From contig NZ_CP014517.1 in NCBI RefSeq assembly GCF_001577265.1, positions 2,888,501-2,952,500 of the forward strand: a stretch of DNA of 64,000 nt, given 5' to 3'. The notes below the pieces were generated by a model. The model had not been told where the DNA came from. It saw nothing but the letters and a program-made list of their open reading frames with translations, and did no database searches. Positions 1 through 64,000 of the stretch are shown here, piece by piece. This DNA comes from Variovorax sp. PAMC 28711 (GTDB lineage Bacteria > Pseudomonadota > Gammaproteobacteria > Burkholderiales > Burkholderiaceae_C). A program made the translations under genes and the position numbers. Within the stretch, counting starts at the first letter, position 1. Every line of letters begins with the position of its first letter.

Positions 1-1
1 C

Positions 2-157
2 CAGGCCCTCGAAGAGCACCTCTACGTCGTCGACCCGATGGGCAACTGGATGATGCGTTTCCCCGCGCGCATGGATGCCAAGGGCGCCGCCCGCGCCAAG
101 CGCGACATCGAGCGCCTGCTGCGCGCCTCCGCGTCGTGGGACGAACCTGGCCGCTGA
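2..157 (+). CDS. C-terminal fragment of a protein upstream of COX15 (partial)
   Basis: The window opens inside a gene; the last 51 residues and the TGA stop are visible. The fragment contains HLYVVDPMGNWMMRFPA and then a basic helix. I believe this tail is typical of the thioredoxin-fold, SCO-like membrane proteins encoded just before haem A synthase in Burkholderiales, which would place it in cytochrome oxidase assembly; that assignment is from memory of the family context. The stop lies 4 bases before the next start, so it is probably co-transcribed with COX15. The 5' end lies outside the window. Confidence 0.7.
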   Translation, partial: QALEEHLYVVDPMGNWMMRFPARMDAKGAARAKRDIERLLRASASWDEPGR

Positions 158-161
158 CCCC

Positions 162-1355
162 ATGCAGACCGAATCGCTTTACGACCTCTCCCCGATCCTC
201 TGGCTCATGGCCGCAGGTGTGCTGATCGCGCTCGGCCCCCTGGTGTGGGTGTGGCGGCGCAATGCGGGCGAGGGCGCTGCGCGACGCCTCCACGCGCTGA
301 CGGTGCTCACACTCTTCCTGACGTTCGACCTCACGCTCTTCGGCGCTTTCACCCGGCTCACCGATTCCGGCCTCGGTTGCCCGGACTGGCCAGGTTGCTA
401 CGGCAACGCGAGCCCGCTGGGTGCCCGGCACGACATCGCGACGGCGCAGGCTGCGCAGCCCACCGGCCCCGTCACGCACGGCAAGGCCTGGGTCGAGATG
501 GTGCACCGCTACCTGGCAACCGGCGTGGGCGTGCTGATCGTGGTGCTCGCCATCGCCACCTGGGTGGCGCGGCGTCGTCAACGCTTGGCACCTGTGTCTG
601 CGTCGCAGCAGCGCGCATTGAGCGCCTGGTGGCCGGCCGCGACGCTGGTCTGGGTTTGCCTGCAAGGCGCGTTCGGGGCGATGACGGTGACGTGGAAGCT
701 CTATCCCGCCATCGTGACCTTGCACCTGCTTGGCGCGATCGGGCTGCTCGCGTTGTTGTGCGTGCAGGCGGTCCGCTACCAACAGGCCGCGATGCAGCGG
801 ATGCCGGCGCCATTGCCCGGCGGCTTGCGCACCTTGCTCGTCGCCACCACGGGCTTGCTTGTGCTGCAGATCGCGCTCGGCGGCTGGGTCAGCACCAATT
901 ACGCGGTCCTGGCATGCACCCAGTTCCCGACCTGCCAGGACAGCTGGTGGCCGGCCATGAACTTCGCGCAGGGGTTCGAGATCTGGCGCCACCTCGGCAT
1001 GACCGCCGAAGGCGTGCCGATCGAGTTCTCGGCGCTCACCGCCATTCACTACGTACACCGCCTCATGGCCTACCTCGTGTTCGTCGCGCTCGGCGTCCTC
1101 GCGTGGCGGCTGCTGCGCATTGACGCGCTGCGCACGCAGGCGAAGTGGCTGGGCGCACTGGCGCTGCTGCAGCTCGCCACTGGTCTCGGCAACGTGCTGC
1201 TCGGCTGGCCGCTGGCGGCAGCCGTGCTCCACACCGGCGGCGCTGCGGCGCTCGCGGTCGTGCTCACCTGGGCCTTGTGCGAGAGCCGGCGGGCCACGGC
1301 GTCGGCTTCGGTGACCGGCGGCGCGAGCCAGCGTCGAAAGCTGGAGACCGCATGA
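162..1355 (+). CDS. ctaA: Haem A synthase (COX15/CtaA family)
   Basis: Oxidises haem O to haem A in the inner membrane for aa3-type cytochrome oxidase. The 397-residue protein is a polytopic membrane protein with about eight hydrophobic segments. The family signature [14 protein letters not shown] follows the second segment, and HRYLA and HYVHRLMAY supply candidate haem-ligating histidines in the two homologous halves. I chose ATG 162, just after the previous stop, rather than an in-frame ATG at 75 that would overlap the upstream gene by 80 bases. It is followed by ctaB with an ATGA overlap and by SCO1, forming a haem A/copper assembly operon for cytochrome oxidase. Confidence 0.93.
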
Positions 1356-2257
1356 GCACACCCCTGCCCGTGCAACAGACCAGCACCGCCAACGTGCTGC
1401 GCCAGTTCTACGCACTGACCAAGCCGCGTGTTGTGCAGTTGATCGTGTTCTGCGCGCTCATCGGCATGGTGCTCGCCGTGCCCGGCATCCCGACCTGGCA
1501 GGACGCGCAGCGCGGCTTGCTCGCGTGCATCGGTATTTGGCTGGTGGCCGGCGCGGCGGCGGCGTTCAACTGCCTGGTCGAGAAGGGCATCGACGCCAAG
1601 ATGAAGCGCACCGCGTGGCGCCCGACGGCGCGCGGCCAGCTCAGCGACACCCAGGCACTGGTCTTCTCGGGGCTCCTTTGTGCAGCGGGCTCGTCGGTGC
1701 TCTGGTTCACCGTCAACCCGCTCACCATGTGGTTGACCTTCGCGACCTTCGTCGGCTACGCGGTGGTCTACACCGTCATCCTCAAGCCACTGACGCCGCA
1801 GAACATCGTGATCGGCGGCGCGTCGGGCGCGATGCCGCCGGTGCTCGGCTGGGCCGCGATGACAGGCGAGGTCAGCGGCGGGGCGATGATCCTCTTCCTC
1901 ATCATCTTCCTGTGGACGCCGCCGCATTTCTGGGCGCTCGCGCTCTACCGCGTCGAGGACTACCGCAAGGCCGGCTTGCCGATGCTGCCGGTCACGCACG
2001 GCAACGAATTCACGCGGTTGCAGGTGTTGCTCTACACCTTCATTCTTTTCGCGGCCTGCCTGCTGCCTTTCGTCTATGGCATGAGCGGCTGGCTGTATCT
2101 GGCGGTGGCGGTCGTGGTGAGCATCGGCTTCACCGGCTACGCGTTCGCGCTCTGGCGCAACTATTCCGACGCGCTGGCCCGAAAGACCTTCCGCTTTTCG
2201 CTGATCCACCTGAGCGTGCTCTTCGCCGCCTTGCTGGTCGACCATTACCTGATCTGA
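1352..2257 (+). CDS. ctaB: Protohaem IX farnesyltransferase (haem O synthase)
   Basis: UbiA-family prenyltransferase that attaches a farnesyl group to haem B to make haem O, the substrate of the preceding enzyme. The 301-residue protein is mostly membrane-spanning. The first prenyl-diphosphate site reads N73-x3-E77-x3-D81 and is followed by MKRTAWRP; the usual first aspartate is glutamate here, which I believe is common in betaproteobacterial Cta[13 protein letters not shown] is the conserved loop of the second half. The start overlaps the ctaA stop (ATGA), indicating translational coupling. An upstream in-frame extension inside ctaA was discarded. Confidence 0.95.
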
Positions 2258-2267
2258 ACCCCACCTC

Positions 2268-2885
2268 ATGAACAAGCGGAATGCACTCAAAGCGATGACC
2301 GGCGGCGCCCTCTGGGTGGGCGCCGCGGCGGTTTTGGGCTTGAATCTCACGGGTTGTACCGAAGCCAAGCCGAGCTTCAACGCGGTCGACCTCACGGGCG
2401 CCGACTACGCCAGGGATTTCTCGCTGACCGATGCCGACGGCAAGGTCCGCACGATGGCCGACTTCAAAGGCAAGGTGGTCGTGCTGTTCTTCGGGTACGC
2501 GCAATGCCCCGACGTGTGCCCGACCACCATGACCGAGATGGCACAGGTCAAGCAGCAGCTCGGTACCGACGGCGACAAGCTGCAGGTGCTCTTCGTCACC
2601 GTCGACCCCGCGCGCGACACGCCGGAGGTCATGAAGGCTTACATGGGCGCGTTCGACCCCGCCTTCGTCGCACTGATCCCAACGCCCGAGCAGCTTGCCG
2701 CCACGGCCAAGGATTTCAAGGCGTACTACAAGAAGAACGAGGGCACGACGCCGACCAGCTACTCGATGGACCATTCCGCGGCCAGCTACATCTACGACAC
2801 GCAAGGCCGCTTGCGGCTCTACGCCCGCTACGGCGCGGGCGTGGCGCCGATGGTGGCGGACATCAAGAGCCTGCTGAAGTCCTGA
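2268..2885 (+). CDS. SCO1/SenC copper chaperone lipoprotein
   Basis: Thioredoxin-fold protein that delivers copper to the CuA centre of cytochrome oxidase subunit II. The 205 residues begin with a basic, hydrophobic leader ending in a lipobox LTGC (Cys30), so the protein should be anchored to the outer face of the inner membrane. The copper-binding CPDVC motif (Cys80 and Cys84) and the partner His169 in SMDHSAASYIYD are all present, so it looks functional. It lies 10 bases after ctaB and is the last gene of the oxidase assembly operon, followed by a strong terminator. Confidence 0.93.
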   Translation: MNKRNALKAMTGGALWVGAAAVLGLNLTGCTEAKPSFNAVDLTGADYARDFSLTDADGKVRTMADFKGKVVVLFFGYAQCPDVCPTTMTEMAQVKQQLGTDGDKLQVLFVTVDPARDTPEVMKAYMGAFDPAFVALIPTPEQLAATAKDFKAYYKKNEGTTPTSYSMDHSAASYIYDTQGRLRLYARYGAGVAPMVADIKSLLKS

Positions 2886-2906
2886 GTCGCGAGCGCGCTG
2901 AACAGC

Positions 2907-2946
2907 GCCAACGAAAAAGCCCGGCGAGCCGGGCTTTTTCGTTGGC
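2907..2946. terminator. Bidirectional intrinsic terminator between SCO1 and rpoH
   Basis: A perfect 19-bp inverted repeat (2907-2925 and 2928-2946) with a 2-base centre. The stem contains a GCCCGGC core flanked by AAAAA on one side and TTTTT on the other, so it forms a GC-rich hairpin plus a U-tract on either strand. It sits between convergent SCO1 and rpoH and should end both transcripts. Confidence 0.93.
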
Positions 2947-2960
2947 GAGAGAAAAGGCGA

Positions 2961-3905
2961 TCAGGCGTAAGCAGCCAGCGACTTCTTCATCTTCTTCATC
3001 GCCGCCACTTCGATCTGGCGAATCCGTTCGGCACTCACACCGTAGATCGCGGCGAGGTCGTGCAACGTCATGCCGCCCGAGCCGTCGTCGTTCACCTTGA
3101 GCCAGCGCTCTTCGACGATGCGGCGGCTGCGTTCGTCCAGCGCCTCGAGCGCCGTCGAAATGCCGTCGCTCGACAGCCGATCGCGGGCGCGCGATTCGAG
3201 TTGCGCCGTCGGCTCCTGCGTGGCGTCGGCCAGATACGCGATCGGGCCGAAAGCGTCCTCACCGTCGTCCGACGGACTCGGATCGAGCAACACATCGCCG
3301 CCCGACAAGCGCATCTCCATCTCGAGGACTTCCTCTCGCTTGACGTTCAGCTTGGTCGCCATTTGCGTGACCTGCGTTTCCGTCAGGGTCGCGCGATGCG
3401 TGTCGCCGTCGGCAGCCGCATCATCGGCCTTGTAGGCCTGCTTCATCGAGCGCAGATTGAAAAACAGCTTCCGCTGTGCCTTGGTCGTCGCGACCTTGAC
3501 CATGCGCCAGTTCTTCAGGATGTACTCGTGGATCTCGGCCTTGATCCAGTGCATGGCGTAGCTCACCAGTCGCACGCCCTGGTCCGGATCGAAACGCTTC
3601 ACGGCCTTCATCAGGCCGACATTGCCTTCCTGGATCAGGTCGCCATGCGGCAACCCGTAGCCCAGATACTGACGGGAAATCGAGACGACGAGGCGCAGGT
3701 GCGACAGGACCAGCGCGCCAGCGGCTTCGAGGTCGTTGTGGTCGCGCAGCTTGCGCGCAAACCCTTGCTCTTCGTCGAGTGTCAGCAGCGGCAGCCGGTT
3801 GGCGACCGAAATATAGGCATCCAGATTACCCAGCGGCGGGACCATCGACCAAGGGTTGGCGACGGACAGCTGGGAGGCTGCAGAGGCTCCAGACAGTGTT
3901 GTCAT
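2961..3905 (-). CDS. rpoH: RNA polymerase heat-shock sigma factor sigma-32
   Basis: Directs RNA polymerase to heat-shock promoters. The 314-residue protein carries region 2 (LIQEGNVGLMKAVKRFDP, then SYAMHWIKAEIHEYIL) and the diagnostic RpoH box QRKLFFNLR at residues 144-152, which separates it from RpoD and RpoS. It ends with a sigma region 4 helix-turn-helix (LHDLAAIYGVSAERIRQIE). I chose the ATG at 3905 because AAGGAG lies 9 bases upstream (3920-3915); an in-frame ATG at 3932 has no ribosome site and would lie in the -10 region. The promoter contains a perfect CIRCE operator, implying HrcA control. It converges on SCO1. Confidence 0.95.
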   Translation of the reverse strand: MTTLSGASAASQLSVANPWSMVPPLGNLDAYISVANRLPLLTLDEEQGFARKLRDHNDLEAAGALVLSHLRLVVSISRQYLGYGLPHGDLIQEGNVGLMKAVKRFDPDQGVRLVSYAMHWIKAEIHEYILKNWRMVKVATTKAQRKLFFNLRSMKQAYKADDAAADGDTHRATLTETQVTQMATKLNVKREEVLEMEMRLSGGDVLLDPSPSDDGEDAFGPIAYLADATQEPTAQLESRARDRLSSDGISTALEALDERSRRIVEERWLKVNDDGSGGMTLHDLAAIYGVSAERIRQIEVAAMKKMKKSLAAYA

Positions 3906-3930
3906 CAGGGGAAACTCCTTCGTGTGAGTC

Positions 3931-3960
3931 ATATTAGCACTCGGTTGGAGCGAGTGCTAA
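3931..3960 (-). promoter_or_regulatory. rpoH promoter with perfect CIRCE operator (HrcA site)
   Basis: The sequence at 3934-3960 is TTAGCACTC-N9-GAGTGCTAA, an exact match to the CIRCE consensus bound by HrcA. On the rpoH strand a -10-like TAATAT (3936-3931) preceded by TGC, and a -35-like TTAGCA (3960-3955), lie 18 bases apart, so the operator fills the spacer and overlaps both elements. Transcription would start near 3924, just ahead of the AAGGAG ribosome site. The CIRCE match is direct; the promoter assignment is inference. Confidence 0.9.
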
Positions 3961-4110
3961 GCTAAGGGTTCCCACCAGTTTCTATCGCCGCAATAGCGTC
4001 AGCCTGTCGGGCACGGCGCCGACTTCCGGCCGGCATTGACGGGTCCCAGGCCCGGGCAGACGCCGCGCGTCGCGGAGTTGTTCACGTTTTGCACATCTAT
4101 GTGAATCGGT

Positions 4111-4130
4111 GTTTGGGAAAGTTCTCAAAC
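4111..4130. promoter_or_regulatory. Imperfect palindrome upstream of the FHA gene
   Basis: GTTTGGGAA and TTCTCAAAC flank a 2-base centre and form a 9-bp inverted repeat with one mismatch. It lies about 100 bases before the FHA gene, between a TTCAC/GTGAA pair (4081-4105) and a -10-like TACTAT at 4142-4147. It could be an operator for a dimeric regulator in the 267-base intergenic region shared with rpoH. No known consensus was recognised. Confidence 0.35.
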
Positions 4131-4227
4131 TGTCGAATCTGTACTATTTGGTTTGCAACGATCCCGGCACATTACTTCCCGGGGACGACAAATCGTGGCC
4201 CCGCAACCAACGAAATCAGGGGGAAAG

Positions 4228-4563
4228 ATGGCCAAAGTGGTCCTGATCACGAGTGACGGTCGCGTCAAGCAAATCGAGCTGGCGCAGCCGACGACGACCA
4301 TCGGGCGGGCCGACCGCAGCGATATTGTGATTCGCGGGCCGATGGTCAGCCGGGTGCACGCCATCGTGTCCATTGAAAACGGCGTGTATTCGGTTCGTGA
4401 CCTCGACAGCAGCAACGGCACCTTCGTCAACGGCGTCAAGGTGCAGCGCCAGCTGCTCCACCACCAGGATGTGATCCGCATCGGCGATTGCGAACTGCGC
4501 TTTCTCGACTACGGCGCGTCTTCGACCCGCACCGTCCAAACGACCGACTACCAGCTGGTTTGA
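4228..4563 (+). CDS. FHA-domain protein (phosphothreonine-binding)
   Basis: A stand-alone forkhead-associated domain of 111 residues, expected to bind phosphothreonine peptides in the cytoplasm. The core residues are present: GR at 26-27, Ser41 and His44 in SRVH, Ser62-Asn63-Gly64, and Asn68. No other domain is visible. The start at 4228 follows an AGGGGG purine run; an in-frame ATG at 4153 would add 25 residues with no family match. It is divergent from rpoH and convergent with ftsY, with 5 bases between stops. Its partner kinase is not adjacent; the nearest Ser/Thr kinase-phosphatase pair lies at 45-47 kb, and a link between them is speculation. Confidence 0.88.
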   Translation: MAKVVLITSDGRVKQIELAQPTTTIGRADRSDIVIRGPMVSRVHAIVSIENGVYSVRDLDSSNGTFVNGVKVQRQLLHHQDVIRIGDCELRFLDYGASSTRTVQTTDYQLV

Positions 4564-4568
4564 GCCAC

Positions 4569-5843
4569 TCAGCCCAGCAGGGCCTGGGCGAACTCCCGCG
4601 CGTCGAAGGTCTCGAGGTCTTCCAGCTTTTCGCCCACGCCGATGAAGTAGACCGGGATCGGCCGCTCGCGTGCGATGGCGCACAGCACGCCGCCCTTGGC
4701 GGTGCCGTCGAGCTTGGTGACGATCAGACCGGTCAGGCCCAGCGTCTCGTCGAAGGCCCTGACCTGCTGCAGCGCGTTCTGGCCGGTGTTGCCGTCGATC
4801 ACCAACAGCACCTCGTGCGGGGCCGTGGCGTCGGCCTTGGTGACGACGCGCTTGATTTTCTTCAGCTCGTCCATCAGGTGCAATTGCGTCGGCAGGCGGC
4901 CGGCGGTGTCGACCAGCACCACGTCCTTGCCCCGCGCCTTGCCGGCCTTCACCGCGTCGAAGCTGACGGCTGACGGATCGCCGCCCTCGTTGCTGACGAT
5001 CTCGACCGTGTTGCGGTCGGCCCAGACCAGCAACTGCTCGCGCGCCGCGGCTCGAAAGGTGTCGGCCGCCGCCAGCAGCACCGAGGCGCCTTCGTTGGCC
5101 AGATGCTTGGTGAGCTTGCCGATCGAGGTGGTCTTGCCGGCGCCGTTGACGCCCGCGACCATGATCACGGTCGGCGTGTGCTGGCCGATGACGAGCTGCT
5201 TTTCCAGCGGCTTCAGCAGATCGGTGATGGCGTCTGCGAGCAGCACCTTCACCTGGTCGGAGTTGGTCGCCATCGTGCGCTTCACGCGACCGCGCAGGTC
5301 GTCGAGCAGGTGCTCGGTCGCCTTCACGCCGGTGTCGGCCATGAGCAGGGCCGACTCGAGCTCTTCGTAGAGCGCGTCGTCGATCTGTGCATTGACGAAG
5401 GTGGCGGCGATGCTGGTGCCGGTCTTGCGCAGGCCGTTGCGCAACTTGTCCATCCAGCCCTTGCGCTCGGGCGCGGCGACCACGACGGGCGCCAGGGGCG
5501 CTTGCGGGCTGACGACCGGGGCCGGCGGCGGCGCAGGCGGCAGATTGCGCAGGAAGGCAGGCACCTCCTGCACGACAGGCGCAGGCGCAGGTGGCGGCGA
5601 GACAACCGACGGTGCGTCCCGCGCGGGCAGGGTCGCGGGCGCTGGCGGCGGAGCCGGCGTGGGCGTGGGCGTGGGCGCCGGTGGCGGCACCACCACGTCG
5701 GCTTCGGGCTTCAGGCCGAACCAGTTCGCGGCAGAGAACGCCGAACGCACCGGGGGCACTTCGGCTGGCGTTTCGACGGGAGGAGGGGCGACGGAGGCTG
5801 CCGGCGTTTCGGCGGGCGGCTTTTTCTTGAAGAAACTGAACAT
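4569..5843 (-). CDS. ftsY: Signal recognition particle receptor FtsY
   Basis: SRP-GTPase that receives ribosome-SRP complexes at the inner membrane. The 424-residue protein has a long Pro/Ala-rich acidic A domain (about 10-125), which includes a PTPTPTP stretch encoded by a short hexanucleotide repeat near 5656-5677, followed by the helical N domain and the G domain. P-loop GVNGAGKTT (231-239), DTAGR (312-316) and TKLDGTAKGG (376-385) are all intact. The start MFSFFKKK is a basic, amphipathic membrane-binding segment. It is divergent from the M16 peptidases with a 29-base gap and converges on the FHA gene. Confidence 0.96.
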   Translation of the reverse strand: MFSFFKKKPPAETPAASVAPPPVETPAEVPPVRSAFSAANWFGLKPEADVVVPPPAPTPTPTPAPPPAPATLPARDAPSVVSPPPAPAPVVQEVPAFLRNLPPAPPPAPVVSPQAPLAPVVVAAPERKGWMDKLRNGLRKTGTSIAATFVNAQIDDALYEELESALLMADTGVKATEHLLDDLRGRVKRTMATNSDQVKVLLADAITDLLKPLEKQLVIGQHTPTVIMVAGVNGAGKTTSIGKLTKHLANEGASVLLAAADTFRAAAREQLLVWADRNTVEIVSNEGGDPSAVSFDAVKAGKARGKDVVLVDTAGRLPTQLHLMDELKKIKRVVTKADATAPHEVLLVIDGNTGQNALQQVRAFDETLGLTGLIVTKLDGTAKGGVLCAIARERPIPVYFIGVGEKLEDLETFDAREFAQALLG

Positions 5844-5872
5844 CGGGGTGTTTTTACAATCCGACCCATTCT

Positions 5873-7330
5873 ATGAAACACCCCTTGCCACGCCATGCTG
5901 CGTCCGGTGCGGTGCTGGCGATGGCGCTCACCGCGCTGTGGACCGTGCCCGCCCAGGCGCAAAACCCCGTCTCCGCTACACCCGCGTCCCCCGCTGTTGC
6001 AGCGCCTGCGGGCGAGGCGCGTCCGCAGCAGTTCACGCTTTCCAACGGCATGACGCTGATCGTCAAGCCCGACCGCCGCTCGCCCACTGCGGTGCAGATG
6101 GTGTGGGTGCGCGTCGGCTCGATCGACGAGGTCGACGGCACCTCCGGCGTCGCGCATGCGCTCGAACACATGATGTTCAAGGGCACCAAGACCGTGAAGC
6201 CCGGCGAGTTCTCGCGCACCGTCGCCGCGCTGGGTGGCCGCGACAACGCTTTCACCACGCGCGACTACACCGGCTACTACGAGCAAATCCCGGAAGGCAA
6301 GCTCGAAGCCGTCATGAAGCTCGACGCCGACCGCTTCGCCAACAACCAGTGGGCCGACAACGAGTTCAAGAACGAAATCTCGGTGGTCAAGGAAGAGCGG
6401 CGTATGCGCACCGAAGAGCAGCCCCGTGCGCTGCTCGGCGAATTGCAGAACGCGACGGTGTGGACCGCTTCGCCCTATCACCGGCCGGTCGTCGGTTGGA
6501 TGAGCGACCTGGAGGCGATGACGCCCGACGACGTTCGTGATTTCCATCGCCGCTGGTACCTGCCCGCCAATGCGGCCATCGTGGTGGCCGGCGATGTCGA
6601 TGTGGCGCGGGTGCGCGCGCTCGCCGAAAAATACTATGGCCGTATCCCTGCGCGGGCCGTGCCGATCCGCAAGCCGCGCGTCGAGCCCGAGCAACGCGGC
6701 ATCCGGCGCGTCGAATTCAAGGCGCCGGCCGAACAGTCGTACGTGTCGCTCGCCTTTCGCGTGCCGCAGGTGCCCGACCTCGACGCCGAAAGCGACGGCT
6801 GGGCGCTGCTCGTGTTGTCCGCCGTGCTCGACGGCTACGCTGGCTCGCGCCTCGACCGCGCGCTCACGCAAGGCCCCGATCGCGTCGCGGACGCAGCCGG
6901 CGCATCGGTCGGCCTCATCAGCCGCGGGCCGCAGGTGTTCAACCTCTCTGCCGTGCCGGCCGCGGGCAAGACCACCGATCAGGTCGAAGCGGCGCTGCGC
7001 GCACAGGTCGCACGGGTCGCGAAGGACGGTGTCGGCGAGGCCGAACTGGCGCGCGTCAAGACGCAGTGGGTGGCCGGCCAGACCTTCGAGCTCGACTCGG
7101 TAATGGCGCAGGCCCGCGAACTCGGCAGCAACTGGGTGCAGGGCCTGCCGCTCGACGCCAACGACCGCGTCATCGCCCGGCTGCAGGCGGTGACGGCCGC
7201 TCAGGTACAGACCGTCGCCGGCAAGTACTTCGGTGACGACCAGCTCACCGTCGCCACGCTGCGGCCGCTGCCGCTCGACCCGAACCGGCGTCCCCGTGCG
7301 GCTGCCGTACCCGCCGGCGACCTGCGCTGA
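5873..7330 (+). CDS. Periplasmic M16 zinc peptidase, catalytic subunit
   Basis: A 485-residue insulinase-family metallopeptidase with an N-terminal signal peptide (cleavage probably after VPAQA, residue 29). The inverted zinc motif HxxEH is intact as H95-A-L-E98-H99, and a glutamate near 174-175 is placed to be the third ligand. The C-terminal half is the non-catalytic M16 domain. It is followed 14 bases later by a second M16 gene lacking the zinc motif, the usual arrangement of a two-subunit peptidase resembling mitochondrial processing peptidase. Substrate unknown. Confidence 0.92.
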   Translation: MKHPLPRHAASGAVLAMALTALWTVPAQAQNPVSATPASPAVAAPAGEARPQQFTLSNGMTLIVKPDRRSPTAVQMVWVRVGSIDEVDGTSGVAHALEHMMFKGTKTVKPGEFSRTVAALGGRDNAFTTRDYTGYYEQIPEGKLEAVMKLDADRFANNQWADNEFKNEISVVKEERRMRTEEQPRALLGELQNATVWTASPYHRPVVGWMSDLEAMTPDDVRDFHRRWYLPANAAIVVAGDVDVARVRALAEKYYGRIPARAVPIRKPRVEPEQRGIRRVEFKAPAEQSYVSLAFRVPQVPDLDAESDGWALLVLSAVLDGYAGSRLDRALTQGPDRVADAAGASVGLISRGPQVFNLSAVPAAGKTTDQVEAALRAQVARVAKDGVGEAELARVKTQWVAGQTFELDSVMAQARELGSNWVQGLPLDANDRVIARLQAVTAAQVQTVAGKYFGDDQLTVATLRPLPLDPNRRPRAAAVPAGDLR

Positions 7331-7344
7331 AAGAACACGCTTTT

Positions 7345-8700
7345 ATGTTGACCTTTCAAAAGACCGCTGCGCACGCAGCCTTCCTCGGCATTGCCGCCCT
7401 TTTCGGCCTGAACGCGCAGGCCGCCATTCCGATCCAGCACTGGACGCTGGCCAACGGCGCGAAGGTGTACTTCGCGCCCGTCAACGCGCTGCCGATCGTG
7501 GATGTGCAACTCGATTTCGACGCCGGCAGCCGGCGCGATCCGGCGCCGCAGGCGGGGTTGGCGAGCGTCACCGCGGGCATGGTCGAGAAAGGCGTGCGCG
7601 CCGTGGGCAGCGATCCGGCGCTCGACCAGAATGCGCTGGGCGAGGCGTGGGCCGATCTGGGTGCCGAGTTCGGCGTGGATGCGAGCGGCGAGCGCACCAG
7701 CTTTTCGCTGCGCACCTTGTCCGATGCGAAGGTGCTCGACAAGGCCGTGGCGCTGGCCGCGCGCGAGATCGGCGAGCCCGCGTTTCCGGACGATGTGTGG
7801 CAGCGCGACCGCGAGCGCATCAACGCCGCGATCAAGGAGGCGAACACGAAGCCCGGCACGCTCGTCGGCCGCAACTTCGCAGCAGCGGTCTACGGTACGC
7901 ACCCGTACGGCCAGGAGACGACCGAAGCGACGCTCGCACGCATCGACGTCGCCGCGATGCGCCAGCGCTACGAAGCGCTCATCGTGCCGTGCCGCGCGAA
8001 GCTCACCATCGTCGGCGCCGTCACACGCCCGCAGGCCGACGCCATCGCGACGACCCTGCTGGCCCGCTTGCCGCAGAGCAGCCCCGGGAGCAGCGCCTGC
8101 GCGGCGTTGCCGGCGGTGCCGCCGGTGGCTTCGTTGGGTGCGCCGAAAGAGCTGCGCCTTCCGTTCGATTCGGCTCAGGCGCAGGTGCTGATCGGGCAAC
8201 CCGGCTATCTGCGCAGCGACCCCGAGCACTTCGCGCTGACGCTCGGCAACTACATCCTCGGCGGCGGCGGTTTCGTCTCTCGCCTGACCGATCAGGTGCG
8301 GGAGAAGCGCGGGTTGACGTACAGCATCTACAGCGGCTTCTCGCCGGGCATGGAGGCCGGCGCCTTTCGCATCGCGTTCCAGACGCGGCCCGACCAGGCC
8401 GATGCGGCGATCAAGGTGTCGCGCGAGGTGCTGGCGAAGTTCGTGGCCGACGGCCCGACCGACGCCGAGCTCAAGGCCGCCAAGGACAACCTGATCGGCG
8501 GCTTTCCGCTCTTGCTCGACAGCAACAGGAAGCTGCTCGGCAACATCGCGAACATCGCCTGGAACGACCTGCCTTTCGACTATCTCGACACCTGGCAGCA
8601 GCGCATGAATGCGGTCACGGGGGCGCAGATCAAGGCGGCTTTCGCGAGCAAGCTGCAACCCGAGCGCATGGTCACGGTTATCGTCGGCGCCAAGCCATGA
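7345..8700 (+). CDS. Periplasmic M16 family protein, non-catalytic subunit
   Basis: 451 residues with a signal peptide (cleavage near LNAQA-AI). The fold matches the preceding protein, but where the HxxEH motif should be the sequence reads [13 protein letters not shown], so no zinc site can form. The glycine-rich loop [14 protein letters not shown] and the RGLTYS motif of the regulatory subunit are present. It is expected to pair with the catalytic subunit encoded just upstream. Its stop overlaps the rsmD start (ATGA). The missing zinc ligands are a family trait, not evidence of decay. Confidence 0.9.
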
Positions 8701-9350
8701 AAAAACCTGCCAAGAAAACACCCGCACGTCCCGCCAACCCGACCGGCCGTGCCGACAAGCGCCCGCACGAGGTCCGCATCATCGGCGGGCAATGGAAGCG
8801 CACGCGCCTCGCCGTCGCCGATCGGCCCGGCCTGCGTCCCACGCCCGACCGGGTGCGCGAAACGCTCTTCAACTGGCTCGCCAGCCTGGCGGGCGTGTCC
8901 GGCGGCGAGCTGCCGGGCTGGCAGTGCATCGATGCGTTCTCCGGCACCGGCGCGCTGGGGCTCGAGGCCGCGTCGCGCGGTGCCACGAGCGTGCTGTTGT
9001 GCGAGCAGGATCCGGTGCTGGTCGAGCAGCTGCAAAAGCTCAAGACCAAGCTCAGCGCCGATGCGGTGCGTGTGGAGCGCGGCAACGGCGTGACGGCGCT
9101 GGAGCGCGCACCGGCCGGCACGCTGCACGCGGTGTTTCTCGATCCGCCGTTCGAGAACGAGGCGCTGTATGTCCCCTCGTTGCGTGCGGCTTCGCGCGCG
9201 ATCGACGACGCGGGCGCGGTTTATCTCGAAGCGCCGCGCGCCTGGAGCGACGAGGAACTCGCGCCGCTGGGCCTGCATGTGTATCGCCACATGAAGGCCG
9301 GCGCGGTCCACGCGCACCTGCTGCGGAAGGGCCCGGCGCCCGCTGCATAA
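8697..9350 (+). CDS. rsmD: 16S rRNA (guanine966-N2)-methyltransferase RsmD
   Basis: Methylates G966 of 16S rRNA on assembled small subunits. The 217-residue protein has a basic Lys/Pro-rich N-terminal tail (1-22), the family opening [13 protein letters not shown], the SAM-binding motif [10 protein letters not shown] (79-88) and the catalytic DPPF (149-152). The ATG overlaps the M16 stop. A longer in-frame extension reaching back to 7233 only reads the M16 gene in another frame. It is followed by coaD, a pairing conserved in many bacteria. Confidence 0.94.
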
Positions 9351-9394
9351 TCCGCCGGCAAGGCCGCCCCGGCTGCACAAGGAGACAAGCAACC

Positions 9395-9898
9395 ATGTCC
9401 AGCAACGTGATCGCGGTTTATCCCGGCACATTCGATCCCATCACGCTCGGCCACGAAGACGTGGTGCGGCGTGCGACCCAGTTGTTTTCCAAGGTGATCG
9501 TCGCCGTCGCGGCGGGCCACCACAAGAAGGCGCTGTTCTCGCTCGAAGAGCGCATGGAGATGGCGCGCGAAGCCGCCGCGCCCTACAGCGACCAGGTCAC
9601 GGTCGAGAGCTTTTCCGGCCTGCTGCGCGATTTCGTCGTGTCGCGGGGCGGCAAGGCGATGGTCCGCGGCCTGCGCGCCGTGACCGACTTCGACTACGAG
9701 TTCCAGCTGGCCGGCATGAACCGTTCGCTGATGCCCGACGTCGAAACCGTGTTTCTCACGCCCAGCGACAAATACCAGTTCATCTCGAGCACCTTCGTGC
9801 GGGAGATCGCCACGCTCGGCGGCGAAGTCGACAAGTTCGTCTCGCCCAGCGTGCAGGAAAAGCTGATGGCCAAGGTGCGCAGCCTGAATCAGGCTTGA
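9395..9898 (+). CDS. coaD: Phosphopantetheine adenylyltransferase
   Basis: Transfers AMP to 4'-phosphopantetheine in the fourth step of coenzyme A synthesis. The 167 residues match the usual family length. The nucleotidyltransferase signature TFDPITLGH and the C-terminal ISSTFVREI motif are intact, as is [12 protein letters not shown] in the middle. The start is fixed by AAGGAGA 9-15 bases upstream. It lies 44 bases after rsmD, and the 5-oxoprolinase genes begin at its stop. Confidence 0.97.
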
Positions 9899-9903
9899 GG
9901 ACG

Positions 9904-10563
9904 GTGAGCGCAGAGCCGCCCCGCCTCCACGCGCTCGGCGACGCCGCGCTGCTGTGTGAATTGCCGGCACCCGCCACCTTTGCGCAGCAGCAGAAGATAT
10001 GGGCCCTGGCCAACGAAGCGCTTCGCTGGCGGGGTGTGCACGAGGTTTTGCCCGGCATGAACAACCTCACGCTGCTGTTCGACCCCGCGCAGGCCGAAGC
10101 CACCGAACTCGAGATGCAGGTGTTCGCGGCCTGGCCGCAGCTGGCCGGCGCCACCATCGAGGGCCGGCAGATCGAGATTCCGGTTCGCTACGGTGGCGAC
10201 GACGGCCCTGACCTGATCGACGTCGCGGCGCACACAGGCCTTTCGCCGGCCGAGGTGGTGCGACGCCACGCCGCGGGCGAGTACGTCGTCTATTTCCTCG
10301 GGTTTCTGCCCGGCTTCGCCTTCATGGGTGGGCTGCCGCCGGAATTGGCGACCCCGCGTCGCTCGGAGCCACGCGTGGCCGTGCCGGCGCGCTCGGTCGG
10401 CATCGGTGGCGAGCAGACCGGCATCTACCCGTTGGCATCGCCTGGCGGCTGGCAGCTCATCGGTCGCACGCCGCTCGAACTGTTCGACCCGAAGAACGAG
10501 CCGCCCACCCTGCTGCAACCCGGCGACCGCGTGCGCTTCGTCGCGGAAAGCATCACGACATGA
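9904..10563 (+). CDS. pxpB: 5-oxoprolinase subunit PxpB
   Basis: Subunit B (KipI/carboxyltransferase domain 1) of the ATP-dependent 5-oxoprolinase, which opens 5-oxoproline to glutamate. About 219 residues. The motif GFLPGFAFMGGLPPELATPRR and the later GGEQTGIYPLASPGGWQLIGRTP are characteristic. The start is uncertain: I chose GTG 9904, preceded by GAGG, but a TTG at 9895 overlapping the coaD stop is also in frame. It is coupled to pxpC by an ATGA overlap. With pxpC, pxpA and pcp it forms one operon. Confidence 0.93.
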   Translation: MSAEPPRLHALGDAALLCELPAPATFAQQQKIWALANEALRWRGVHEVLPGMNNLTLLFDPAQAEATELEMQVFAAWPQLAGATIEGRQIEIPVRYGGDDGPDLIDVAAHTGLSPAEVVRRHAAGEYVVYFLGFLPGFAFMGGLPPELATPRRSEPRVAVPARSVGIGGEQTGIYPLASPGGWQLIGRTPLELFDPKNEPPTLLQPGDRVRFVAESITT

Positions 10564-11606
10564 CGCTCATCGTCGTTCGGCCCGGCATGTTGTCGTCCGT
10601 GCAAGACCTGGGGCGTTACGGGCATCGCCAGCTCGGCATCTGCCCCGGCGGCGCGCTCGACACGCTGGCGCTCACGCTCGGCAATCGCCTCGTGGGCAAC
10701 GAGGACGGAGCGGCGGGCCTCGAGCTCACGATGGGCAATTGCGAATTTCGCTTCGAGACCGCAACGCGCATCGCGCTCACGGGCGATGACTTCGGCGCCG
10801 CGCTCGACGAGATCGCTCTGCGCCCGGGCTGGAGCCAGGGCGTCGCTGCGGGGCAAACACTCAAGCTGGCCGGGGCCAACACGATCGGCACCAAACGGGG
10901 TCTTCGCAGCTGGCTGGCCGTGGCCGGTGGCATCGACGTGCCGCCGATGCTCGGCTCGCGCAGCACCGATCTGAAAGCGGGCTTCGGCGGGCTTGACGGC
11001 CGCGCCTTGAAGAAGGGCGACAGGTTGTCGCTGGGCGCGTCGCTGCTCGATGGGCAGCAACTGGCGCGGCGCGCGTTCGGCCTGCGCGCGCCGGACTGGT
11101 CGATCCGCGATTACCTCGCCGACATCGGCCAAGCGATTCCGTTGCGCGTGATGCCGGGGCCGGAGTTCGAACAATTCACCGTGGCCGCGCGCGAGCAGCT
11201 GTGGGAAGCGCTCTGGCGCGTCACGCCGCAGAGCAACCGCATGGGCAGCCGGCTCGAGGGGCCGGAACTCAAGCGCCGCCGCGCCGTCGACATGCTGTCT
11301 GCCGGCGTCATTCCCGGCACGATCCAGGTGCCGCCCTCGGGCCAGCCGATCATCCTGATGGGCGACGCGCAGACCACGGGCGGCTACCCGCGGATCGGCG
11401 TGGTGATCCGCGCCGACCTCTGGAAGCTGGCGCAGGCGCCGCTCAACGGCCATCTGCAGCTGGTGCAGGTCGATGCCACCACGGCGCTGGCCGCCTGGGC
11501 TGCGCAGCAGCTCTATCTGAACCAGGTCACGCAAGGCCTTGCGTCTGCAGGCTGGCCCGTGTCGTCGCAGAATCGGCGCGAAGGAGAGTCCCCCGATGCA
11601 GATTGA
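10560..11606 (+). CDS. pxpC: 5-oxoprolinase subunit PxpC
   Basis: Subunit C (KipA/biotin-dependent carboxyltransferase-like domain). The 348-residue protein starts with [19 protein letters not shown], the family hallmark, and contains [12 protein letters not shown] and the [12 protein letters not shown] motif near the C-terminus. It interacts with PxpB; the pair is thought to handle the ATP-dependent phosphorylation step. The C-terminal tail (about residues 335-348) overlaps the pxpA start by 11 bases. There is no sign of frameshift. Confidence 0.94.
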
Positions 11607-12330
11607 TTTGAATGCAGACCTCGGTGAAGGTGCCGGCAGCGACGAGGCGCTGCTGGCGGTCGTGAGCTCGGCCAACATTGCCTGCGGCTGGCACGCCGGC
11701 GATGCGAAGACGATGCAGCAATGCGTGCGTTGGGCCCTGGCCAACGGCGTGGCGATCGGCGCGCACCCGAGCTTTCCGGATCGCGCGAACTTCGGCAGAA
11801 GCACGATGCACCTGCCACCTGACGAGATCGTGGCGGGCGTGCTCTATCAGATCGGCGCGCTGGCGGCGATCGTCAAGGCCGAAGGCGGCACGCTGGTGCA
11901 CGTCAAGCCGCACGGGCAGCTCTACAACCAGGCTGTGAAAGAACCCGAACTCGCGGCCGCGATCTGCGAGGCGGTGCGCCGCTTCGACCCGTCGCTCAAG
12001 TTCTTCGGGCTGGCCGGCAGCGGGATGATCGACGCGGCGCGCCACGCCGGCCTCACCCCGGTCGAGGAAGTGTTCGCCGACCGCGGCTACCAGCCCGACG
12101 GCAGCCTCGTACCGCGGAGCGAACCCGGTGCGCTCATTGAAAACGAAGCGCAGTCCATTGCGCAAACCCTCTCGCTGGTGCGAGACCACCGCGTCACGGC
12201 GATCGACGGCAGCACCGTGGCGGTCAATGCACAGACGGTGTGCCTGCACGGTGACGGCGCCCATGCGCTCGCATTCGCGCGTCGCATTCGCGAGCGGCTC
12301 CAGCAAGAAGGCATCGTGGTCCACGCATGA
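11596..12330 (+). CDS. pxpA: 5-oxoprolinase subunit PxpA (LamB/YcsF family)
   Basis: Subunit A of 5-oxoprolinase. 244 residues, beginning with the family signature [19 protein letters not shown], followed by [12 protein letters not shown], a GAHPSFPDR loop and VKPHGQLYN. The start at 11596 has AAGGAG at 11581-11586 and overlaps the end of pxpC. The ATGA junction with pcp at 12327 shows that the four genes are translated as a unit. Confidence 0.95.
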
Positions 12331-12995
12331 AGAAGTCGGCATCGGCATCGCCGCTGCGCGTGCTGCTCACCGGCTTCGAACCGTTCGATGGCGAGCCCGT
12401 CAATCCATCGTGGGAAGCGGTGCGTGCGCTCGACGGCTGGCAAACCGGTCAGGCCATCGTGCATGCCAGGCAGATGCCGTGCGTTTTCGGCGCGGCGATC
12501 GACACGCTCAGCGCGGCGATCGCCGTGATTCAGCCGCAGCTCGTGCTGTGCGTGGGCCAGGCGGGAGGGCGCAGCGAGATGTCGATCGAGCGCGTGGCGA
12601 TCAACCTCGACGACGGTCGCATCGCCGACAACGCGGGCTACCAGCCAATCGACCTGCCCGTGGTGCTGGGCGGACCTGCGGCGTATTTCTCGAGTCTGCC
12701 GATCAAGGCAATGGTGCGCGATCTGCGCGCGGCGGGCGTCCCCGCGTCCGTGTCCAACACGGCCGGCACCTTCGTATGCAACCACCTCTTCTACGGCCTG
12801 ATGCACCTGCTCGCAGCCGTCGAAGGCGTGCGCGGCGGCTTCGTCCATATTCCGTATCTGCCGGCGCAGGCGGCGCGTTTTCCCGGCGCACCGAGCATGG
12901 CGCTGGCGACGTTGATCGACGCGCTGCGGATCGCTGTGGCAACCGCGTCGACGGTGCACGACGACGTTCGCGAGACCGGCGGCCAGCTGCACTGA
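12327..12995 (+). CDS. pcp: Pyroglutamyl-peptidase I
   Basis: C15-family cysteine peptidase that removes N-terminal pyroglutamate from peptides. The 222-residue sequence has [10 protein letters not shown] near the start, the catalytic triad Glu88 (in ERVAIN), Cys151 (in [10 protein letters not shown]) and His174 (in FVHIPYLP), and GQAGGRSE in between. It overlaps pxpA by 4 bases. The association is functionally coherent: Pcp frees pyroglutamate (5-oxoproline) and PxpABC hydrolyses it to glutamate. No local regulator was recognised. Confidence 0.95.
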
Positions 12996-13075
12996 AAGCG
13001 TGACGAAGTCCCTTGCCGCTTCGCGCGGTGCCCCGTACAAACGCGGCACACAAGAAGCTGACAGGGAGTGTCATC

Positions 13076-13306
13076 ATGAATCTGCGGGACATCGCAGTCA
13101 CCGTCCGTGCGCTGCCGGACGACAAGTACGGTTGGACGTTGATGGAAAGCACGGGCGAACAAGGCACCTTCGCGGCCTACGCCTTGCTCCGGGAAAGCGA
13201 ACGCGCATACGACAGCTATTCGAGCGCGATGGCCGCCGGCATCGCCGCGCTGCGCCAGATGTTCGGCGCAGAGGGTCCGCGCCGCGAGGGTTCCTGGGAA
13301 CCCTGA
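13076..13306 (+). CDS. Small conserved-looking hypothetical protein (76 aa)
   Basis: A 76-residue soluble protein with no signal peptide, membrane segment or motif that I recognise. The start is supported by AGGGAG 8-13 bases upstream. The middle reads ESTGEQGTFAAYALLRESERAYDSYSSAM, suggesting one beta hairpin followed by a helix. It lies 80 bases after pcp on the same strand and converges with a hydrolase gene, 6 bases away. I assign no function. Confidence 0.6.
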   Translation: MNLRDIAVTVRALPDDKYGWTLMESTGEQGTFAAYALLRESERAYDSYSSAMAAGIAALRQMFGAEGPRREGSWEP

Positions 13307-13312
13307 GCGCCG

Positions 13313-14029
13313 TCAATCCGGCAGGAACTTTTTCAGCCAGCCGTTCAGCACGGCGTTCACGATCTCCGGCTTTTCCATGGTCAGCATGTGCCCGCAGTCG
13401 GGCACCCAGGCCAGCTCGGCCTGCGGCACGCGTGCCGCGATGTCGCGCGAGCACGCTGGCGGCGTCAGCCGATCGGTGTCGCCACACATCACCAGCACGG
13501 GGCAACGTAGCGCGGGCAAATGCACGCGCGCATCGGGGCGCTCCATCAGGGCGCGGTTCTGGCGAATGAGCTGCACCGCGCCGGCGCCCAGCACGATGTC
13601 GAGGTAGCGCTGCACGAGCGCATCGTCTGCCGCCTGGGCGGGGTGGAAAGCGAAGACGATGTTCGGCTCGATCACGTCGCGCACATCGCCGCGCTCGAAG
13701 AGTTCGATGGCGGCGCGGCGCAATTCAAAGGTCTCGGGTTGCTCGGGCTGCGCGTTGGTGCCCAGCAGCGCCAGGCCGGCGATGCGTTCGGGGGCCTGGC
13801 GTGCCGCCTCCATGGCGACCATGCCGCCCATCGAAGCGCCGCAAAGGATCAGCGGGCCGGCGTGTTCGCGCAACAGGGCGCTCGCCATCGCAGGGAGGGT
13901 GCCGCAGTGCATGTGCGTGAGGCTGACCCGCGTGTCGAACGCTGGGGGTAGCGCAGGAAGTTGGGCGGCCCACAGGCGTTCGTCGCAGGCGAGACCGGGG
14001 ATCAGAACAAGGCGGGGTGTGCTGGACAT
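13313..14029 (-). CDS. Alpha/beta hydrolase
   Basis: A 238-residue alpha/beta-fold hydrolase. The nucleophile elbow is GASMGG with Ser66; the acid is likely in VMCGDTDRLTPP and the histidine in DCGHMLTMEKPE, so the triad looks complete. No signal peptide. I chose the ATG at 14029, which opens with SSTPRLVLIPGLACDERLW; a longer frame to 14080 would run into the divergent gene's leader. Such proteins act as esterases, lactonases or C-C hydrolases; no substrate can be read from the sequence. It is divergent from the histidine phosphatase with 38 bases between starts. Confidence 0.87.
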   Translation of the reverse strand: MSSTPRLVLIPGLACDERLWAAQLPALPPAFDTRVSLTHMHCGTLPAMASALLREHAGPLILCGASMGGMVAMEAARQAPERIAGLALLGTNAQPEQPETFELRRAAIELFERGDVRDVIEPNIVFAFHPAQAADDALVQRYLDIVLGAGAVQLIRQNRALMERPDARVHLPALRCPVLVMCGDTDRLTPPACSRDIAARVPQAELAWVPDCGHMLTMEKPEIVNAVLNGWLKKFLPD

Positions 14030-14067
14030 GCCGCGATTTTGCCGCTGCAAGGACAATAGGCGACACC

Positions 14068-14760
14068 ATGCCGCCACCACACGATTCCTCCGCCACCGAA
14101 CTCATCCTTATTCGCCACGGCGAGACCGACTGGAACCGCGAACTGCGCTTCCAGGGTCATATCGACGTGCCGCTCAACGACATGGGCCACGAGCAGGCGC
14201 GCCGCCTCGGTCTCCGGCTGGCGGGCGAGACGGTGCAGCGGCTGATCAGCAGCGACCTCCTGCGCGCGCAGCAAACCGCGGCGCCCGCCGCCCAGCAGCT
14301 GAAGCTCGACGTCGTGACCACCGTCACCTTGCGCGAGCAGCATTTCGGCGTCGTCGAAGGCCTGCGCGCCGACGAAATCCAGCTGCAGCATCCGCGCGCC
14401 TGGGAAGAGTGGCTGCAGTTTCGCGAAGACCACGCGATGCCCGAGGGCGAATCGCCGCGCGATTTCCACGCGCGCATCGTGGCGGCGATGGGCACCATTG
14501 CCACGGCGCACGCGGGCGGGCGCGTGCTGGTCGTCACGCACGGCGGCGTGCTCGACATGGTGTGGCGGACTGCGCAGGGCTTGAGCCTGAGCGGTCCGCG
14601 GCAGAGCGAGATCCCGAACGCGGGCTTCAACCGCATCCGCATCGCCGATGCCGCAACGCCGTCGCGCATCGACATCATCGACTGGGCCGACACGCGCCAT
14701 CTCGACGATCTCCCCGCCCAGCCGACCTACGACCAGACGCGGCACCTGAAAAAGGACTGA
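14068..14760 (+). CDS. Histidine phosphatase family protein
   Basis: A 230-residue phosphoglycerate-mutase-like phosphatase. The catalytic LILIRHGETDWNRE (His in RHGE accepts phosphate) is followed by FQGHIDVPLN, SSDLLRAQQTA and VVTHGGVLDM, which supplies the second histidine. It resembles the GpmB/CobC/broad-specificity group rather than glycolytic cofactor-dependent mutase. The start follows AAGGA at about 16 bases. It stands alone between a divergent hydrolase and a convergent LysR gene. Confidence 0.88.
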   Translation: MPPPHDSSATELILIRHGETDWNRELRFQGHIDVPLNDMGHEQARRLGLRLAGETVQRLISSDLLRAQQTAAPAAQQLKLDVVTTVTLREQHFGVVEGLRADEIQLQHPRAWEEWLQFREDHAMPEGESPRDFHARIVAAMGTIATAHAGGRVLVVTHGGVLDMVWRTAQGLSLSGPRQSEIPNAGFNRIRIADAATPSRIDIIDWADTRHLDDLPAQPTYDQTRHLKKD

Positions 14761-14773
14761 AGCTCAGCAAGCC

Positions 14774-15742
14774 TCAGCGAATTTTTCGGCTGCGCCGCCG
14801 GACGGGCGCCGGGGCGAGCTCGGACGGTTCCAGGAAGTACAACGGGTTGTTGGCGAGTCGCTCCACCGTGAGGTCGATGAACGCGCGCACGCGTGCCGGT
14901 TGCGCGACGCGGCTGCCGTAGTAGACGTACAGCCCGAGGTGGTCGGCCATGTGCTCGGTGAGCAGCGGCACCAGCTTGCCCGCGCGCACCAGCGGCGCCG
15001 CAGTCACGCCGACCAGCTGCCCGATCGCTTCGCCCGCGACCACGGCCTGCGCTTCCAGGTCGATGTCGTTGGTGCAGAAGAACGCGTGGATCGGACGAGA
15101 GACCGTTTCTTCGCCGACGCGGAATTCCCACGGCATCACCTTGCCCGTGTTCGGATGGCGAAAGCCGCTGCACCGGTGGCGGGCGAGGTCGTCGATGCTG
15201 GCGGGTGCGCCATGCCGCGCGAGGTAGGCGGGCGCGGCGCAGACGATGAGCTGGAGCGGCAGCAGGCGCCGCGCGATCACGCCTTCCTCGGGCGGTGGCC
15301 CGGCGCGGAATCCGATGTCGACGCGGTCCTCGACCCAGTTGCCGATGCGGTCGTCCAGCTGCACGTCGGGCTCCACCGCCGGATGCTGCCGGCAGAACGC
15401 CTCCAATACCGGCCACAGCATCGAGAGCATGGTCGAGCGCGGCGCGACGATGCGCAAGGGCCCTGCGATGTCCTCGCGCCCGCGGCGCGCACCGTGCAGC
15501 GCACGGTGCAGCGCCGCGAGGCCCGGCTGCGCAGCGTGCAGGAACTGGCTGCCTTCTTCGGTCAGGCTCAGGCGGCGCGTGGTGCGGTGAAAAAGCCGCA
15601 CGCCCAGGTGCGCCTCGAGCTGCGTCAGCGCTTGGCTGGCCGCCTGTGGCGTGATCGCCTGTACCGCGGCGGCTTGGCGCAGGCTGCCGAGCTCAGCCGC
15701 TTTGACGAAGGTGGAAATCGCGCGGAGTTCATTGAAGGCCAT
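14774..15742 (-). CDS. LysR family transcriptional regulator
   Basis: A 322-residue LysR-type regulator: N-terminal winged helix-turn-helix (about 5-62, with SLRQAAAVQAITPQAASQAL as the recognition region) and the substrate-binding effector domain (about 92-300). It is divergent from a short-chain dehydrogenase, the classic arrangement in which LysR regulates both itself and its neighbour. The inducer is unknown. Two copies of TCGAATTA 21 bp apart lie right upstream of its start. Confidence 0.92.
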   Translation of the reverse strand: MAFNELRAISTFVKAAELGSLRQAAAVQAITPQAASQALTQLEAHLGVRLFHRTTRRLSLTEEGSQFLHAAQPGLAALHRALHGARRGREDIAGPLRIVAPRSTMLSMLWPVLEAFCRQHPAVEPDVQLDDRIGNWVEDRVDIGFRAGPPPEEGVIARRLLPLQLIVCAAPAYLARHGAPASIDDLARHRCSGFRHPNTGKVMPWEFRVGEETVSRPIHAFFCTNDIDLEAQAVVAGEAIGQLVGVTAAPLVRAGKLVPLLTEHMADHLGLYVYYGSRVAQPARVRAFIDLTVERLANNPLYFLEPSELAPAPVRRRSRKIR

Positions 15743-15744
15743 GG

Positions 15745-15773
15745 TCGAATTATCACGATTTGCTTTCGAATTA
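15745..15773. promoter_or_regulatory. Direct repeats in the LysR/SDR divergent region
   Basis: TCGAATTA occurs at 15745-15752 and 15766-15773, a spacing of 21 bp or two helical turns, inside an AT-rich patch of the 112-base gap between the LysR and SDR starts. Same-face spacing next to a LysR gene suggests a regulator-binding region. No canonical T-N11-A box was assigned with certainty. Confidence 0.45.
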
Positions 15774-15854
15774 ATCGATCGACTCTGGGGTATTCGGCGT
15801 GCAATGAGAAGCCTACATTGCGTTCACCGCTCACTCGCTTTCAAGGATTTCCAC

Positions 15855-16706
15855 ATGGTCACCTCCCCCGAATTCAAGCGCGTCTGGATGATCACCGGCG
15901 CCTCGCGCGGTATCGGCGCGCGCATTGCAGAAGCCGCACTGGCCCAGGGCGACGCTGTGGTCGCCACGTCGCGCAGCGCCGCCTCGGTCGAAGAGCGACT
16001 GGGGTCCCACGCTGCGGTGCTGGCCCTGGCGCTCGACGTCACCGACGAGGCGCAGGCCGTTGCAGCCGCCCGGGCGGCGCTCGCCCGCTTCGGACGCATC
16101 GACGTGCTGGTGAACAACGCGGGCTACGGCCTGCTCGGTGCGGTCGAGGAGGCCACGGGCGACGAAGTGCGCCGGCTCTACGAAACCAACGTGTTCGGCC
16201 TGCTCAACGTGACGCGCGCGGTGCTGCCATCGATGCGCGCGCGTCGGCAAGGCCATGTGATAAACATCTCGTCGCTCGGCGGCTACCAGTCGGCACCGGG
16301 CTTCGGCGTGTATTGCTCTACCAAGTTCGCCGTCGAGGGCCTCACGGAAGCGCTGCACGGCGAGCTCGCACCGCTGGGGATCCATGCGACGGTGGTCGAG
16401 CCCGGCTACTTCCGTACCGATTTCCTGGACAGCAGCTCGCTCGCGGTGTCGCCGCGCGTCCTGGCCGACTACGAAGCCAGCGCCGGGAAGGTGCGGTTCG
16501 CCGCGAACGCGATCAGCCACAACCAGCCGGGCGATCCGGAGCGGCTTGCGCAAGCGCTGCTCGCGCTGGTGGCCGCACCGGTGCCGCCGCTCCGTCTGCC
16601 CTTGGGCACCGACACGCTTCGGACCCTGCGCGCCAAGCACGCGTTCGTCGACAAGGAGACGGTCGAATGGGAAGCGCTGGCGGCCTCGACCGATTTCCCG
16701 ACGTGA
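15855..16706 (+). CDS. Short-chain dehydrogenase/reductase
   Basis: A 283-residue classical SDR. The Rossmann motif TGASRGIG (14-21), NNAG (87-90), Asn112, Ser140 and Y153-x3-K157 make a complete NAD(P)H site and catalytic tetrad. The C-terminal 40 residues carry an extension typical of the longer oxidoreductase subgroup. AAGGA lies 8 bases before the ATG. It is probably controlled by the divergent LysR gene. The substrate is unknown. Confidence 0.92.
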   Translation: MVTSPEFKRVWMITGASRGIGARIAEAALAQGDAVVATSRSAASVEERLGSHAAVLALALDVTDEAQAVAAARAALARFGRIDVLVNNAGYGLLGAVEEATGDEVRRLYETNVFGLLNVTRAVLPSMRARRQGHVINISSLGGYQSAPGFGVYCSTKFAVEGLTEALHGELAPLGIHATVVEPGYFRTDFLDSSSLAVSPRVLADYEASAGKVRFAANAISHNQPGDPERLAQALLALVAAPVPPLRLPLGTDTLRTLRAKHAFVDKETVEWEALAASTDFPT

Positions 16707-16707
16707 G

Positions 16708-17622
16708 TCAGCGGCCGATGGCGCAGGCCTCGACCGCCGCGCGCAAGGCTTCGCGCGCGACCTCGGGCTGTTCCATCGGCAGGAAGTGCGTGGTCTCGGG
16801 CACCGTGTCCACGCGGAGGTGCGGCGGCCAGGGCGAAGCGGCGGCGCCTTCGTCCCAACGGCAGGTGGAATCGTGTGCTGCGCGAAGGATGCGCATGTCG
16901 GCCAGTGGCCGGGTCAGCGCGTCGACCGGGTTGTGCAGGTAGGAGCTCACGAAGTTCGCCGCCTCCCAGGCGGGCGCGCAACTGAGCGTCATGCCGCCGT
17001 CGGGCCGGGCGACGAGGCCATCGACCAGGTAGTCGGCGATCACCGCCTCGGGCCACGTCTTGAAGGCACCGCGACCGCGATAGCTTTCGAGCGCGGCCTC
17101 TCGGCTGTCGAACAGTGCGTTGCGCCTCAGCGCCCCGCGCACCAGGGGTGATTCGGCGGCAGAAAAAGGGATCGCTTCGGGTGTCGCCGGTTTCAGCACC
17201 GGATCGAACAGCACGATCGACGGCGCGCGTCCGTCGCGCGCCAGGCGCGGTGCGGCCAGGAGGATGGCGGTGCCGCCCATCGAGTGGCCCGAAAGCACGC
17301 GTGGTGCGTTACCCAGCGCGTGGACCAGCGCCACGAGGTCGTCGGCATAGCGCAGCCACGAATGGTGCTGCGGATCGGTGGCGAGACGGCTCAGGCCGTG
17401 TCCGCGCTGATCGATCGCCATCACATGCAAGCCGTCGCGGGCCAGCGGTGCCAGCAACTGGCGATAGGTCATCGCATTGAAGCCGTTGGCATGGAGAAAG
17501 ACGATGTCGAGCGGGCGATCGGCCGGACCGAAAGCGACGGTGGCCATGTCGCCGTGGCCGGCGCGGCTTTCGAGATGGACGAGGCGACGCCGCGGCGCGT
17601 CGGTGGCGGGAGGGGAAGACAT
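16708..17622 (-). CDS. Alpha/beta hydrolase
   Basis: A 304-residue alpha/beta hydrolase with oxyanion region FLHANGFNAMTYRQLL, nucleophile GHSMGG (Ser114), DQRGHGLS on the strand before the elbow, and a likely catalytic His in VPETTHFLPMEQPE. There is no signal peptide. It converges on the SDR gene with 1 base between stops and lies 4 bases after the TPR gene, so it is probably co-transcribed with it. It resembles haloalkane dehalogenase/epoxide hydrolase-type proteins in layout only. Confidence 0.88.
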   Translation of the reverse strand: MSSPPATDAPRRRLVHLESRAGHGDMATVAFGPADRPLDIVFLHANGFNAMTYRQLLAPLARDGLHVMAIDQRGHGLSRLATDPQHHSWLRYADDLVALVHALGNAPRVLSGHSMGGTAILLAAPRLARDGRAPSIVLFDPVLKPATPEAIPFSAAESPLVRGALRRNALFDSREAALESYRGRGAFKTWPEAVIADYLVDGLVARPDGGMTLSCAPAWEAANFVSSYLHNPVDALTRPLADMRILRAAHDSTCRWDEGAAASPWPPHLRVDTVPETTHFLPMEQPEVAREALRAAVEACAIGR

Positions 17623-17626
17623 TCGG

Positions 17627-18967
17627 TCAGTGTCGCATCACGGCATCGAGGCCGAGCCGTGCGTAGACCGCAGCCGTCTGTCGGCGCAGGCGCAACGATT
17701 CGGACTGGTTGTTGAGCTGTTGCTGCAGGATCCCTTGCGCGCCCGTCAACGTCGCCTCGGTGCCGGCGCGAACGAGCGAATCCAGGTAGACCTGTTCGAA
17801 GAGGTCGCGCTGCGCATGGCTGCCGCCGATCTCGATCAGCCGGGGCAGCGCGACGCCGAGCCTGTCGACGGCCTCGCTGAAGCGACCGTTCGCATGCGCC
17901 ATGAGGCCATGCGCGGCGGGTACGCAGACGCGCTCCCAGGCCGCGCGTGTCGACGGCGGCGCCACTGGCGCGAAGGCGTCGATCGTTCGAAGCAGTTGAG
18001 CGGCTTCGGCGCGGCCCGCGCGCGCGAGGCCGTAGAGGTATTGGAGATCGAGGAAAGGCAGCACATGGTCGTCGGTGCGCGGCGCCAGGTGGTCGGCGAC
18101 GTCCTGCCAGCGGTCGCCGACATCGATCCCCGCCAGCTCGAGGCGGGCCAGCAGCGACACGGCGCCGATCTGGTCCTGCGAGTAATCCTTGACCACGCCC
18201 CAGACACGCTCGTCGTACACCGCGAGCGCTTCGTCGTCGCGCGCCAGGTCGATGAGGAACAGCGCCACGTGCCACCAGTTGTGCGTGACCATGAAGGAGT
18301 TGAGGCCGGTCCAGGTGTCGCTCACGCTTTCCATGAAGGCGAGTCCTTCAGCGAGCCGCCCTTCGGTGAGCATGACGTGGCCCAGCGCGTGATGGGCCCA
18401 GGGTTCCTTGCGGCACATCGCGATGGCGCGCCGGGCGCTGCGTTCGGCGTCGCGCATCAGATGGCACTGCTCGTAGCCGAAAGCGGCCATGCCGTGCACG
18501 TACGGCACGTCGCCCGCCGCAGGCAGCACCGCGAGCGCCAGGCGCAGCATGCCGGGACAGTCGCCGGTGTTGAAGCAGTGGTACTGGCCCAGCTTGAGCG
18601 ACGCGAGATCGCGCGGGTGTTCTCGCGCCTGTTCCGCGTGCAGTGCAATGGCCTGCGCGATGTCGCCGGCCGCCCAGGCCGCGATGGCGGCGATGAAGCG
18701 CCGCTCACGGGGTGTGGCGCGTGCGGCGTTGGCCTTTGCGCGATCGAGGTACGGCGTGGCGTTCGGCACCGCATCGCGCGACTCGGCAAAGAGGTGCAAC
18801 GCAGCAGCGCAGGCTTGCACCGTCGGGCTCAGGTCCGTGTCGGCGATGGCCAGCACATTCGCCGCGCGCGCCTCGGTGGAGATGAAGCCCATCACGAAGT
18901 CGTCGACGAGCGCGGCGCTCGCGGCGTCGTCGACGCTGATCGGATTGCCCAGGCTGTCTGTGTGCAT
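17627..18967 (-). CDS. TPR38-like tetratricopeptide protein
   Basis: A 446-residue soluble, helix-rich protein resembling the tetratricopeptide repeat protein 38 family, with phrases such as WAHHALGHVMLTEGR, NWWHVALFLIDL and LASLKLGQYHCFNTGD. These repeats suggest a scaffold; no catalytic motif is visible. I set the start at MHTDSLGNPIS (18967); the in-frame extension to 19126 is arginine-rich and has no family character. It is followed by an alpha/beta hydrolase 4 bases later in a likely two-gene unit. Function unknown. Confidence 0.8.
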   Translation of the reverse strand: MHTDSLGNPISVDDAASAALVDDFVMGFISTEARAANVLAIADTDLSPTVQACAAALHLFAESRDAVPNATPYLDRAKANAARATPRERRFIAAIAAWAAGDIAQAIALHAEQAREHPRDLASLKLGQYHCFNTGDCPGMLRLALAVLPAAGDVPYVHGMAAFGYEQCHLMRDAERSARRAIAMCRKEPWAHHALGHVMLTEGRLAEGLAFMESVSDTWTGLNSFMVTHNWWHVALFLIDLARDDEALAVYDERVWGVVKDYSQDQIGAVSLLARLELAGIDVGDRWQDVADHLAPRTDDHVLPFLDLQYLYGLARAGRAEAAQLLRTIDAFAPVAPPSTRAAWERVCVPAAHGLMAHANGRFSEAVDRLGVALPRLIEIGGSHAQRDLFEQVYLDSLVRAGTEATLTGAQGILQQQLNNQSESLRLRRQTAAVYARLGLDAVMRH

Positions 18968-19019
18968 CGGCCCATTTTGCCGTCGACCGAGGCTGGTCAC
19001 ATGGCGACCGGGCCGTGGT

Positions 19020-19541
19020 TCAGCGCTGCGTAATGGCGGTGGCGAGCGCGAACACCGAGTTCGGGCCCCGCGGCAGCAACGGCTTGGCGCGCTGGATGCT
19101 GGGCATGGGTTTCGCTGCGCGCGCATCCTCGACCTTCACGCCGCGAGCGAGTTGTTCGGTGACCAGCGATTGCAAATTGACCGAATCCAGGTAGTCCACC
19201 ATCTGCTGGCCCAGCGAGGCCCACAGGTCGGGCGTGGTGATCCGGCCGGCGTTCTGGCTCTGCGACGCGTCGTGTTCGCCAACCGGGTCGTCGACCGCAA
19301 AGATGATGTCGGCCACGGTGATCCTGGCCGCATTGCGGGCGAGTGAATAGCCGCCGCCGGGTCCGCGCGTCGACTTGACGAGTTCGTGCTGCCGCAACCG
19401 GGTGAACAGCTGCTCGAGGTACGACAGCGAAACTTCCTGGCGCACGCTGATGGTGCCGAGATTGACCGGCTTGTCCCTGCTGTGCAGGGCCACATCGATC
19501 ATCGCGGCGACGGCGAAACGGCCTTTGGTGGTGAGACGCAT
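19020..19541 (-). CDS. Rrf2-family regulator, IscR-like but cysteine-free
   Basis: A 173-residue Rrf2 winged-helix protein. The N-terminal 85 residues (MRLTTKGRFAVAAMIDVAL, SYLEQLFTRLRQHELVKSTRGPGGGYSLAR) match IscR closely. The loop that in IscR carries three cysteines for the [2Fe-2S] cluster reads VGEHDASQSQNAGRITTPDLW, and the whole protein contains no cysteine. It therefore cannot bind the cluster in the IscR way and may act like apo-IscR or sense something else. It is not beside isc or suf genes; the neighbours are a TPR protein and a peptide transporter. Confidence 0.88.
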   Translation of the reverse strand: MRLTTKGRFAVAAMIDVALHSRDKPVNLGTISVRQEVSLSYLEQLFTRLRQHELVKSTRGPGGGYSLARNAARITVADIIFAVDDPVGEHDASQSQNAGRITTPDLWASLGQQMVDYLDSVNLQSLVTEQLARGVKVEDARAAKPMPSIQRAKPLLPRGPNSVFALATAITQR

Positions 19542-19682
19542 GACGTTCTTCCTCTGAAGTTAAGCCCCGAATGTAGGGGGCCTCACACTTCAGGAAAAGT
19601 CGGTTTTTATGTGTCAACCGTTCGGTTTTTCCCTCGAATTGCGCGGGAAATCCCTATACCGCGCGAGGATTTGAGGGCGCGC

Positions 19683-21173
19683 TCAGCCCCAACTCAACGC
19701 CGAGAGGTCGTTGCAGAAAATCGGCATTTGCGTCCACAGGCCCTTGACGCCTTTCTTGGCGACCGTCGGGAATTGCGGCTGGTACAAAAAGCCGTTGGCG
19801 GCATCGGTGGCCAGCAGCTTCTGTGCGTCGCCGAGCAGCTTGTTGCGCTCGGTGGCATTGGCGGTGGTCTTGATCTTGTCGTAGACCGCGTTGAACGGCT
19901 TCGAGTCGTAGCCCCAGTAGTAGTCGGGCTTGGCGTAGTTGCCGATGTCGAAAGGTTCGACATGCGACACGATCGACAGGTCGTAGTTGTGCGGCCCGCC
20001 GTAAGTGTTGCTCAGCCACTGCGCCCACTCGACGTTCTGCACCTTGACCACGATGCCGATCTTGGCGAGCTCGGCCACGATCACTTCGCCGCCTTGCCGC
20101 GCATAAGGCGGCGGCGGCAGCGTCATCGTGAGTTCGAGCGGGGTCTTCACGCCGGCTTCGGCGAGCAGCTTCTTGGCCTTCTCGACGTCGTACGGGTTGA
20201 TGCCCGTGGTGTCGATGAAGCCGGCCGCGCCCGGCACGTAGTGGCTTCCGATCGGCACGCCGAAGCCGTCTGCCGCGCCTTCGATCACCGACTTGCGGTC
20301 GATCGCCGCGAGGATCGCGCGACGCACGCGCACGTCGTCGAGCGGCTTCTTTCGGCTGTTGATGGCGAGGATGGTCTTCGCGCGCGAGCCGCCGAGGATC
20401 ACCTGGAACTGCGGATTGGCCTTGAACTGCGGCACCACGCGCGTGCCGATGCGCGGGAACGCATCGACGTCGCCGGCCAGCAATGCGGCGGCCTGCGCGG
20501 CCGTGTCGGAGATGAAGCGGAACGTGACCTTCTTGATCCTCGCGTCGGCGGGCGCACGGAAGCCGTCCCACTTGCTCACGACCAGCGACGAGCCCTTGGC
20601 CCAGCTGTCGAGCTTGTAGGGGCCGGTGCCGACCGGCTTGGTCGCGTTGGTGTCGGCGCTCTTGGGCTCGACCAGCACGGCAGTCGCCTGGCCCAGCACG
20701 AAGGGCAGGTCGGGGTCGATTTCCTTGTTGATCACGACCACCGTGTAGTCGTCGATCACCTGCGTGCTCAGGTTGGCGAACACGCGCTTGTCCTTGTTGG
20801 TGCTCTTCTCGCTGCCTGCGCGGTCGAAGCTGAACTTCACGGTCTGCGCATTGAACGGTTCGCCGTTCTGGAACTTGACGCCCCGGCGCAGCTTGAAGGT
20901 GTACGTCTTCAGGTCGGGCGACACTTCCCAGCTCTCGGCCAGCAGGGGCGAGACCTTGCCGTCGGCACTGATCTTCGTGAGCGTTTCCAGGATGTTGTAT
21001 TGCACGATCTCGGCGATCGCCGCGGCGGCACTCGCGGTCGGGTCGAGGCCCGGCGGTTCGAGCGTCATGCCGATCACCATGGCGTCCTTGCGGTTCTGCG
21101 CGAGCGCGAATTGCGGCAGGCCGGCGGCGAGTGCGGCAGAGGTCAAAACAGTGCGGCGATTCAGCATGGTCAT
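19683..21173 (-). CDS. Peptide/nickel-type ABC transporter substrate-binding protein
   Basis: A 496-residue family 5 (DppA/OppA/NikA-like) periplasmic binding protein with a signal peptide MLNRRTVLTSAALAAGLP ending near ALA-QN; the RR pair leaves open Tat export. Typical phrases are EPPGLDPTASAAAAIAE, LLAESWEVSPDLKTYTFKLR and GTGPYKLDSW. It is the last gene of a five-gene importer operon in the order B-C-D-F-A, 33 bases after the ATPase. Family 5 proteins bind peptides, glutathione, opines or nickel; the sequence alone does not say which. Confidence 0.93.
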   Translation of the reverse strand: MTMLNRRTVLTSAALAAGLPQFALAQNRKDAMVIGMTLEPPGLDPTASAAAAIAEIVQYNILETLTKISADGKVSPLLAESWEVSPDLKTYTFKLRRGVKFQNGEPFNAQTVKFSFDRAGSEKSTNKDKRVFANLSTQVIDDYTVVVINKEIDPDLPFVLGQATAVLVEPKSADTNATKPVGTGPYKLDSWAKGSSLVVSKWDGFRAPADARIKKVTFRFISDTAAQAAALLAGDVDAFPRIGTRVVPQFKANPQFQVILGGSRAKTILAINSRKKPLDDVRVRRAILAAIDRKSVIEGAADGFGVPIGSHYVPGAAGFIDTTGINPYDVEKAKKLLAEAGVKTPLELTMTLPPPPYARQGGEVIVAELAKIGIVVKVQNVEWAQWLSNTYGGPHNYDLSIVSHVEPFDIGNYAKPDYYWGYDSKPFNAVYDKIKTTANATERNKLLGDAQKLLATDAANGFLYQPQFPTVAKKGVKGLWTQMPIFCNDLSALSWG

Positions 21174-21206
21174 AGGCTCCAGGACAGGTAGAGGGACAAC
21201 GTTACA

Positions 21207-22034
21207 TCAAGTGGCTGCGGCCAGCCCGGCCCGCCGGGTCGGTGGCTCGGCGCGCGGCACGGCGGCCAGCAACGCCTGCGTGTACGGGTGCTCGGCGTGC
21301 GCAAAAAGCCGCTGCGGCGTGCCGCGTTCGACGATCACGCCACGATGCAGCACGCACACCTCGTCGCACAGGTGGTTCACCACCGCGAGGTCGTGGCTGA
21401 TGAGCAGGTAGCTCACGCCGAACTGCTGCTGCAGGTCGTTCATGAGGTTGAGCACCTGGGCCTGCACCGAGACATCGAGCGCGCTCACCGGCTCGTCGGC
21501 CACGATGAGCTTGGGCCGCGTGATCAGCGCCCGCGCGATGGCGATGCGCTGGCGCTGCCCGCCCGAGAACTCGTGCGGGTACTTGTCGAGATCGCTGGCG
21601 CGCAGACCCACCGCGGCAAGCGATTCGCCGGCACGTTCGCGCTGTTCGGCACGGGTCGATTCGGCCAGCGCTTCCAACGGTTCGGCGACGATGACCGCGA
21701 CCGTCTGGCGCGGATCGAGCGAGCCGTAGGGGTCCTGAAACACCATTTGCACATCGCGGCGCGCGGCACGCAATTCGGGGCGCGACAGCGTGTGCAAATC
21801 GCGACCCAACAGCTTCACGCTGCCCGACGTCGGCTGGTCGAGCGCCATCACCAGCCGCGCGATGGTCGACTTGCCCGACCCGGATTCACCGACGATGCCC
21901 AGGCTCTGCCCCTGCTGCACGTTGAAGCTCACGCCGTTGAGCGCCTTCACCAGCGCGGGCGGCGAGAAGAGCTTTTCGCGCGGCAACGCGTAGTGGCGCA
22001 CGAGATCGGTGACTTCGAGCAACGGCGCGGTCAT
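21207..22034 (-). CDS. Peptide ABC transporter ATP-binding protein (DppF-like)
   Basis: A 275-residue ATPase of the oligopeptide importer family. Walker A GESGSGKST, signature FSGGQRQR, Walker B LIVADEPVSALD and an H-loop (LLISHDLAVVNHL) are all intact. The C-terminus has the HPYTQALLAAVP segment common to DppD/F proteins. The start overlaps the upstream ATPase stop (ATGA at 22031-22034). It forms a heterodimer with the DppD-like subunit. Confidence 0.93.
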   Translation of the reverse strand: MTAPLLEVTDLVRHYALPREKLFSPPALVKALNGVSFNVQQGQSLGIVGESGSGKSTIARLVMALDQPTSGSVKLLGRDLHTLSRPELRAARRDVQMVFQDPYGSLDPRQTVAVIVAEPLEALAESTRAEQRERAGESLAAVGLRASDLDKYPHEFSGGQRQRIAIARALITRPKLIVADEPVSALDVSVQAQVLNLMNDLQQQFGVSYLLISHDLAVVNHLCDEVCVLHRGVIVERGTPQRLFAHAEHPYTQALLAAVPRAEPPTRRAGLAAAT

Positions 22035-23017
22035 GCGACGGCTCCGTTGTTCATCATTTCGTCGAGCCGGAGGCAGCGCACTTGATGGTCGTGGGGCAGG
22101 GCGATCGCAGGCGGCCGCGTCGTGCGACAGGCGTCGACCGTCCAGCTGCAACGCCCCGCGAACGGGCAGCCCGGCGGCAGGTCGACGAGCTCGGGCACGC
22201 TGCCCTGGATGGTTGCCAGCCGCACGCCGCGCGGTGCACCGAGGGCAGGGCGGGCCGCGAAAAGACCTTGCGTGTACGGGTGAGCACGTTCGGCAAACAC
22301 GGTGGCCGTCGGGCCGCTCTCGACCACGCTGCCACCGTACATCACCATCATCTTCGAGACGCTCTGGGCAATGACGCCGAGGTCGTGCGAGATCAGGATC
22401 AAGGCCATGCCGCGCTCGGCCACCAGGCTCTGGATGAGGTCGAGGATCTGCTTCTGGATCGTCACGTCCAGCGCGGTGGTCGGCTCGTCGGCGATCAGCA
22501 GGTCGGGCCCGCAGGCCAGCGCCATCGCGATGCCGATGCGTTGCCGCTGCCCGCCCGAGAACTGGTGCGGATAGGCGTCCAGGCGCGATGCCGCATCCGG
22601 AATGCCGACGCGGTCGAGCAGCGCCAGCACCTCCTTGCGCGCAGCGGCACCCGAGAGGCCGCGGTGCAGCCGCAGCGGCTCGCCGACCTGGCGTGCGACG
22701 GTTTGCACCGGATTCAGCGCGGTCATCGGCTCCTGGAAGATCATGCCGATGCGGTCGCCGCGAATCGCGCACATCGTGCGCTCGTCGAGCTGGGTGAGGT
22801 CGGTGCCGTCGAAGCGGATGCTGCCGCTGACCCTGGCGCTGGCCGGCAACAGCCCCATCAGCGACAGCACCGTGATCGACTTGCCGCAGCCGGACTCGCC
22901 GACGATGCCCATCGTTTCGCCGCGTTCAAGCGAAAAACCGATGCCGCGCACCGCTTCAGCCGGGCCGCGCTGCGTCTGCAACTGCACGTGCAGGTCGTTG
23001 ACTTCGAGAAGTGCCAT
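22031..23017 (-). CDS. Peptide ABC transporter ATP-binding protein (DppD-like)
   Basis: A 328-residue ATPase with Walker A GESGCGKS, signature FSGGQRQR, Walker B LLIADEPTTALD and switch LILISHDLGVIAQ. The C-terminal oligopeptide-transporter extension contains a GCPFAGRCSWTVDACR cluster; in some DppD homologues the cysteines there bind an iron-sulphur cluster. It overlaps dppC by 1 base (TGATG) and the next ATPase by 4, so all subunits are coupled. Confidence 0.94.
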   Translation of the reverse strand: MALLEVNDLHVQLQTQRGPAEAVRGIGFSLERGETMGIVGESGCGKSITVLSLMGLLPASARVSGSIRFDGTDLTQLDERTMCAIRGDRIGMIFQEPMTALNPVQTVARQVGEPLRLHRGLSGAAARKEVLALLDRVGIPDAASRLDAYPHQFSGGQRQRIGIAMALACGPDLLIADEPTTALDVTIQKQILDLIQSLVAERGMALILISHDLGVIAQSVSKMMVMYGGSVVESGPTATVFAERAHPYTQGLFAARPALGAPRGVRLATIQGSVPELVDLPPGCPFAGRCSWTVDACRTTRPPAIALPHDHQVRCLRLDEMMNNGAVA

Positions 23018-23888
23018 CAGCGTGCCCTCGCCAGCCGCGGGTCGAGCAGATCGCGCAGCCCGTCACCCAGCAGATTGAGACCCAGAACTGCGAGGGCGAT
23101 CGCCATGCCCGGCCACACGGCCAGCAGCGGCGACTGGAACATCAGCGTTTGGGCCTCGCTCAGCATGCGGCCCCACGACGGCTGGGGTGGTTGGGTGCCG
23201 AGGCCGAGATACGACAGCGCGGCTTCCGCCAGGATCGCGATGGCGAAACGGATCGTGATCTGCACGATCAGCACCGCCGAAATGTTGGGCAACACGTGCT
23301 GCATCGTGATGGCGAAGCCGCCCTTGCCGCAGGCGCGCGCCGCCGCCACGTATTCCCGCGACCAGATCGCGTTGGCGGAGGCGCGCGTGATGCGCGCGAA
23401 GGTCGGGATGTTGTAGATGCCGATCGCGACGATCGCGTTGACGATGCCGGCACCGAACACCGCCGTCATCATGATGGCCGAAAGAATCGCCGGAAACGCG
23501 AGCGAGAAGTCGGCGAACCGCATGATGACTTCTTCGACCCATCCCCGCCTTGCAGCCGCGAGCAGGCCGAGCGCGGTGCCAACCGTCAGGCCGATGCCGA
23601 CGGCGATGACGCCCACGAGGATGGAGGCGCGTGCGCCGACCAACAGCAGTGACACGACGTCGCGACCGTAGGCATCGGTGCCGAGCCAGTGTGCGCCCGA
23701 TGGCGGCTTCAGCTTGTTGGGCAGGTCCATGCCGTACGGCGACCAGGGCGTCCACACGACAGAGACCAGCGCCGCCAGCACCAGCATGAGCGTGAGCGCG
23801 GCCCCGATCATGAAGCTGCGATGGTGCAGGGCGCGGCGCCAGAAGCCCGGCACGGTGAGCGCGGCAGTGCTGGAAATGGCAACGGCGT

Positions 23889-23892
<4 letters not shown>
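23017..23892 (-). CDS. Peptide ABC transporter permease (DppC-like)
   Basis: A 291-residue inner-membrane permease with a cytoplasmic N-terminus, about six membrane segments and the EAA loop (EYVAAARACGKGGFAITMQHVLPNI). LGTDAYGRDVVSLLLVGAR near residue 70 is the OppC/DppC family signature. It overlaps the DppB-like gene by 4 bases and dppD by 1. Confidence 0.94.
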
Positions 23893-25591
<1,699 letters not shown>

Positions 25592-25623
25592 GGTCCTCTC
25601 CCTCTTCTTCGAAGTGACTGTCG

Positions 25624-26256
25624 TCAGGTGGCAGCGGGTGTCCCGTCGTCGCCCGGCTCGCGGCGCGGCGGTTTGGGCCGCGGCGGCTTGCTCGTGTGGA
25701 TCAGCAGCGTGGCTTTCTCCATCTCGCCGGCCAGCAAGGCCGGTACCGCATGCAGCGTGCGTGCGACCGCGTCGTCGATCGCCTCGCGTTGCTCCTTCAG
25801 CGGTTTCTTCAACACCCAGTTCACCACCTCGGACTTCACGCCGGGGTGGCCGATGCCCAGGCGCAGCCGCCAGTAGTCGCCGGTGCCCAGCTGCGCGTGA
25901 ATGTCGCGCAGACCGTTGTGCCCTGCGTGGCTGCCACCGAATTTGAGCTTGGCCTGGCCCGGCACGACATCCAGCTCGTCGTGGACCACGAGGATCTCTT
26001 CCGGTGCGATCTTGAAGAAACGCGCCAGCGCCGCGACCGATTTGCCCGACAGGTTCATGAAGGTCTGCGGCTCGAGCAGCCACACGGGTTGGCCATGCAC
26101 CGTCGCGCGCGCGGCGAAGCCGTGATAGCTGCGCTCGGGTGCGAAGTTCACCTTGAGGTCGCGCGCCAGCGCGTCGACCCACCAGAAGCCCGCGTTGTGG
26201 CGCGTGGCTTCGTATTCCGACCCGGGATTGCCCAGGCCGACAAACAACTTGATCAT
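25624..26256 (-). CDS. pth: Peptidyl-tRNA hydrolase
   Basis: Recycles peptidyl-tRNA released by stalled ribosomes. The 210 residues include the opening [23 protein letters not shown] with catalytic His20, FMNLSGKSV, the LVVHDELD motif and [15 protein letters not shown]. The C-terminal 20 residues are a proline/arginine-rich tail. The start at 26256 is the family start; an extension to 26319 runs through the terminator upstream. It follows rplY, the usual order in betaproteobacteria. Confidence 0.96.
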
Positions 26257-26283
26257 GGCGTGAATTATCCGATGACCGAAAAG

Positions 26284-26312
26284 CAAACGGCCCGCACGAG
26301 GCGGGCCGTTTG
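26284..26312 (-). terminator. Intrinsic terminator after rplY
   Basis: A perfect 12-bp stem, CAAACGGCCCGC with a 5-base loop and its complement, is followed on the minus strand by CTTTTC. It lies in the 78-base gap between rplY and pth, so most transcription of rplY should end here. Confidence 0.8.
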
Positions 26313-26334
26313 TCTGCAAGCAGGAAGAAGCGAT

Positions 26335-27033
26335 TTACTTCTTGCCGGCCGGTGTCTTCGCAGCAGGAGTCTTGGCTGCCGGCGTCTTGGCCGCCGGCTT
26401 GCCGCCCTTGCCGGCCGGTGCGGCGGCTGCATCGGCCGCCACTGCGCCTTCAACCGGCTCGTCGACTTCTTCAGCGGCCGGTGGCACGGCCGAAGCCAGC
26501 ACCGGGTTGTTCTTGCCGTGGCTGACCCATTTCACGCCGCGTGGCAGCTTGATGTCCTTCAACGTGACGGTGCCGTTCTTCTTCAGACCCGACAGGTCGA
26601 CTTCGATGAACTCCGGCAGTTCGGCCGGCAGGCAGTTCACTTCCAGTTCGGTCAGAACATGGTTGATCAGGTTGTGTTCGACCTTGACGGCGTCGGACTC
26701 TTCTTCACCCTTGAAGTGAAGCGGCACGCGCATCGTCATGCGGGTCTTGGCATCGACGCGCTGGAAGTCGATGTGCTGCACCAGTTGCTTGTACGGGTGG
26801 TATTGCACGTCGCGCAGCAGAACCTTGCTGACTGCACCGGCGATTTCCATCTCGAGGATCGACGCGTGGAACGCTTCCTTCTTGAGGGCGTGCCACAGGG
26901 CGTTGTGATCGAGTTCGATCAGTTGCGGCTGGCCTTCGCCACCGTAGACGATACCGGGCGTCTTGCCCGAAATGCGGAGACGGCGGCTCGCACCCGTGCC
27001 CTGCATGGCGCGCTCAAAAGCGACGAATTTCAT
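26335..27033 (-). CDS. rplY: 50S ribosomal protein L25 (Ctc/TL5 type)
   Basis: Binds 5S rRNA. The 232-residue long form has the L25 domain (about 1-95: [18 protein letters not shown], then [17 protein letters not shown]) and the TL5/Ctc beta domain (about 100-185), followed by an acidic linker and a Lys/Ala/Pro tail with three tandem AAKTP units, encoded by near-identical 15-bp repeats at about 26345-26400. An inverted repeat lies in its leader. It sits between prs and pth as in other betaproteobacteria. Confidence 0.95.
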
Positions 27034-27048
27034 AACTCACTCCTGTAA

Positions 27049-27090
27049 GAGCCCACCGCGACCAGTGCGACTCCGTTTCGATATGGGCTC
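27049..27090 (-). promoter_or_regulatory. Inverted repeat in the rplY leader
   Basis: GAGCCCA (27049-27055) and TGGGCTC (27084-27090) form a perfect 7-bp stem around 28 bases in the 86-base gap between prs and rplY, just ahead of the AGGAGT ribosome site near 27043. It may be a leader hairpin for L25 autoregulation or processing; the function is inference. Confidence 0.35.
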
Positions 27091-27119
27091 ACCCGGAGGG
27101 AACCCGCTTTTTGCTCAGA

Positions 27120-28091
27120 TCAGAACAGGTTGTCCTGGTCCGAGAACAAACTCATCACCGACTCGCCCTTGGCAATGCGCTGGATCGTTTCGGCGATCAG
27201 CGGTGCCACGGAGAGCTGGCGAATCTTTCCGCAGGCCAGGGCCTCGTCGGAAAGTGGAATGGTGTTCGTCACGACGACTTCGTCGAGGGCCGATTGCGTG
27301 ATGCGCTCGATCGCCGGGCCTGAAAAAATCGGGTGCGTGCAATACGCGTAGACGCTTTTGGCGCCGCGTTCCTTGAGCACTTCGGCCGCCTTCACCAACG
27401 TGCCGGCCGTGTCGATCATGTCGTCCATGATCACGCAGTTGCGGCCGTCGATTTCGCCGATCACGTTCATGACCTCGCTCACGTTCGCCTTCGGGCGACG
27501 CTTGTCGATGATGGCCAGATCGGTATTCAGTTGCTTGGCCAGTGCACGTGCACGCACCACGCCACCGACGTCGGGCGACACCACGATCAGGTCTTCGTAG
27601 TTCTTGGCGCGCAGGTCGCCCAGCAGCACGGGCGACGCGTAGATGTTGTCGACCGGAATGTCGAAAAAACCCTGGATCTGGTCGGCGTGGAGATCCATCG
27701 TGAGCACGCGTTCGACACCGACGGTTTCCAGCAGGTTGGCCACCACCTTGGCCGAGATTGGCACCCGGCTCGAGCGCGGGCGCCGATCCTGGCGGGCGTA
27801 TCCGAAGTACGGAATCACGGCGCTGATCCTGTCTGCCGAGGCGCGTTTGAGCGCGTCGACCATGATCAGCAATTCCATCAGGTTTTCGTTGGTCGGTGCA
27901 CAGGTCGACTGCACCACGAAGACATCACGTGCCCGGACGTTCTGGTTGATCTCGACGGTGACTTCGCCGTCCGAGAAACGGCCGACGCGGGCCGCACCGA
28001 GCGTGGTGCCGAGATGCTGCGCAATTTCAGCGGCGAGGCCTGGATTGGCATTGCCGGTGAAAACCATGAAATCAGGGTGGTGAGCCTGCAT
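27120..28091 (-). CDS. prs: Ribose-phosphate pyrophosphokinase
   Basis: Makes PRPP from ribose 5-phosphate and ATP for nucleotide, histidine and tryptophan synthesis. The 323-residue protein has [23 protein letters not shown] near the start, the ATP-binding [20 protein letters not shown] region, [14 protein letters not shown] and the PRPP loop [13 protein letters not shown]. The start at [18 protein letters not shown] (28091) is the best match; ATGs at 28112 and 28067 are alternatives. It lies between tRNA-Gln and rplY on one strand. Confidence 0.96.
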
Positions 28092-28189
28092 GTGCGTCTC
28101 GGCCGAATGCATCCGGCGATGCGAAATGGCCCGGAATCGAGCCGTCTCAGGTCGTGGGACTTGCAGCGCTGTGCTGCAAGTTCAAAATT

Positions 28190-28266
28190 TGGCAGGGGCG
28201 GAAGGATTCGAACCTTCGCATGCTGGAATCAAAATCCAGTGCCTTAACCAGCTTGGCGACGCCCCT
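28190..28266 (-). tRNA. tRNA-Gln (TTG)
   Basis: A 77-base cloverleaf on the minus strand with a 7-bp acceptor stem (AGGGGCG/CGCCCCT), anticodon stem CTGGA/TCCAG around loop TTTTGAT (anticodon TTG, glutamine), T arm GAAGG-TTCGAAT-CCTTC, discriminator G and encoded CCA. It lies between ispE and prs, an arrangement I recognise from Burkholderiales. A 9-bp hairpin (28159-28181) follows its 3' end without a clear U-tract. Confidence 0.97.
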
Positions 28267-28318
28267 ACACGGGTTGACGACTCACTCTTGTGGAGCAGAT
28301 CGTCGACCGAAAATTTTC

Positions 28319-29197
28319 TCAAACCACCCAATCCACCAAAGGATGAGCAGCCATGTTGCTGCACTTGCGAACCTGCCAATCCTCGGGGGGATCGTCGAGT
28401 TCCACGTCGCGCGGCATCACCGCGAACACCGCACTTCCGGAGCCGGTCATTCGCGCTGCGAGGCCTTGGGTACCGAGCCAATCAATGGCAACGGAGACCG
28501 CCGGGCAAAGCCGCTGGGCAACCGGCTGCAGGTCGTTGTGACCGAATTCGAAGTCTCGAACACCGGAGTGCTTGAAGTTTTCGCGTTCAGCCGCGTCATC
28601 CGCAGCAAAGCCCGAGATTATAGCAGTGGGTGTAGCGCGTTCAAGATCCTCTGCTGCAAAAATCCGACGCGTGTCGAGCCCCTCGCTCGGTTTGACCACC
28701 ACGAAGCGTGCGGGTGCCACCGGGATCGGGGTGATCGCTTCTCCGATTCCCTCGACCCAGGCATTCTGCCCGCGCAAAAAAAATGGCACGTCGGCGCCGA
28801 GGGTGAGGCCGATCTTTTCCAGCGTGGCGAGCGGCAGGTCGAGGCCCCAGAGGCGCTGCAGCGCGAGCAGGCAGGTCGCTGCGTCCGACGAGCCACCGCC
28901 CATGCCGGCCTGTGCCGGGATGTGCTTGGCGACGCCGATGTGTGCCCCTTGGCCCGGCGCTGCGTAGATTTGCAGTGCGCGTGCGGCGCGCAACACCAGA
29001 TCGTCGGCGGGCAAAGGCGTCGTGAGGTCCTCGCGGCTCAATTGCCCATCGTTGCGAAGCTCGATCTGCAGCATGTCGCACCAGTCGATCAGCATGAACG
29101 CCGACTGCAGCAGGTGATAGCCGTCGTCGCGACGGCCCGTGATGTGCAGAAAGAGATTCAGCTTGGCCGGCGCGGGCAGGTCGTACAGCGCTTTCAT
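28319..29197 (-). CDS. ispE: 4-diphosphocytidyl-2-C-methyl-D-erythritol kinase
   Basis: GHMP kinase of the MEP isoprenoid pathway. The 292 residues start [19 protein letters not shown] with the PAKLNL substrate motif, have the GHMP phosphate loop IPAQAGMGGGSSDAA and the C-terminal MTGSGSAVFAV motif. The ATG at 29197 overlaps the lolB stop by 4 bases, the conserved lolB-ispE coupling. An in-frame extension upstream was rejected because it lies inside lolB. Confidence 0.96.
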   Translation of the reverse strand: MKALYDLPAPAKLNLFLHITGRRDDGYHLLQSAFMLIDWCDMLQIELRNDGQLSREDLTTPLPADDLVLRAARALQIYAAPGQGAHIGVAKHIPAQAGMGGGSSDAATCLLALQRLWGLDLPLATLEKIGLTLGADVPFFLRGQNAWVEGIGEAITPIPVAPARFVVVKPSEGLDTRRIFAAEDLERATPTAIISGFAADDAAERENFKHSGVRDFEFGHNDLQPVAQRLCPAVSVAIDWLGTQGLAARMTGSGSAVFAVMPRDVELDDPPEDWQVRKCSNMAAHPLVDWVV

Positions 29198-29721
29198 GCC
29201 CGCTCGAAGGCGATGCGCAGATCGGCTGTCGGCAAGGGCACTGAGCGGCGTGCCTGAAGGCGGCCCTGCGCCAACTGGCCGAGGTCGGCGGTCCATCCCG
29301 GCACTGACTCGTCGCGTCCCGCGAGCCAGCCGAACAGCGCGCCGACCGGGATCGCCGCCCCGGTAGCGGCCTGGATCAATGCGTCGACAGACTCGAAGCG
29401 GCGCACTTGGCGTCCGTCGTTCAGCGTCGCTTGGCCGGGTGACCAGTGCAGTGCGGCCAGGGTGCTGCCGATCGGGGTTGTCAGCACCAGATCGCCTGTT
29501 TGTGCGGTACCGCGCAGGTCGAACAGTGCGGCAAACGTCTGCACTGGATCGCTTTCGATGCGCAGCGACATGCGACCTGTCCACGCCTGTGAATCTTGCG
29601 CACCCGAAGCGCTCGGAGGGCGGGCCACGCTGGCACACCCCGTCATCGCAAGCATCACCGTGCTGGCGCCAACCGACAGAAATCCCCTGCGCGACCGCCC
29701 GGCAACGAGGTCCGCCTTCAC
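29194..29721 (-). CDS. lolB: Outer-membrane lipoprotein LolB
   Basis: Receives lipoproteins from LolA and inserts them in the outer membrane. 175 residues beginning at GTG 29721, which overlaps the TGA of the upstream TPR gene. A basic leader and hydrophobic stretch end in a lipobox MTGC at about residue 29, and the mature part reads [29 protein letters not shown] and ALFGWLAGR, matching LolB. Lacking an ATG, the start is inferred from the overlap and the leader. ispE is translated from its end. Confidence 0.88.
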
Positions 29722-31550
29722 AGCTTGACGCGCAGGCGCTTGAGCGTTTCCTGCAGGGTTTCGTTCTCGGCGTCGACCAGTGCAGCTTCTTTCCAGATGC
29801 GGATCGCGCGGTCCTTGTCGCCTGCGGTCCACAGCACTTCGCCGAAATGGGCGCCGATTTCGGGATCGGGCTGCTTCTTGTAGGCCGCCTCCAGGATGCG
29901 CGTGGCCTCCGCGTTGTTGCCGAGGCGGAATTCCACCCAGCCCAGGCTGTCTGCGATGAACGGGTCTTCGGGCGCCAGTTGCACGGCCTTCTGGATCAAC
30001 GTACGGGCTTCCTCGAGCCGGATCTTGCGATCGGCGAAGGAGTAGCCGAGGGCGTTGTAGGCGTTCTGGCTCTCGGGCTTCAGCACCATCAGGCGGCGCA
30101 GCAAGCGCTCCATCTCATCGAGACGGTTCATCTTTTCGGCGACCATGGCCTGGTCGTAGAGGAGATCGCCGTTGTCGGGCTCGTCGGCGCTGGCTTTCGC
30201 CAGCATGTCGTAGGCGGCTTGGTATTGCTTGGCGTCGCGCAGCAATTGCACTTCAGCGAGGAACTTCTGCTTTTTTTCTTCCGGCGTGCGCTCCGGCAGG
30301 CTGCGCACGATTTCGCGTGCCTGCGGCAATTTGCCTTGTCGAGCCAAGAGGCCTGCACGGCGCGTTTGGGTCGCAGTCAGATCGTCGGTACTGTCGACGC
30401 GGGCCAACCACGCCTCGGCGCCGGCGAAATCCTTGCGACGTTCCGCGAGTTGCGCGAGCATCAGATAAGCCTGTGGCTGGCCACGCTTGCGCTCTTCGGC
30501 ATCGCGCTGGCCCTGGGTCAGGTCGACATAGCGTTTAAGCGACGTTTCGGCGGACGTGTCTTGACGCGTCTGCATTTGCAGCAAGCCCAGCAGAAGCCAG
30601 GGCTCAGGCAGTTCGGGCCGCGCCGAAGTGAGGACTTTGAGCTCGGTGCTGGCGTCGTCGAATCGGCGCGCCTCGGCAAGCACGCGCGCGTAACCCAGGC
30701 GGACTTCCGGCGCGGCCTTCGGGCCCATGAGGTAGCGCTTGACGATCGGCTCGGCGAGCGGCTGGTTCGGGTCCATCAGCTCGAGCGCGAGTACGGCCGG
30801 GCCTTCGGAAGCGGGATCGGCGGCTTGCCCCTTGATGGCGGCCTCGAGCGCACCCGTTGTGTCGCCAGCGGCGAGGCGAAGGCGTCCGACGGTGGTCCAC
30901 GCGAGGCCGGCAGTCTCGGGATTCTTGAGGTCGTCCACGAGCGCCTGCTCGACGACCGACGCGGCCAGCTTCTTGTCGCTGGCCCGTGCGTAGTTGCGGG
31001 CGATGACGCCCATCAGGAACGAGCGTTCGGCCACAGGCGTCGCGGCCAGCTCCGCGCGAAGCGGCTCGGCTGTTTCCCCGATGCGGTTGAGTGCGATGAG
31101 GATTTGCAACTCGAAGCGGCGCGCCTCACGCGATTCGGGGAGTGCCTGCTTCCATGCACGTGTGGCCGCCAGTGCGGCTTCACCGGCACGCGACTGCAAG
31201 GCGATTTCAACCGCGCGCTGGAACAGGCGCCCATCGTTGGTCTTGCGCGCCGCGTCGAGCATGAGGGCATAGCCGTCGCCGGTGTCGCCACCGCGCGCGG
31301 TGAGTTCGCCGACCAAAACTTCGTAGAACAGCGGGGCCGTGAGTGCCGATTGCAGGGGCGGATCGTTGTCCTTGACTGCTGCGGGCGGTGGGGTCGTCGG
31401 TGCGCCGCGAGGTGTCGCGGGCTCGATGATCGGTGCCGGGCTCGTTGGCGCCGCCGGATCGGGCGCGCTAGGTTGCGCATGCGCAACCACAGCAAAAAAC
31501 ACGGGAAGCGCGGCCACCGCAAGGCGGAATCGGCGTGGGGGCAGGGTCAT
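29718..31550 (-). CDS. Large secreted tetratricopeptide repeat protein
   Basis: A 610-residue protein with a signal peptide ([17 protein letters not shown], cleavage near AHA-Q), a proline-rich linker (about 27-62) and then TPR repeats to the end; the last units, such as [19 protein letters not shown] and [17 protein letters not shown], are clearly TPR. It is likely periplasmic or bound to the outer membrane, a scaffold by inference. It is translationally coupled to lolB, a conserved pairing in betaproteobacteria. It is divergent from mutM with 90 bases between starts. Confidence 0.88.
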
Positions 31551-31640
31551 CGAACCATAATAATCCAAGGCATTTACGCGTCGGGCCTTGCGGGGCTTCG
31601 TTGTCGCGCGTTGTCGTGTAGGTCGCTTGCTCCATTGCCC

Positions 31641-32456
31641 ATGCCTGAACTCCCCGAAGTCGAAGTCACCCGCCTCGGATTTGCCGATCGCATCGCGGGA
31701 GCGCGGATCACGGCGCTGAGAGTCGGGAAACCACTGCGCTGGGCGCTGGCCGTCGATCCCGAGACCTTGGTCGGTCGGACGGTCGTGGGCGTGCGGCGCC
31801 GCGGCAAATACCTGCTTGTCGACCTCAGCGACGGGCTGTTGATGCTTCATCTGGGCATGTCGGGCAGCTTGCGCTTCACGCATGGGTTGCCGCTGCCCGG
31901 CACGCACGACCATTTCGATCTGGTGACGGACCTGGGCACGTTGCGCCTGAACGATCCGCGCAGGTTCGGTGCCGTGGTGTTTGCCGCGGACGAAGACGCG
32001 CCGATCGCCATCAAGCTCCTCGGCGGGCTGGGCATGGAGCCGCTCGGCGACGCGTTTGATTTCGACGTCTTCCACGCCGGCTTGCGCCGTCGCCAGGCGG
32101 CGATCAAACAGGTTTTGCTGGCCGGTGACGTGGTGGTCGGCGTGGGCAACATCTATGCGTCCGAGGCCTTGTTCATGGCGGGAATTCGGCCCACGGTGGC
32201 GGCGTCGCGCATCAGCAGGCCGCGTGCGCTGCGCTTGCATGCGGCCATTCGCGAGATCCTCGCCAGGGCGGTGCAGCGTGGCGGAAGCACCTTGCGCGAC
32301 TTTTCGAACGTCGATGGGCAGTCCGGTTATTTCCAGCTGGAAGCGATGGTCTACGCCCGGGCTGGCGAGCCTTGTCGCGTGTGTGGAGCGCCCATCAGGC
32401 AGTTCAAACAGGGGCAGCGCTCAACATTTTTCTGTGCAATCTGCCAAAAGTCCTGA
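31641..32456 (+). CDS. mutM: Formamidopyrimidine-DNA glycosylase
   Basis: Excises 8-oxoguanine opposite C. The 271-residue protein begins with PELPEVEV (Pro1 is the catalytic nucleophile after Met removal, followed by conserved Glu), has [18 protein letters not shown] with the conserved Lys, the H2TH region [12 protein letters not shown], and the C-terminal zinc finger [24 protein letters not shown]. Complete. It lies upstream of the dynamin-like gene and mutY on the same strand. Confidence 0.97.
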
Positions 32457-32525
32457 AAGCCGTTCGGCGAATGGCGCAGCCGGCATCCCGATGCTATATT
32501 TTGTAAGCCCACTTACACCTTCCCA

Positions 32526-34487
32526 TTGAGCCGCTCCTTCAATCAGCAATTCGACCAGCACGGCGCCTGGCGACGTAATTTCGCGCACCGACTCAAGTGG
32601 CTTTCGGGCTGGCTGGCGGAAAACGACCTGCTCGATCAAGCCGTCGCCGAACGGCTGCGCGAGCTCGAGTCGCAGATGCGCACGAGCAAGGTCATGGTGG
32701 CTTTCGTCGCTGAGTTCTCCCGCGGCAAATCGGAGCTGATCAATGCGATCTTCTTCGCCGGCTACGGGCGCCGCATCATGCCGGCCAGCGCGGGCCGCAC
32801 CACGATGTGCCCGACCGAACTGGGTTACACCGCCGGCCAGGCACCGAGCTTGCGGTTGCTGCCCATCGAAACCAGGCTGGATGCGCATTCGCTGGCCCAT
32901 CTGCGCGACGAGTCCGAGCGCTGGACCGAAATCGCGATCGACGTCGACGACGCCGAGCAATTGGCGTCCGCGATGCACAAGGTGGCCGAGGTCCGCTGGG
33001 TTCCGATCGAGGAGGCCCGTGCACTCGGCTTCTGGAGCGACGATTCGCCCGACGACAACCCGGTACGCGACGCCACAGGACGCGTCGAAATTCCCCGCTG
33101 GCGTCATGCGGTGCTCAACATGCCGCACCCCTTGCTGGAACAAGGGCTCATCATTCTCGACACGCCGGGCCTCAACGCGATTGGCGCCGAGCCGGAGCTG
33201 ACGGTCAGCCTCATTCCGCAGGCGCATGCCGTGGTGTTCATCCTTGGGGCCGATACGGGCGTCACGCGTTCCGATCTCGCCATCTGGCGCGAACACCTGA
33301 TCACCGAAGGCGATGCGTCGGAAACCCGGATCGTCGTGTTGAACAAGATCGACACGATGTGGGACACGCTCAGCACGCCTGCTCAGATCGATCTACAGAT
33401 CGAGCGTCAGCGGGTCGGCGCCGCGGAGTTGCTTGGCGTGCCGCTTGCCCGGGTGCTGCCGGTTTCCGCGCAAAAAGGATTGCAAGCCAAGATCCGCCGC
33501 GATCCGCCATTGCTGCAAGCCAGCCGGTTGCCCGCGCTGGAAGCCGTGCTGGGCGAAGGGCTGCTGGGCAAGCGCGAGACCATGCTACGGCTTGCCGTCG
33601 ATGCGGGCATTGCAGCCCTCAGGACAGAAGCTGCCCGAATCCTTACGGTGCGGCAGCGTGATCTGTCCGAGCAGGCGCTGGAACTGCAGGGCCTGCGCGG
33701 CAAGAACGTCGCGGTGATCCGGCACATGCGCACGCGCATCGAACAGGAGCAAACCGAATTCGAGGGCAGCAACACCCGCATCCTGGCTTTGCGTTCTGTC
33801 CAGGGCAAGCTGCTGCGGGAGGTGTACGCGGTCCTCGGCAGTACGGCGCTCAAAGCCGACATGGGCCACTTGGCCGCCGCGCTGAAACGTCCAGGCATCA
33901 AGTTCAACGTGCGCAAGGTGTACGCCGAAACCTTCGATGCCTTGCGAAATAACCTGAAGGAAGTGCAGGCGACGACCTCCGAAATCCAGTCGATGCTGCA
34001 CGCCACTTTTCGCCAGCTCAACGCCGAGCATGGCTTCACGCTTCAAGCGCCTGCCGAGCCCGACCTAGTGGGTTTCGAGCGCCAGCTGACGCAGATCGAA
34101 CAGAGCCACACGCAGTACCTGGGCGTGGGCAACCTGCTCAAGCTCGCGCAGCCCGATTTTTGCGACAAGCTGGTCCGCGCGTTGGCGAGCCGCCTCCGTG
34201 TGGTCAACGAGGCGGCAATGACCGAAGTCGAGCGCTGGAGCAAAGGAGCCGGCGCGCAACTCGATGCGCAACTCAAGGAGCGGCGTCGCAATTTCGGCAA
34301 GCGCATCGAAGCGGTGGAACGCATCCAGCAGGCCGCGGGCAGCCTCGAAGAGCGCCTGACCGAACTCGCCGTCCAGGAGGGCGGATTGGTCGAACTTCAG
34401 AAGCGTCTGCGCGAGTTCACCGCCTTGCTCACCAGCAATGAAGCGCCGAGCCAGTTCTCCGTTCGCAGCGAACTGAGTGCCGTCTGA
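32526..34487 (+). CDS. Dynamin-like GTPase
   Basis: A 653-residue dynamin-superfamily protein. The G domain has P-loop AEFSRGKSE (62-70, with Ala where the first Gly is usual), G2 RTTMCPTEL, G3 DTPGL (212-216) and G4 NKID (273-276). The rest is alpha-helical and coiled-coil-like (about 370-650), and no transmembrane segment is obvious, so it may be cytoplasmic. The start is a TTG at 32526; the next methionine (residue 51) would leave only a short lead to the P-loop. It sits between mutM and mutY and overlaps mutY by 11 bases. Its role is unknown; other dynamin-like proteins act in membrane remodelling or near the replication fork (CrfC). Confidence 0.85.
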   Translation: MSRSFNQQFDQHGAWRRNFAHRLKWLSGWLAENDLLDQAVAERLRELESQMRTSKVMVAFVAEFSRGKSELINAIFFAGYGRRIMPASAGRTTMCPTELGYTAGQAPSLRLLPIETRLDAHSLAHLRDESERWTEIAIDVDDAEQLASAMHKVAEVRWVPIEEARALGFWSDDSPDDNPVRDATGRVEIPRWRHAVLNMPHPLLEQGLIILDTPGLNAIGAEPELTVSLIPQAHAVVFILGADTGVTRSDLAIWREHLITEGDASETRIVVLNKIDTMWDTLSTPAQIDLQIERQRVGAAELLGVPLARVLPVSAQKGLQAKIRRDPPLLQASRLPALEAVLGEGLLGKRETMLRLAVDAGIAALRTEAARILTVRQRDLSEQALELQGLRGKNVAVIRHMRTRIEQEQTEFEGSNTRILALRSVQGKLLREVYAVLGSTALKADMGHLAAALKRPGIKFNVRKVYAETFDALRNNLKEVQATTSEIQSMLHATFRQLNAEHGFTLQAPAEPDLVGFERQLTQIEQSHTQYLGVGNLLKLAQPDFCDKLVRALASRLRVVNEAAMTEVERWSKGAGAQLDAQLKERRRNFGKRIEAVERIQQAAGSLEERLTELAVQEGGLVELQKRLREFTALLTSNEAPSQFSVRSELSAV

Positions 34488-35574
34488 CACGACGGCATCG
34501 GTCGCCAGTCGACTGGCGCCGGTTTTCTCGCAGCGCGTCGCAACCTGGCAGGCCACGCACGGGCGCAGCCAGCTGCCCTGGCAGAACACGCGCGATCCCT
34601 ACCGGGTCTGGCTGTCGGAGGTCATGCTGCAGCAGACCCAGGTGTCGACCGTGCTCGGTTACTTCGACCGTTTCCTGACCCGTTTCCCGGACGTCGCCGC
34701 ATTGGCGAAAGCGAACGAGGACGAAGTCTTCGCGCTCTGGAGCGGCCTTGGCTACTACAGCCGTGCCCGAAACATGCATCGATGCGCGCAGGAGGTGATG
34801 TCGCGATTCGACGGCGCCTTTCCGCGCACCGCCGTGGAGCTGGAGAGCTTGCCGGGAATCGGTCGATCGACAGCATCGGCGGTCTCCGCTTTTTGCTTTG
34901 GCGAGCGCGTCGCCATCCTCGATGGCAACGTCAAGCGTGTCCTGACGCGCGTGCTCGGATTTGCCGACGACCTGTCGACAAGCGCCACCGAACGCCGGTT
35001 GTGGGATCTGGCGACCGCGTTGCTGCCACCCGCCGACGAGCCGGAAGTGATCGCGCGCTACACCCAAGGGCAAATGGATCTGGGCGCCACGGTCTGTACG
35101 CCGCGCAAGCCCGATTGCCTGATCTGCCCGGTCGACGACCTGTGCGTCGCGCGCCGCGAAGGCGAGCCCGAGCGCTATCCGGTCAAGACGCGCAAGCTGA
35201 AGCGGACTTCGGAATCGCTGTGGATGCTGCAGGCGATCGACGCCAGCGGCCGCGTCTGGCTCGAGAAACGTCCGGAGCGCGGTATCTGGGCGGGCCTTTA
35301 CTGCCTGCCGGTTTTCGACAGCCGCGCGGCGCTCGTGGCCGCATTGCCGCCGGGCAGCGAAGGATTGCACGACGCTGCGCCCTTCTTGCATGTGCTCACC
35401 CACAAGGATCTGCATCTGCATCCGGTGATTGTCCAAAGCGATGGCGCATTTGCACTGTCGGATCAGGGTCGCTGGGCCGGCGTGCTGGATTGGCCGAGCC
35501 TTGGCCTGCCTGCGCCGGTGCGCAAGCTGTTGTTGTCGTTGGAGGCCGGTCAGGCCGCGTCCAGCTCGCGGTGA
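34477..35574 (+). CDS. mutY: A/G-specific adenine glycosylase
   Basis: Removes adenine mispaired with 8-oxoguanine. 365 residues from GTG 34477, inside the end of the dynamin-like gene. Catalytic Glu48 ([10 protein letters not shown]) and Asp149 (ILDGNVKRV) are present with a helix-hairpin-helix (LPGIGRSTA) and the [4Fe-4S] ligands C207-x6-C214-x2-C217-x5-C223. The C-terminal NUDIX-like domain (about 245-355) is intact. It overlaps the end of convergent rapZ by 25 bases. With mutM it makes up the oxidised-guanine repair pathway. Confidence 0.95.
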
Positions 35575-36425
35575 CGCTTGAGCGCGGCCCAGCGCGCGCC
35601 GAAGCCGCGCGCCAGTTGTTCGACCAGGAAGACCGACCGGTGCTGCCCGCCCGTGCAGCCGATGGCCACGGTCACATAGCTGCGGTGGTCACGCGCCAGC
35701 GCATCCAGCCACCGGCCGAGGAACTGTTCGATGTCGGCGTACATGCGCGCCACGTCGTCGTGGCCGCGCAGCCAGTCGATCACTTCTGAATCGCGGCCGG
35801 TGAGCGGTCGCAGCGCGGGCACGTAGTGCGGATTGGGCAGCATGCGCACATCGAAGACATAGTCGGCATCGAGCGGCACGCCGCGCTTGAACGCGAAAGA
35901 TTCGAAGACGAGCGTGAGCGGACTTTGCGGCGCGGCGATCAATGCCTTGATGTAGCTCTGCAACTGCGCCGGCCGGATGATGCTGGTGTCGATGACATCG
36001 GCGCCATCGCGCAAGTCGGCCAGCAACTCGCGCTCGAGTTCAATGGACTGAACCAGGGCACGTTGGTGTTCCGGCAGGTCGGTCACAGGGTCCTGGCGCG
36101 AGAGCGGATGGCGCCGTCGCGTTTCTGAGTAGCGGCGAACCAGGGCATCGGTCGTGGCGTCGAGGAACAGCGAGCGCAGTGCGATGCCTTCTTGCCGAAG
36201 CGTGTCGAGCTGCTGCGGCACGAGCGGCAACGACACGCCGCTGCGCACGTCCATCGAAATGGCGACATGGGAAGCGTTCTGCGCTTGCTGCAGCGCGATG
36301 AAGGAACCCAGCAACTCCGGTGGCAAGTTGTCCACGCAGTAGTAGCCAGCATCTTCCAGTGCATGGATCGCGACCGATTTTCCCGAGCCGGACATGCCGG
36401 TGATCAGCACGATGTCCAGGCTCAC
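35550..36425 (-). CDS. rapZ: RNase adapter protein RapZ
   Basis: A 291-residue P-loop protein of the RapZ/YvcJ family, which in Escherichia coli targets the small RNA GlmZ to RNase E. P-loop GMSGSGKS (10-17), DNLPPELL, and the C-terminal [18 protein letters not shown] are characteristic. Whether it acts on GlmZ here is unknown. It overlaps recN by 4 bases at its start and mutY at its 3' end. Confidence 0.94.
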
Positions 36426-38104
36426 GACGGGGTTCCCTGCACCTGCTTGTCGAGCATTTCTCGCGCATGGGCGAGCGACGTACGCGAGACTTTTTCGCCT
36501 CCCAGCATGCGTGCGATTTCCTGTTCGCGGTCGGCGCTGTCGAGCAGGGCGACGGTGCTCTCCGTGCGCGGCCGTTGGTTGCCATCGCTCGTGGCTTGGC
36601 GCTTGGCCACGCGCAGATGATGGTCGGCGCAGGCGGCGACTTGCGGCAGGTGCGTCACCGCCAGCACCTGGCGGCTGCGCCCGAGCTGCTGCATGAGCTT
36701 GCCGACGGTCTCCGCGACGGCGCCGCCGACGCCGGCATCAACCTCGTCGAAGATCAGCGTCTGCGCGGTGCCGAGTTCGCTGGTGGTCACGGCGATCGCG
36801 AGCGCGATGCGCGACAGCTCGCCGCCGGAAGCCACCTTGCCGATGGGCCGGGGCGTGCTGCCCGGATGGCCGCTCACGAGAAAGGTGATGTCTTCGAGCC
36901 CCGCGCGACCGGGCTGATCGAGGGGTTGCAAGGCGACCTCGAATTGGCCGCCCTGCATGCCGAGTCCCTGCATCGCCAGCGTGACCGCCTTCGCGAGGCG
37001 TGGAGCGGCTTGCTTGCGAGACTTGCTCAGAATGGCAGCGGCCTTCATGTAGCTCTGTTGCGCGATCTGCTCCGTGCGCTCCAGCGCCGCGAGATCGCTC
37101 TGGGCGTCCAGCGCCGCGAGTTCGCTTTGCCACCCCGACAGCAGCGACGGCAACTCGGACGGCGTGCGCTTGTAGCGCCTCGCCAGCGACATCCAAAGCC
37201 CCATCCGCGTATCGAGCTCGGCCAGTCGTTGCGGGTCGACGTCGGTGTGGCGCAAGTAGCCATGGAGCGAATGCGCCGCGTCGGCCGCCTGCGCGACGCT
37301 GGAGGCGAGAACCTCGCTCAGCGCCTTGAATTCGGGTTCGATGTGCTCGCAATTCTGCAGCAGCGAAACGGCGCGGCCGAGCGCGGACAGCGCGCCCTTG
37401 TCATCGTCTTCCAGCGCATCGCGTGCACCTTCGGCGGCCTCGATGAGCGCTTGCGCATTGGAGATGCGACTGTGGCTGGCCGAGAGTTCTTCCCACTCGT
37501 CCGCAAGCGGTGCCAGCTTGGCGACCTCGGCCACCTGCCATTGCAGCCGCTCCCGTTCGCGCTGGTGCGAGTCCTGCGCGCTGCGGGCGGCGTCGAGCGA
37601 CGACAACGCCAGTCGCCACGCACTCCACGCGGCATCGAGCGCATCGGTCTGGACGCCCGCGTAGGCGTCCAGCAGGCCGCGCACCGACTCGGGCCGCGTC
37701 AGGCTTTGCCAAGCGTGCTGGCCGTGAATGTCCAGCAACCGGTCGCCGATCGTGCGCAGTTGCGCGGCCGTGGCCGGGCTGCCATTGATCCAGCCGCGGC
37801 TTCGGCCTTGAAGGTCGACGGTGCGACGCAGCAACAACGCCTCGGCCGTGTCGAAGCCGCCTTCTTCGAGCCAGGCGGCCAGGCTGGGCGCCGGATCGAA
37901 TTCGACGCTGACGTCGAGGCGTTCGGCGCCTTCGCGCACTGCGCCGGCGTCTGCACGACTGCCCAGCGCCAGTTGCAGTGCGTCGATGAGGATTGATTTG
38001 CCGGCGCCGGTTTCACCGGTCAACACCGTGAAGCCCGCAGAAAAATCGAGTTCGAGGGCGTGCACGATCACGAAGTCGCGCAACGCGATGCGTCGCAAGG
38101 CCAC
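36422..38104 (-). CDS. recN: DNA repair protein RecN
   Basis: SMC-like ATPase in double-strand break repair. 560 residues from GTG 38104, which has GAAGGAGG upstream and starts one base after the nadK stop. ATP site GETGAGKS (30-37), central coiled coils (about 155-370), the signature region [13 protein letters not shown] and Walker [13 protein letters not shown] are intact. The upstream in-frame extension into nadK was rejected. It is coupled to rapZ by overlap. Confidence 0.95.
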
Positions 38105-38105
38105 G

Positions 38106-39002
38106 TCAGGAGCCTCCTTCGTTCCAGTGAAGTTTTTTGCGCAGCGTGTCGAAGTAGCTCCAGCCTCTGGGATGCAGAAAGCGGGCCCTGTGTTCGGAGC
38201 GTCGAACCACGACGCGGTCGCCGATGGCGAGCGTGGCCAGCGACTGCATGTCGAAGTTCGCGCTGGCGTCACGGCCGGCCACGAGCTCGATCGAAATCTC
38301 ATCAGCGTCCGGCAGGAGGATCGGGCGATTCGACAAGGTGTGCGGCGCGATCGGCACGAGCACCCAGCCCGGGATCGACGGATGCAGCAAGGGCCCGCCC
38401 GCAGACAGTGCATAGGCCGTGGAGCCGGTGGGCGAGGCAATGATCAATCCGTCTGCGCGCTGTGTGGCGACCACATGCCGGCCGACCGAAACGCGCATTT
38501 CCACCATGCCCGAGGTCGCGCCGCGGTTGACCACCACATCGTTCATGGCCAGCGCATCGAAAACGATCGTGCCTTCGCGAAGCACCCGCGCGTGCATCAG
38601 GCTGCGATAGTCCTCTTCGTACTCGCCGGCCAGCATGGGGATCAGCGTGGCTTGGTAGTTGTCCAGCGGAATGTCGGTGATGAAGCCGAGCCGGCCGCGG
38701 TTGATGCCGATCAGCGGGACGCCGTAGCAGGCGAGTTGCCGGCCAATGCCGAGCATCGTGCCGTCACCACCGACCACGAGTCCGAGATCGCAGGTGCTTC
38801 CGATTTCTTCGACCGTCAGCGCCGAGTAGCGGCTGACCTCGGCGTCGTCCGCGGTCGAACGCTCGACCACGACCTCGCAACCTTGCGATTCCAGGAAGGC
38901 GCCGATGCCTTCCATCACGCCGTCTTGCGCGCCTGCCTGCGCCCGCGCGCCTGAAGCCTGGTACTTGCCGATGAGCGCGACGCGACGAAAGCGAGAGGTC
39001 AT
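38106..39002 (-). CDS. nadK: NAD kinase
   Basis: Phosphorylates NAD to NADP. The 298 residues include the GGDGT motif (78-82), [13 protein letters not shown], and the glycine-rich [16 protein letters not shown]. The order nadK-recN with hrcA divergent is conserved in betaproteobacteria. It starts 28 bases from divergent hrcA, leaving little room for separate promoters. Confidence 0.96.
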
Positions 39003-39030
39003 CTACAAATTACAACACTAAAATCCGCCG

Positions 39031-40035
39031 ATGCTGGACGACCGCGCCAAGTTGCTGCTCAAGACGCTCGTGGAGCGTTACATCGCTGATGGACAGCCGG
39101 TGGGATCGCGCACGTTGTCGCGCGCAACAGGGCTCGAGCTCTCGCCCGCAACCATCCGCAATGTGATGTCCGACCTCGAAGCGCTGGGGCTGATCGTGAG
39201 TCCGCACACCTCCGCAGGACGCATTCCGACGGCGCGCGGCTACAGGCTTTTTGTCGACACCATGTTGACGGCGCAGCGTGAGCATCTGGCGACGCCGAGC
39301 CTGGCGTCGGACCAGCCGCAAAAAGTGATTGCCAACGCGGCCAACCTGCTGTCGAACCTGTCCCAGTTCGTCGGTGTCGTGATGGCGCCGCGACGCGCTT
39401 CCGTTTTTCGGCAGATCGAGTTTCTGCGTCTCTCGGACAGGCGCTTGTTGGTCATCATCGTGGCGCCCGATGGCGACGTGCAGAACCGGGTGATTTTCCC
39501 GGAGGCCGACTACACGCAGTCGCAGTTGGTCGAAGCGTCCAACTACCTGAATGCCAATTGCGCAGGACTGTCGATCGAACAAGTGCGCGACCGACTGCAG
39601 TCGGAAGTGGAAAAATTGCGCGGTGAGATCGCGACGCTGATGCAGGCGGCCGTGCAGGTGAGCACCGAGGTCCTCAACGAAACGCAGGACGACGTGGTGA
39701 TTTCGGGCGAGCGCAATCTGCTGGCGGTCACCGATTTTTCCAGCGACATGGGCCAGCTCCGAAGGGCGTTCGAGTTGTTCGAGCAAAAGGCGCAGTTGAT
39801 GCGACTGCTCGATGTGTCGAGCAAGGCCGAAGGCGTGCGGATTTTTATCGGTGGCGAGAGCCAGGTGGTCCCGTTCGAAGAATTGTCGATCGTCAGTGCC
39901 AACTACGAGGTCAACGGCGAAGTGGTCGGCACGCTCGGCGTGATCGGGCCGACACGCATGCCGTACGAGCGAATGATCCAGATCGTCGACATCACGTCGC
40001 GGCTCGTCACCAACGCGCTGAGCCATCGCAAGTAG
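39031..40035 (+). CDS. hrcA: Heat-inducible transcription repressor HrcA
   Basis: Repressor that binds CIRCE operators and needs GroEL to stay active. 334 residues with an N-terminal winged helix ([53 protein letters not shown]) and the GAF-like domain. No Shine-Dalgarno is visible before the ATG; a -10-like TAAAAT lies 6 bases upstream, so the mRNA could be leaderless. No CIRCE lies at its own start, but a perfect one is present at 3934-3960 upstream of rpoH. Confidence 0.96.
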
Positions 40036-40075
40036 GCGAGCGGCCGGCGCCCGCTGACTAGAATCGGCGTCGCGT

Positions 40076-40152
<77 letters not shown>

Positions 40153-40207
40153 CGCAGCACTGAATGCTGTGGCATCGCAAAAAATCGGTGCTATAATCGA
40201 AAGCTGT

Positions 40208-40284
40208 GCGGCTGTAGCTCAGTTGGATAGAGTACTTGGCTACGAACCAAGGGGTCGTGGGTTCAATTCCTGCCAGCCGCACCA
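40208..40284 (+). tRNA. tRNA-Arg (ACG)
   Basis: A 77-base cloverleaf with encoded CCA: acceptor GCGGCTG/CAGCCGC, anticodon stem TTGG.../CCAA with loop CTACGAA (anticodon ACG, read as ICG after TadA editing), T arm GTGGGTTCAATTCCTGC. It lies 55 bases after the CAT tRNA and is followed by a terminator and greB. Confidence 0.96.
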
Positions 40285-40291
40285 CCATCAT

Positions 40292-40325
40292 AAAAAGCCT
40301 GCAACGTTCGTTGCAGGCTTTTTTC
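40292..40325 (+). terminator. Intrinsic terminator between tRNA-Arg and greB
   Basis: AAAAAGCCTGCAA (40292-40304), a 6-base loop, and its perfect complement (40311-40323) followed by a run of T. It ends the tRNA transcript but stands only 4 bases before the greB ribosome site (GGAG at 40329), so greB can be reached only by read-through or from a promoter whose leader includes this hairpin. Confidence 0.9.
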
Positions 40326-40339
40326 TTTGGAGCGTTCAA

Positions 40340-40918
40340 ATGAGCAAGGCTTTCACCAAAGAAACCGATTCCGATTCCGACGTCGAGGACGACGGCGCCG
40401 GTGACGCGGCTTCACCGCTGCCCGCGGGCAGCAAGAACTACATGACACCCGGGGGCTACGCGCGCCTGCGCGCCGAGTTGCTTGATCTGATCGACAACGA
40501 GCGCCCCAAGGTGGTCGAGGCGGTTCACTGGGCCGCCCGCAACGGCGATCGGTCGGAGAACGGTGACTACATCTACGGAAAGAAGCGGCTGCGAGAAATC
40601 GATCGCCGTATCCGTTTCCTGACGAAGCGGCTCGAGGTGGCGGAAATCACCGATCCGTCGGTTCATCATGGCAGCGACCAAGTGTTCTTTGGCGCGACGG
40701 TGCGCTATGCCAACGAAGCTGGCCTCGAGCACACGGTGACCATTCTGGGCATCGACGAGGCGGACAGCGCGCAATCGCAAGTGAGCTGGATTTCGCCCGT
40801 GGCCCGGGCGCTGTTGAAGTCGCGTGAAGGCGATGTGGTCAAGTTGATCACGCCGGCCGGCGCGCACGAAGTCGAAGTGCTGGCGGTGAACTACCCGCTG
40901 GCTCGACCTGCCGATTGA
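40340..40918 (+). CDS. greB: Transcription elongation factor GreB
   Basis: Rescues backtracked RNA polymerase by stimulating transcript cleavage. The 192-residue protein has an acidic N-terminal extension (about 1-30), the coiled-coil domain NYMTPGGYARLRAELLDL with NGDRSENGDYIYGKKRLREIDRRIRFL (acidic tip), and the C-terminal FKBP-like domain. KKRLREIDRRIRFL favours GreB over GreA. The start at 40340 has GGAG 7 bases upstream. A terminator sits just before the gene, suggesting leader control. Confidence 0.94.
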   Translation: MSKAFTKETDSDSDVEDDGAGDAASPLPAGSKNYMTPGGYARLRAELLDLIDNERPKVVEAVHWAARNGDRSENGDYIYGKKRLREIDRRIRFLTKRLEVAEITDPSVHHGSDQVFFGATVRYANEAGLEHTVTILGIDEADSAQSQVSWISPVARALLKSREGDVVKLITPAGAHEVEVLAVNYPLARPAD

Positions 40919-40931
40919 CGACTTCGCCGCT

Positions 40932-43187
40932 TCACGCGGCCGGGACAGTCCTTGCGGCCGACAGCACCGATCCGGTTCGTTTCACGGCCCGCAGCACGGC
41001 TTCGAGGTGGGAGCGATCCCGCACTGCAATCACAAAACGCAAGTCGGTCGATTCCTGCTGGGTCTCGTCGGCCATTTCCACGTGCGTGATGTCGGCTTCG
41101 GCGTTCGCAAGACTGGCCGCGACGCGGGCCAGCACGCCCTTGTCGTTGCGCACCGTGATCACGACGCCGGTCTCGAAGGTCCGCACAGGATCGTCCGACC
41201 ACTCGACGGCGAAGAAACGTTCACTGTCCTTGTAGTACAGGCGCTGGCCCACGCCGCAGGCTTCGGTGTGCACCACCAGGCCTTCGCCATGACCCAGGTA
41301 GCCGACGATCGGATCGCCTGGAATAGGTCGACAACACAGGGCAAAGCGAACCGAAGAATTCTCGCTGCCGTCGAGCGTCACCGCCCCTTGCGAAACGGTC
41401 TCGTGGGCGGTGAAGCGCTCACGGCTGAGCATGACTGCATCGGGTTTTTGACCGCGCTCCGCCAGCAGGGCCATCAGGCGTTTGGCGACGATGCTGGCGA
41501 TGCGTTTGCCCAGACCGATGTCGGTCAGCAGTTCCGAGCGGTTGCGGCTTCCGGTGAAGCGGAGCAAGCGCTCCCATACAGCCTGGTATTCCGCATCGTC
41601 CGCAGGCAGGTTGCCCAGGCCTTCGGCGCGAAGGGCCTGCGCCAATAGTTTCTCGCCAAGACCTTCGGATTCGGCCTGCGCGAGCGTCTTGAGGTAGTGG
41701 CGAATCTTCGATCGCGCCCGCCCGGTGCGCACAAAGCCGAGCCAGGCCGGATTGGGCGTAGACACTGGGGCCGTGATCACCTCGACCACGTCGCCGTTTT
41801 TCAGCTCGGTGCGCAAGGGCACCTGGTCGCCATTGATGCGCGCTGCCGAGGTGTGATCGCCGATGTTGCTGTGGATGGCATAGGCAAAGTCGACCACCGT
41901 CGCACCGCGCGGCAACGCCATGATCTGGCTCTTGGGCGTGAACACATAGACGGCATCCGGAAAGAGATCCACCTTGACGTGATCCCAGAACTCGGTGGCG
42001 TCGCGCGTTTCGTGCTGGATGTCGAGCAGCGATTGCAGCCACTTGGTACCGAGCCGGTCGCCGCCCCCGCCATTCGGCTCTACCGCCTTGTAGAGCCAAT
42101 GTGCCGCGACCCCCGATTCGGCGACCACGTGCATCGCCTCGGTGCGCAGCTGGAATTCGACCGCCACGCCCGAAGGCCCGACCAGGGTCGTGTGCAACGA
42201 CTGGTAGCCGTTCAGCTTCGCGATCGCGATGTGATCCTTGAACTTGCCCGGAAGCGGCTTGTACATCTGGTGAAGGATGCCCAGGCCCGTGTAGCAGGCG
42301 ATGACGTTTGGCACGATCAGCCGGAAGCCGTAAATGTCGGTGACCTGCGCGAAGCTCAAGCGCTTTTCTTCCATCTTGCGGTAGATCGAATACAAGGTCT
42401 TCTCGCGTCCCGCGATGCGCACCACCATGCTGGCCGATGCAAATGCCGATTCCAGTTCGCGTTGCACCTTGTGAATCAGGTCGCGTCGCCGGCCACGCGC
42501 CTTGGCGACGGCCTTGGCCAGAATGGCGTAGCGCCACGGTCGCAAATGCCTGAACGACAACTCCTGTAATTCGCGGTAGGTCTGGTTCAGGCCCAACCGG
42601 TGCGCGATCGGGGCGTAGATCTCGAGTGTCTCACCCGCGATGCGTGCCCATTTTTCGCGGGGCGCATCGTCCAGCGTGCGCATGTTGTGCGTACGGTCTG
42701 CCAGCTTCACGAGAATGACGCGAACGTCGCGCGCCATCGCCAGCAGCATCTTGCGGAATGACTCGGCCTGGCTTTCTTCGCGCGTGTCGAACTGGAGCTT
42801 GTCGAGCTTGGTCAGCCCGTCGACCAGTTCGGCGACCGGTGCGCCGAAGCGCTCGATCAGCTCGGGCTTGGTGACGCCGCAATCCTCGATCGCGTCATGC
42901 AGCAACGCCGCCATGAGCGCCTGCGCGTCGAGCTTCCACTCGGCGCATTGCGCGGCGACCGCGATCGGGTGGGTGATGTAGGGCTCGCCGCTGTTGCGCA
43001 GCTGGCCCAGGTGCGCTTCGTCGGCGAAGCGGTAGGCGCGGCGAACCAGTTCCTTGTCTTCCGCATTCAGGTATTCGAGCCGCGCGGTCAGTGCCGCGAA
43101 ACTGGCAGCGGCGGCATTCAATGCAGCAGGGCTCGGGCGCGGGCTGCCCTTGGGGGCATTCAGTGAAGGTTTGACGACCGCGCTCAT
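40932..43187 (-). CDS. spoT: Bifunctional (p)ppGpp synthetase/hydrolase (SpoT/Rel)
   Basis: Makes and degrades (p)ppGpp. 751 residues: HD hydrolase with H97-D98 and ED 101-102 (LLHDAIEDCG), synthetase domain (KFKDHIAIAKLNGYQSLHT; the basic variant of the RxKD motif, as in bifunctional enzymes), TGS, and a C-terminal ACT domain. The HD site is complete, so it is a bifunctional rather than RelA-type enzyme. I started at 43187; a frame to 43247 would run over the preceding terminator. It follows rpoZ and gmk on one strand. Confidence 0.95.
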   Translation of the reverse strand: MSAVVKPSLNAPKGSPRPSPAALNAAAASFAALTARLEYLNAEDKELVRRAYRFADEAHLGQLRNSGEPYITHPIAVAAQCAEWKLDAQALMAALLHDAIEDCGVTKPELIERFGAPVAELVDGLTKLDKLQFDTREESQAESFRKMLLAMARDVRVILVKLADRTHNMRTLDDAPREKWARIAGETLEIYAPIAHRLGLNQTYRELQELSFRHLRPWRYAILAKAVAKARGRRRDLIHKVQRELESAFASASMVVRIAGREKTLYSIYRKMEEKRLSFAQVTDIYGFRLIVPNVIACYTGLGILHQMYKPLPGKFKDHIAIAKLNGYQSLHTTLVGPSGVAVEFQLRTEAMHVVAESGVAAHWLYKAVEPNGGGGDRLGTKWLQSLLDIQHETRDATEFWDHVKVDLFPDAVYVFTPKSQIMALPRGATVVDFAYAIHSNIGDHTSAARINGDQVPLRTELKNGDVVEVITAPVSTPNPAWLGFVRTGRARSKIRHYLKTLAQAESEGLGEKLLAQALRAEGLGNLPADDAEYQAVWERLLRFTGSRNRSELLTDIGLGKRIASIVAKRLMALLAERGQKPDAVMLSRERFTAHETVSQGAVTLDGSENSSVRFALCCRPIPGDPIVGYLGHGEGLVVHTEACGVGQRLYYKDSERFFAVEWSDDPVRTFETGVVITVRNDKGVLARVAASLANAEADITHVEMADETQQESTDLRFVIAVRDRSHLEAVLRAVKRTGSVLSAARTVPAA

Positions 43188-43231
43188 GAGCACCACTTTA
43201 GCGCGACCCTCGTGACGAAGCGTTCGGCCAC

Positions 43232-43254
43232 AAAAAAAGCACCGCAAGCGGTGC
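43232..43254 (-). terminator. Intrinsic terminator between rpoZ and spoT
   Basis: On the minus strand a GCACCGC/GCGGTGC stem with a 2-base centre is followed by seven T. It lies 44 bases before the spoT start, so transcripts from gmk-rpoZ should mostly stop here and spoT needs read-through or its own promoter. Confidence 0.85.
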
Positions 43255-43283
43255 CTCTTTGTGGTCGACGGGCGTCAGTCAGA

Positions 43284-43487
43284 TCAGCCCGGAACTTTCT
43301 TCAGCATTTCAATGCCGATCTTGCCTTCGGCGATTTCGCGCAGCGCGGTCACGGCCGGCTTGTTCTTGCTCTCGATCTTCGGCGCGTGGCCCTGGCTCAG
43401 CATGCGGGCGCGGTACGTCGCGGCCAGCACGAGCTGGAAGCGGTTCGGGATCTGGAGCAGACAATCTTCGACGGTGATGCGGGCCAT
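43284..43487 (-). CDS. rpoZ: RNA polymerase omega subunit
   Basis: A 67-residue omega subunit, [23 protein letters not shown], with the conserved NRFxLVxxAxxRARxL and [16 protein letters not shown] motifs. The family is about 65-90 residues, so the length fits. It lies between gmk and spoT, the conserved gmk-rpoZ-spoT order. Omega helps form one ppGpp site on RNA polymerase, which suits the neighbourhood. Confidence 0.96.
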
Positions 43488-43515
43488 GAGGATCTTTCGG
43501 TCAGTGAGCGTGAAT

Positions 43516-44151
43516 TCAGGGAATGTTGAGGGCGGCGAAGGTGTCAGCACGGGCACGGCGCTGGGCGGAATATCGCAGCCGTTGCGCATGGACGATGGCT
43601 TTCAGGTCGAAAAGCGCGCGCTCAAATAACTCGTTGATTATAACGAAGTCGAATTCGCTGGCCCGCGCCATCTCTTGCGCTGCGTTTCGGAGGCGCAATT
43701 CGATGACCGCGGCGCTGTCTTCGCCGCGGCGTTCCAGTCGCGACCGCAACTCTTCCCAACTCGGCGGCAGGATGAAGATCATGACCGCGTTGGCGAAGGT
43801 CTTGCGGATTTGAATCGCACCCTGGAAGTCGATTTCGAGGATCACGTCTGCGCCCTGGGCGATGCGTTCTTCGATGGCTTTCTTGGAGGTTCCATAGCGC
43901 TGACCATGCACATGCGCCCATTCCACGAACGCCTCCGAAGCGACCATCGCGTCGAATTCGGGGGGCGAGGCGAAAAAATACTCGCGACCGTGCTTTTCCT
44001 GTCCGCGCGGCGGGCGCGTGGTGTGCGACACCGAAGGCTGCACCGCAGAGTCCAGCTCCATGAGCGCCTTCACCAGACTCGACTTGCCTGCACCGCTGGG
44101 TGCTGCAACCACGAAGATATTGCCGGGATAGTCCATTGGCTCGTCGCTCAT
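43516..44151 (-). CDS. gmk: Guanylate kinase
   Basis: Phosphorylates GMP to GDP. 211 residues with P-loop APSGAGKSS (17-25), [21 protein letters not shown] for GMP binding, and the lid region. The ATG at 44151 overlaps the yicC stop (ATGA), favouring it over MDYPGN at 44136. It is the second gene of yicC-gmk-rpoZ. Confidence 0.95.
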
Positions 44152-45062
44152 TCGATGTTCTGCACCTGCTCGCGCATCTGCTCGATCAGCACCTTCATGT
44201 CGACGCCGATGCGCGTCAATTCCAGCGCCGCGGATTTCGCGCCGAGCGTGTTGGCCTCGCGATGCAGCTCCTGGATCAGAAAATCGAGGCGCTTGCCGAT
44301 CTCTCCGCCTTTCTTGACCAGCCGGCCGATCTCATCGAGATGAGAGTTCAGCCGCGTCAATTCTTCGGCCACGTCGATGCGGATCGCGAAGGCGGTGGCT
44401 TCGGTCAGCGCCCGATCCTGGGCGGCTTCGGGCAGCGTGCCGCCGGTCAGGCCCATGGCGTCCTGCCAACGCTCGAGGAACCGGGCGCGCTGCTGTTCGA
44501 CCAGCTTGGGCACCAGCGGGACCGCTTGGTCCGCCAGCGTGCGCAACTGGCCGAGATGGTCTTCGAGCATCTTCGCGAGGCGGGCGCCTTCGCGCTGACG
44601 CGCAGACACCAGTGCTTCCAGCGCCTTGCCGGCGACCTCGGCGAGGTCGCTGGCCCAGTCGCCCTTGGCGTTGCTGTCGCCGCTGGCGAGCCGGATCACA
44701 TCGGCCACGCTCAACTCGCGCGCGGTCGGGAGCCAGGCCCGGATGCCGTCCTGGACGCCGTTCAGACGTTGCAGCAAACGGGTCGATGGCTCCGGGATGC
44801 CACCTTGCGCGTTGCTTTCAAACGACGCACGCAGTTCCACCTTGCCGCGCTTGAGGCGCCCGGTGAGCAACTCGCGCAGTGCTGGTTCATGCTGGCGCAG
44901 CTCCTCGGGAAGCTTGAAAGTGAGGTCGAGAAAGCGGCTGTTGACCGAGCGGATTTCGACCCCGAGACGCCCTGCTGGAGAGGGACGTGGATCGGTTTCG
45001 GATGGGCTGCCAACCGGGCCGTTTTGGCCGCTGGCGTAGCCGGTCATGCTGTAAACTGGCAT
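44148..45062 (-). CDS. yicC: YicC family endoribonuclease
   Basis: A 304-residue YicC-family protein: [11 protein letters not shown] at the start, [21 protein letters not shown], and the C-terminal [22 protein letters not shown] with [11 protein letters not shown]. Family members in E. coli act as endoribonucleases on small RNAs; here the role is by homology. There is a 25-residue Gly/Ser/Pro insertion near residues 11-32 that the short E. coli protein does not have. It is divergent from the kinase gene with 91 bases between starts. Confidence 0.9.
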
Positions 45063-45153
45063 TGAGCCTCGCTGTGATTTTGTTCGCATGCATCGAAGGC
45101 CCGGCACGACGTTCGCTTGCCGCACCATCGCCTTCGGGCGAAACTCCCGGATT

Positions 45154-46161
45154 ATGTCAAAGGTCAAACCTGCGCCCCTGCTGCCCGACACCATGATCGG
45201 CGGCTACCGTGTGATCCGCCGTTTATCGGCCGGTGGGTTCGGGGTCGTCTATCTGGCGCTCGACCACAGCGGACAGCAAGTCGCGATCAAGGAATACCTG
45301 CCGTCGTCGCTGGCGACGCGCGGAATCGGCGAACTGGCGCCGCAGGTGCCGCCTGAAAAGCTGTCGCTGTACCGGCTCGGCCTGAAAAGCTTCTTCGAGG
45401 AAGGCCGCTCGCTTGCGCAGATCTCCCATGCGTCGGTGGTCAGCGTGCTCAATTTCTTCCGGGAGAACGAGACCGTCTACATGGTCATGAATTTCCTGGA
45501 CGGCGCAACGCTGCAGGATTTCATCGTGACAGCGCGCGACTTGAAGAAGCAGAAGGTGTTTCGGGAGTCGACGATCCGCTCCCTGTTCGACGAGATCCTG
45601 CGCGGGCTGCGCATCGTGCACCAGCACAAGATGCTGCACCTGGACATCAAGCCGGCCAACATCTTCGTGACCGAAGACGACCGCGCCGTGATGATCGACT
45701 TCGGTGCCGCGCGCGAAGTGCTCAGCAAGGAAGGCAACTTCATCCGGCCGATGTACACCCCCGGCTTCGCGGCCCCCGAGATGTACCGCCGCGATTCGTC
45801 GATGGGCCCCTGGACCGACATCTACGCCATCGGTGCCTGCATCTACGCCTGCATGCAGGGCTATCCGCCGAACGACGCGCCGCAGCGCATCGAGAAAGAC
45901 CGGCTCGGTCTGTCGCTTTCGCGGTTGCGCGGGATCTACTCCGACAATCTGATCGAAGTGGTCGAGTGGTGCATGTCGCTCGATCCGCTCTCGCGTCCCC
46001 AATCGGTGTTCGCACTGCAAAAGGAGCTCAGCCGAGAAGGCGAGCGCCGCTACACCAAACTCACCGTGGGCGAAAAAGTCCGTCTTTCCATCGACAACAT
46101 GCGTTCCTTTGAAAAGAAGGGGTTGCCGAAGGCGGCCGCGCCCACCACACGGCCTGCATGA
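45154..46161 (+). CDS. Serine/threonine protein kinase (cytoplasmic, non-RD)
   Basis: A 335-residue Hanks-type kinase. Glycine loop AGGFGV (26-31), Lys46 (VAIKEYLP), catalytic loop HLDIKPAN (162-169, Leu replacing Arg before Asp, so non-RD) and DFGAARE (182-188) are intact, followed by FAAPEMYRR. There is no transmembrane segment or PASTA repeat, so it is cytoplasmic. It overlaps the PP2C gene by 4 bases, forming a kinase-phosphatase pair that should set phosphorylation of unknown targets. Confidence 0.92.
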   Translation: MSKVKPAPLLPDTMIGGYRVIRRLSAGGFGVVYLALDHSGQQVAIKEYLPSSLATRGIGELAPQVPPEKLSLYRLGLKSFFEEGRSLAQISHASVVSVLNFFRENETVYMVMNFLDGATLQDFIVTARDLKKQKVFRESTIRSLFDEILRGLRIVHQHKMLHLDIKPANIFVTEDDRAVMIDFGAAREVLSKEGNFIRPMYTPGFAAPEMYRRDSSMGPWTDIYAIGACIYACMQGYPPNDAPQRIEKDRLGLSLSRLRGIYSDNLIEVVEWCMSLDPLSRPQSVFALQKELSREGERRYTKLTVGEKVRLSIDNMRSFEKKGLPKAAAPTTRPA

Positions 46162-47063
46162 AATTCTCCATTTTCCAAGTCAGCCGCAAGGGCGGACGCC
46201 TCAAGAACGAAGACCGCATGGGCTACTGCTACACGCGGGAGTCCGGGCTTTTCGTGCTGGCCGACGGCATGGGCGGCCATCCCGAAGGGGAGGTTGCCGC
46301 GCAACTCGCGCTGCAGACCATCGCGGCGCTGTACCAGCGCGAAGCCCGGCCGATCGTGAAGGACGTGAAGGCGTTTCTCACGTCGTCCGCGCTCGCGGCG
46401 CACCAGCAGATCATGCGGTACGCCGGCAACAAGGCGATGCTCGACACGCCGCGCACCACCGTCGTTGCGGCGGTGTTGCAGGGCAACACGGCGACATGGC
46501 TTCACTGTGGCGACTCGCGGCTCTACGTCGTACGCGACGGCACGCTTCTCATGCGCACGCGCGATCATTCGCACGCGGAGCGGCCACGTGCCAATGCCGG
46601 CGCCGAGCCGGTCAACCGCAACCTGCTGCTGACCTGCCTCGGGTCGCCGACGGCACCGCTGCTCGACATCTCGTCACCGCTCCAGTTGCAGCGAGGCGAC
46701 CGCATCATGCTGTGTTCCGACGGCGTGTGGGGCGTGCTCGACGACGCGACCATCGTCCACACGTTGTCGTCCGGCAAGCCGGTGTCGGATGCGGCGCCCG
46801 ACCTGGCCGAAATGGCGTTGCGGGCCGGCGGCTCGCACAGCGACAACGTGACGCTGATCGCGCTCGAATGGGAAATGCCCGACGTGGCCGGCCAGGATCG
46901 CGGCGTGTCGACGGAAACCATCAGCGATGGCGTCTTTGCCTCGACCATCCAGGCCGGCATGCCGTCCGACAGCGAACTCGACGACCTCGACGACGACGCG
47001 ATCGAACGCTCCATCGCCGAGATCAACGAAGCCATCCGGCGCTCTGCATCACGCAAGGGCTGA
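46158..47063 (+). CDS. PP2C-family serine/threonine phosphatase
   Basis: A 301-residue PP2C phosphatase. Metal and phosphate motifs are present: NED 17-19, [11 protein letters not shown] (35-45), [19 protein letters not shown] and HSDNVTLI. The C-terminal 50 residues are an acidic tail ([19 protein letters not shown]). It opposes the coupled kinase encoded just upstream. The pair may signal through FHA-domain proteins such as the one at 4.2 kb, which is only a suggestion. It is followed by rph after a weak hairpin plus T-rich stretch. Confidence 0.92.
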
Positions 47064-47101
47064 GCCGGCGCGAAGCCGGCCAGTCGATCTTTTTTCTTTT
47101 T
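47064..47101 (+). terminator. Weak terminator-like hairpin before rph
   Basis: GCCGGC, 5 bases, GCCGGC form a perfect 6-bp stem (47064-47080), followed 10 bases later by a T-rich run (47090-47101). The gap between stem and T-run is larger than usual, so termination may be partial. Confidence 0.4.
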
Positions 47102-47112
47102 CAGGTTTTCAG

Positions 47113-47844
47113 ATGACTGCTTTCACCCGAAGCGGCGGCCGCGCCGCTGACCAGTTGCGACCGGTGCGCATCACCCGCGGTTTCACCATTCACGCCGAGG
47201 GTTCGGTGCTGATCGAGTTCGGCCAGACGCGCGTGCTGTGCACCGCATCGGTCGAAGAGAAGGTGCCTCCCCACAAGAAGGGCAGCGGCGAAGGCTGGGT
47301 GACGGCCGAATACGGCATGCTGCCGCGCGCCACGCACACCCGCAGCAGCCGCGAAGCAGCCAAAGGCAAGCAGACCGGCCGCACGCAGGAAATCCAGCGT
47401 CTCATCGGCCGCTCGATGCGCGCGGTGTTCGACCTCGCCGCGCTCGGCGAGCGCACCATCCACCTCGACTGCGACGTGCTGCAGGCCGATGGCGGCACCC
47501 GCACCGCCGCCATCACGGGCGCGTTCGTGGCGGCGCAAGATGCCGTCAGCAAACTGCTGGCCTCCGGGGCCCTGGCCACCAATCCCATCAAGGGCCACGT
47601 GGCCGCGATCTCGGTCGGCATCGTCGGCGGTACACCGCTGCTCGATCTCGAATACACCGAAGATTCGTCCTGCGACACCGACATGAACGTCGTCATGACC
47701 GGCGCCGGCCATTTCGTCGAAGTGCAGGGCACGGCCGAAGGCGCTGCCTTCACGCGCGACGAAATGAACCAGCTGCTCGGCCTGGCCGAAAAGGGCATCG
47801 GCGAACTGGTCACGATGCAGCAACAGGCGCTGTCGTCGAAGTAG
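47113..47844 (+). CDS. rph: Ribonuclease PH
   Basis: Trims tRNA 3' ends by phosphorolysis. 243 residues: [59 protein letters not shown] and [12 protein letters not shown] are all family signatures. The C-terminus is complete, unlike truncated rph alleles of some E. coli strains. It is followed 2 bases later by rdgB, the widespread rph-rdgB pairing. Confidence 0.96.
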
Positions 47845-47846
47845 AC

Positions 47847-48446
47847 ATGAAGCTGGTCCTGGCCTCCAACAACGCGGGCAAGCTCGCGGAGCTGCAAGCG
47901 CTCTTCGCGCCCTTGGGCGTGGCGTTGGTGCGGCAATCCGAACTCGGTGTCGGGGAAGCGGAGGAGCCGTTTCGGACCTTCGTGGAGAACGCGCTCGCGA
48001 AGGCGCGTCATGCAGCCGCCGCGACCGGGTTGCCGGCCATCGCCGACGACGCCGGCCTCTGTGTCGACGCTTTCGATGGGCTGCCCGGCGTCGACACCGC
48101 GTTCTATGCGACGCAGTTCGGCTACGCCAAGGGCGACGCCCACAACGTGCGCGCGCTGCTGGAACAGATGCAGTCGATCGACAACCGCCGTGCCGCGCTC
48201 GTCAGCACGCTGGTCGCGTTGCGCAGCGCGAACGACCCGGAGCCGCTCATCGCCGTCGGCCGCGCGGTCGGCGAGATCACACGCGAGCCGATCGGCGACA
48301 ACGGCTTCGGCTTCGACCCCGTGATGTTCTTGCCGCAATTCGGTAAGACCTTCGCTCAGCTGCCCCCCGACGTGAAAAACGCGAACAGCCATCGGGGCCA
48401 GGCGGCGCGCGCCATGCTGGCTTTGATGCGCGAGCGCTGGTTGTGA
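47847..48446 (+). CDS. rdgB: XTP/dITP diphosphatase
   Basis: Hydrolyses non-canonical purine triphosphates such as dITP and XTP. 199 residues starting MKLVLASNNAGKLAEL, with the ADDAGLCVDAF metal motif, GFGFDPVMFLP and NANSHRGQA motifs typical of the HAM1 family. The start is 2 bases after the rph stop; hemW begins inside its stop codon (GTGA). Confidence 0.96.
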   Translation: MKLVLASNNAGKLAELQALFAPLGVALVRQSELGVGEAEEPFRTFVENALAKARHAAAATGLPAIADDAGLCVDAFDGLPGVDTAFYATQFGYAKGDAHNVRALLEQMQSIDNRRAALVSTLVALRSANDPEPLIAVGRAVGEITREPIGDNGFGFDPVMFLPQFGKTFAQLPPDVKNANSHRGQAARAMLALMRERWL

Positions 48447-49705
48447 TCCCGATCGTCGCGGCCGGCGCATCGGGTGCCGACGACTATTCGACGGGCGCCA
48501 CGCGCGCCAACGACGTCCTGCATCTCATTCGCCCCGGCCCCCTGCAACTGGCCGCGCTGCCGCCGCTCTCGCTCTACGTGCACCTTCCGTGGTGCCTGCG
48601 CAAATGCCCCTACTGCGACTTCAATTCGCACGAGTGGCGCGATGCGGGCGGCGGCGATTTTCCGGAGCAACGCTACCTCGATGCGCTCATTGCCGACCTC
48701 GATGCCGCGTTGCCGCTGGTGTGGGGCCGGCAGGTCCACACGATCTTCATCGGCGGCGGCACGCCCAGCCTGTTTTCGCCGGCCGCCATCGACCGCCTGC
48801 TCGGCGATCTGCGGGCGCGCCTCAAGCTCGCGCCCGACTGCGAGATCACGCTCGAGGCCAACCCCGGCACCTTCGAGCGCGACCGTTTCCGCGCCTACCG
48901 CGCGGCCGGCGTGACGCGGCTGTCGGTCGGCGTCCAGAGTTTCAACGACGACCATCTGAAGGCGCTGGGTCGGGTGCACGATGGCGCCCAAGCGATCGCG
49001 GCCGTCGAAGAAGCCGCCAGTGCCTTCGACACCTTCAACCTCGACCTGATGTATGCGCTCCCCGGCCAGACGCTCGCGCAGCTCGATGCCGACCTCACGA
49101 AGGCACTGACACTCGCGCCGCCGCACCTGTCGGTCTATCACCTGACGATCGAGCCCAACACGTATTTCGCCAAGTTCCCGCCCGCGGTGCCGGAAGACGA
49201 CGATGCTTACGCGATGCTCGACCGTCTCACCGAGCGCACGGCCGAACAGGGGTTCGCACGCTATGAAGTCTCGGCCTATGCGAAGGATGGCCACCGCTGC
49301 GCGCACAACCTGAACTACTGGCAGTTCGGCGACTACCTTGGCATCGGCGCCGGTGCGCACAGCAAGCTCAGCTTCGCGCACCGCATCGTGCGGCAGGTGC
49401 GGCTGCGCGATCCGCGCCGCTATATGGATGGCGCGCTGGCCGGTGCGGCTGTCGCGAAGAGCGACGACGTGCCGATCGCCGATCTGCCGTTCGAATTCAT
49501 GCTGAACGCGCTGCGCCTCAAGGACGGTTTCACGCTCGCGCAGTTCGGCGAGCGCACTGGCCTGGCGACCACCGCCATCCAGCGCGGCCTGGAAGAAGCT
49601 GAGAAAAAGGGCCTGGTTGCCCGCGATCTGCGGCACGTTTGGCCTACAGAGCACGGGCTCGACTTTCTGAATGATCTTCAGACATTGTTCCTGCCTTCCC
49701 CCTGA
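48443..49705 (+). CDS. hemW: Radical SAM haem chaperone HemW
   Basis: A 420-residue radical SAM protein. Its cluster motif CLRKCPYCDF (C51, C55, C58) lacks the fourth Cys of HemN, so it is the HemW haem chaperone type and not coproporphyrinogen dehydrogenase. IGGGTPSL, GVQSFNDDHLKALGR and the C-terminal HemN-like domain are present. The start GTG 48443 overlaps the rdgB stop. The first 40 residues are a poorly conserved leader. Confidence 0.93.
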   Translation: MIPIVAAGASGADDYSTGATRANDVLHLIRPGPLQLAALPPLSLYVHLPWCLRKCPYCDFNSHEWRDAGGGDFPEQRYLDALIADLDAALPLVWGRQVHTIFIGGGTPSLFSPAAIDRLLGDLRARLKLAPDCEITLEANPGTFERDRFRAYRAAGVTRLSVGVQSFNDDHLKALGRVHDGAQAIAAVEEAASAFDTFNLDLMYALPGQTLAQLDADLTKALTLAPPHLSVYHLTIEPNTYFAKFPPAVPEDDDAYAMLDRLTERTAEQGFARYEVSAYAKDGHRCAHNLNYWQFGDYLGIGAGAHSKLSFAHRIVRQVRLRDPRRYMDGALAGAAVAKSDDVPIADLPFEFMLNALRLKDGFTLAQFGERTGLATTAIQRGLEEAEKKGLVARDLRHVWPTEHGLDFLNDLQTLFLPSP

Positions 49706-49710
49706 CTTTC

Positions 49711-50385
49711 ATGCCTTCCACTTCCACACAGACTAAGACAGAAGCTCCAGACAACGCCAAACGTCGACCGCGCGGACGCCCAAGCGCCAAGCAAGCCGTC
49801 GAGCTCCGCGAATCTTTCCTGACGGCGGCGCTGCAGTCCTTTCTCGACAAGGGATATGCCGCCACCAGCATCGAGGCGATCGCGCGCGATGCGGGTGTCG
49901 CCAAGATCACCATCTATCGTCAGTACGAAAGCAAGCCCGCCTTGTTTTACGAGGTGGTGCATCGCGCCATGGGCGACGCCCGCAACACCATGCAGGCGAC
50001 CGTGGTGACGCCGGACGCCGACGTGCGCGAGGTGTTGCTCGACGTCGTCGAACGCATGTACATCGGCGCGACCGAGCCGCAGCGTCTGGCGTTGTTGCGG
50101 CTGGTGATCGCTGAAGCGGTGCGTTTCCCCGAGCTGGCGAAATCGCTCTACGCGGAACACAGCTACGTGATCGCGCCCATCGTCGACTACCTGGCGCAGG
50201 CGCACCGGGACGGTCGCCTCCATGTTCCGAAGGCGGAACTTTCGGCCGTGCAACTGGCAACGCTGGCTTTCGGCGGCGTTCGCTTCTTTATCTCCAAGCC
50301 GCTGGCCGGTGAGCCGGAGCGCAAGGCGTGGGCGCAAAGCGTGGTCGATCTGGTGCTTCCCGGCTGGGCGCCCAGACCTGCTTAA
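49711..50385 (+). CDS. TetR family transcriptional regulator
   Basis: A 224-residue TetR repressor. The basic leader RRPRGRPSAKQ precedes the HTH (about 36-82: FLDKGYAATSIEAIARDAGVAKITIYRQYESKPALFYEVV) and a C-terminal ligand domain resembling TetR_C_AefR-type (TEPQRLALLRLVIAEAVRFPELAKSLYAE). Its target is not obvious; it lies 5 bases after hemW and before tRNA-Ser. Confidence 0.92.
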   Translation: MPSTSTQTKTEAPDNAKRRPRGRPSAKQAVELRESFLTAALQSFLDKGYAATSIEAIARDAGVAKITIYRQYESKPALFYEVVHRAMGDARNTMQATVVTPDADVREVLLDVVERMYIGATEPQRLALLRLVIAEAVRFPELAKSLYAEHSYVIAPIVDYLAQAHRDGRLHVPKAELSAVQLATLAFGGVRFFISKPLAGEPERKAWAQSVVDLVLPGWAPRPA

Positions 50386-50426
50386 AATCGGCGACGTTTT
50401 GGCCCTGACCGCGGGCATGCATTTCC

Positions 50427-50514
50427 GGAGAGTTGGGTGAGCGGTTTAAACCAGCAGTCTTGAAAACTGCCGACGCGAAAGCGTCCGTGAGTTCGAATCT
50501 CACACTCTCCGCCA
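50427..50514 (+). tRNA. tRNA-Ser (TGA)
   Basis: An 88-base class II tRNA with long variable arm (CGACGCGAAAGCGTCCG-like), acceptor GGAGAGT/ACTCTCC, anticodon loop CTTGAAA (anticodon TGA, serine), T arm GTGAGTTCGAATCTCAC and encoded CCA. It stands 41 bases after the TetR gene. tRNA-Ser genes are common integration sites, but no direct repeat of its 3' end was searched for outside this region. Confidence 0.97.
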
Positions 50515-50875
50515 CGGGTCGATGTCTCTCATCGACGCTCGGCCAGTTTGGCATCCTTACCCATCCACGCACCCATCCCCCGGCAGTGCGACTATGTGAC
50601 TTGTGCTGAAAGCGCATGGTATGGGCAACGTGTGCATCCGGCTTTACCCGCTGACCATTCCCGGGGCGCAGTTCGAACGCGCGTTCGACAGCATCGACGG
50701 CGCAGTCCAAGCCTGATCAACTGGTCGCGCACTGGATGCGATGACATGCTGCGGCGCGGCGCGGCGCGGCGCGGTCCGGCCGGTACCGGCGGCCCGCGCG
50801 CCACCAGCTTCGTCCTACAGCAGCGCGCCGGCGCCGGGCTTAACTTGCAGGACTTCCACTGCAAGAGGCGTTGCC
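50515..50875. other. Non-coding stretch between tRNA-Ser and ligD
   Basis: About 360 bases with no supported gene. A 31-codon open frame from ATG 50621 (or 36 codons from GTG 50603) to TGA 50714-50716 encodes MGNVCIRLYPLTIPGAQFER and more; it has no ribosome site and no recognised match, so I do not call it a gene. A pentanucleotide repeat lies at 50751-50774. No strong hairpin with a T-run was seen after the tRNA. Confidence 0.5.
50751..50774 (+). repeat. Pentanucleotide repeat (GCGGC)4 plus GCGG
   Basis: Four complete GCGGC units and a partial one, 102 bases before the ligD start. An in-frame ATG at 50741 lies upstream, so if translation began there a change in repeat number would shift frame; the assigned start at 50876 is downstream and not affected. 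Confidence 0.8.
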
Positions 50876-53392
50876 ATGGCCAAAGACGATGCGCTGAAAA
50901 CCTACAAGGCCAAACGAAACTTCAAGATCACGTCGGAGCCTGAAGAGGGCGGCGAGGCGGGTGCCGAGGGGCAACGGCAGTTCGTCATCCAGAAGCACTG
51001 GGCGACGCGGCTGCACTACGACCTGCGGCTCGAACTTGACGGCACGATGAAGAGCTGGGCGGTGCCCAAAGGACCGAGTTTCGACCCGTCCGACAAGCGC
51101 ATGGCGGTGCAGGTCGAAGACCATCCGATCTCGTACAACAGCTTCGAAGGGCAGATCCCGGCCAAGCAGTACGGCGCGGGCAAGGTCATCGTCTGGGACA
51201 AGGGCACCTGGGCGCCGATCGGCGACGCGCAGAAGGGCTACCGCGACGGCAAGCTCAAGTTCGAACTGCACGGACACAAGCTGCGCGGCCACTGGACGCT
51301 GGTGCGCATGAAGGGCAAGGACAGGGACGACGCCAAACAGCCGCCCTGGTTGCTCATCAAGGAGCACGATGACTTCGAGCGCCCGGCCACGGAATACAGC
51401 GTGGTCGACGCGCTGCCCGACAGCGTCGGCAAGCGGCCGATGCCCGGCGCGAAGGGGGCGCGCAAGCCGGCGGCCAAAAAGAGCGCGGCCAAGCCCGCGG
51501 GCAAGGTCGCGCTGCCCGCCACCCTGAAGCCGCAACTGGCCACGTTGGTCGACGCGCCCCCCGCCGACCCCGATGCCTGGCTCTACGAAATCAAGTTCGA
51601 TGGCTACCGGCTGCTGGCCCGCATCGACGGCAGCAAGGTGCAGCTCTTCACGCGCAACGGGCACGACTGGACGCACAAGCTCGGCAACCTGGCGGCGGCG
51701 CTGCAAAAGGCGAAGCTGCCGCCGTGCTGGCTCGACGGCGAGATCGTGGTGAACAACGCGGCTGGCGTGCCCGACTTCCAGGCGCTGCAGAACGCGTTCG
51801 ACAAATCAGGCACCGATGCCATCGTGTACTTCGTGTTCGACCTGCCGTTCTGCGAGGGTCAAGACCTGCGCGAAGCGCCGCTGGGAGCGCGGCGCGCGCG
51901 ACTGCAAACGCTGCTGCAGGACGTGGACAGCGACACCGTGCGGTTCAGCGCGGTCTTCGATGCACCGGGCCGCGACATCGTGCTGTCGGCCTGCGAGCTC
52001 GGCCTGGAAGGCGTGATCGGCAAGCGGAAGGATTCGGTGTACCGCGCGAGCCGGTCGCCGGACTGGATCAAGCTCAAGTGCAGTCAGCGACAGGAGTTCG
52101 TCATCGGCGGCTGGACCGACCCGAAAGGGGCGCGGGCCGGTCTCGGCGCGCTGCTGCTCGGCGTGCACGACGAGCGCGGTGCCTTGCGCTATGCGGGCAA
52201 TGTCGGCAGTGGCTTCAGCGCGGCGTCGCTCACCGCGCTGCGACAGCAACTCGACAAGATTGCGGCGAAGAAGAGCCCGTTTTCTGCGAAGACCGCCATC
52301 GACCGCAGCGCCCATTGGGTCGCGCCGAAGCTCATTGCCGAAATCTCGTTCAGCGAATGGACGAAGACCGGCAGCGTGCGGCATCCGGTGTTCCATGGCC
52401 TGCGCGCCGACAAGCCGCCGGTTCAGATCGTGCGCGAGCGGCCGGTCGATGCCGGCTCGTCTGCCAAGGCGTCGAAGGCGGCACCGAAGCCGGCACTCGC
52501 CAGTGTGCTGCCCGCCAGCTTCAAGGTGTCGAGCCCGACGCGCGTGATCGACGCGACGACCGGCGCTACCAAGATCGACGTGGTGCGCTACTACGCGCTC
52601 ATCGCGCCCCTGCTGTTGCCGCACCTCAAGGGCCGACCCGTGTCGCTGGTGCGCGCACCCGAAGGGATTGGCGGCGAGCTCTTTTTCCAGAAGCATCTCG
52701 ACAAGTACAAGATGCCCGGCGTTCGCCCGCTCGATCCCGCGCTCGATCCGGGCCACGCGCCGCTGCTGGAAATCGCGACCGCGCAGGGCCTGCTCTCGGC
52801 CGCACAGATGAACGCGCTGGAGTTCCACACCTGGAACGCCGTCAAGACGGCCATCGGCAAACCCGACCGCATGACCTTCGACCTGGATCCCGGCGAAGGC
52901 GTGGCCTGGTCGACCATGCAGCAAGCCGCGAAGCTGGTGCATGTGCTGCTGAAAGAACTGGAACTGGCCGCCTTCGTCAAGACCAGTGGCGGCAAGGGAT
53001 TGCACGTGGTCGTGCCGCTGCAAAAGCGTGACGACTGGGACACGGTCAAGGCCTTTTCGCAAGCCATCGTGCAGCACCTGGCGCGCACGCTGCCGCAAGT
53101 CTTCGTGGCCAAAAGCGGCCCGCGCAACCGCGTCGGCAAGATCTTCGCGGACTACCTGCGCAACGGTTTCGGCGCGACCACCGCGAGCGCCTGGACGCTG
53201 CGCGCCCGGCCGGGGCTTGGCGTGTCGGTGCCGATCGCGTGGGACGAGGTCGACCACATCGACAGCGGCGCGCACTGGAAGCTGGCCGACATCCACCGCC
53301 GCCTCGACACGGGCAACGCGCCCTGGGACGGCTTCGCCGAAGCCGCGCGCAGCCCGCGCGAGGCGATGGCGGCGCTGGATTTCACGCCCTGA
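50876..53392 (+). CDS. ligD: NHEJ DNA ligase D (phosphoesterase-ligase-polymerase)
   Basis: An 838-residue three-domain enzyme for non-homologous end joining. The N-terminal 3'-phosphoesterase domain (about 30-185) has His41, His47, Asp49 and His83. The ligase domain (about 215-530) has the adenylation motif KFDG (Lys240) in YEIKFDGYRLL. The C-terminal polymerase domain (about 545-838) has D669-L-D671 in FDLDPGEGVAW. Domain order and catalytic residues match Pseudomonas LigD. It needs the Ku protein, which is not in this window. The start at 50876 precedes AKDDALKTYKAKR. Confidence 0.96.
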   Translation: MAKDDALKTYKAKRNFKITSEPEEGGEAGAEGQRQFVIQKHWATRLHYDLRLELDGTMKSWAVPKGPSFDPSDKRMAVQVEDHPISYNSFEGQIPAKQYGAGKVIVWDKGTWAPIGDAQKGYRDGKLKFELHGHKLRGHWTLVRMKGKDRDDAKQPPWLLIKEHDDFERPATEYSVVDALPDSVGKRPMPGAKGARKPAAKKSAAKPAGKVALPATLKPQLATLVDAPPADPDAWLYEIKFDGYRLLARIDGSKVQLFTRNGHDWTHKLGNLAAALQKAKLPPCWLDGEIVVNNAAGVPDFQALQNAFDKSGTDAIVYFVFDLPFCEGQDLREAPLGARRARLQTLLQDVDSDTVRFSAVFDAPGRDIVLSACELGLEGVIGKRKDSVYRASRSPDWIKLKCSQRQEFVIGGWTDPKGARAGLGALLLGVHDERGALRYAGNVGSGFSAASLTALRQQLDKIAAKKSPFSAKTAIDRSAHWVAPKLIAEISFSEWTKTGSVRHPVFHGLRADKPPVQIVRERPVDAGSSAKASKAAPKPALASVLPASFKVSSPTRVIDATTGATKIDVVRYYALIAPLLLPHLKGRPVSLVRAPEGIGGELFFQKHLDKYKMPGVRPLDPALDPGHAPLLEIATAQGLLSAAQMNALEFHTWNAVKTAIGKPDRMTFDLDPGEGVAWSTMQQAAKLVHVLLKELELAAFVKTSGGKGLHVVVPLQKRDDWDTVKAFSQAIVQHLARTLPQVFVAKSGPRNRVGKIFADYLRNGFGATTASAWTLRARPGLGVSVPIAWDEVDHIDSGAHWKLADIHRRLDTGNAPWDGFAEAARSPREAMAALDFTP

Positions 53393-53482
53393 CCCTGTAC
53401 CGGCCTGCCTTGCGATGCCGTGGCACATGGAACTCCACCGGCCCGCCGTGGTCAGACCGAGCCGATTTCATTGCGACCGCCC

Positions 53483-53986
53483 GTGACCGTTTCTCGCTAC
53501 TCCTTCGTCCTCGCTTTTCTGGCGGCCACGGGCGCTGCGCACGCGCAGGGCCTGCCGCCCGGCGTTCGGCTCGGCATGACCGCAGACGCGTTGCAGTCCG
53601 CGTTGCCGGTCGAGCGCGTCGTGCGTCCGCAACGGCTGGCCGGCGGGCTCGTCGGCAGCTGGCGGACGGCACCGATCGCCATGGCCGGCCTGCCGTTCGA
53701 GCCGACCTTCTTTTTCGCCGGTGGCGAATTGAAGCGCGTGGCGTACCTGACGGTCACCGACGATCCGGCGCAGGTGCCGCAGCTGGCCGCGGCGTTCGCC
53801 GAACTCGTGCAGTGGGGCCGTGCGCAGTTCGGCCACGAGCTCGGCTCCAGCGATCCGGGCAGCGCCTACGCGGCCTGGTCGCAGGGCGACGCCGACATCT
53901 ATGCGCAGCACACCGTCGATGGGCGCCGCGCCACCGTGCGGCTGGTCTACAAGGCAAGCCAGCGCAAGGATGGCAGCGCGCTCTGA
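53483..53986 (+). CDS. Secreted hypothetical protein
   Basis: A 167-residue protein with a signal peptide (TVSRYSFVLAFLAATGAA, cleavage near AHA-QG) and a mature domain rich in charged residues, including VRLGMTADALQSALPVE, which resembles the start of small periplasmic BamE/SmpA-like or DUF-type folds, but no firm match. I chose GTG 53483 because it puts the signal peptide at the start; ATG 53420 would add 21 residues before it. It converges on the HupE-like operon 20 bases away. Confidence 0.6.
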   Translation: MTVSRYSFVLAFLAATGAAHAQGLPPGVRLGMTADALQSALPVERVVRPQRLAGGLVGSWRTAPIAMAGLPFEPTFFFAGGELKRVAYLTVTDDPAQVPQLAAAFAELVQWGRAQFGHELGSSDPGSAYAAWSQGDADIYAQHTVDGRRATVRLVYKASQRKDGSAL

Positions 53987-54006
53987 GCCGCGCCGCCACG
54001 CCGGCC

Positions 54007-55197
54007 TCAGACGGGCAGCAGCTTGAGGTCGGCCACGCGTTCGATGAACCACAGCGCCGCGATCACGATGGCGAACGCCGAGCCGCCGCGCAACACGAGC
54101 GCCGAATAGCGTGACCAGCGGCGCACCGCCAGCAACACCGCGAGCACGATGCTCACGATGACGAGCTGCCCGCCCTCGACGCCCAGGTTGAACTGCAGCA
54201 GCGCCGACACGAAGCTGCCCGTCGGCAGGTCGAGTTCCGCCAGTACGCTCGCAAAGCCGAAGCCGTGGATGAGGCCGAACAGGAAAGTGACGAGGCGGCG
54301 ATGGCCGCGCAGCACCGGCACGATGTTGTCGACTGCGGCGACGATGATGGTGAGCGCGATGGCCGGCTCGATCACCCTCGGCGAGAGCGACACGATGCCG
54401 AGGCTGGCCAGCGCCAGCGTGATCGAATGGCCGAGCGTGAACAAGGTGACGATCGCCACCATCGGCCACACCGCCTCCGGCCAGCGCGCGACCGGTTTCC
54501 AGCCGGCGCCGGTGCGGACCAGCACTGCCGGCAGCAGCAGGCTGATGAGAAACAGGATGTGGTCGTAGCCGATCAGGATGTGGTGCACCCCATCGAAGAA
54601 GAACGCGGCGCCCGCCGAGCCGGACTTCGCCGCGGGCGCGCTCGTCGTGCTGGCACTTGCGTCGGCAGTCGAGTCGGCGCCGGTGCTCGCGGGCACGCCG
54701 ACCGCCACCCCGCCCGCCACGGGATCGAGCGATCGCACCGTCGGCGTCGCACCGCTGCCCATGTCCACGCGCAGCAGGCCGCGGTGCGTCGGGTCGACTT
54801 CCCGGAACAGGCGATAGTCGATGTCCAGCGTGTTGCCGCCCGGGCAGCGGCCCTGCAATTGCAGCACGAGGTACGTGCCGTCGACGCGGCTCTCCAGCGC
54901 AGGCGGCTGGGCCTCGGCCAGCGTGCACTTGTCTTGTTGCAGCACGAGATGCGACAGCGCGTACGCGCGGATGTCGTCCATTCGCGCTCTCACCTCACCC
55001 CAGCTCAGCTTCTGGTCTTCGTTGCGGTCGAGGTCGAGCACGGCGTCGAGGTCGCGCAGCGAAATGTCCCAGCGCAGCTGGAGCTGGTCGCCGGCGCGCT
55101 GCAATTGCAGATACGCATCGCTCGCCTTGTGGGCCTGCGCGGGCGTTGTCAGCACCGCGAACGCCAGCGCCAGGAGCAGCGAGACGACGCGCTTCAT
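54007..55197 (-). CDS. HupE/UreJ-like membrane protein with EF-hand domain
   Basis: A 396-residue membrane protein. Signal peptide 1-22 (cleavage QA-HK), a periplasmic domain (about 23-160) with a canonical EF-hand loop D57-R-N59-E-D61-Q-K-L-S-W-G-E68, a Ser/Ala/Thr linker (about 165-195), and about seven membrane segments (200-390). The HupE motif H206-x5-D212-H213 (HILIGYDH) is intact, but the second HupE motif reads IHGFGFASV at 310-318, without the glutamate that follows HG in nickel-transporting HupE. It could bind calcium and move or sense a metal. It is the last gene of a four-gene operon. Confidence 0.85.
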   Translation of the reverse strand: MKRVVSLLLALAFAVLTTPAQAHKASDAYLQLQRAGDQLQLRWDISLRDLDAVLDLDRNEDQKLSWGEVRARMDDIRAYALSHLVLQQDKCTLAEAQPPALESRVDGTYLVLQLQGRCPGGNTLDIDYRLFREVDPTHRGLLRVDMGSGATPTVRSLDPVAGGVAVGVPASTGADSTADASASTTSAPAAKSGSAGAAFFFDGVHHILIGYDHILFLISLLLPAVLVRTGAGWKPVARWPEAVWPMVAIVTLFTLGHSITLALASLGIVSLSPRVIEPAIALTIIVAAVDNIVPVLRGHRRLVTFLFGLIHGFGFASVLAELDLPTGSFVSALLQFNLGVEGGQLVIVSIVLAVLLAVRRWSRYSALVLRGGSAFAIVIAALWFIERVADLKLLPV

Positions 55198-56426
55198 CCG
55201 AGCGCCGCGTCGACGCGCGCATCGCGCAAGCCGATCTGTTGCATCAGCGTGCGGACTTCCTGCCGCGCAGCGTCGTCGTTGGCGGCGGCTGCGGCGCGCG
55301 CGTAGATCAGCAGGTCGATCGGCTCGCGCTGCAGCTGCACATTCAAGCGCGACAACGCGAGCGCCTTCTGCGGATCCTTCTGCACGTCGAGCGCGAACAT
55401 CGCATGTTCGCGCGCATGCAGCATCGCGGCGCCGGGGCGCAGCGCCGCCGCATCGAAGCGCGCACCCAGTTCCGCGAGATCGCGCGCGGCGGTTTCGCGT
55501 TGCGTCGGCGACAGTTTGTTTTGTTCGTCCAAGCGCTGCGTGGCGGTCACGATGCGCAGCAGCACCGCATCGCTGCGTGGCTCGGATTTGAGCAGCGGCA
55601 GCACTTCGGCAGGGCGTCGCTGGCCCAGCAGAAAATCGCTGTAGGCGATCACATCGTAGGCCGAGGCGTCGGCGCCGAGCGTCTGTCGGTAGGCCGCGTC
55701 GGCGGCTTTTGCGCGCCCTGCGAGTTCGTCGATTTCGGCCACGGTGGCCATGAGCCATTGGCGTGTCGAGGCCTGCGCCGGTGTTTTCAGCGGCGCGCTG
55801 TCGAGCAATTCCTGGAGCGCCTGGCGTGCCGCGTCGTGATCGCCCCGCAGCCCGGTGTTCTCCGCGAGGCACGCGATCGCATACAGGTTTTGCCGCAGTC
55901 GTTCGAGCGCGTGGCAAGCGAGATCGGAATCGGCGTAGCGGCCGCGCACCCGATGGATCGTGCCGAGCGTGAGCCAGCCCTGCGCATTGCCCGGGTTGGC
56001 GGCCAGTGCCAGCTTGAGGGTGCGTTCGGCGCCGTCGAAATCATGAAGGAACTGCGCCACGGTCGCGTGCATCACGAGGATCGCGTTCGGCGTGCTGGCC
56101 GAGAGCGGTTCCCACGCCCGCAGCACACCCAGCGCGTAACCGGCGTAGCGCGCGTCGCCCTGGGCACGCGCGAGGTCGAGATAGGATTTCGCGGCGGCGA
56201 GCGCCACCGGCTCGTCGCGCGGCCGCTGCACCAGCTCGCGGCGCAGCCTGCGTTCTTCACGCGACCAGCCCGCGACGGAGGGCAGGGTTTCGACGATCTC
56301 GCTGTCGTTCGACGGCACGCGCGGCGCAGCATGCGTCACCGTTGCCGCGACCGACAGCAAGAGAAAAAAGAGGACGCCCGCAGCGCGCCACCGGATGTCG
56401 GCGAAGCAGGTGCGGGCGCGGTTCAC
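55194..56426 (-). CDS. Secreted TPR protein of the HupE-like operon
   Basis: A 410-residue protein with a signal peptide (RWRAAGVLFFLLLSVAATV, cleavage near HAA) and helix-pair repeats (about 95-300) resembling TPR, e.g. AERTLKLALAANPGNAQGWLTLG. It is probably a periplasmic scaffold. Its stop overlaps the start of the HupE-like gene (55194-55197) and its start lies 13 bases after the lipoprotein gene. No enzymatic site was seen. Confidence 0.85.
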   Translation of the reverse strand: MNRARTCFADIRWRAAGVLFFLLLSVAATVTHAAPRVPSNDSEIVETLPSVAGWSREERRLRRELVQRPRDEPVALAAAKSYLDLARAQGDARYAGYALGVLRAWEPLSASTPNAILVMHATVAQFLHDFDGAERTLKLALAANPGNAQGWLTLGTIHRVRGRYADSDLACHALERLRQNLYAIACLAENTGLRGDHDAARQALQELLDSAPLKTPAQASTRQWLMATVAEIDELAGRAKAADAAYRQTLGADASAYDVIAYSDFLLGQRRPAEVLPLLKSEPRSDAVLLRIVTATQRLDEQNKLSPTQRETAARDLAELGARFDAAALRPGAAMLHAREHAMFALDVQKDPQKALALSRLNVQLQREPIDLLIYARAAAAANDDAARQEVRTLMQQIGLRDARVDAALG

Positions 56427-56439
56427 TCAGAAGATACCG

Positions 56440-56748
56440 TCAGGGCGTCGCGACCGGATCGTTGGTTTCCGATGTCGGCGCAGGGTCGAACTTCGCCACG
56501 TCGGCGGGGTCGTCGGTCTCGGAGCTCGTGTTCACGAGCGCCACCACGTAGGCGATGAAGGCGTCGTAGGCGCTGACCACCGGTGGCTGCGTCGGTTCGC
56601 CGCCGCCGGCCGGTGGCGTGGTGGCTGGCGGAGCGCTTCCGATCGGGAAGTACCCGCCGCCACCGCCGCCCCCACCGCAGGCCGTGAGGGCCAGCGCGAG
56701 GGCGAATGCCGATGCCAGCGGCACCAGGCGCAGGGATGTCTTGTTCAT
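56440..56748 (-). CDS. Small lipoprotein with poly-Gly stretch
   Basis: A 102-residue lipoprotein: signal peptide with lipobox LTAC (Cys24) followed by eight glycines, a proline/threonine-rich spacer and a C-terminal helix (SAYDAFIAYVVALVNTSS). The poly-Gly is a typical flexible linker after the lipid anchor. Its sole likely function is anchoring or interaction with the secreted proteins coded beside it. It sits 9 bases after DUF4331 and 13 before the TPR gene. Confidence 0.75.
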   Translation of the reverse strand: MNKTSLRLVPLASAFALALALTACGGGGGGGGYFPIGSAPPATTPPAGGGEPTQPPVVSAYDAFIAYVVALVNTSSETDDPADVAKFDPAPTSETNDPVATP

Positions 56749-56757
56749 GTCGACTCC

Positions 56758-58266
56758 TTAGCGTGCGGCTGCTGCGGCGTTGGTCGCGCCCGGCAGTGGC
56801 GTGTTGAGGTACGGGAACGTGGCCAGGAAGCCGGTGGCTGGCGTTTGCGCAACGCCATCGGTGATGGCCGCACCACCAGCCGGTGCGTCGGACGGCTTGC
56901 AGCCAACCTTGAGCGCATCGGCATCGCCGGTGAGGAAGCACAACGCGCCCATGGCCACACGCAGTTCGATGTCCACGATGTCGTCTCCCGGACGACGGCC
57001 GTTCGGGAAGCCCGCGTTGTCCTCGCCAGCCACGCCGAGCGTGTTCTGCGTTGCGATCGGTGTCGGCGCGATCGCGGTGTTCAGCCGGAGCATCTCCGAA
57101 GGCACCACGTTCGCAGGCTTGTTCACGCCTTCAATGCCGGTCAGGAAGGCGGCGATCAGGTCGGTCCGCGGGAAGTTCGTCGGTGCAGGCGCGCTCGGGA
57201 ACAGCTTCTGGATCAACGCCGGCAGCGTCGGGTTGGTCACGTAGTCGAGGAACTGCGCATCACCGCTCGGCTGCGAGGCGTTGAACTTGTCCTTGTCCTT
57301 CAAACCGATCACGACTTCGTTGACCAGCGGCATGCCGAGGCGCGACACCTGCGCCCAGGCGCCGCCATTGATCGACGCGGTGCCATGACCGCTCTTCGGT
57401 GGGTTGGCGATCAGCCGACCCTGGCGGGTGCTGGCCGTGGTCCAGCCGCCGATGATGGTCGAGCCACCGGCAGTCAGGCAGGCGGTCGGCACTTCGAGTT
57501 CGAGCGAGGTGATGTTCACGCCGGCCAGCGAATCGGTATTGCCACCGGTTGGGCCCAACGGATTCAGGTTGATCAGGTCGAAGATCGGGCCGAGCGCCAC
57601 GACGAACGGGTCCTTGCGCTGGCCGACGAAGACCTTGCCGGGGGCGCTGCAGCCCGGGATGTTCACTTCGTAGACATGCTGGGCGGCGTAGGTCGCGTAG
57701 CCGTTACCGGCGCCGAAAGTCTTCTCGCCGATGTTGTCGGTCGGCTTGTCGAACACGCTGCCGCCGGCGGTCTTGGTGAGCGACTCACCGGCGCTGCTGC
57801 GGCGCGGGCCGCGCACCACGCTCACGGTGTAGGTCTCGCGCAGGTTGCTGTTGCCCTGATCGGGCCCGGTGATGCCACCGGCTTGCACCAACGGGATCGA
57901 CACCGTCTTGCCGCCGACCGGCAGCGCGATGTCGCGCAGCGTGTTGGTGAAGCGGAACTGGAAGGTGATGTCTTCCTTGCTGTCCGCGTTGTTGTCGATG
58001 TGGATCTCGTACAGGCCGTTCGGGTCCATGTTGTAGAAGTTGGGTCCGCCGGCCGGGCCCTGGTAGGGCTGGTAGTCCGCGATCAGCGTCGTGTAGTCCG
58101 CGCGGGCGGGCTCGTAGCTGCGGAACATGTAGAAATCGGTCGCATCGAGCTTGGGCGAGCCGGCGATCGAAGGCGCCTCCCGGTGGCTGGATGCCAGCGC
58201 GCCGCCTGCGGCGATTGCGCAGAGTGTGACCATGCAGGTCCGAACAGAAAACCTTGAAATTTTCAT
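56758..58266 (-). CDS. Secreted DUF4331 protein
   Basis: A 502-residue secreted DUF4331 protein. Signal peptide MKISRFSVRTCMVTLCAI ends near ALA-SS, and the mature protein opens with the family hallmark SHREAPSIAGSPKLDATDFYMFRSYE. It is rich in beta strands and aspartates; the function of the family is not established to my knowledge. The start at 58266 has AAGGTG 6 bases upstream; ATG 58272 would leave no spacing. It heads a four-gene operon with a lipoprotein, TPR and HupE-like protein, 194 bases after ureG. Confidence 0.88.
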   Translation of the reverse strand: MKISRFSVRTCMVTLCAIAAGGALASSHREAPSIAGSPKLDATDFYMFRSYEPARADYTTLIADYQPYQGPAGGPNFYNMDPNGLYEIHIDNNADSKEDITFQFRFTNTLRDIALPVGGKTVSIPLVQAGGITGPDQGNSNLRETYTVSVVRGPRRSSAGESLTKTAGGSVFDKPTDNIGEKTFGAGNGYATYAAQHVYEVNIPGCSAPGKVFVGQRKDPFVVALGPIFDLINLNPLGPTGGNTDSLAGVNITSLELEVPTACLTAGGSTIIGGWTTASTRQGRLIANPPKSGHGTASINGGAWAQVSRLGMPLVNEVVIGLKDKDKFNASQPSGDAQFLDYVTNPTLPALIQKLFPSAPAPTNFPRTDLIAAFLTGIEGVNKPANVVPSEMLRLNTAIAPTPIATQNTLGVAGEDNAGFPNGRRPGDDIVDIELRVAMGALCFLTGDADALKVGCKPSDAPAGGAAITDGVAQTPATGFLATFPYLNTPLPGATNAAAAAR

Positions 58267-58460
58267 TGGCATCACCTTGGGTGTTGTGCGTTGAGTTGAG
58301 AAAGCGCGACGTGACCGGCTGCGTTTCACGCGCAATCGGCGGTCACATGGCTTACGTGACCAACTTCTCAACGGATTCACATTTCTTTGCAAAGGGTTCA
58401 TTTGCAGCACACAAAGATTTCTGACCGCGGGTATACCCGGCCATCCTGGCAGGGACCTGC
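58267..58460. promoter_or_regulatory. Leader region upstream of the DUF4331 operon
   Basis: A 194-base gap between ureG and the DUF4331 gene, both on the minus strand. It contains a 12-bp perfect palindrome CGGGTATACCCG at about 58428-58439 and an inverted repeat with TTTGC/GCAAA near 58385-58406. Neither is followed by a T-run on the minus strand. No sigma-70 hexamers stood out; a promoter for the operon is expected here. Confidence 0.35.
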
Positions 58461-59111
58461 TCAGCCCTCGGCCAGCATCCCGCGCGCTTCGATGAACGCG
58501 ACGACCTCGGCCACGCCGGTTTGGGTCTTCAGGTTGGTCATCACGTAAGGCCGCTGTTTGCGCATGCGCTTCGTGTCGGCTTCCATGATGTTCAAGTCAG
58601 CACCCACATACGGCGCGAGATCGGTCTTGTTGATGACGAACAGGTCGCTCTTGGTGATGCCGGGGCCGCCCTTGCGCGGGATTTTTTCGCCGGCCGCCAC
58701 GTCGATCACGTAGATCGTGAGGTCGCTCAGTTCGGGGCTGAAGGTGGCGGCCAGGTTGTCGCCGCCACTTTCGACGAACACCACGTCGGCTTCGGGAAAA
58801 TCGCCCAGCATGCGGTCGATGGCCTCGAGGTTGATCGACGCGTCTTCGCGGATCGCGGTGTGCGGGCAGCCGCCGGTTTCCACGCCCATGATGCGTTCGG
58901 CCGGCAGCGCGCCCGCGACCGTGAGGATGCGCTGGTCTTCCTTGGTGTAGATGTCGTTGGTGATCGCGATCAGGTCGTACTTGTCGCGCATCGCCTTGCA
59001 GAGCATCTCGAGCAGGGTGGTCTTGCCGGAGCCGACCGGCCCGCCGATGCCCACGCGCAGGGGCGGCAGTTTCTTGGTGCGGTTGGGGATGTGGTGCAGC
59101 GCGGAGGACAT
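58461..59111 (-). CDS. ureG: Urease accessory GTPase UreG
   Basis: Couples GTP hydrolysis to nickel delivery to urease. 216 residues with P-loop [12 protein letters not shown] (23-34), the nickel-binding CPH motif (C82-P-H84) in [30 protein letters not shown], and [13 protein letters not shown]. Complete. It lies 5 bases after ureF and is the last urease gene on this strand. Confidence 0.97.
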
Positions 59112-59116
59112 CGTGT

Positions 59117-59806
59117 TCAGCTTCTGAAAAGGCGGGAATATTGGGTTTCATGCCGCGCCGAATAGATCGCGAGCATGGGGGAGAAGGCCTGGCGGTCGTC
59201 GTCGCCGAGCGTCATCGCGTGGTCGACGGCCTCGGGGATGTCCCGGGCCAGGCGGCCCAGCATGCGCTGGCCTGCGCTCTGGCCGAGCGGCACGCACTTG
59301 ACGGCGGCGCCGGTCATGTTTTCGGCCCATCCGAAGGCGAAGGCGAGGCAGCCGTCGCGCACGCTGGCATCGGTGCGCGACGCGGCGAACGCGAACGCGA
59401 CCGGGTAGGTGATGGGGCTGCGGTCGAACCAGGCGGCCACGTCGTCGTGGTGGAGCTTCAGCCACTCGACGAAGGAGCGGCCCATCTGTTCGGTCTGCTG
59501 GCGGAACTCGGCCGACTCGCGGGTCTGCAGCACCCAGTCGTTGAGCGCCTTGAGGCGCACTGTGTCGCGTGCCCGCCAGGCGCCAATGGCTTGCGCCACC
59601 ACGGCCAGATCGCCGCGCGCGAGGCTCAGATGCAGCTGGTCGACGAGCCAGTCGGACGCGGCCGTTTCGGTCGCGAGGCCCGCCCATTCGACGCCGGCTT
59701 CGATGCCTTCGGAGTACGAAAAGCCGCCGATCGGCAGCGCCGGCGATGCGAGCCAGATGAGCTGCAGCAAGCTCGCTGCGGGCAGGGCGCCGGCCGCATC
59801 AGGCAT
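59117..59806 (-). CDS. ureF: Urease accessory protein UreF
   Basis: Forms the UreF-UreG-UreH activation complex on apo-urease. 229 residues with [28 protein letters not shown] and [12 protein letters not shown], typical UreF. The start ([14 protein letters not shown]) overlaps the ureE stop by 1 base (TGATG). A much longer frame upstream is antisense DNA and was not used. Confidence 0.94.
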
Positions 59807-60396
59807 CAGTGCGAATGGCTGTGACCGTGGTGGTCGTGCTCGTGACCATGGTCGTGCGGCTGCGCGTACGCATCCGGATGCAGCACCGGACCGACAGGCG
59901 CCGCCGCGCCGCCATGCGCATGGCCGTGGTTGCCCGAGGCGTGGGCGCCGTATGCGCCGCCTTCGGGCTCGAACGATTCGTCGGCTTCGCGCACGATGAG
60001 GTGCATCGACCGCAGCATCGCGGCCAGCACGTGGTCGGGCTCGATCTTCAGGTGGTCGGGCTTGAGCTCGATCGGCACATGCCGGTTGCCCAGGTGGTAG
60101 GCCGCGCGCGTCAGGTCGAACGGCGTGCCGTGTGCGCTGCAATGCGTGATGACCAGCACCGGCTGCGGCGCGGCGATGACGCGGACCAACGAGCCGTCTT
60201 CCGCCACCAGCACATCGCCGCCGCGCACGGCCGTGCCGCGCGGCAGGAACACGCCGACCTGGCGGCCCAGCGAATCGGTGGCGTCGAAGCGGCTCTTCTG
60301 GCGCACGTCCCAGTCGAGTTCGATCGTGGCGGCGCGTTTCAGCAGCACGGGCGCGAGGCCATGGCCCCGGGGCATGAGTTTGTTGGCGGTCAGCAT
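59806..60396 (-). CDS. ureE: Urease nickel chaperone UreE with His-rich tail
   Basis: Delivers nickel to UreG. 196 residues; the last 47 carry 14 histidines in HG, HD and HS clusters, a classical nickel-storage tail. The core includes [24 protein letters not shown] and [18 protein letters not shown]. It is preceded by the SHOCT gene with 9 bases between and translationally coupled to ureF. Confidence 0.95.
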
Positions 60397-60405
60397 GGAA
60401 TGGGT

Positions 60406-61266
60406 TCAGACGCGGCCGAGCAGCTCGGCCTTCTTGGTGTTGAACTCGTCGTCGTTCAGGATGCCCTTGGCATGCAGGTCGGCGAGTTTTTCGATCGTGG
60501 CGAAGATGTCTTGCTGGCGCATCGACACGCTGCTGTTGCTGTTGCTGTTGCTGCTGTAGTTCGACGGTGCCGGCGGCGGCATGCCGTTGGCGGAAACGAC
60601 CGGCAAGCGCGCCACGTCGATCAGCCCGTACTGGCTGTTGAATCCCAACGTGCCGTCTTGCGACTGCTGCTGCGAGAAGCCGCCGATCTGGTGGTCGAGC
60701 GTGTCGTACACCGTCACCTCGCCATTCAATTCGATCGCGAGGCGCTGCGCCTGCGCGAAATACGCGTAACGCACGCCGTTCTGCGCACCGGTGCTGTTGG
60801 GCCAGCGCAGGTCGGCCGGCCACCAGTCGCCCGAAGTGCCGGGTGCCGGGGGCACGAACAGGCTCGACGCGCCGAAGGTGCTGGAAGACGCGTCGCTGTA
60901 GCCGCCGCTCTGCGTGTGGCCGCCGTAGCCGGTCTGCGATTGCCCGCTGCCGTAGCCGCCCTGGCTCTGCGACTGGAAGCTGCCGCTGCGCAGCAGGTCG
61001 GGCTGGCTCAGCACGAGGCTCGACAACTCGGAACACAGGCCGTCGACGCGGCCCTTCAGGTGGTTGTTGAACATGTCGGACACCATGATCATCCCGCCGC
61101 GCATCCACTGGCCCGAGCCCGAAAATTCCGGATGGCTGAACTGCGCCTGGTAGCCGTTCCCGTGGATCACGGAATCGAGCATGCTGAGCGTCGCGTCGAC
61201 GCTGAAGCCGTGGCGCTGCGCGATGTCATCGATGACTTGTTGGCCGGCGGAAGAAAGTGGTCGCAT
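60406..61266 (-). CDS. SHOCT-domain protein inside the urease cluster
   Basis: A 286-residue protein with no signal peptide. The N-terminal part (about 1-90) is a soluble domain starting [16 protein letters not shown], followed by a Gly/Ser/Gln-rich low-complexity stretch (about 95-130), a second region, an Asn/Ser run with SNSNSNSS (encoded by short GCTGTT repeats at about 60529-60557) and a C-terminal SHOCT motif (about 255-286: [21 protein letters not shown]). SHOCT usually tethers oligomers. It is not a known urease gene and splits ureC from ureE. Confidence 0.85.
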
Positions 61267-61297
61267 GGGGGTTTTTGTCGGAGCGGAAGGTCGGCGC

Positions 61298-61339
61298 TTG
61301 AACTGCCGGAGGGTTGTCGATAATATAACGATTGTTATA
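61298..61339 (+). promoter_or_regulatory. Promoter and operator of the AbrB-Doc module
   Basis: A -35-like TTGAAC (61298-61303), a 17-base spacer and a -10-like TAATAT (61321-61326) are overlapped by the perfect inverted repeat TATAAC-GATT-GTTATA (61324-61339). This is where an AbrB-type antitoxin would be expected to repress its own operon. The promoter assignment is inference; the palindrome is direct. Confidence 0.65.
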
Positions 61340-61355
61340 ACTTTTGGAAATCACC

Positions 61356-61580
61356 ATGTCGGCACTCAAACTCACCCAGATCGGCAATTCCGTCGGTGTG
61401 ATCCTGCCCAAGGAAGTGCTGGCCCGGCTCAAGGTGGAGAAGGGCGACACGCTCTTCATGACGGAGGCGGCGAACGGGGTCACGCTGACGCCGTACGATC
61501 CCGACATCGATGAGCAACTGAAGCTTGGCCGCGAATTCATGCGTGGGTACCGCGACACGTTTCACCAGCTCGCCAAATGA
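61356..61580 (+). CDS. AbrB/MazE-type antitoxin
   Basis: A 74-residue SpoVT/AbrB-fold DNA-binding antitoxin: LKLTQIGNSVGVILPKEVLARLKVEKGDTLF, then a C-terminal acidic tail (DPDIDEQLKLGREFMRGYRDTFHQL) that should wrap the toxin. The ATG at 61356 is preferred to a TTG at 61344. It overlaps the toxin gene by 4 bases. It lies on the strand opposite to the urease genes. Confidence 0.93.
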   Translation: MSALKLTQIGNSVGVILPKEVLARLKVEKGDTLFMTEAANGVTLTPYDPDIDEQLKLGREFMRGYRDTFHQLAK

Positions 61581-61966
61581 ACCAGTGGCGTTGGCTCGGC
61601 CAGCACGCGCTGATGTTGCTGCACGACGAAAGCCTGGCTGAACATGGCGGCGCGGCAGGGCTGCGTGACGAAGGGTTGCTGCAATCGGCACTCGCCCGCC
61701 CACTCCATCTGGTCGCCTACGGACAGCCGGATCTTTCGGACCTCGCGGCGGCGTACGGCGTCGGGCTTGCCAAGAACCATCTCTTCGTGGATGGCAACAA
61801 ACGGGCCGCTTTTCTCGGCGTCGGTTTGTTCCTTGCCTTGAACGGACAGCGCCTGGTGGCGACGCAAGCCGAAGCCACGTTGACGATGTTCGCTGTGGCA
61901 GCCAGCGAGATCGACGAACCGACTTTCGCGTCGTGGATTCGATCCCACTTGCAAGCACGAAACTGA
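61577..61966 (+). CDS. Doc family (Fic) toxin
   Basis: A 129-residue Doc toxin. The Fic motif reads HLFVDGNKRAAF (His68 to Arg76), equal to the Doc consensus HxFxDGNKR. In P1 Doc this motif phosphorylates elongation factor Tu. It starts inside the antitoxin stop (ATGA) and ends 7 bases before the convergent end of ureC. The active-site residues are intact, so it is likely functional. Pairing of Doc with an AbrB-type antitoxin rather than Phd is known but less common. Confidence 0.93.
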   Translation: MNQWRWLGQHALMLLHDESLAEHGGAAGLRDEGLLQSALARPLHLVAYGQPDLSDLAAAYGVGLAKNHLFVDGNKRAAFLGVGLFLALNGQRLVATQAEATLTMFAVAASEIDEPTFASWIRSHLQARN

Positions 61967-61973
61967 CCGCTGC

Positions 61974-63692
61974 TCAGAACAGGAAATACCGCTGCGTCAT
62001 CGGCAGCGACGTCGCCGGCTCGCACGTCAGCAGGTTGCCGTCGGCGCGCACCGCGTAGGTCTGCGGATCGATCTCCATCTTCGGCACCATGCCGTTGTGG
62101 ACCATGTGTTGCTTGCGCAGGCCGCGGATGTTCTTCACCGCGCTCAAGGTCTTCTGCAGGCGGTAACGTTCACCGATGCCGTTCGCCAGGCCGGCTTGCG
62201 AGACGAAGGTCAGCGAGCTTCTCGCGAGCGAGCCGCCGTAGGCGCCGAACATCGGGCGGTAGTGCACTGGTTGCGGGGTCGGGATCGAGGCGCTCGGGTC
62301 GCCCATCGCGGCCATCGCGATGGTGCCGCCCTTGAGGATGGTGAAGGGTTTCACCCCGAAGAAGGCCGGCTTCCACACCACCAGGTCCGCCCACTTGCCG
62401 ACTTCGATGCTGCCCACTTCGTGCGCGATGCCGTGTGCGATGGCCGGGTTGATCGTGTACTTGGCGATGTAGCGCTTCGCGCGGAAGTTGTCGTTGCGCG
62501 CGCTGTCCTCGGGCAAGGTGCCGCGCTGCTGCTTCATCTTGTGCGCGGTTTGCCAGGTGCGGATGATGACCTCGCCGACGCGGCCCATGGCCTGCGAGTC
62601 GGAGCTGAACATGCTGATGGCGCCCAGGTCGTGCAGGATGTCTTCGGCCGCGATGGTTTCCTTGCGGATACGCGATTCGGCAAAGGCCAGGTCTTCCGCG
62701 ATGCCGGCATCCAGGTGATGGCACACCATGAGCATGTCGACGTGTTCGTCGAGCGTGTTCACGGTGTAGGGCATCGTCGGATTGGTGGACGAGGGCAGGA
62801 AGTTGTCTTCGCCCACGACGCGCAGGATGTCCGGCGCATGGCCACCGCCGGCGCCTTCGGTGTGGAACGCGCAAATGGCGCGGCCGCCCACGGCGGCGAT
62901 GGTGTTCTCCACGAAGCCCGACTCGTTCAGCGTGTCCGAATGAATCGCCACCTGCGTGTCGGTGGCATCGGCCACGTCGAGGCAGTTGCTGATCGCAGCG
63001 GGCGTGGTGCCCCAGTCTTCGTGCAGCTTGAGGCCGATCACGCCGGCGTCGATCTGCTCGTGCAGCGCGGCCGGCAGGCTGGCGTTGCCCTTGCCGAGAA
63101 AGCCGAGGTTCATCGGAAACGCATCGGCGGCCTGCAACATGCGCTCGATGTGCCAGGGGCCGGGCGTCGCGGTCGTGGCGAACGTGCCGGTGGCCGGGCC
63201 GGTGCCGCCACCCAGCATCGTGGTCACGCCCGACGAGAGCGCCTCCTCGATCTGCTGCGGACAGATGAAATGGATGTGGCTGTCGATGCCGCCGGCCGTC
63301 ACGATGTTGCCTTCGCAGCTGATCACTTCGGTGCCGGGGCCGATCACGATGTCCACGCCCGGTTGCACGTCGGGGTTGCCGGCCTTGCCGATGGCCACGA
63401 TGCGCCCGCCCTTCAAGCCGATGTCGGCCTTGACGATGCCCCAATGATCGATGATCAGCGCGTTGGTCATGACCGTGTCGACGGCGCCCTGGGCGCGCGT
63501 CATTTGCGACTGCGCCATGCCGTCGCGGATCGTCTTGCCGCCGCCGAACTTCACTTCTTCGCCGTACGCGCCGGCGCGCAGCGTGTAGTCGGCTTCGACT
63601 TCGACGATCAGGTCGGTGTCGGCCAGCCGCACACGGTCGCCCACGGTGGGTCCGAAGATTTCCGCATACGCGCGGCGTCCGATCGTTGCCAT
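61974..63692 (-). CDS. ureC: Urease alpha subunit UreC
   Basis: Catalytic urease subunit, 572 residues. Nickel ligands H139 and H141 ([11 protein letters not shown]), the carbamylated Lys222 (GLKLHEDWG), [12 protein letters not shown], and the flap [16 protein letters not shown] are all present. It begins by overlapping the ureB stop by 1 base. Its 3' end is followed on the opposite strand by the Doc toxin. Confidence 0.98.
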
Positions 63693-63997
63693 CAGAGTTT
63701 CCCTTGGACCAGGCCGCGAAAGCCGTAGACGATGCGGTCGCCCGCGTAGTCGACCAGCTCGACCGTGCGTTGCTGGCCGGGCTCGAAGCGCACCGCCGTG
63801 CCCGATGCGATGTTCAGCCGCATGCCATGCGCTGCAGCGCGGTCGAAGCCGAGCGCGCCGTTCGTTTCGGCGAAGTGGTAGTGCGAGCCGACCTGGATCG
63901 GCCGGTCGGCGGTGTTCTGCACGACCATCGTGAGCGTGCGGCGCCCGGGGTTGAGCACATGCTCGCCCTCGTCGGTGAAGAGTTCGCCGGGGATCAT
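63692..63997 (-). CDS. ureB: Urease beta subunit UreB
   Basis: Structural urease subunit, 101 residues starting [19 protein letters not shown], with [11 protein letters not shown] and the C-terminal [14 protein letters not shown]. The start lies at the edge of the window; ureA is expected just upstream but out of sight. Coupled to ureC by a 1-base overlap. Confidence 0.97.
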
Positions 63998-64000
63998 GGG

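Follow-up and report, generated by a model that had tools for sequence, protein, structure and literature searches.

The minus strand of the window, the 64,000-nucleotide stretch of DNA that was analysed, carries all four genes of the cassette described here, which encode a DUF4331 protein, a small lipoprotein, a tetratricopeptide repeat (TPR) protein and a HupE/UreJ-2 permease (Table 1). The spacing reported in an earlier note, 9- and 13-base gaps and then a 4-base overlap before the permease gene, was borne out by the window coordinates, and sequence reading together with Pfam agreed with its statement that all products, the eight-glycine lipoprotein included, are exported or membrane proteins. 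Signal peptides and the lipobox were read from the sequence by eye and cleavage was predicted via the A-x-A rule; in the DUF4331 protein and in the permease, the signal peptide seems to have A-x-A as its last residues. The note had known of no function for DUF4331 or for this combination of genes, and none was described in the literature that we searched, where DUF4331 was named nowhere and no description of a function of this operon was found.

Table 1. Features of the cassette and its upstream flank (window positions; a slash marks predicted cleavage)
Feature	Position	Strand	Details
HupE/UreJ-2 permease with exported N-terminal Ang-1-type domain	54007..55197	-	396 aa; PF13795; model match 9gce
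EF-hand-type loop DRNEDQKLSWGE	54994..55029	-	12 residues, within the Ang-1-type domain
His1 codon of the predicted mature permease (A-Q-A/H)	55129..55131	-	predicted cleavage AQA/HKASD
Exported TPR protein	55194..56426	-	GTG start, 410 aa; weak TPR_16
Small lipoprotein	56440..56748	-	102 aa, lipobox
DUF4331 protein	56758..58266	-	ATG start, 502 aa, exported, first gene; PF14224; kept in relatives
Ser-Ser-His codons, predicted mature DUF4331 residues 1-3	58183..58191	-	ATCUN-type Cu/Ni-binding pattern; A-x-A/SSH in relatives
ECF-sigma-type promoter motif TGAATCC-N16-CGTA	58353..58379	-	86 nt before the DUF4331 start codon, between ureG and DUF4331
ureG, upstream neighbour	58461..59111	-	CobW/HypB/UreG domain; shown for context and not counted as part of the system

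The C-terminal part of the permease matched PF13795 (158.5 bits, cut-off 24.5, residues 199-360). The protein shares a superfamily with the canonical HupE/UreJ nickel permeases (PF04955), but is of the PF13795 type and has a large exported domain headed by His1. A Foldseek search with a model of this domain returned Ang-1 (9gce) as the top PDB match (E 2.3e-5, probability 1.00, TM 0.61 on target, 19% identity), followed by zinc-bound ZrgA and PA4063, and in the model three helices separate strands 2 and 3, in keeping with the description of Ang-1. A sequence-profile search with the domain did not recover Ang-1. The search pattern for a His after the signal peptide fitted 52 of 54 relatives, with Ala before His in each; of the two that did not fit, L093 reads AQA/HTAST and the gene call of L133 lacks the N terminus. 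His1 was also invariant in alignment A3, the rows of which were chosen by that His.

This organization is similar to that of the Anglerase Ang-1 with HupE/UreJ-2 (RbAng-1a, PDB 9GCE; PMC12537917), in which an exported beta-sandwich with an N-terminal His after the signal peptide is followed by a HupE/UreJ-2 permease. It differs in that the permease is here within a four-gene cassette and has an EF-hand-type loop. The earlier description of the permease as an EF-hand protein stands in so far as the 12-residue loop keeps its first Asp and last Glu without exception across 37 aligned permeases and is placed by the model between the helices at 25-32 and 44-49, but Pfam gave no EF-hand match for it. 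The terms DUF4331, tetratricopeptide, EF-hand and calcium never occur in the main text of PMC12537917.

The DUF4331 protein matched PF14224 along the full profile (491.7 bits, residues 26-490, profile positions 1-421 of 421). The family is large, with at least 8000 significant matches in one protein search, this being all 8000 of the scored candidates. Based on the predicted cleavage site, the mature protein probably starts with Ser-Ser-His, a pattern of copper or nickel binding, the Ser and His of which were invariant in 13 cross-phylum sequences. The large mature protein (477 residues as modelled) has many invariant residues and no clear structural relative of it was found, features that would also suit an enzyme or an adhesin for which the metal genes only supply a cofactor. 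We consider such a role improbable, as nothing positive indicates catalysis and the conserved N-terminal Ser-x-His lies in a low-confidence, probably exposed stretch of the model. In the lipoprotein, which had no Pfam match, the lipobox and its eight glycines are followed by a Gly-rich linker and, towards the C terminus, acidic (E/D)-T-x-(E/D)-P motifs. The sole Pfam match of the TPR protein was to TPR_16, below threshold (22.1 bits, cut-off 32.7).

Of 61 genomes of the genus, 23 had a strong DUF4331 match and precisely these 23 had a strong permease match (E cut-offs of 1e-90 and 1e-130, respectively, chosen once strong and weak matches were seen to be widely separated), a co-occurrence that is beyond chance, and a TPR orthologue was present in 22 of these 23. 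In a phylum sample of 299 genomes, 11 of the 13 with a strong DUF4331 match had a PF13795 gene on the same strand 1.9-2.4 kb downstream. The TPR and permease genes came directly after DUF4331 in 52 of the 69 named loci having at least 3.6 kb downstream; a DUF4198 protein took that place in four others and neither arrangement was found in the remaining 13. Versions of the cassette also occur in Actinomycetota, Bacteroidota and Cyanobacteriota, those of Streptomyces and Nostoc with a NicO permease. The DUF4331, TPR and permease families co-occur across genomes, including in non-urease contexts, and the sequence comparisons support the view that the cassette is a real, conserved operon of exported and membrane proteins.

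The position of the cassette after ureG had led the earlier note to suggest a link to nickel or urease, and the two halves of that suggestion fared differently. Nickel gained support from the location of nikR in relatives, described below. The idea that the cassette belongs to the urease operon as an added section that supplies this urease with nickel is by contrast largely refuted, and we regard it as very improbable. Although the cassette lies on the same strand directly after ureG in G000, G026 and G055, these are the only three close relatives with this adjacency among 40 DUF4331 loci of related genomes, and 78 named loci (flanks up to 10 kb) gave no match to UreB, C, E, F or G. In addition, the urease cluster in the window has its own canonical ureJ (PF04955, 174.5 bits) next to ureA, and the cassette has a separate promoter motif. 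Urease is likely to be one user of the nickel and not the reason for the operon.

The promoter motif was found in 59 of 73 DUF4331 upstream regions versus 0 of 73 reversed sequences, and upstream of a TonB receptor in 15 of 28 versus 1 of 28. In this genome it additionally lies upstream of a sigma/anti-sigma pair, of a fasciclin gene and of the TonB-receptor operon. Within the genus, the motif preceded the receptor at 15 of the 16 receptor loci in genomes with the sigma gene and at 0 of the 6 in genomes that lack it. We interpret the motif as a probable marker of an ECF sigma regulon common to the cassette, the unlinked receptor operon and the sigma/anti-sigma genes, and the conserved partners that could not be seen by the earlier note are this receptor and the ECF sigma factor. 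The sigma factor has other duties, because its gene was also present in 20 of the 38 genomes of the genus without strong DUF4331.

The anti-sigma factor in this genome is of the RskA type (PF10099, 84.8 bits). Anti-sigma types vary in relatives (one member per cluster): that of Janthinobacterium is NrsF (198.1 bits) and that of L102 a ChrR-like cupin (63.5 bits). Alongside the Janthinobacterium cassettes there is also a molybdopterin-oxidoreductase/cytochrome b561 pair. The products of mpt70 and mpt83 are fasciclin proteins. According to PMC7509140, both genes belong to the SigK-RskA regulon, which is comparable in having an ECF sigma factor with an RskA-type anti-sigma and, in this genome, a fasciclin-domain target. 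The motif here, however, also precedes a TonB receptor and a metal cassette, and the sigma factor is likened to SigK via its RskA-type partner only. This resemblance, the other anti-sigma types and the Janthinobacterium oxidoreductase pair would be compatible as well with a regulon for oxidative or envelope stress, in which a SigK/RskA-like module sequesters the metals that oxidative stress sets free, or exports them. We think this unlikely, as TonB receptors import, nikR is linked to the system, and certain HupE/UreJ members mediate nickel transport (PMC2667541).

The receptor and DUF4331 were associated both in the genus (18/5/5/33 genomes with both, DUF4331 only, receptor only and neither; p 8.8e-7) and in the phylum sample (7/6/19/267; p 2e-5) by Fisher tests in which related genomes are treated as independent. 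DUF4331 genomes without the receptor numbered 5 of 23 and 6 of 13, respectively, which speaks against a TonB-linked system. With the same test and treatment of related genomes, DUF4331 and nikR were weakly associated in the genus (9/14/5/33, p 0.028). The receptor family is often near the cassette and beside nikR in relatives, and nickel is the best-supported substrate because 16 of 25 nikR-bearing genomes have nikR at a distance of 200-1005 nt from either the receptor or the cassette; in G033, G037, G038, G042 and G044 it comes after the permease gene, in the same orientation. NicO proteins include exporters, so the direction of transport is not fixed by family alone, and we infer both the identity of the metal and its direction. 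A receptor that adjoins nikR, an extracytoplasmic metal-binding protein and a nickel/cobalt-type permease are together reminiscent of NikR-linked TonB-dependent nickel uptake of the FrpB4 type and of nickel-binding DUF4198 (PMC12537917). The differences are that the receptor in DUF4331 genomes of the genus mostly has the ECF promoter motif and is unlinked in this genome, and that there are additional components in DUF4331, the TPR protein and the lipoprotein.

An N-terminal X-X-His has an affinity for Cu(II) that is no lower than that for Ni(II). This affinity, the zinc-bound structural matches of the permease domain and the fact that the receptor's PDB sequence matches at E 0.001 were only to the B12 receptor BtuB, over part of the receptor length, raise the prospect that the uptake architecture is the same and its physiological metal copper, or cobalt or zinc. 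Among the observations that count against nickel uptake, the studied Ang-1, RbAng-1a, binds copper (Kd 74 nM for Cu2+) tighter than nickel (220 nM for Ni2+; PMC12537917), the genome of this window had no nikR match, and the association of DUF4331 with nikR in the genus is only weak. Copper, cobalt or zinc is nevertheless a rather doubtful choice given that nikR adjoins the receptor or cassette in those 16 genomes, that the permeases come from the nickel/cobalt families HupE/UreJ and NicO, and that the substitute partner DUF4198 binds nickel with 18 nM and, in the one protein studied, prefers it over copper (PMC12537917).

Together, these data favor a TonB-linked system for transition-metal acquisition, most likely of nickel, that is under ECF sigma control and whose secreted, periplasmic and inner-membrane components are encoded by the cassette, a reading to which we assign a probability of roughly 0.55 and for which the support is all computational, from sequences and models. 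Metal shortage or an envelope signal would cause the RskA-type anti-sigma to release the sigma factor. DUF4331, for which we infer a role in metal acquisition, would be exported, reside in the periplasm or on the cell surface and capture metal via its Ser-Ser-His N terminus or another site, while the TonB receptor would carry metal across the outer membrane. The acidic motifs of the lipoprotein may tether DUF4331 and/or the TPR protein, a putative periplasmic scaffold, near the outer membrane, and the permease would take up the metal with His1 and move it inward.

To our knowledge, the passage of nickel over the outer membrane and periplasm of Gram-negative bacteria is known in few organisms. 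The cassette seems to provide one half, secreted and in the inner membrane, of a trace-metal uptake system that had no name before, with the gene for the outer-membrane receptor elsewhere in the genome. These results connect the large DUF4331 family with an ECF sigma factor, with a TonB receptor and with a permease whose metal-binding domain is of a type known from crystallography, and so offer a directly testable function for DUF4331, the TPR protein and the small lipoprotein. They also suggest that ECF control was gained by a nikR-linked receptor when the cassette was present, a change of regulation that can be followed within one genus.

More tentatively, we speculate that DUF4331 could be a protein metallophore, delivered to the surface for nickel capture, with a free Ser-Ser-His that binds Ni(II)/Cu(II) and hands the metal to a dedicated TonB receptor, and with the lipoprotein as its tether; hemophores serving heme receptors provide the analogy. 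If this speculation is correct, the differing surface routes of each group would point to a widespread, undescribed class of metal acquisition. DUF4331 of Adhaeribacter has a type IX sorting tail, type II secretion genes adjoin it in Rhodobacterales, and that of Streptomyces has a C-terminal membrane segment and is accompanied by a sortase gene.

The four-gene layout first described for the cassette, in which two gaps measure 9 and 13 bases and one overlap 4 bases, was confirmed. Pfam searches assigned the first gene product to PF14224 (DUF4331, 491.7 bits) and the last, the permease, to PF13795 (158.5 bits); for the TPR protein the match, to TPR_16, was weak, and for the lipoprotein there was none. 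NCBIfam added nothing above its cut-offs. The genome holding the window is a single contig of 4,316,152 bases. Among the named matches listed, the closest DUF4331 loci were from Xenophilus, Variovorax and Pseudacidovorax, and the closest protein among the matches listed was 94% identical.

The four-gene cassette is conserved. Searches of the 101 related genomes (E 0.001) identified DUF4331 and the TPR protein in 30 genomes each and the permease in 40. Strong matches to DUF4331 and to the permease fell in an identical set of 23 of the 61 genus genomes, all of which had the TPR protein except G012, which is 62% complete; further genus genomes had weak matches only, to DUF4331 in G023, G027 and G028 and to the permease in eight. 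The 80 named loci around DUF4331 are biased towards close relatives, being the best 80 of 542 matching stretches. A DUF4331 ORF was recovered in 78 of them and at least 3.6 kb of downstream sequence was available in 69, of which 52 had same-strand TPR and permease genes immediately 3' of DUF4331 (47 with an intervening small ORF), four had a DUF4198 gene in their place (all Pfam-confirmed) and 13 had neither directly 3'. In a phylum sample of 299 genomes, the window's genome among them, DUF4331 was present in 17 and strong in 13; 11 of these 13 (exceptions G495 and G274) had a same-strand PF13795 gene 1.9–2.4 kb downstream, the overall frequency of PF13795 being 81/299.

Versions of the cassette also cross phylum boundaries. 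Of 32 plasmid records with DUF4331, 12 were examined, one Variovorax record being unannotated. Based on annotation, the gene order was DUF4331-small protein-TPR-HupE in Marinobacter and DUF4331-class F sortase-TPR-nickel transporter in Streptomycetaceae, while an Adhaeribacter plasmid had DUF4331 with a TonB receptor and TPR. A Nostoc plasmid carried DUF4331-TPR-permease, and one from Lichenicola carried DUF4331-protein-HupE, the TPR matches of the middle protein all being sub-threshold. In three Rhodobacterales plasmids (L156, L157, L159) DUF4331 and a small lipoprotein adjoined type II secretion genes, with no TPR or permease gene in the stretch shown. The Adhaeribacter DUF4331 has a type IX sorting domain at its C-terminal end. 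Judging from these gene neighbours and domains, DUF4331 seems to reach the cell surface, or pass beyond it, by a route that varies between groups. In Pseudoalteromonas, DUF4331 comes after an ECF sigma and anti-sigma pair.

As judged from sequence, the cassette has its own promoter motif and is part of a predicted regulon. The motif TG(A/C)ATC(C/T)-N15-17-CGTA occurred upstream of DUF4331 in 52 of 73 sequences, each of at most 200 nt; dinucleotide shuffles averaged 0.01, with a maximum of 1. A looser form was found in 59/73 upstreams versus 0/73 reversed, and in 21/34 versus 0/34 reversed in a second set partly overlapping the first; the promoter motif was also kept in the related genomes G026 and G055. 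Genome-wide, TGMATCC-N16-CGTA occurred 11 times, and not at all when read backwards; four of these sites lay within 140 nt 5' of an accepted gene. In Janthinobacterium, cassettes adjoin ECF sigma and NrsF-type anti-sigma genes (L103, L104, L110, L113, L116, L117, L119, L125, L128; 198.1 bits for the anti-sigma of L119, the member tested), and L113 additionally encodes a molybdopterin oxidoreductase paired with a cytochrome b561.

Promoter sites and neighbouring features. L numbers are DNA stretches around genes under study.
Feature	Location	Strand	Remark
ECF-type promoter motif before DUF4331	window 58353-58379		
Accepted motif site 1	upstream of DUF4331 cassette		
Accepted motif site 2	upstream of ECF sigma gene		with RskA-type anti-sigma
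Accepted motif site 3	upstream of fasciclin gene		
Accepted motif site 4	upstream of three-gene run		last gene is the TonB receptor
DUF3455 gene	L178:4980-5534	+	window's genome; divergent from sigma gene
Gene annotated DUF3455	L155:13561-14109	-	near Marinobacter cassette
Apparent second TonB receptor, two further ORFs and DUF4198-like protein	L181:5643-9999		divergent from receptor operon; DUF4198-like protein has His after A-x-A, 31.9 bits, just under the cut-off of 34
SHOCT-domain protein gene	window 60406-61266	-	lies between the ureC and ureE genes of the urease cluster
MazE-type antitoxin (34.1 bits) and Fic/DOC protein (51.4 bits) genes	window 61344-61966	+	two small genes adjoining ureC, on the opposite strand
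Rfam 5_ureB_sRNA match (99 bits)	window 63244-63529	+	antisense within ureC
Canonical HupE/UreJ permease of the urease cluster (174.5 bits)	L185:15-946	-	just right of window

On gene content, the sigma factor, the receptor and the cassette travel together. The receptor family was encoded in 26 of 78 named DUF4331 loci, a relative 33% identical adjoins the Adhaeribacter DUF4331, and in ten genus genomes the receptor lay within 6 kb of the cassette. Within the genus, 18 genomes had both DUF4331 and receptor, 5 and 5 had one alone and 33 had neither (Fisher p 8.8e-7, related genomes not being independent); the corresponding counts in the phylum sample were 7, 6, 19 and 267 (p 2e-5). The loose motif preceded the receptor in 15/28 loci versus 1/28 reversed, four of the 28 having no scorable site because the plug could not be located. 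Of the 22 genus receptors, 16 are in genomes that have the sigma gene and 15 of these carry the motif, and none of the 6 in sigma-negative genomes does; the one sigma-positive genome lacking it, G058, also lacks DUF4331. The sigma gene was found in 39/61 genus genomes, 19/23 with DUF4331 and 20/38 without, and the latter figure indicates that the sigma factor has other duties.

In the permease model (mean pLDDT 89) a beta-sandwich, whose strands 2 and 3 are separated by three helices, precedes the permease helices. A Foldseek search of the PDB ranked 9gce first, which is the Ang-1 domain from a HupE/UreJ-2 protein; two zinc proteins, ZrgA and PA4063, came next. The EF-hand-type loop that had been noticed in the permease would, on this model, lie between the first two helices of the Ang-1-type domain. 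Across 37 sequences the loop's first Asp and last Glu were invariant, and the same alignment showed no variation at His184, His191, His235 and His289 in the permease portion. According to passages of PMC12537917, Ang-1 binds Cu and Ni, with Cu at His1 in the crystal, and DUF4198 is a nickel-binding protein with TonB receptors and NikR among its neighbours; the paper's main text has no mention of DUF4331, tetratricopeptide, EF-hand or calcium.

A His followed the A-x-A site in 52 of 54 permease relatives, those fitting the search pattern, and likewise in the permeases of the Nostoc and Streptomyces versions, which are NicO proteins. In DUF4331, a small residue-x-Ala followed by (Ser/Ala)-Ser-His-Arg-(Glu/Asp)-x-Pro was present in 73 of 79 ORFs, 72 of them with Ser-Ser-His; of the rest, one contains SSHREAP but has a late-called start, and in the other 5 the region is missing or was left out of the ORF call. 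The first Ser and the His were invariant in 13 DUF4331 proteins from Pseudomonadota (three classes), Actinomycetota, Bacteroidota and Cyanobacteriota, and the PF14224 domain starts at the first Ser of Ser-Ser-His. If cleavage occurs at A-x-A, the predicted mature N terminus would be X-X-His, the ATCUN pattern, which binds Cu(II) and Ni(II). The cleavage site of the Adhaeribacter protein is less clear since the preceding residue is not Ala. In the AlphaFold model of DUF4331 (mean pLDDT 81, pTM 0.87), residues 1–10 had a mean pLDDT of 47, as expected of an exposed end.

The 58 small proteins compared (54 from clusters, window included, and four from plasmids) all fitted a permissive lipobox pattern. 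Gly directly followed the lipobox Cys in 55, which would favour the outer membrane, and 48 had at least two (E/D)P motifs at any position beyond the Cys, with one in 8 and none in 2. Our guess is that the lipoprotein is a tether.

Whether the metal is nickel was considered from the distribution of nikR. NikR_C (PF08753) was present in 25 of the 101 relatives. In 16 of the 25, nikR lay 200–1005 nt from the receptor, permease or DUF4331 gene; its distance to the receptor was 12.9 kb in G056, and eight genomes had it near none of the three, seven of these having no receptor match at E 1e-100 and the eighth, G009, a fragmentary nikR match. The gene was 3' of the permease on the same strand in G033, G037, G038, G042 and G044, and 5' of DUF4331 in G039. 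Beside the cassette, three named Variovorax-group loci had a nikR-like gene after the permease (L066, Pfam-confirmed), before DUF4331 (L079) or divergent from it (L091). Portions of PMC2667541 describe certain HupE/UreJ members as mediating nickel transport and use nikR adjacency to assign nickel specificity. However, the window's genome had no nikR match, and the Ang-1 studied prefers copper in vitro, as stated in part of PMC12537917. The published open-access papers searched included none on DUF4331 or PF14224. The parts of the cassette are known kinds of machinery, whose probable role is TonB-linked metal uptake, and neither their combination nor the role of DUF4331 was found described in that literature. 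That DUF4331 acts as a metallophore is a bold case that we consider rather unlikely.

In the adjacent urease cluster, the MazE-type and Fic/DOC genes likely form a toxin-antitoxin pair, and the 5_ureB_sRNA match probably reflects conserved urease coding sequence, not an RNA. The canonical HupE/UreJ permease gene of this cluster adjoins the gene for the gamma subunit of urease (162.5 bits).
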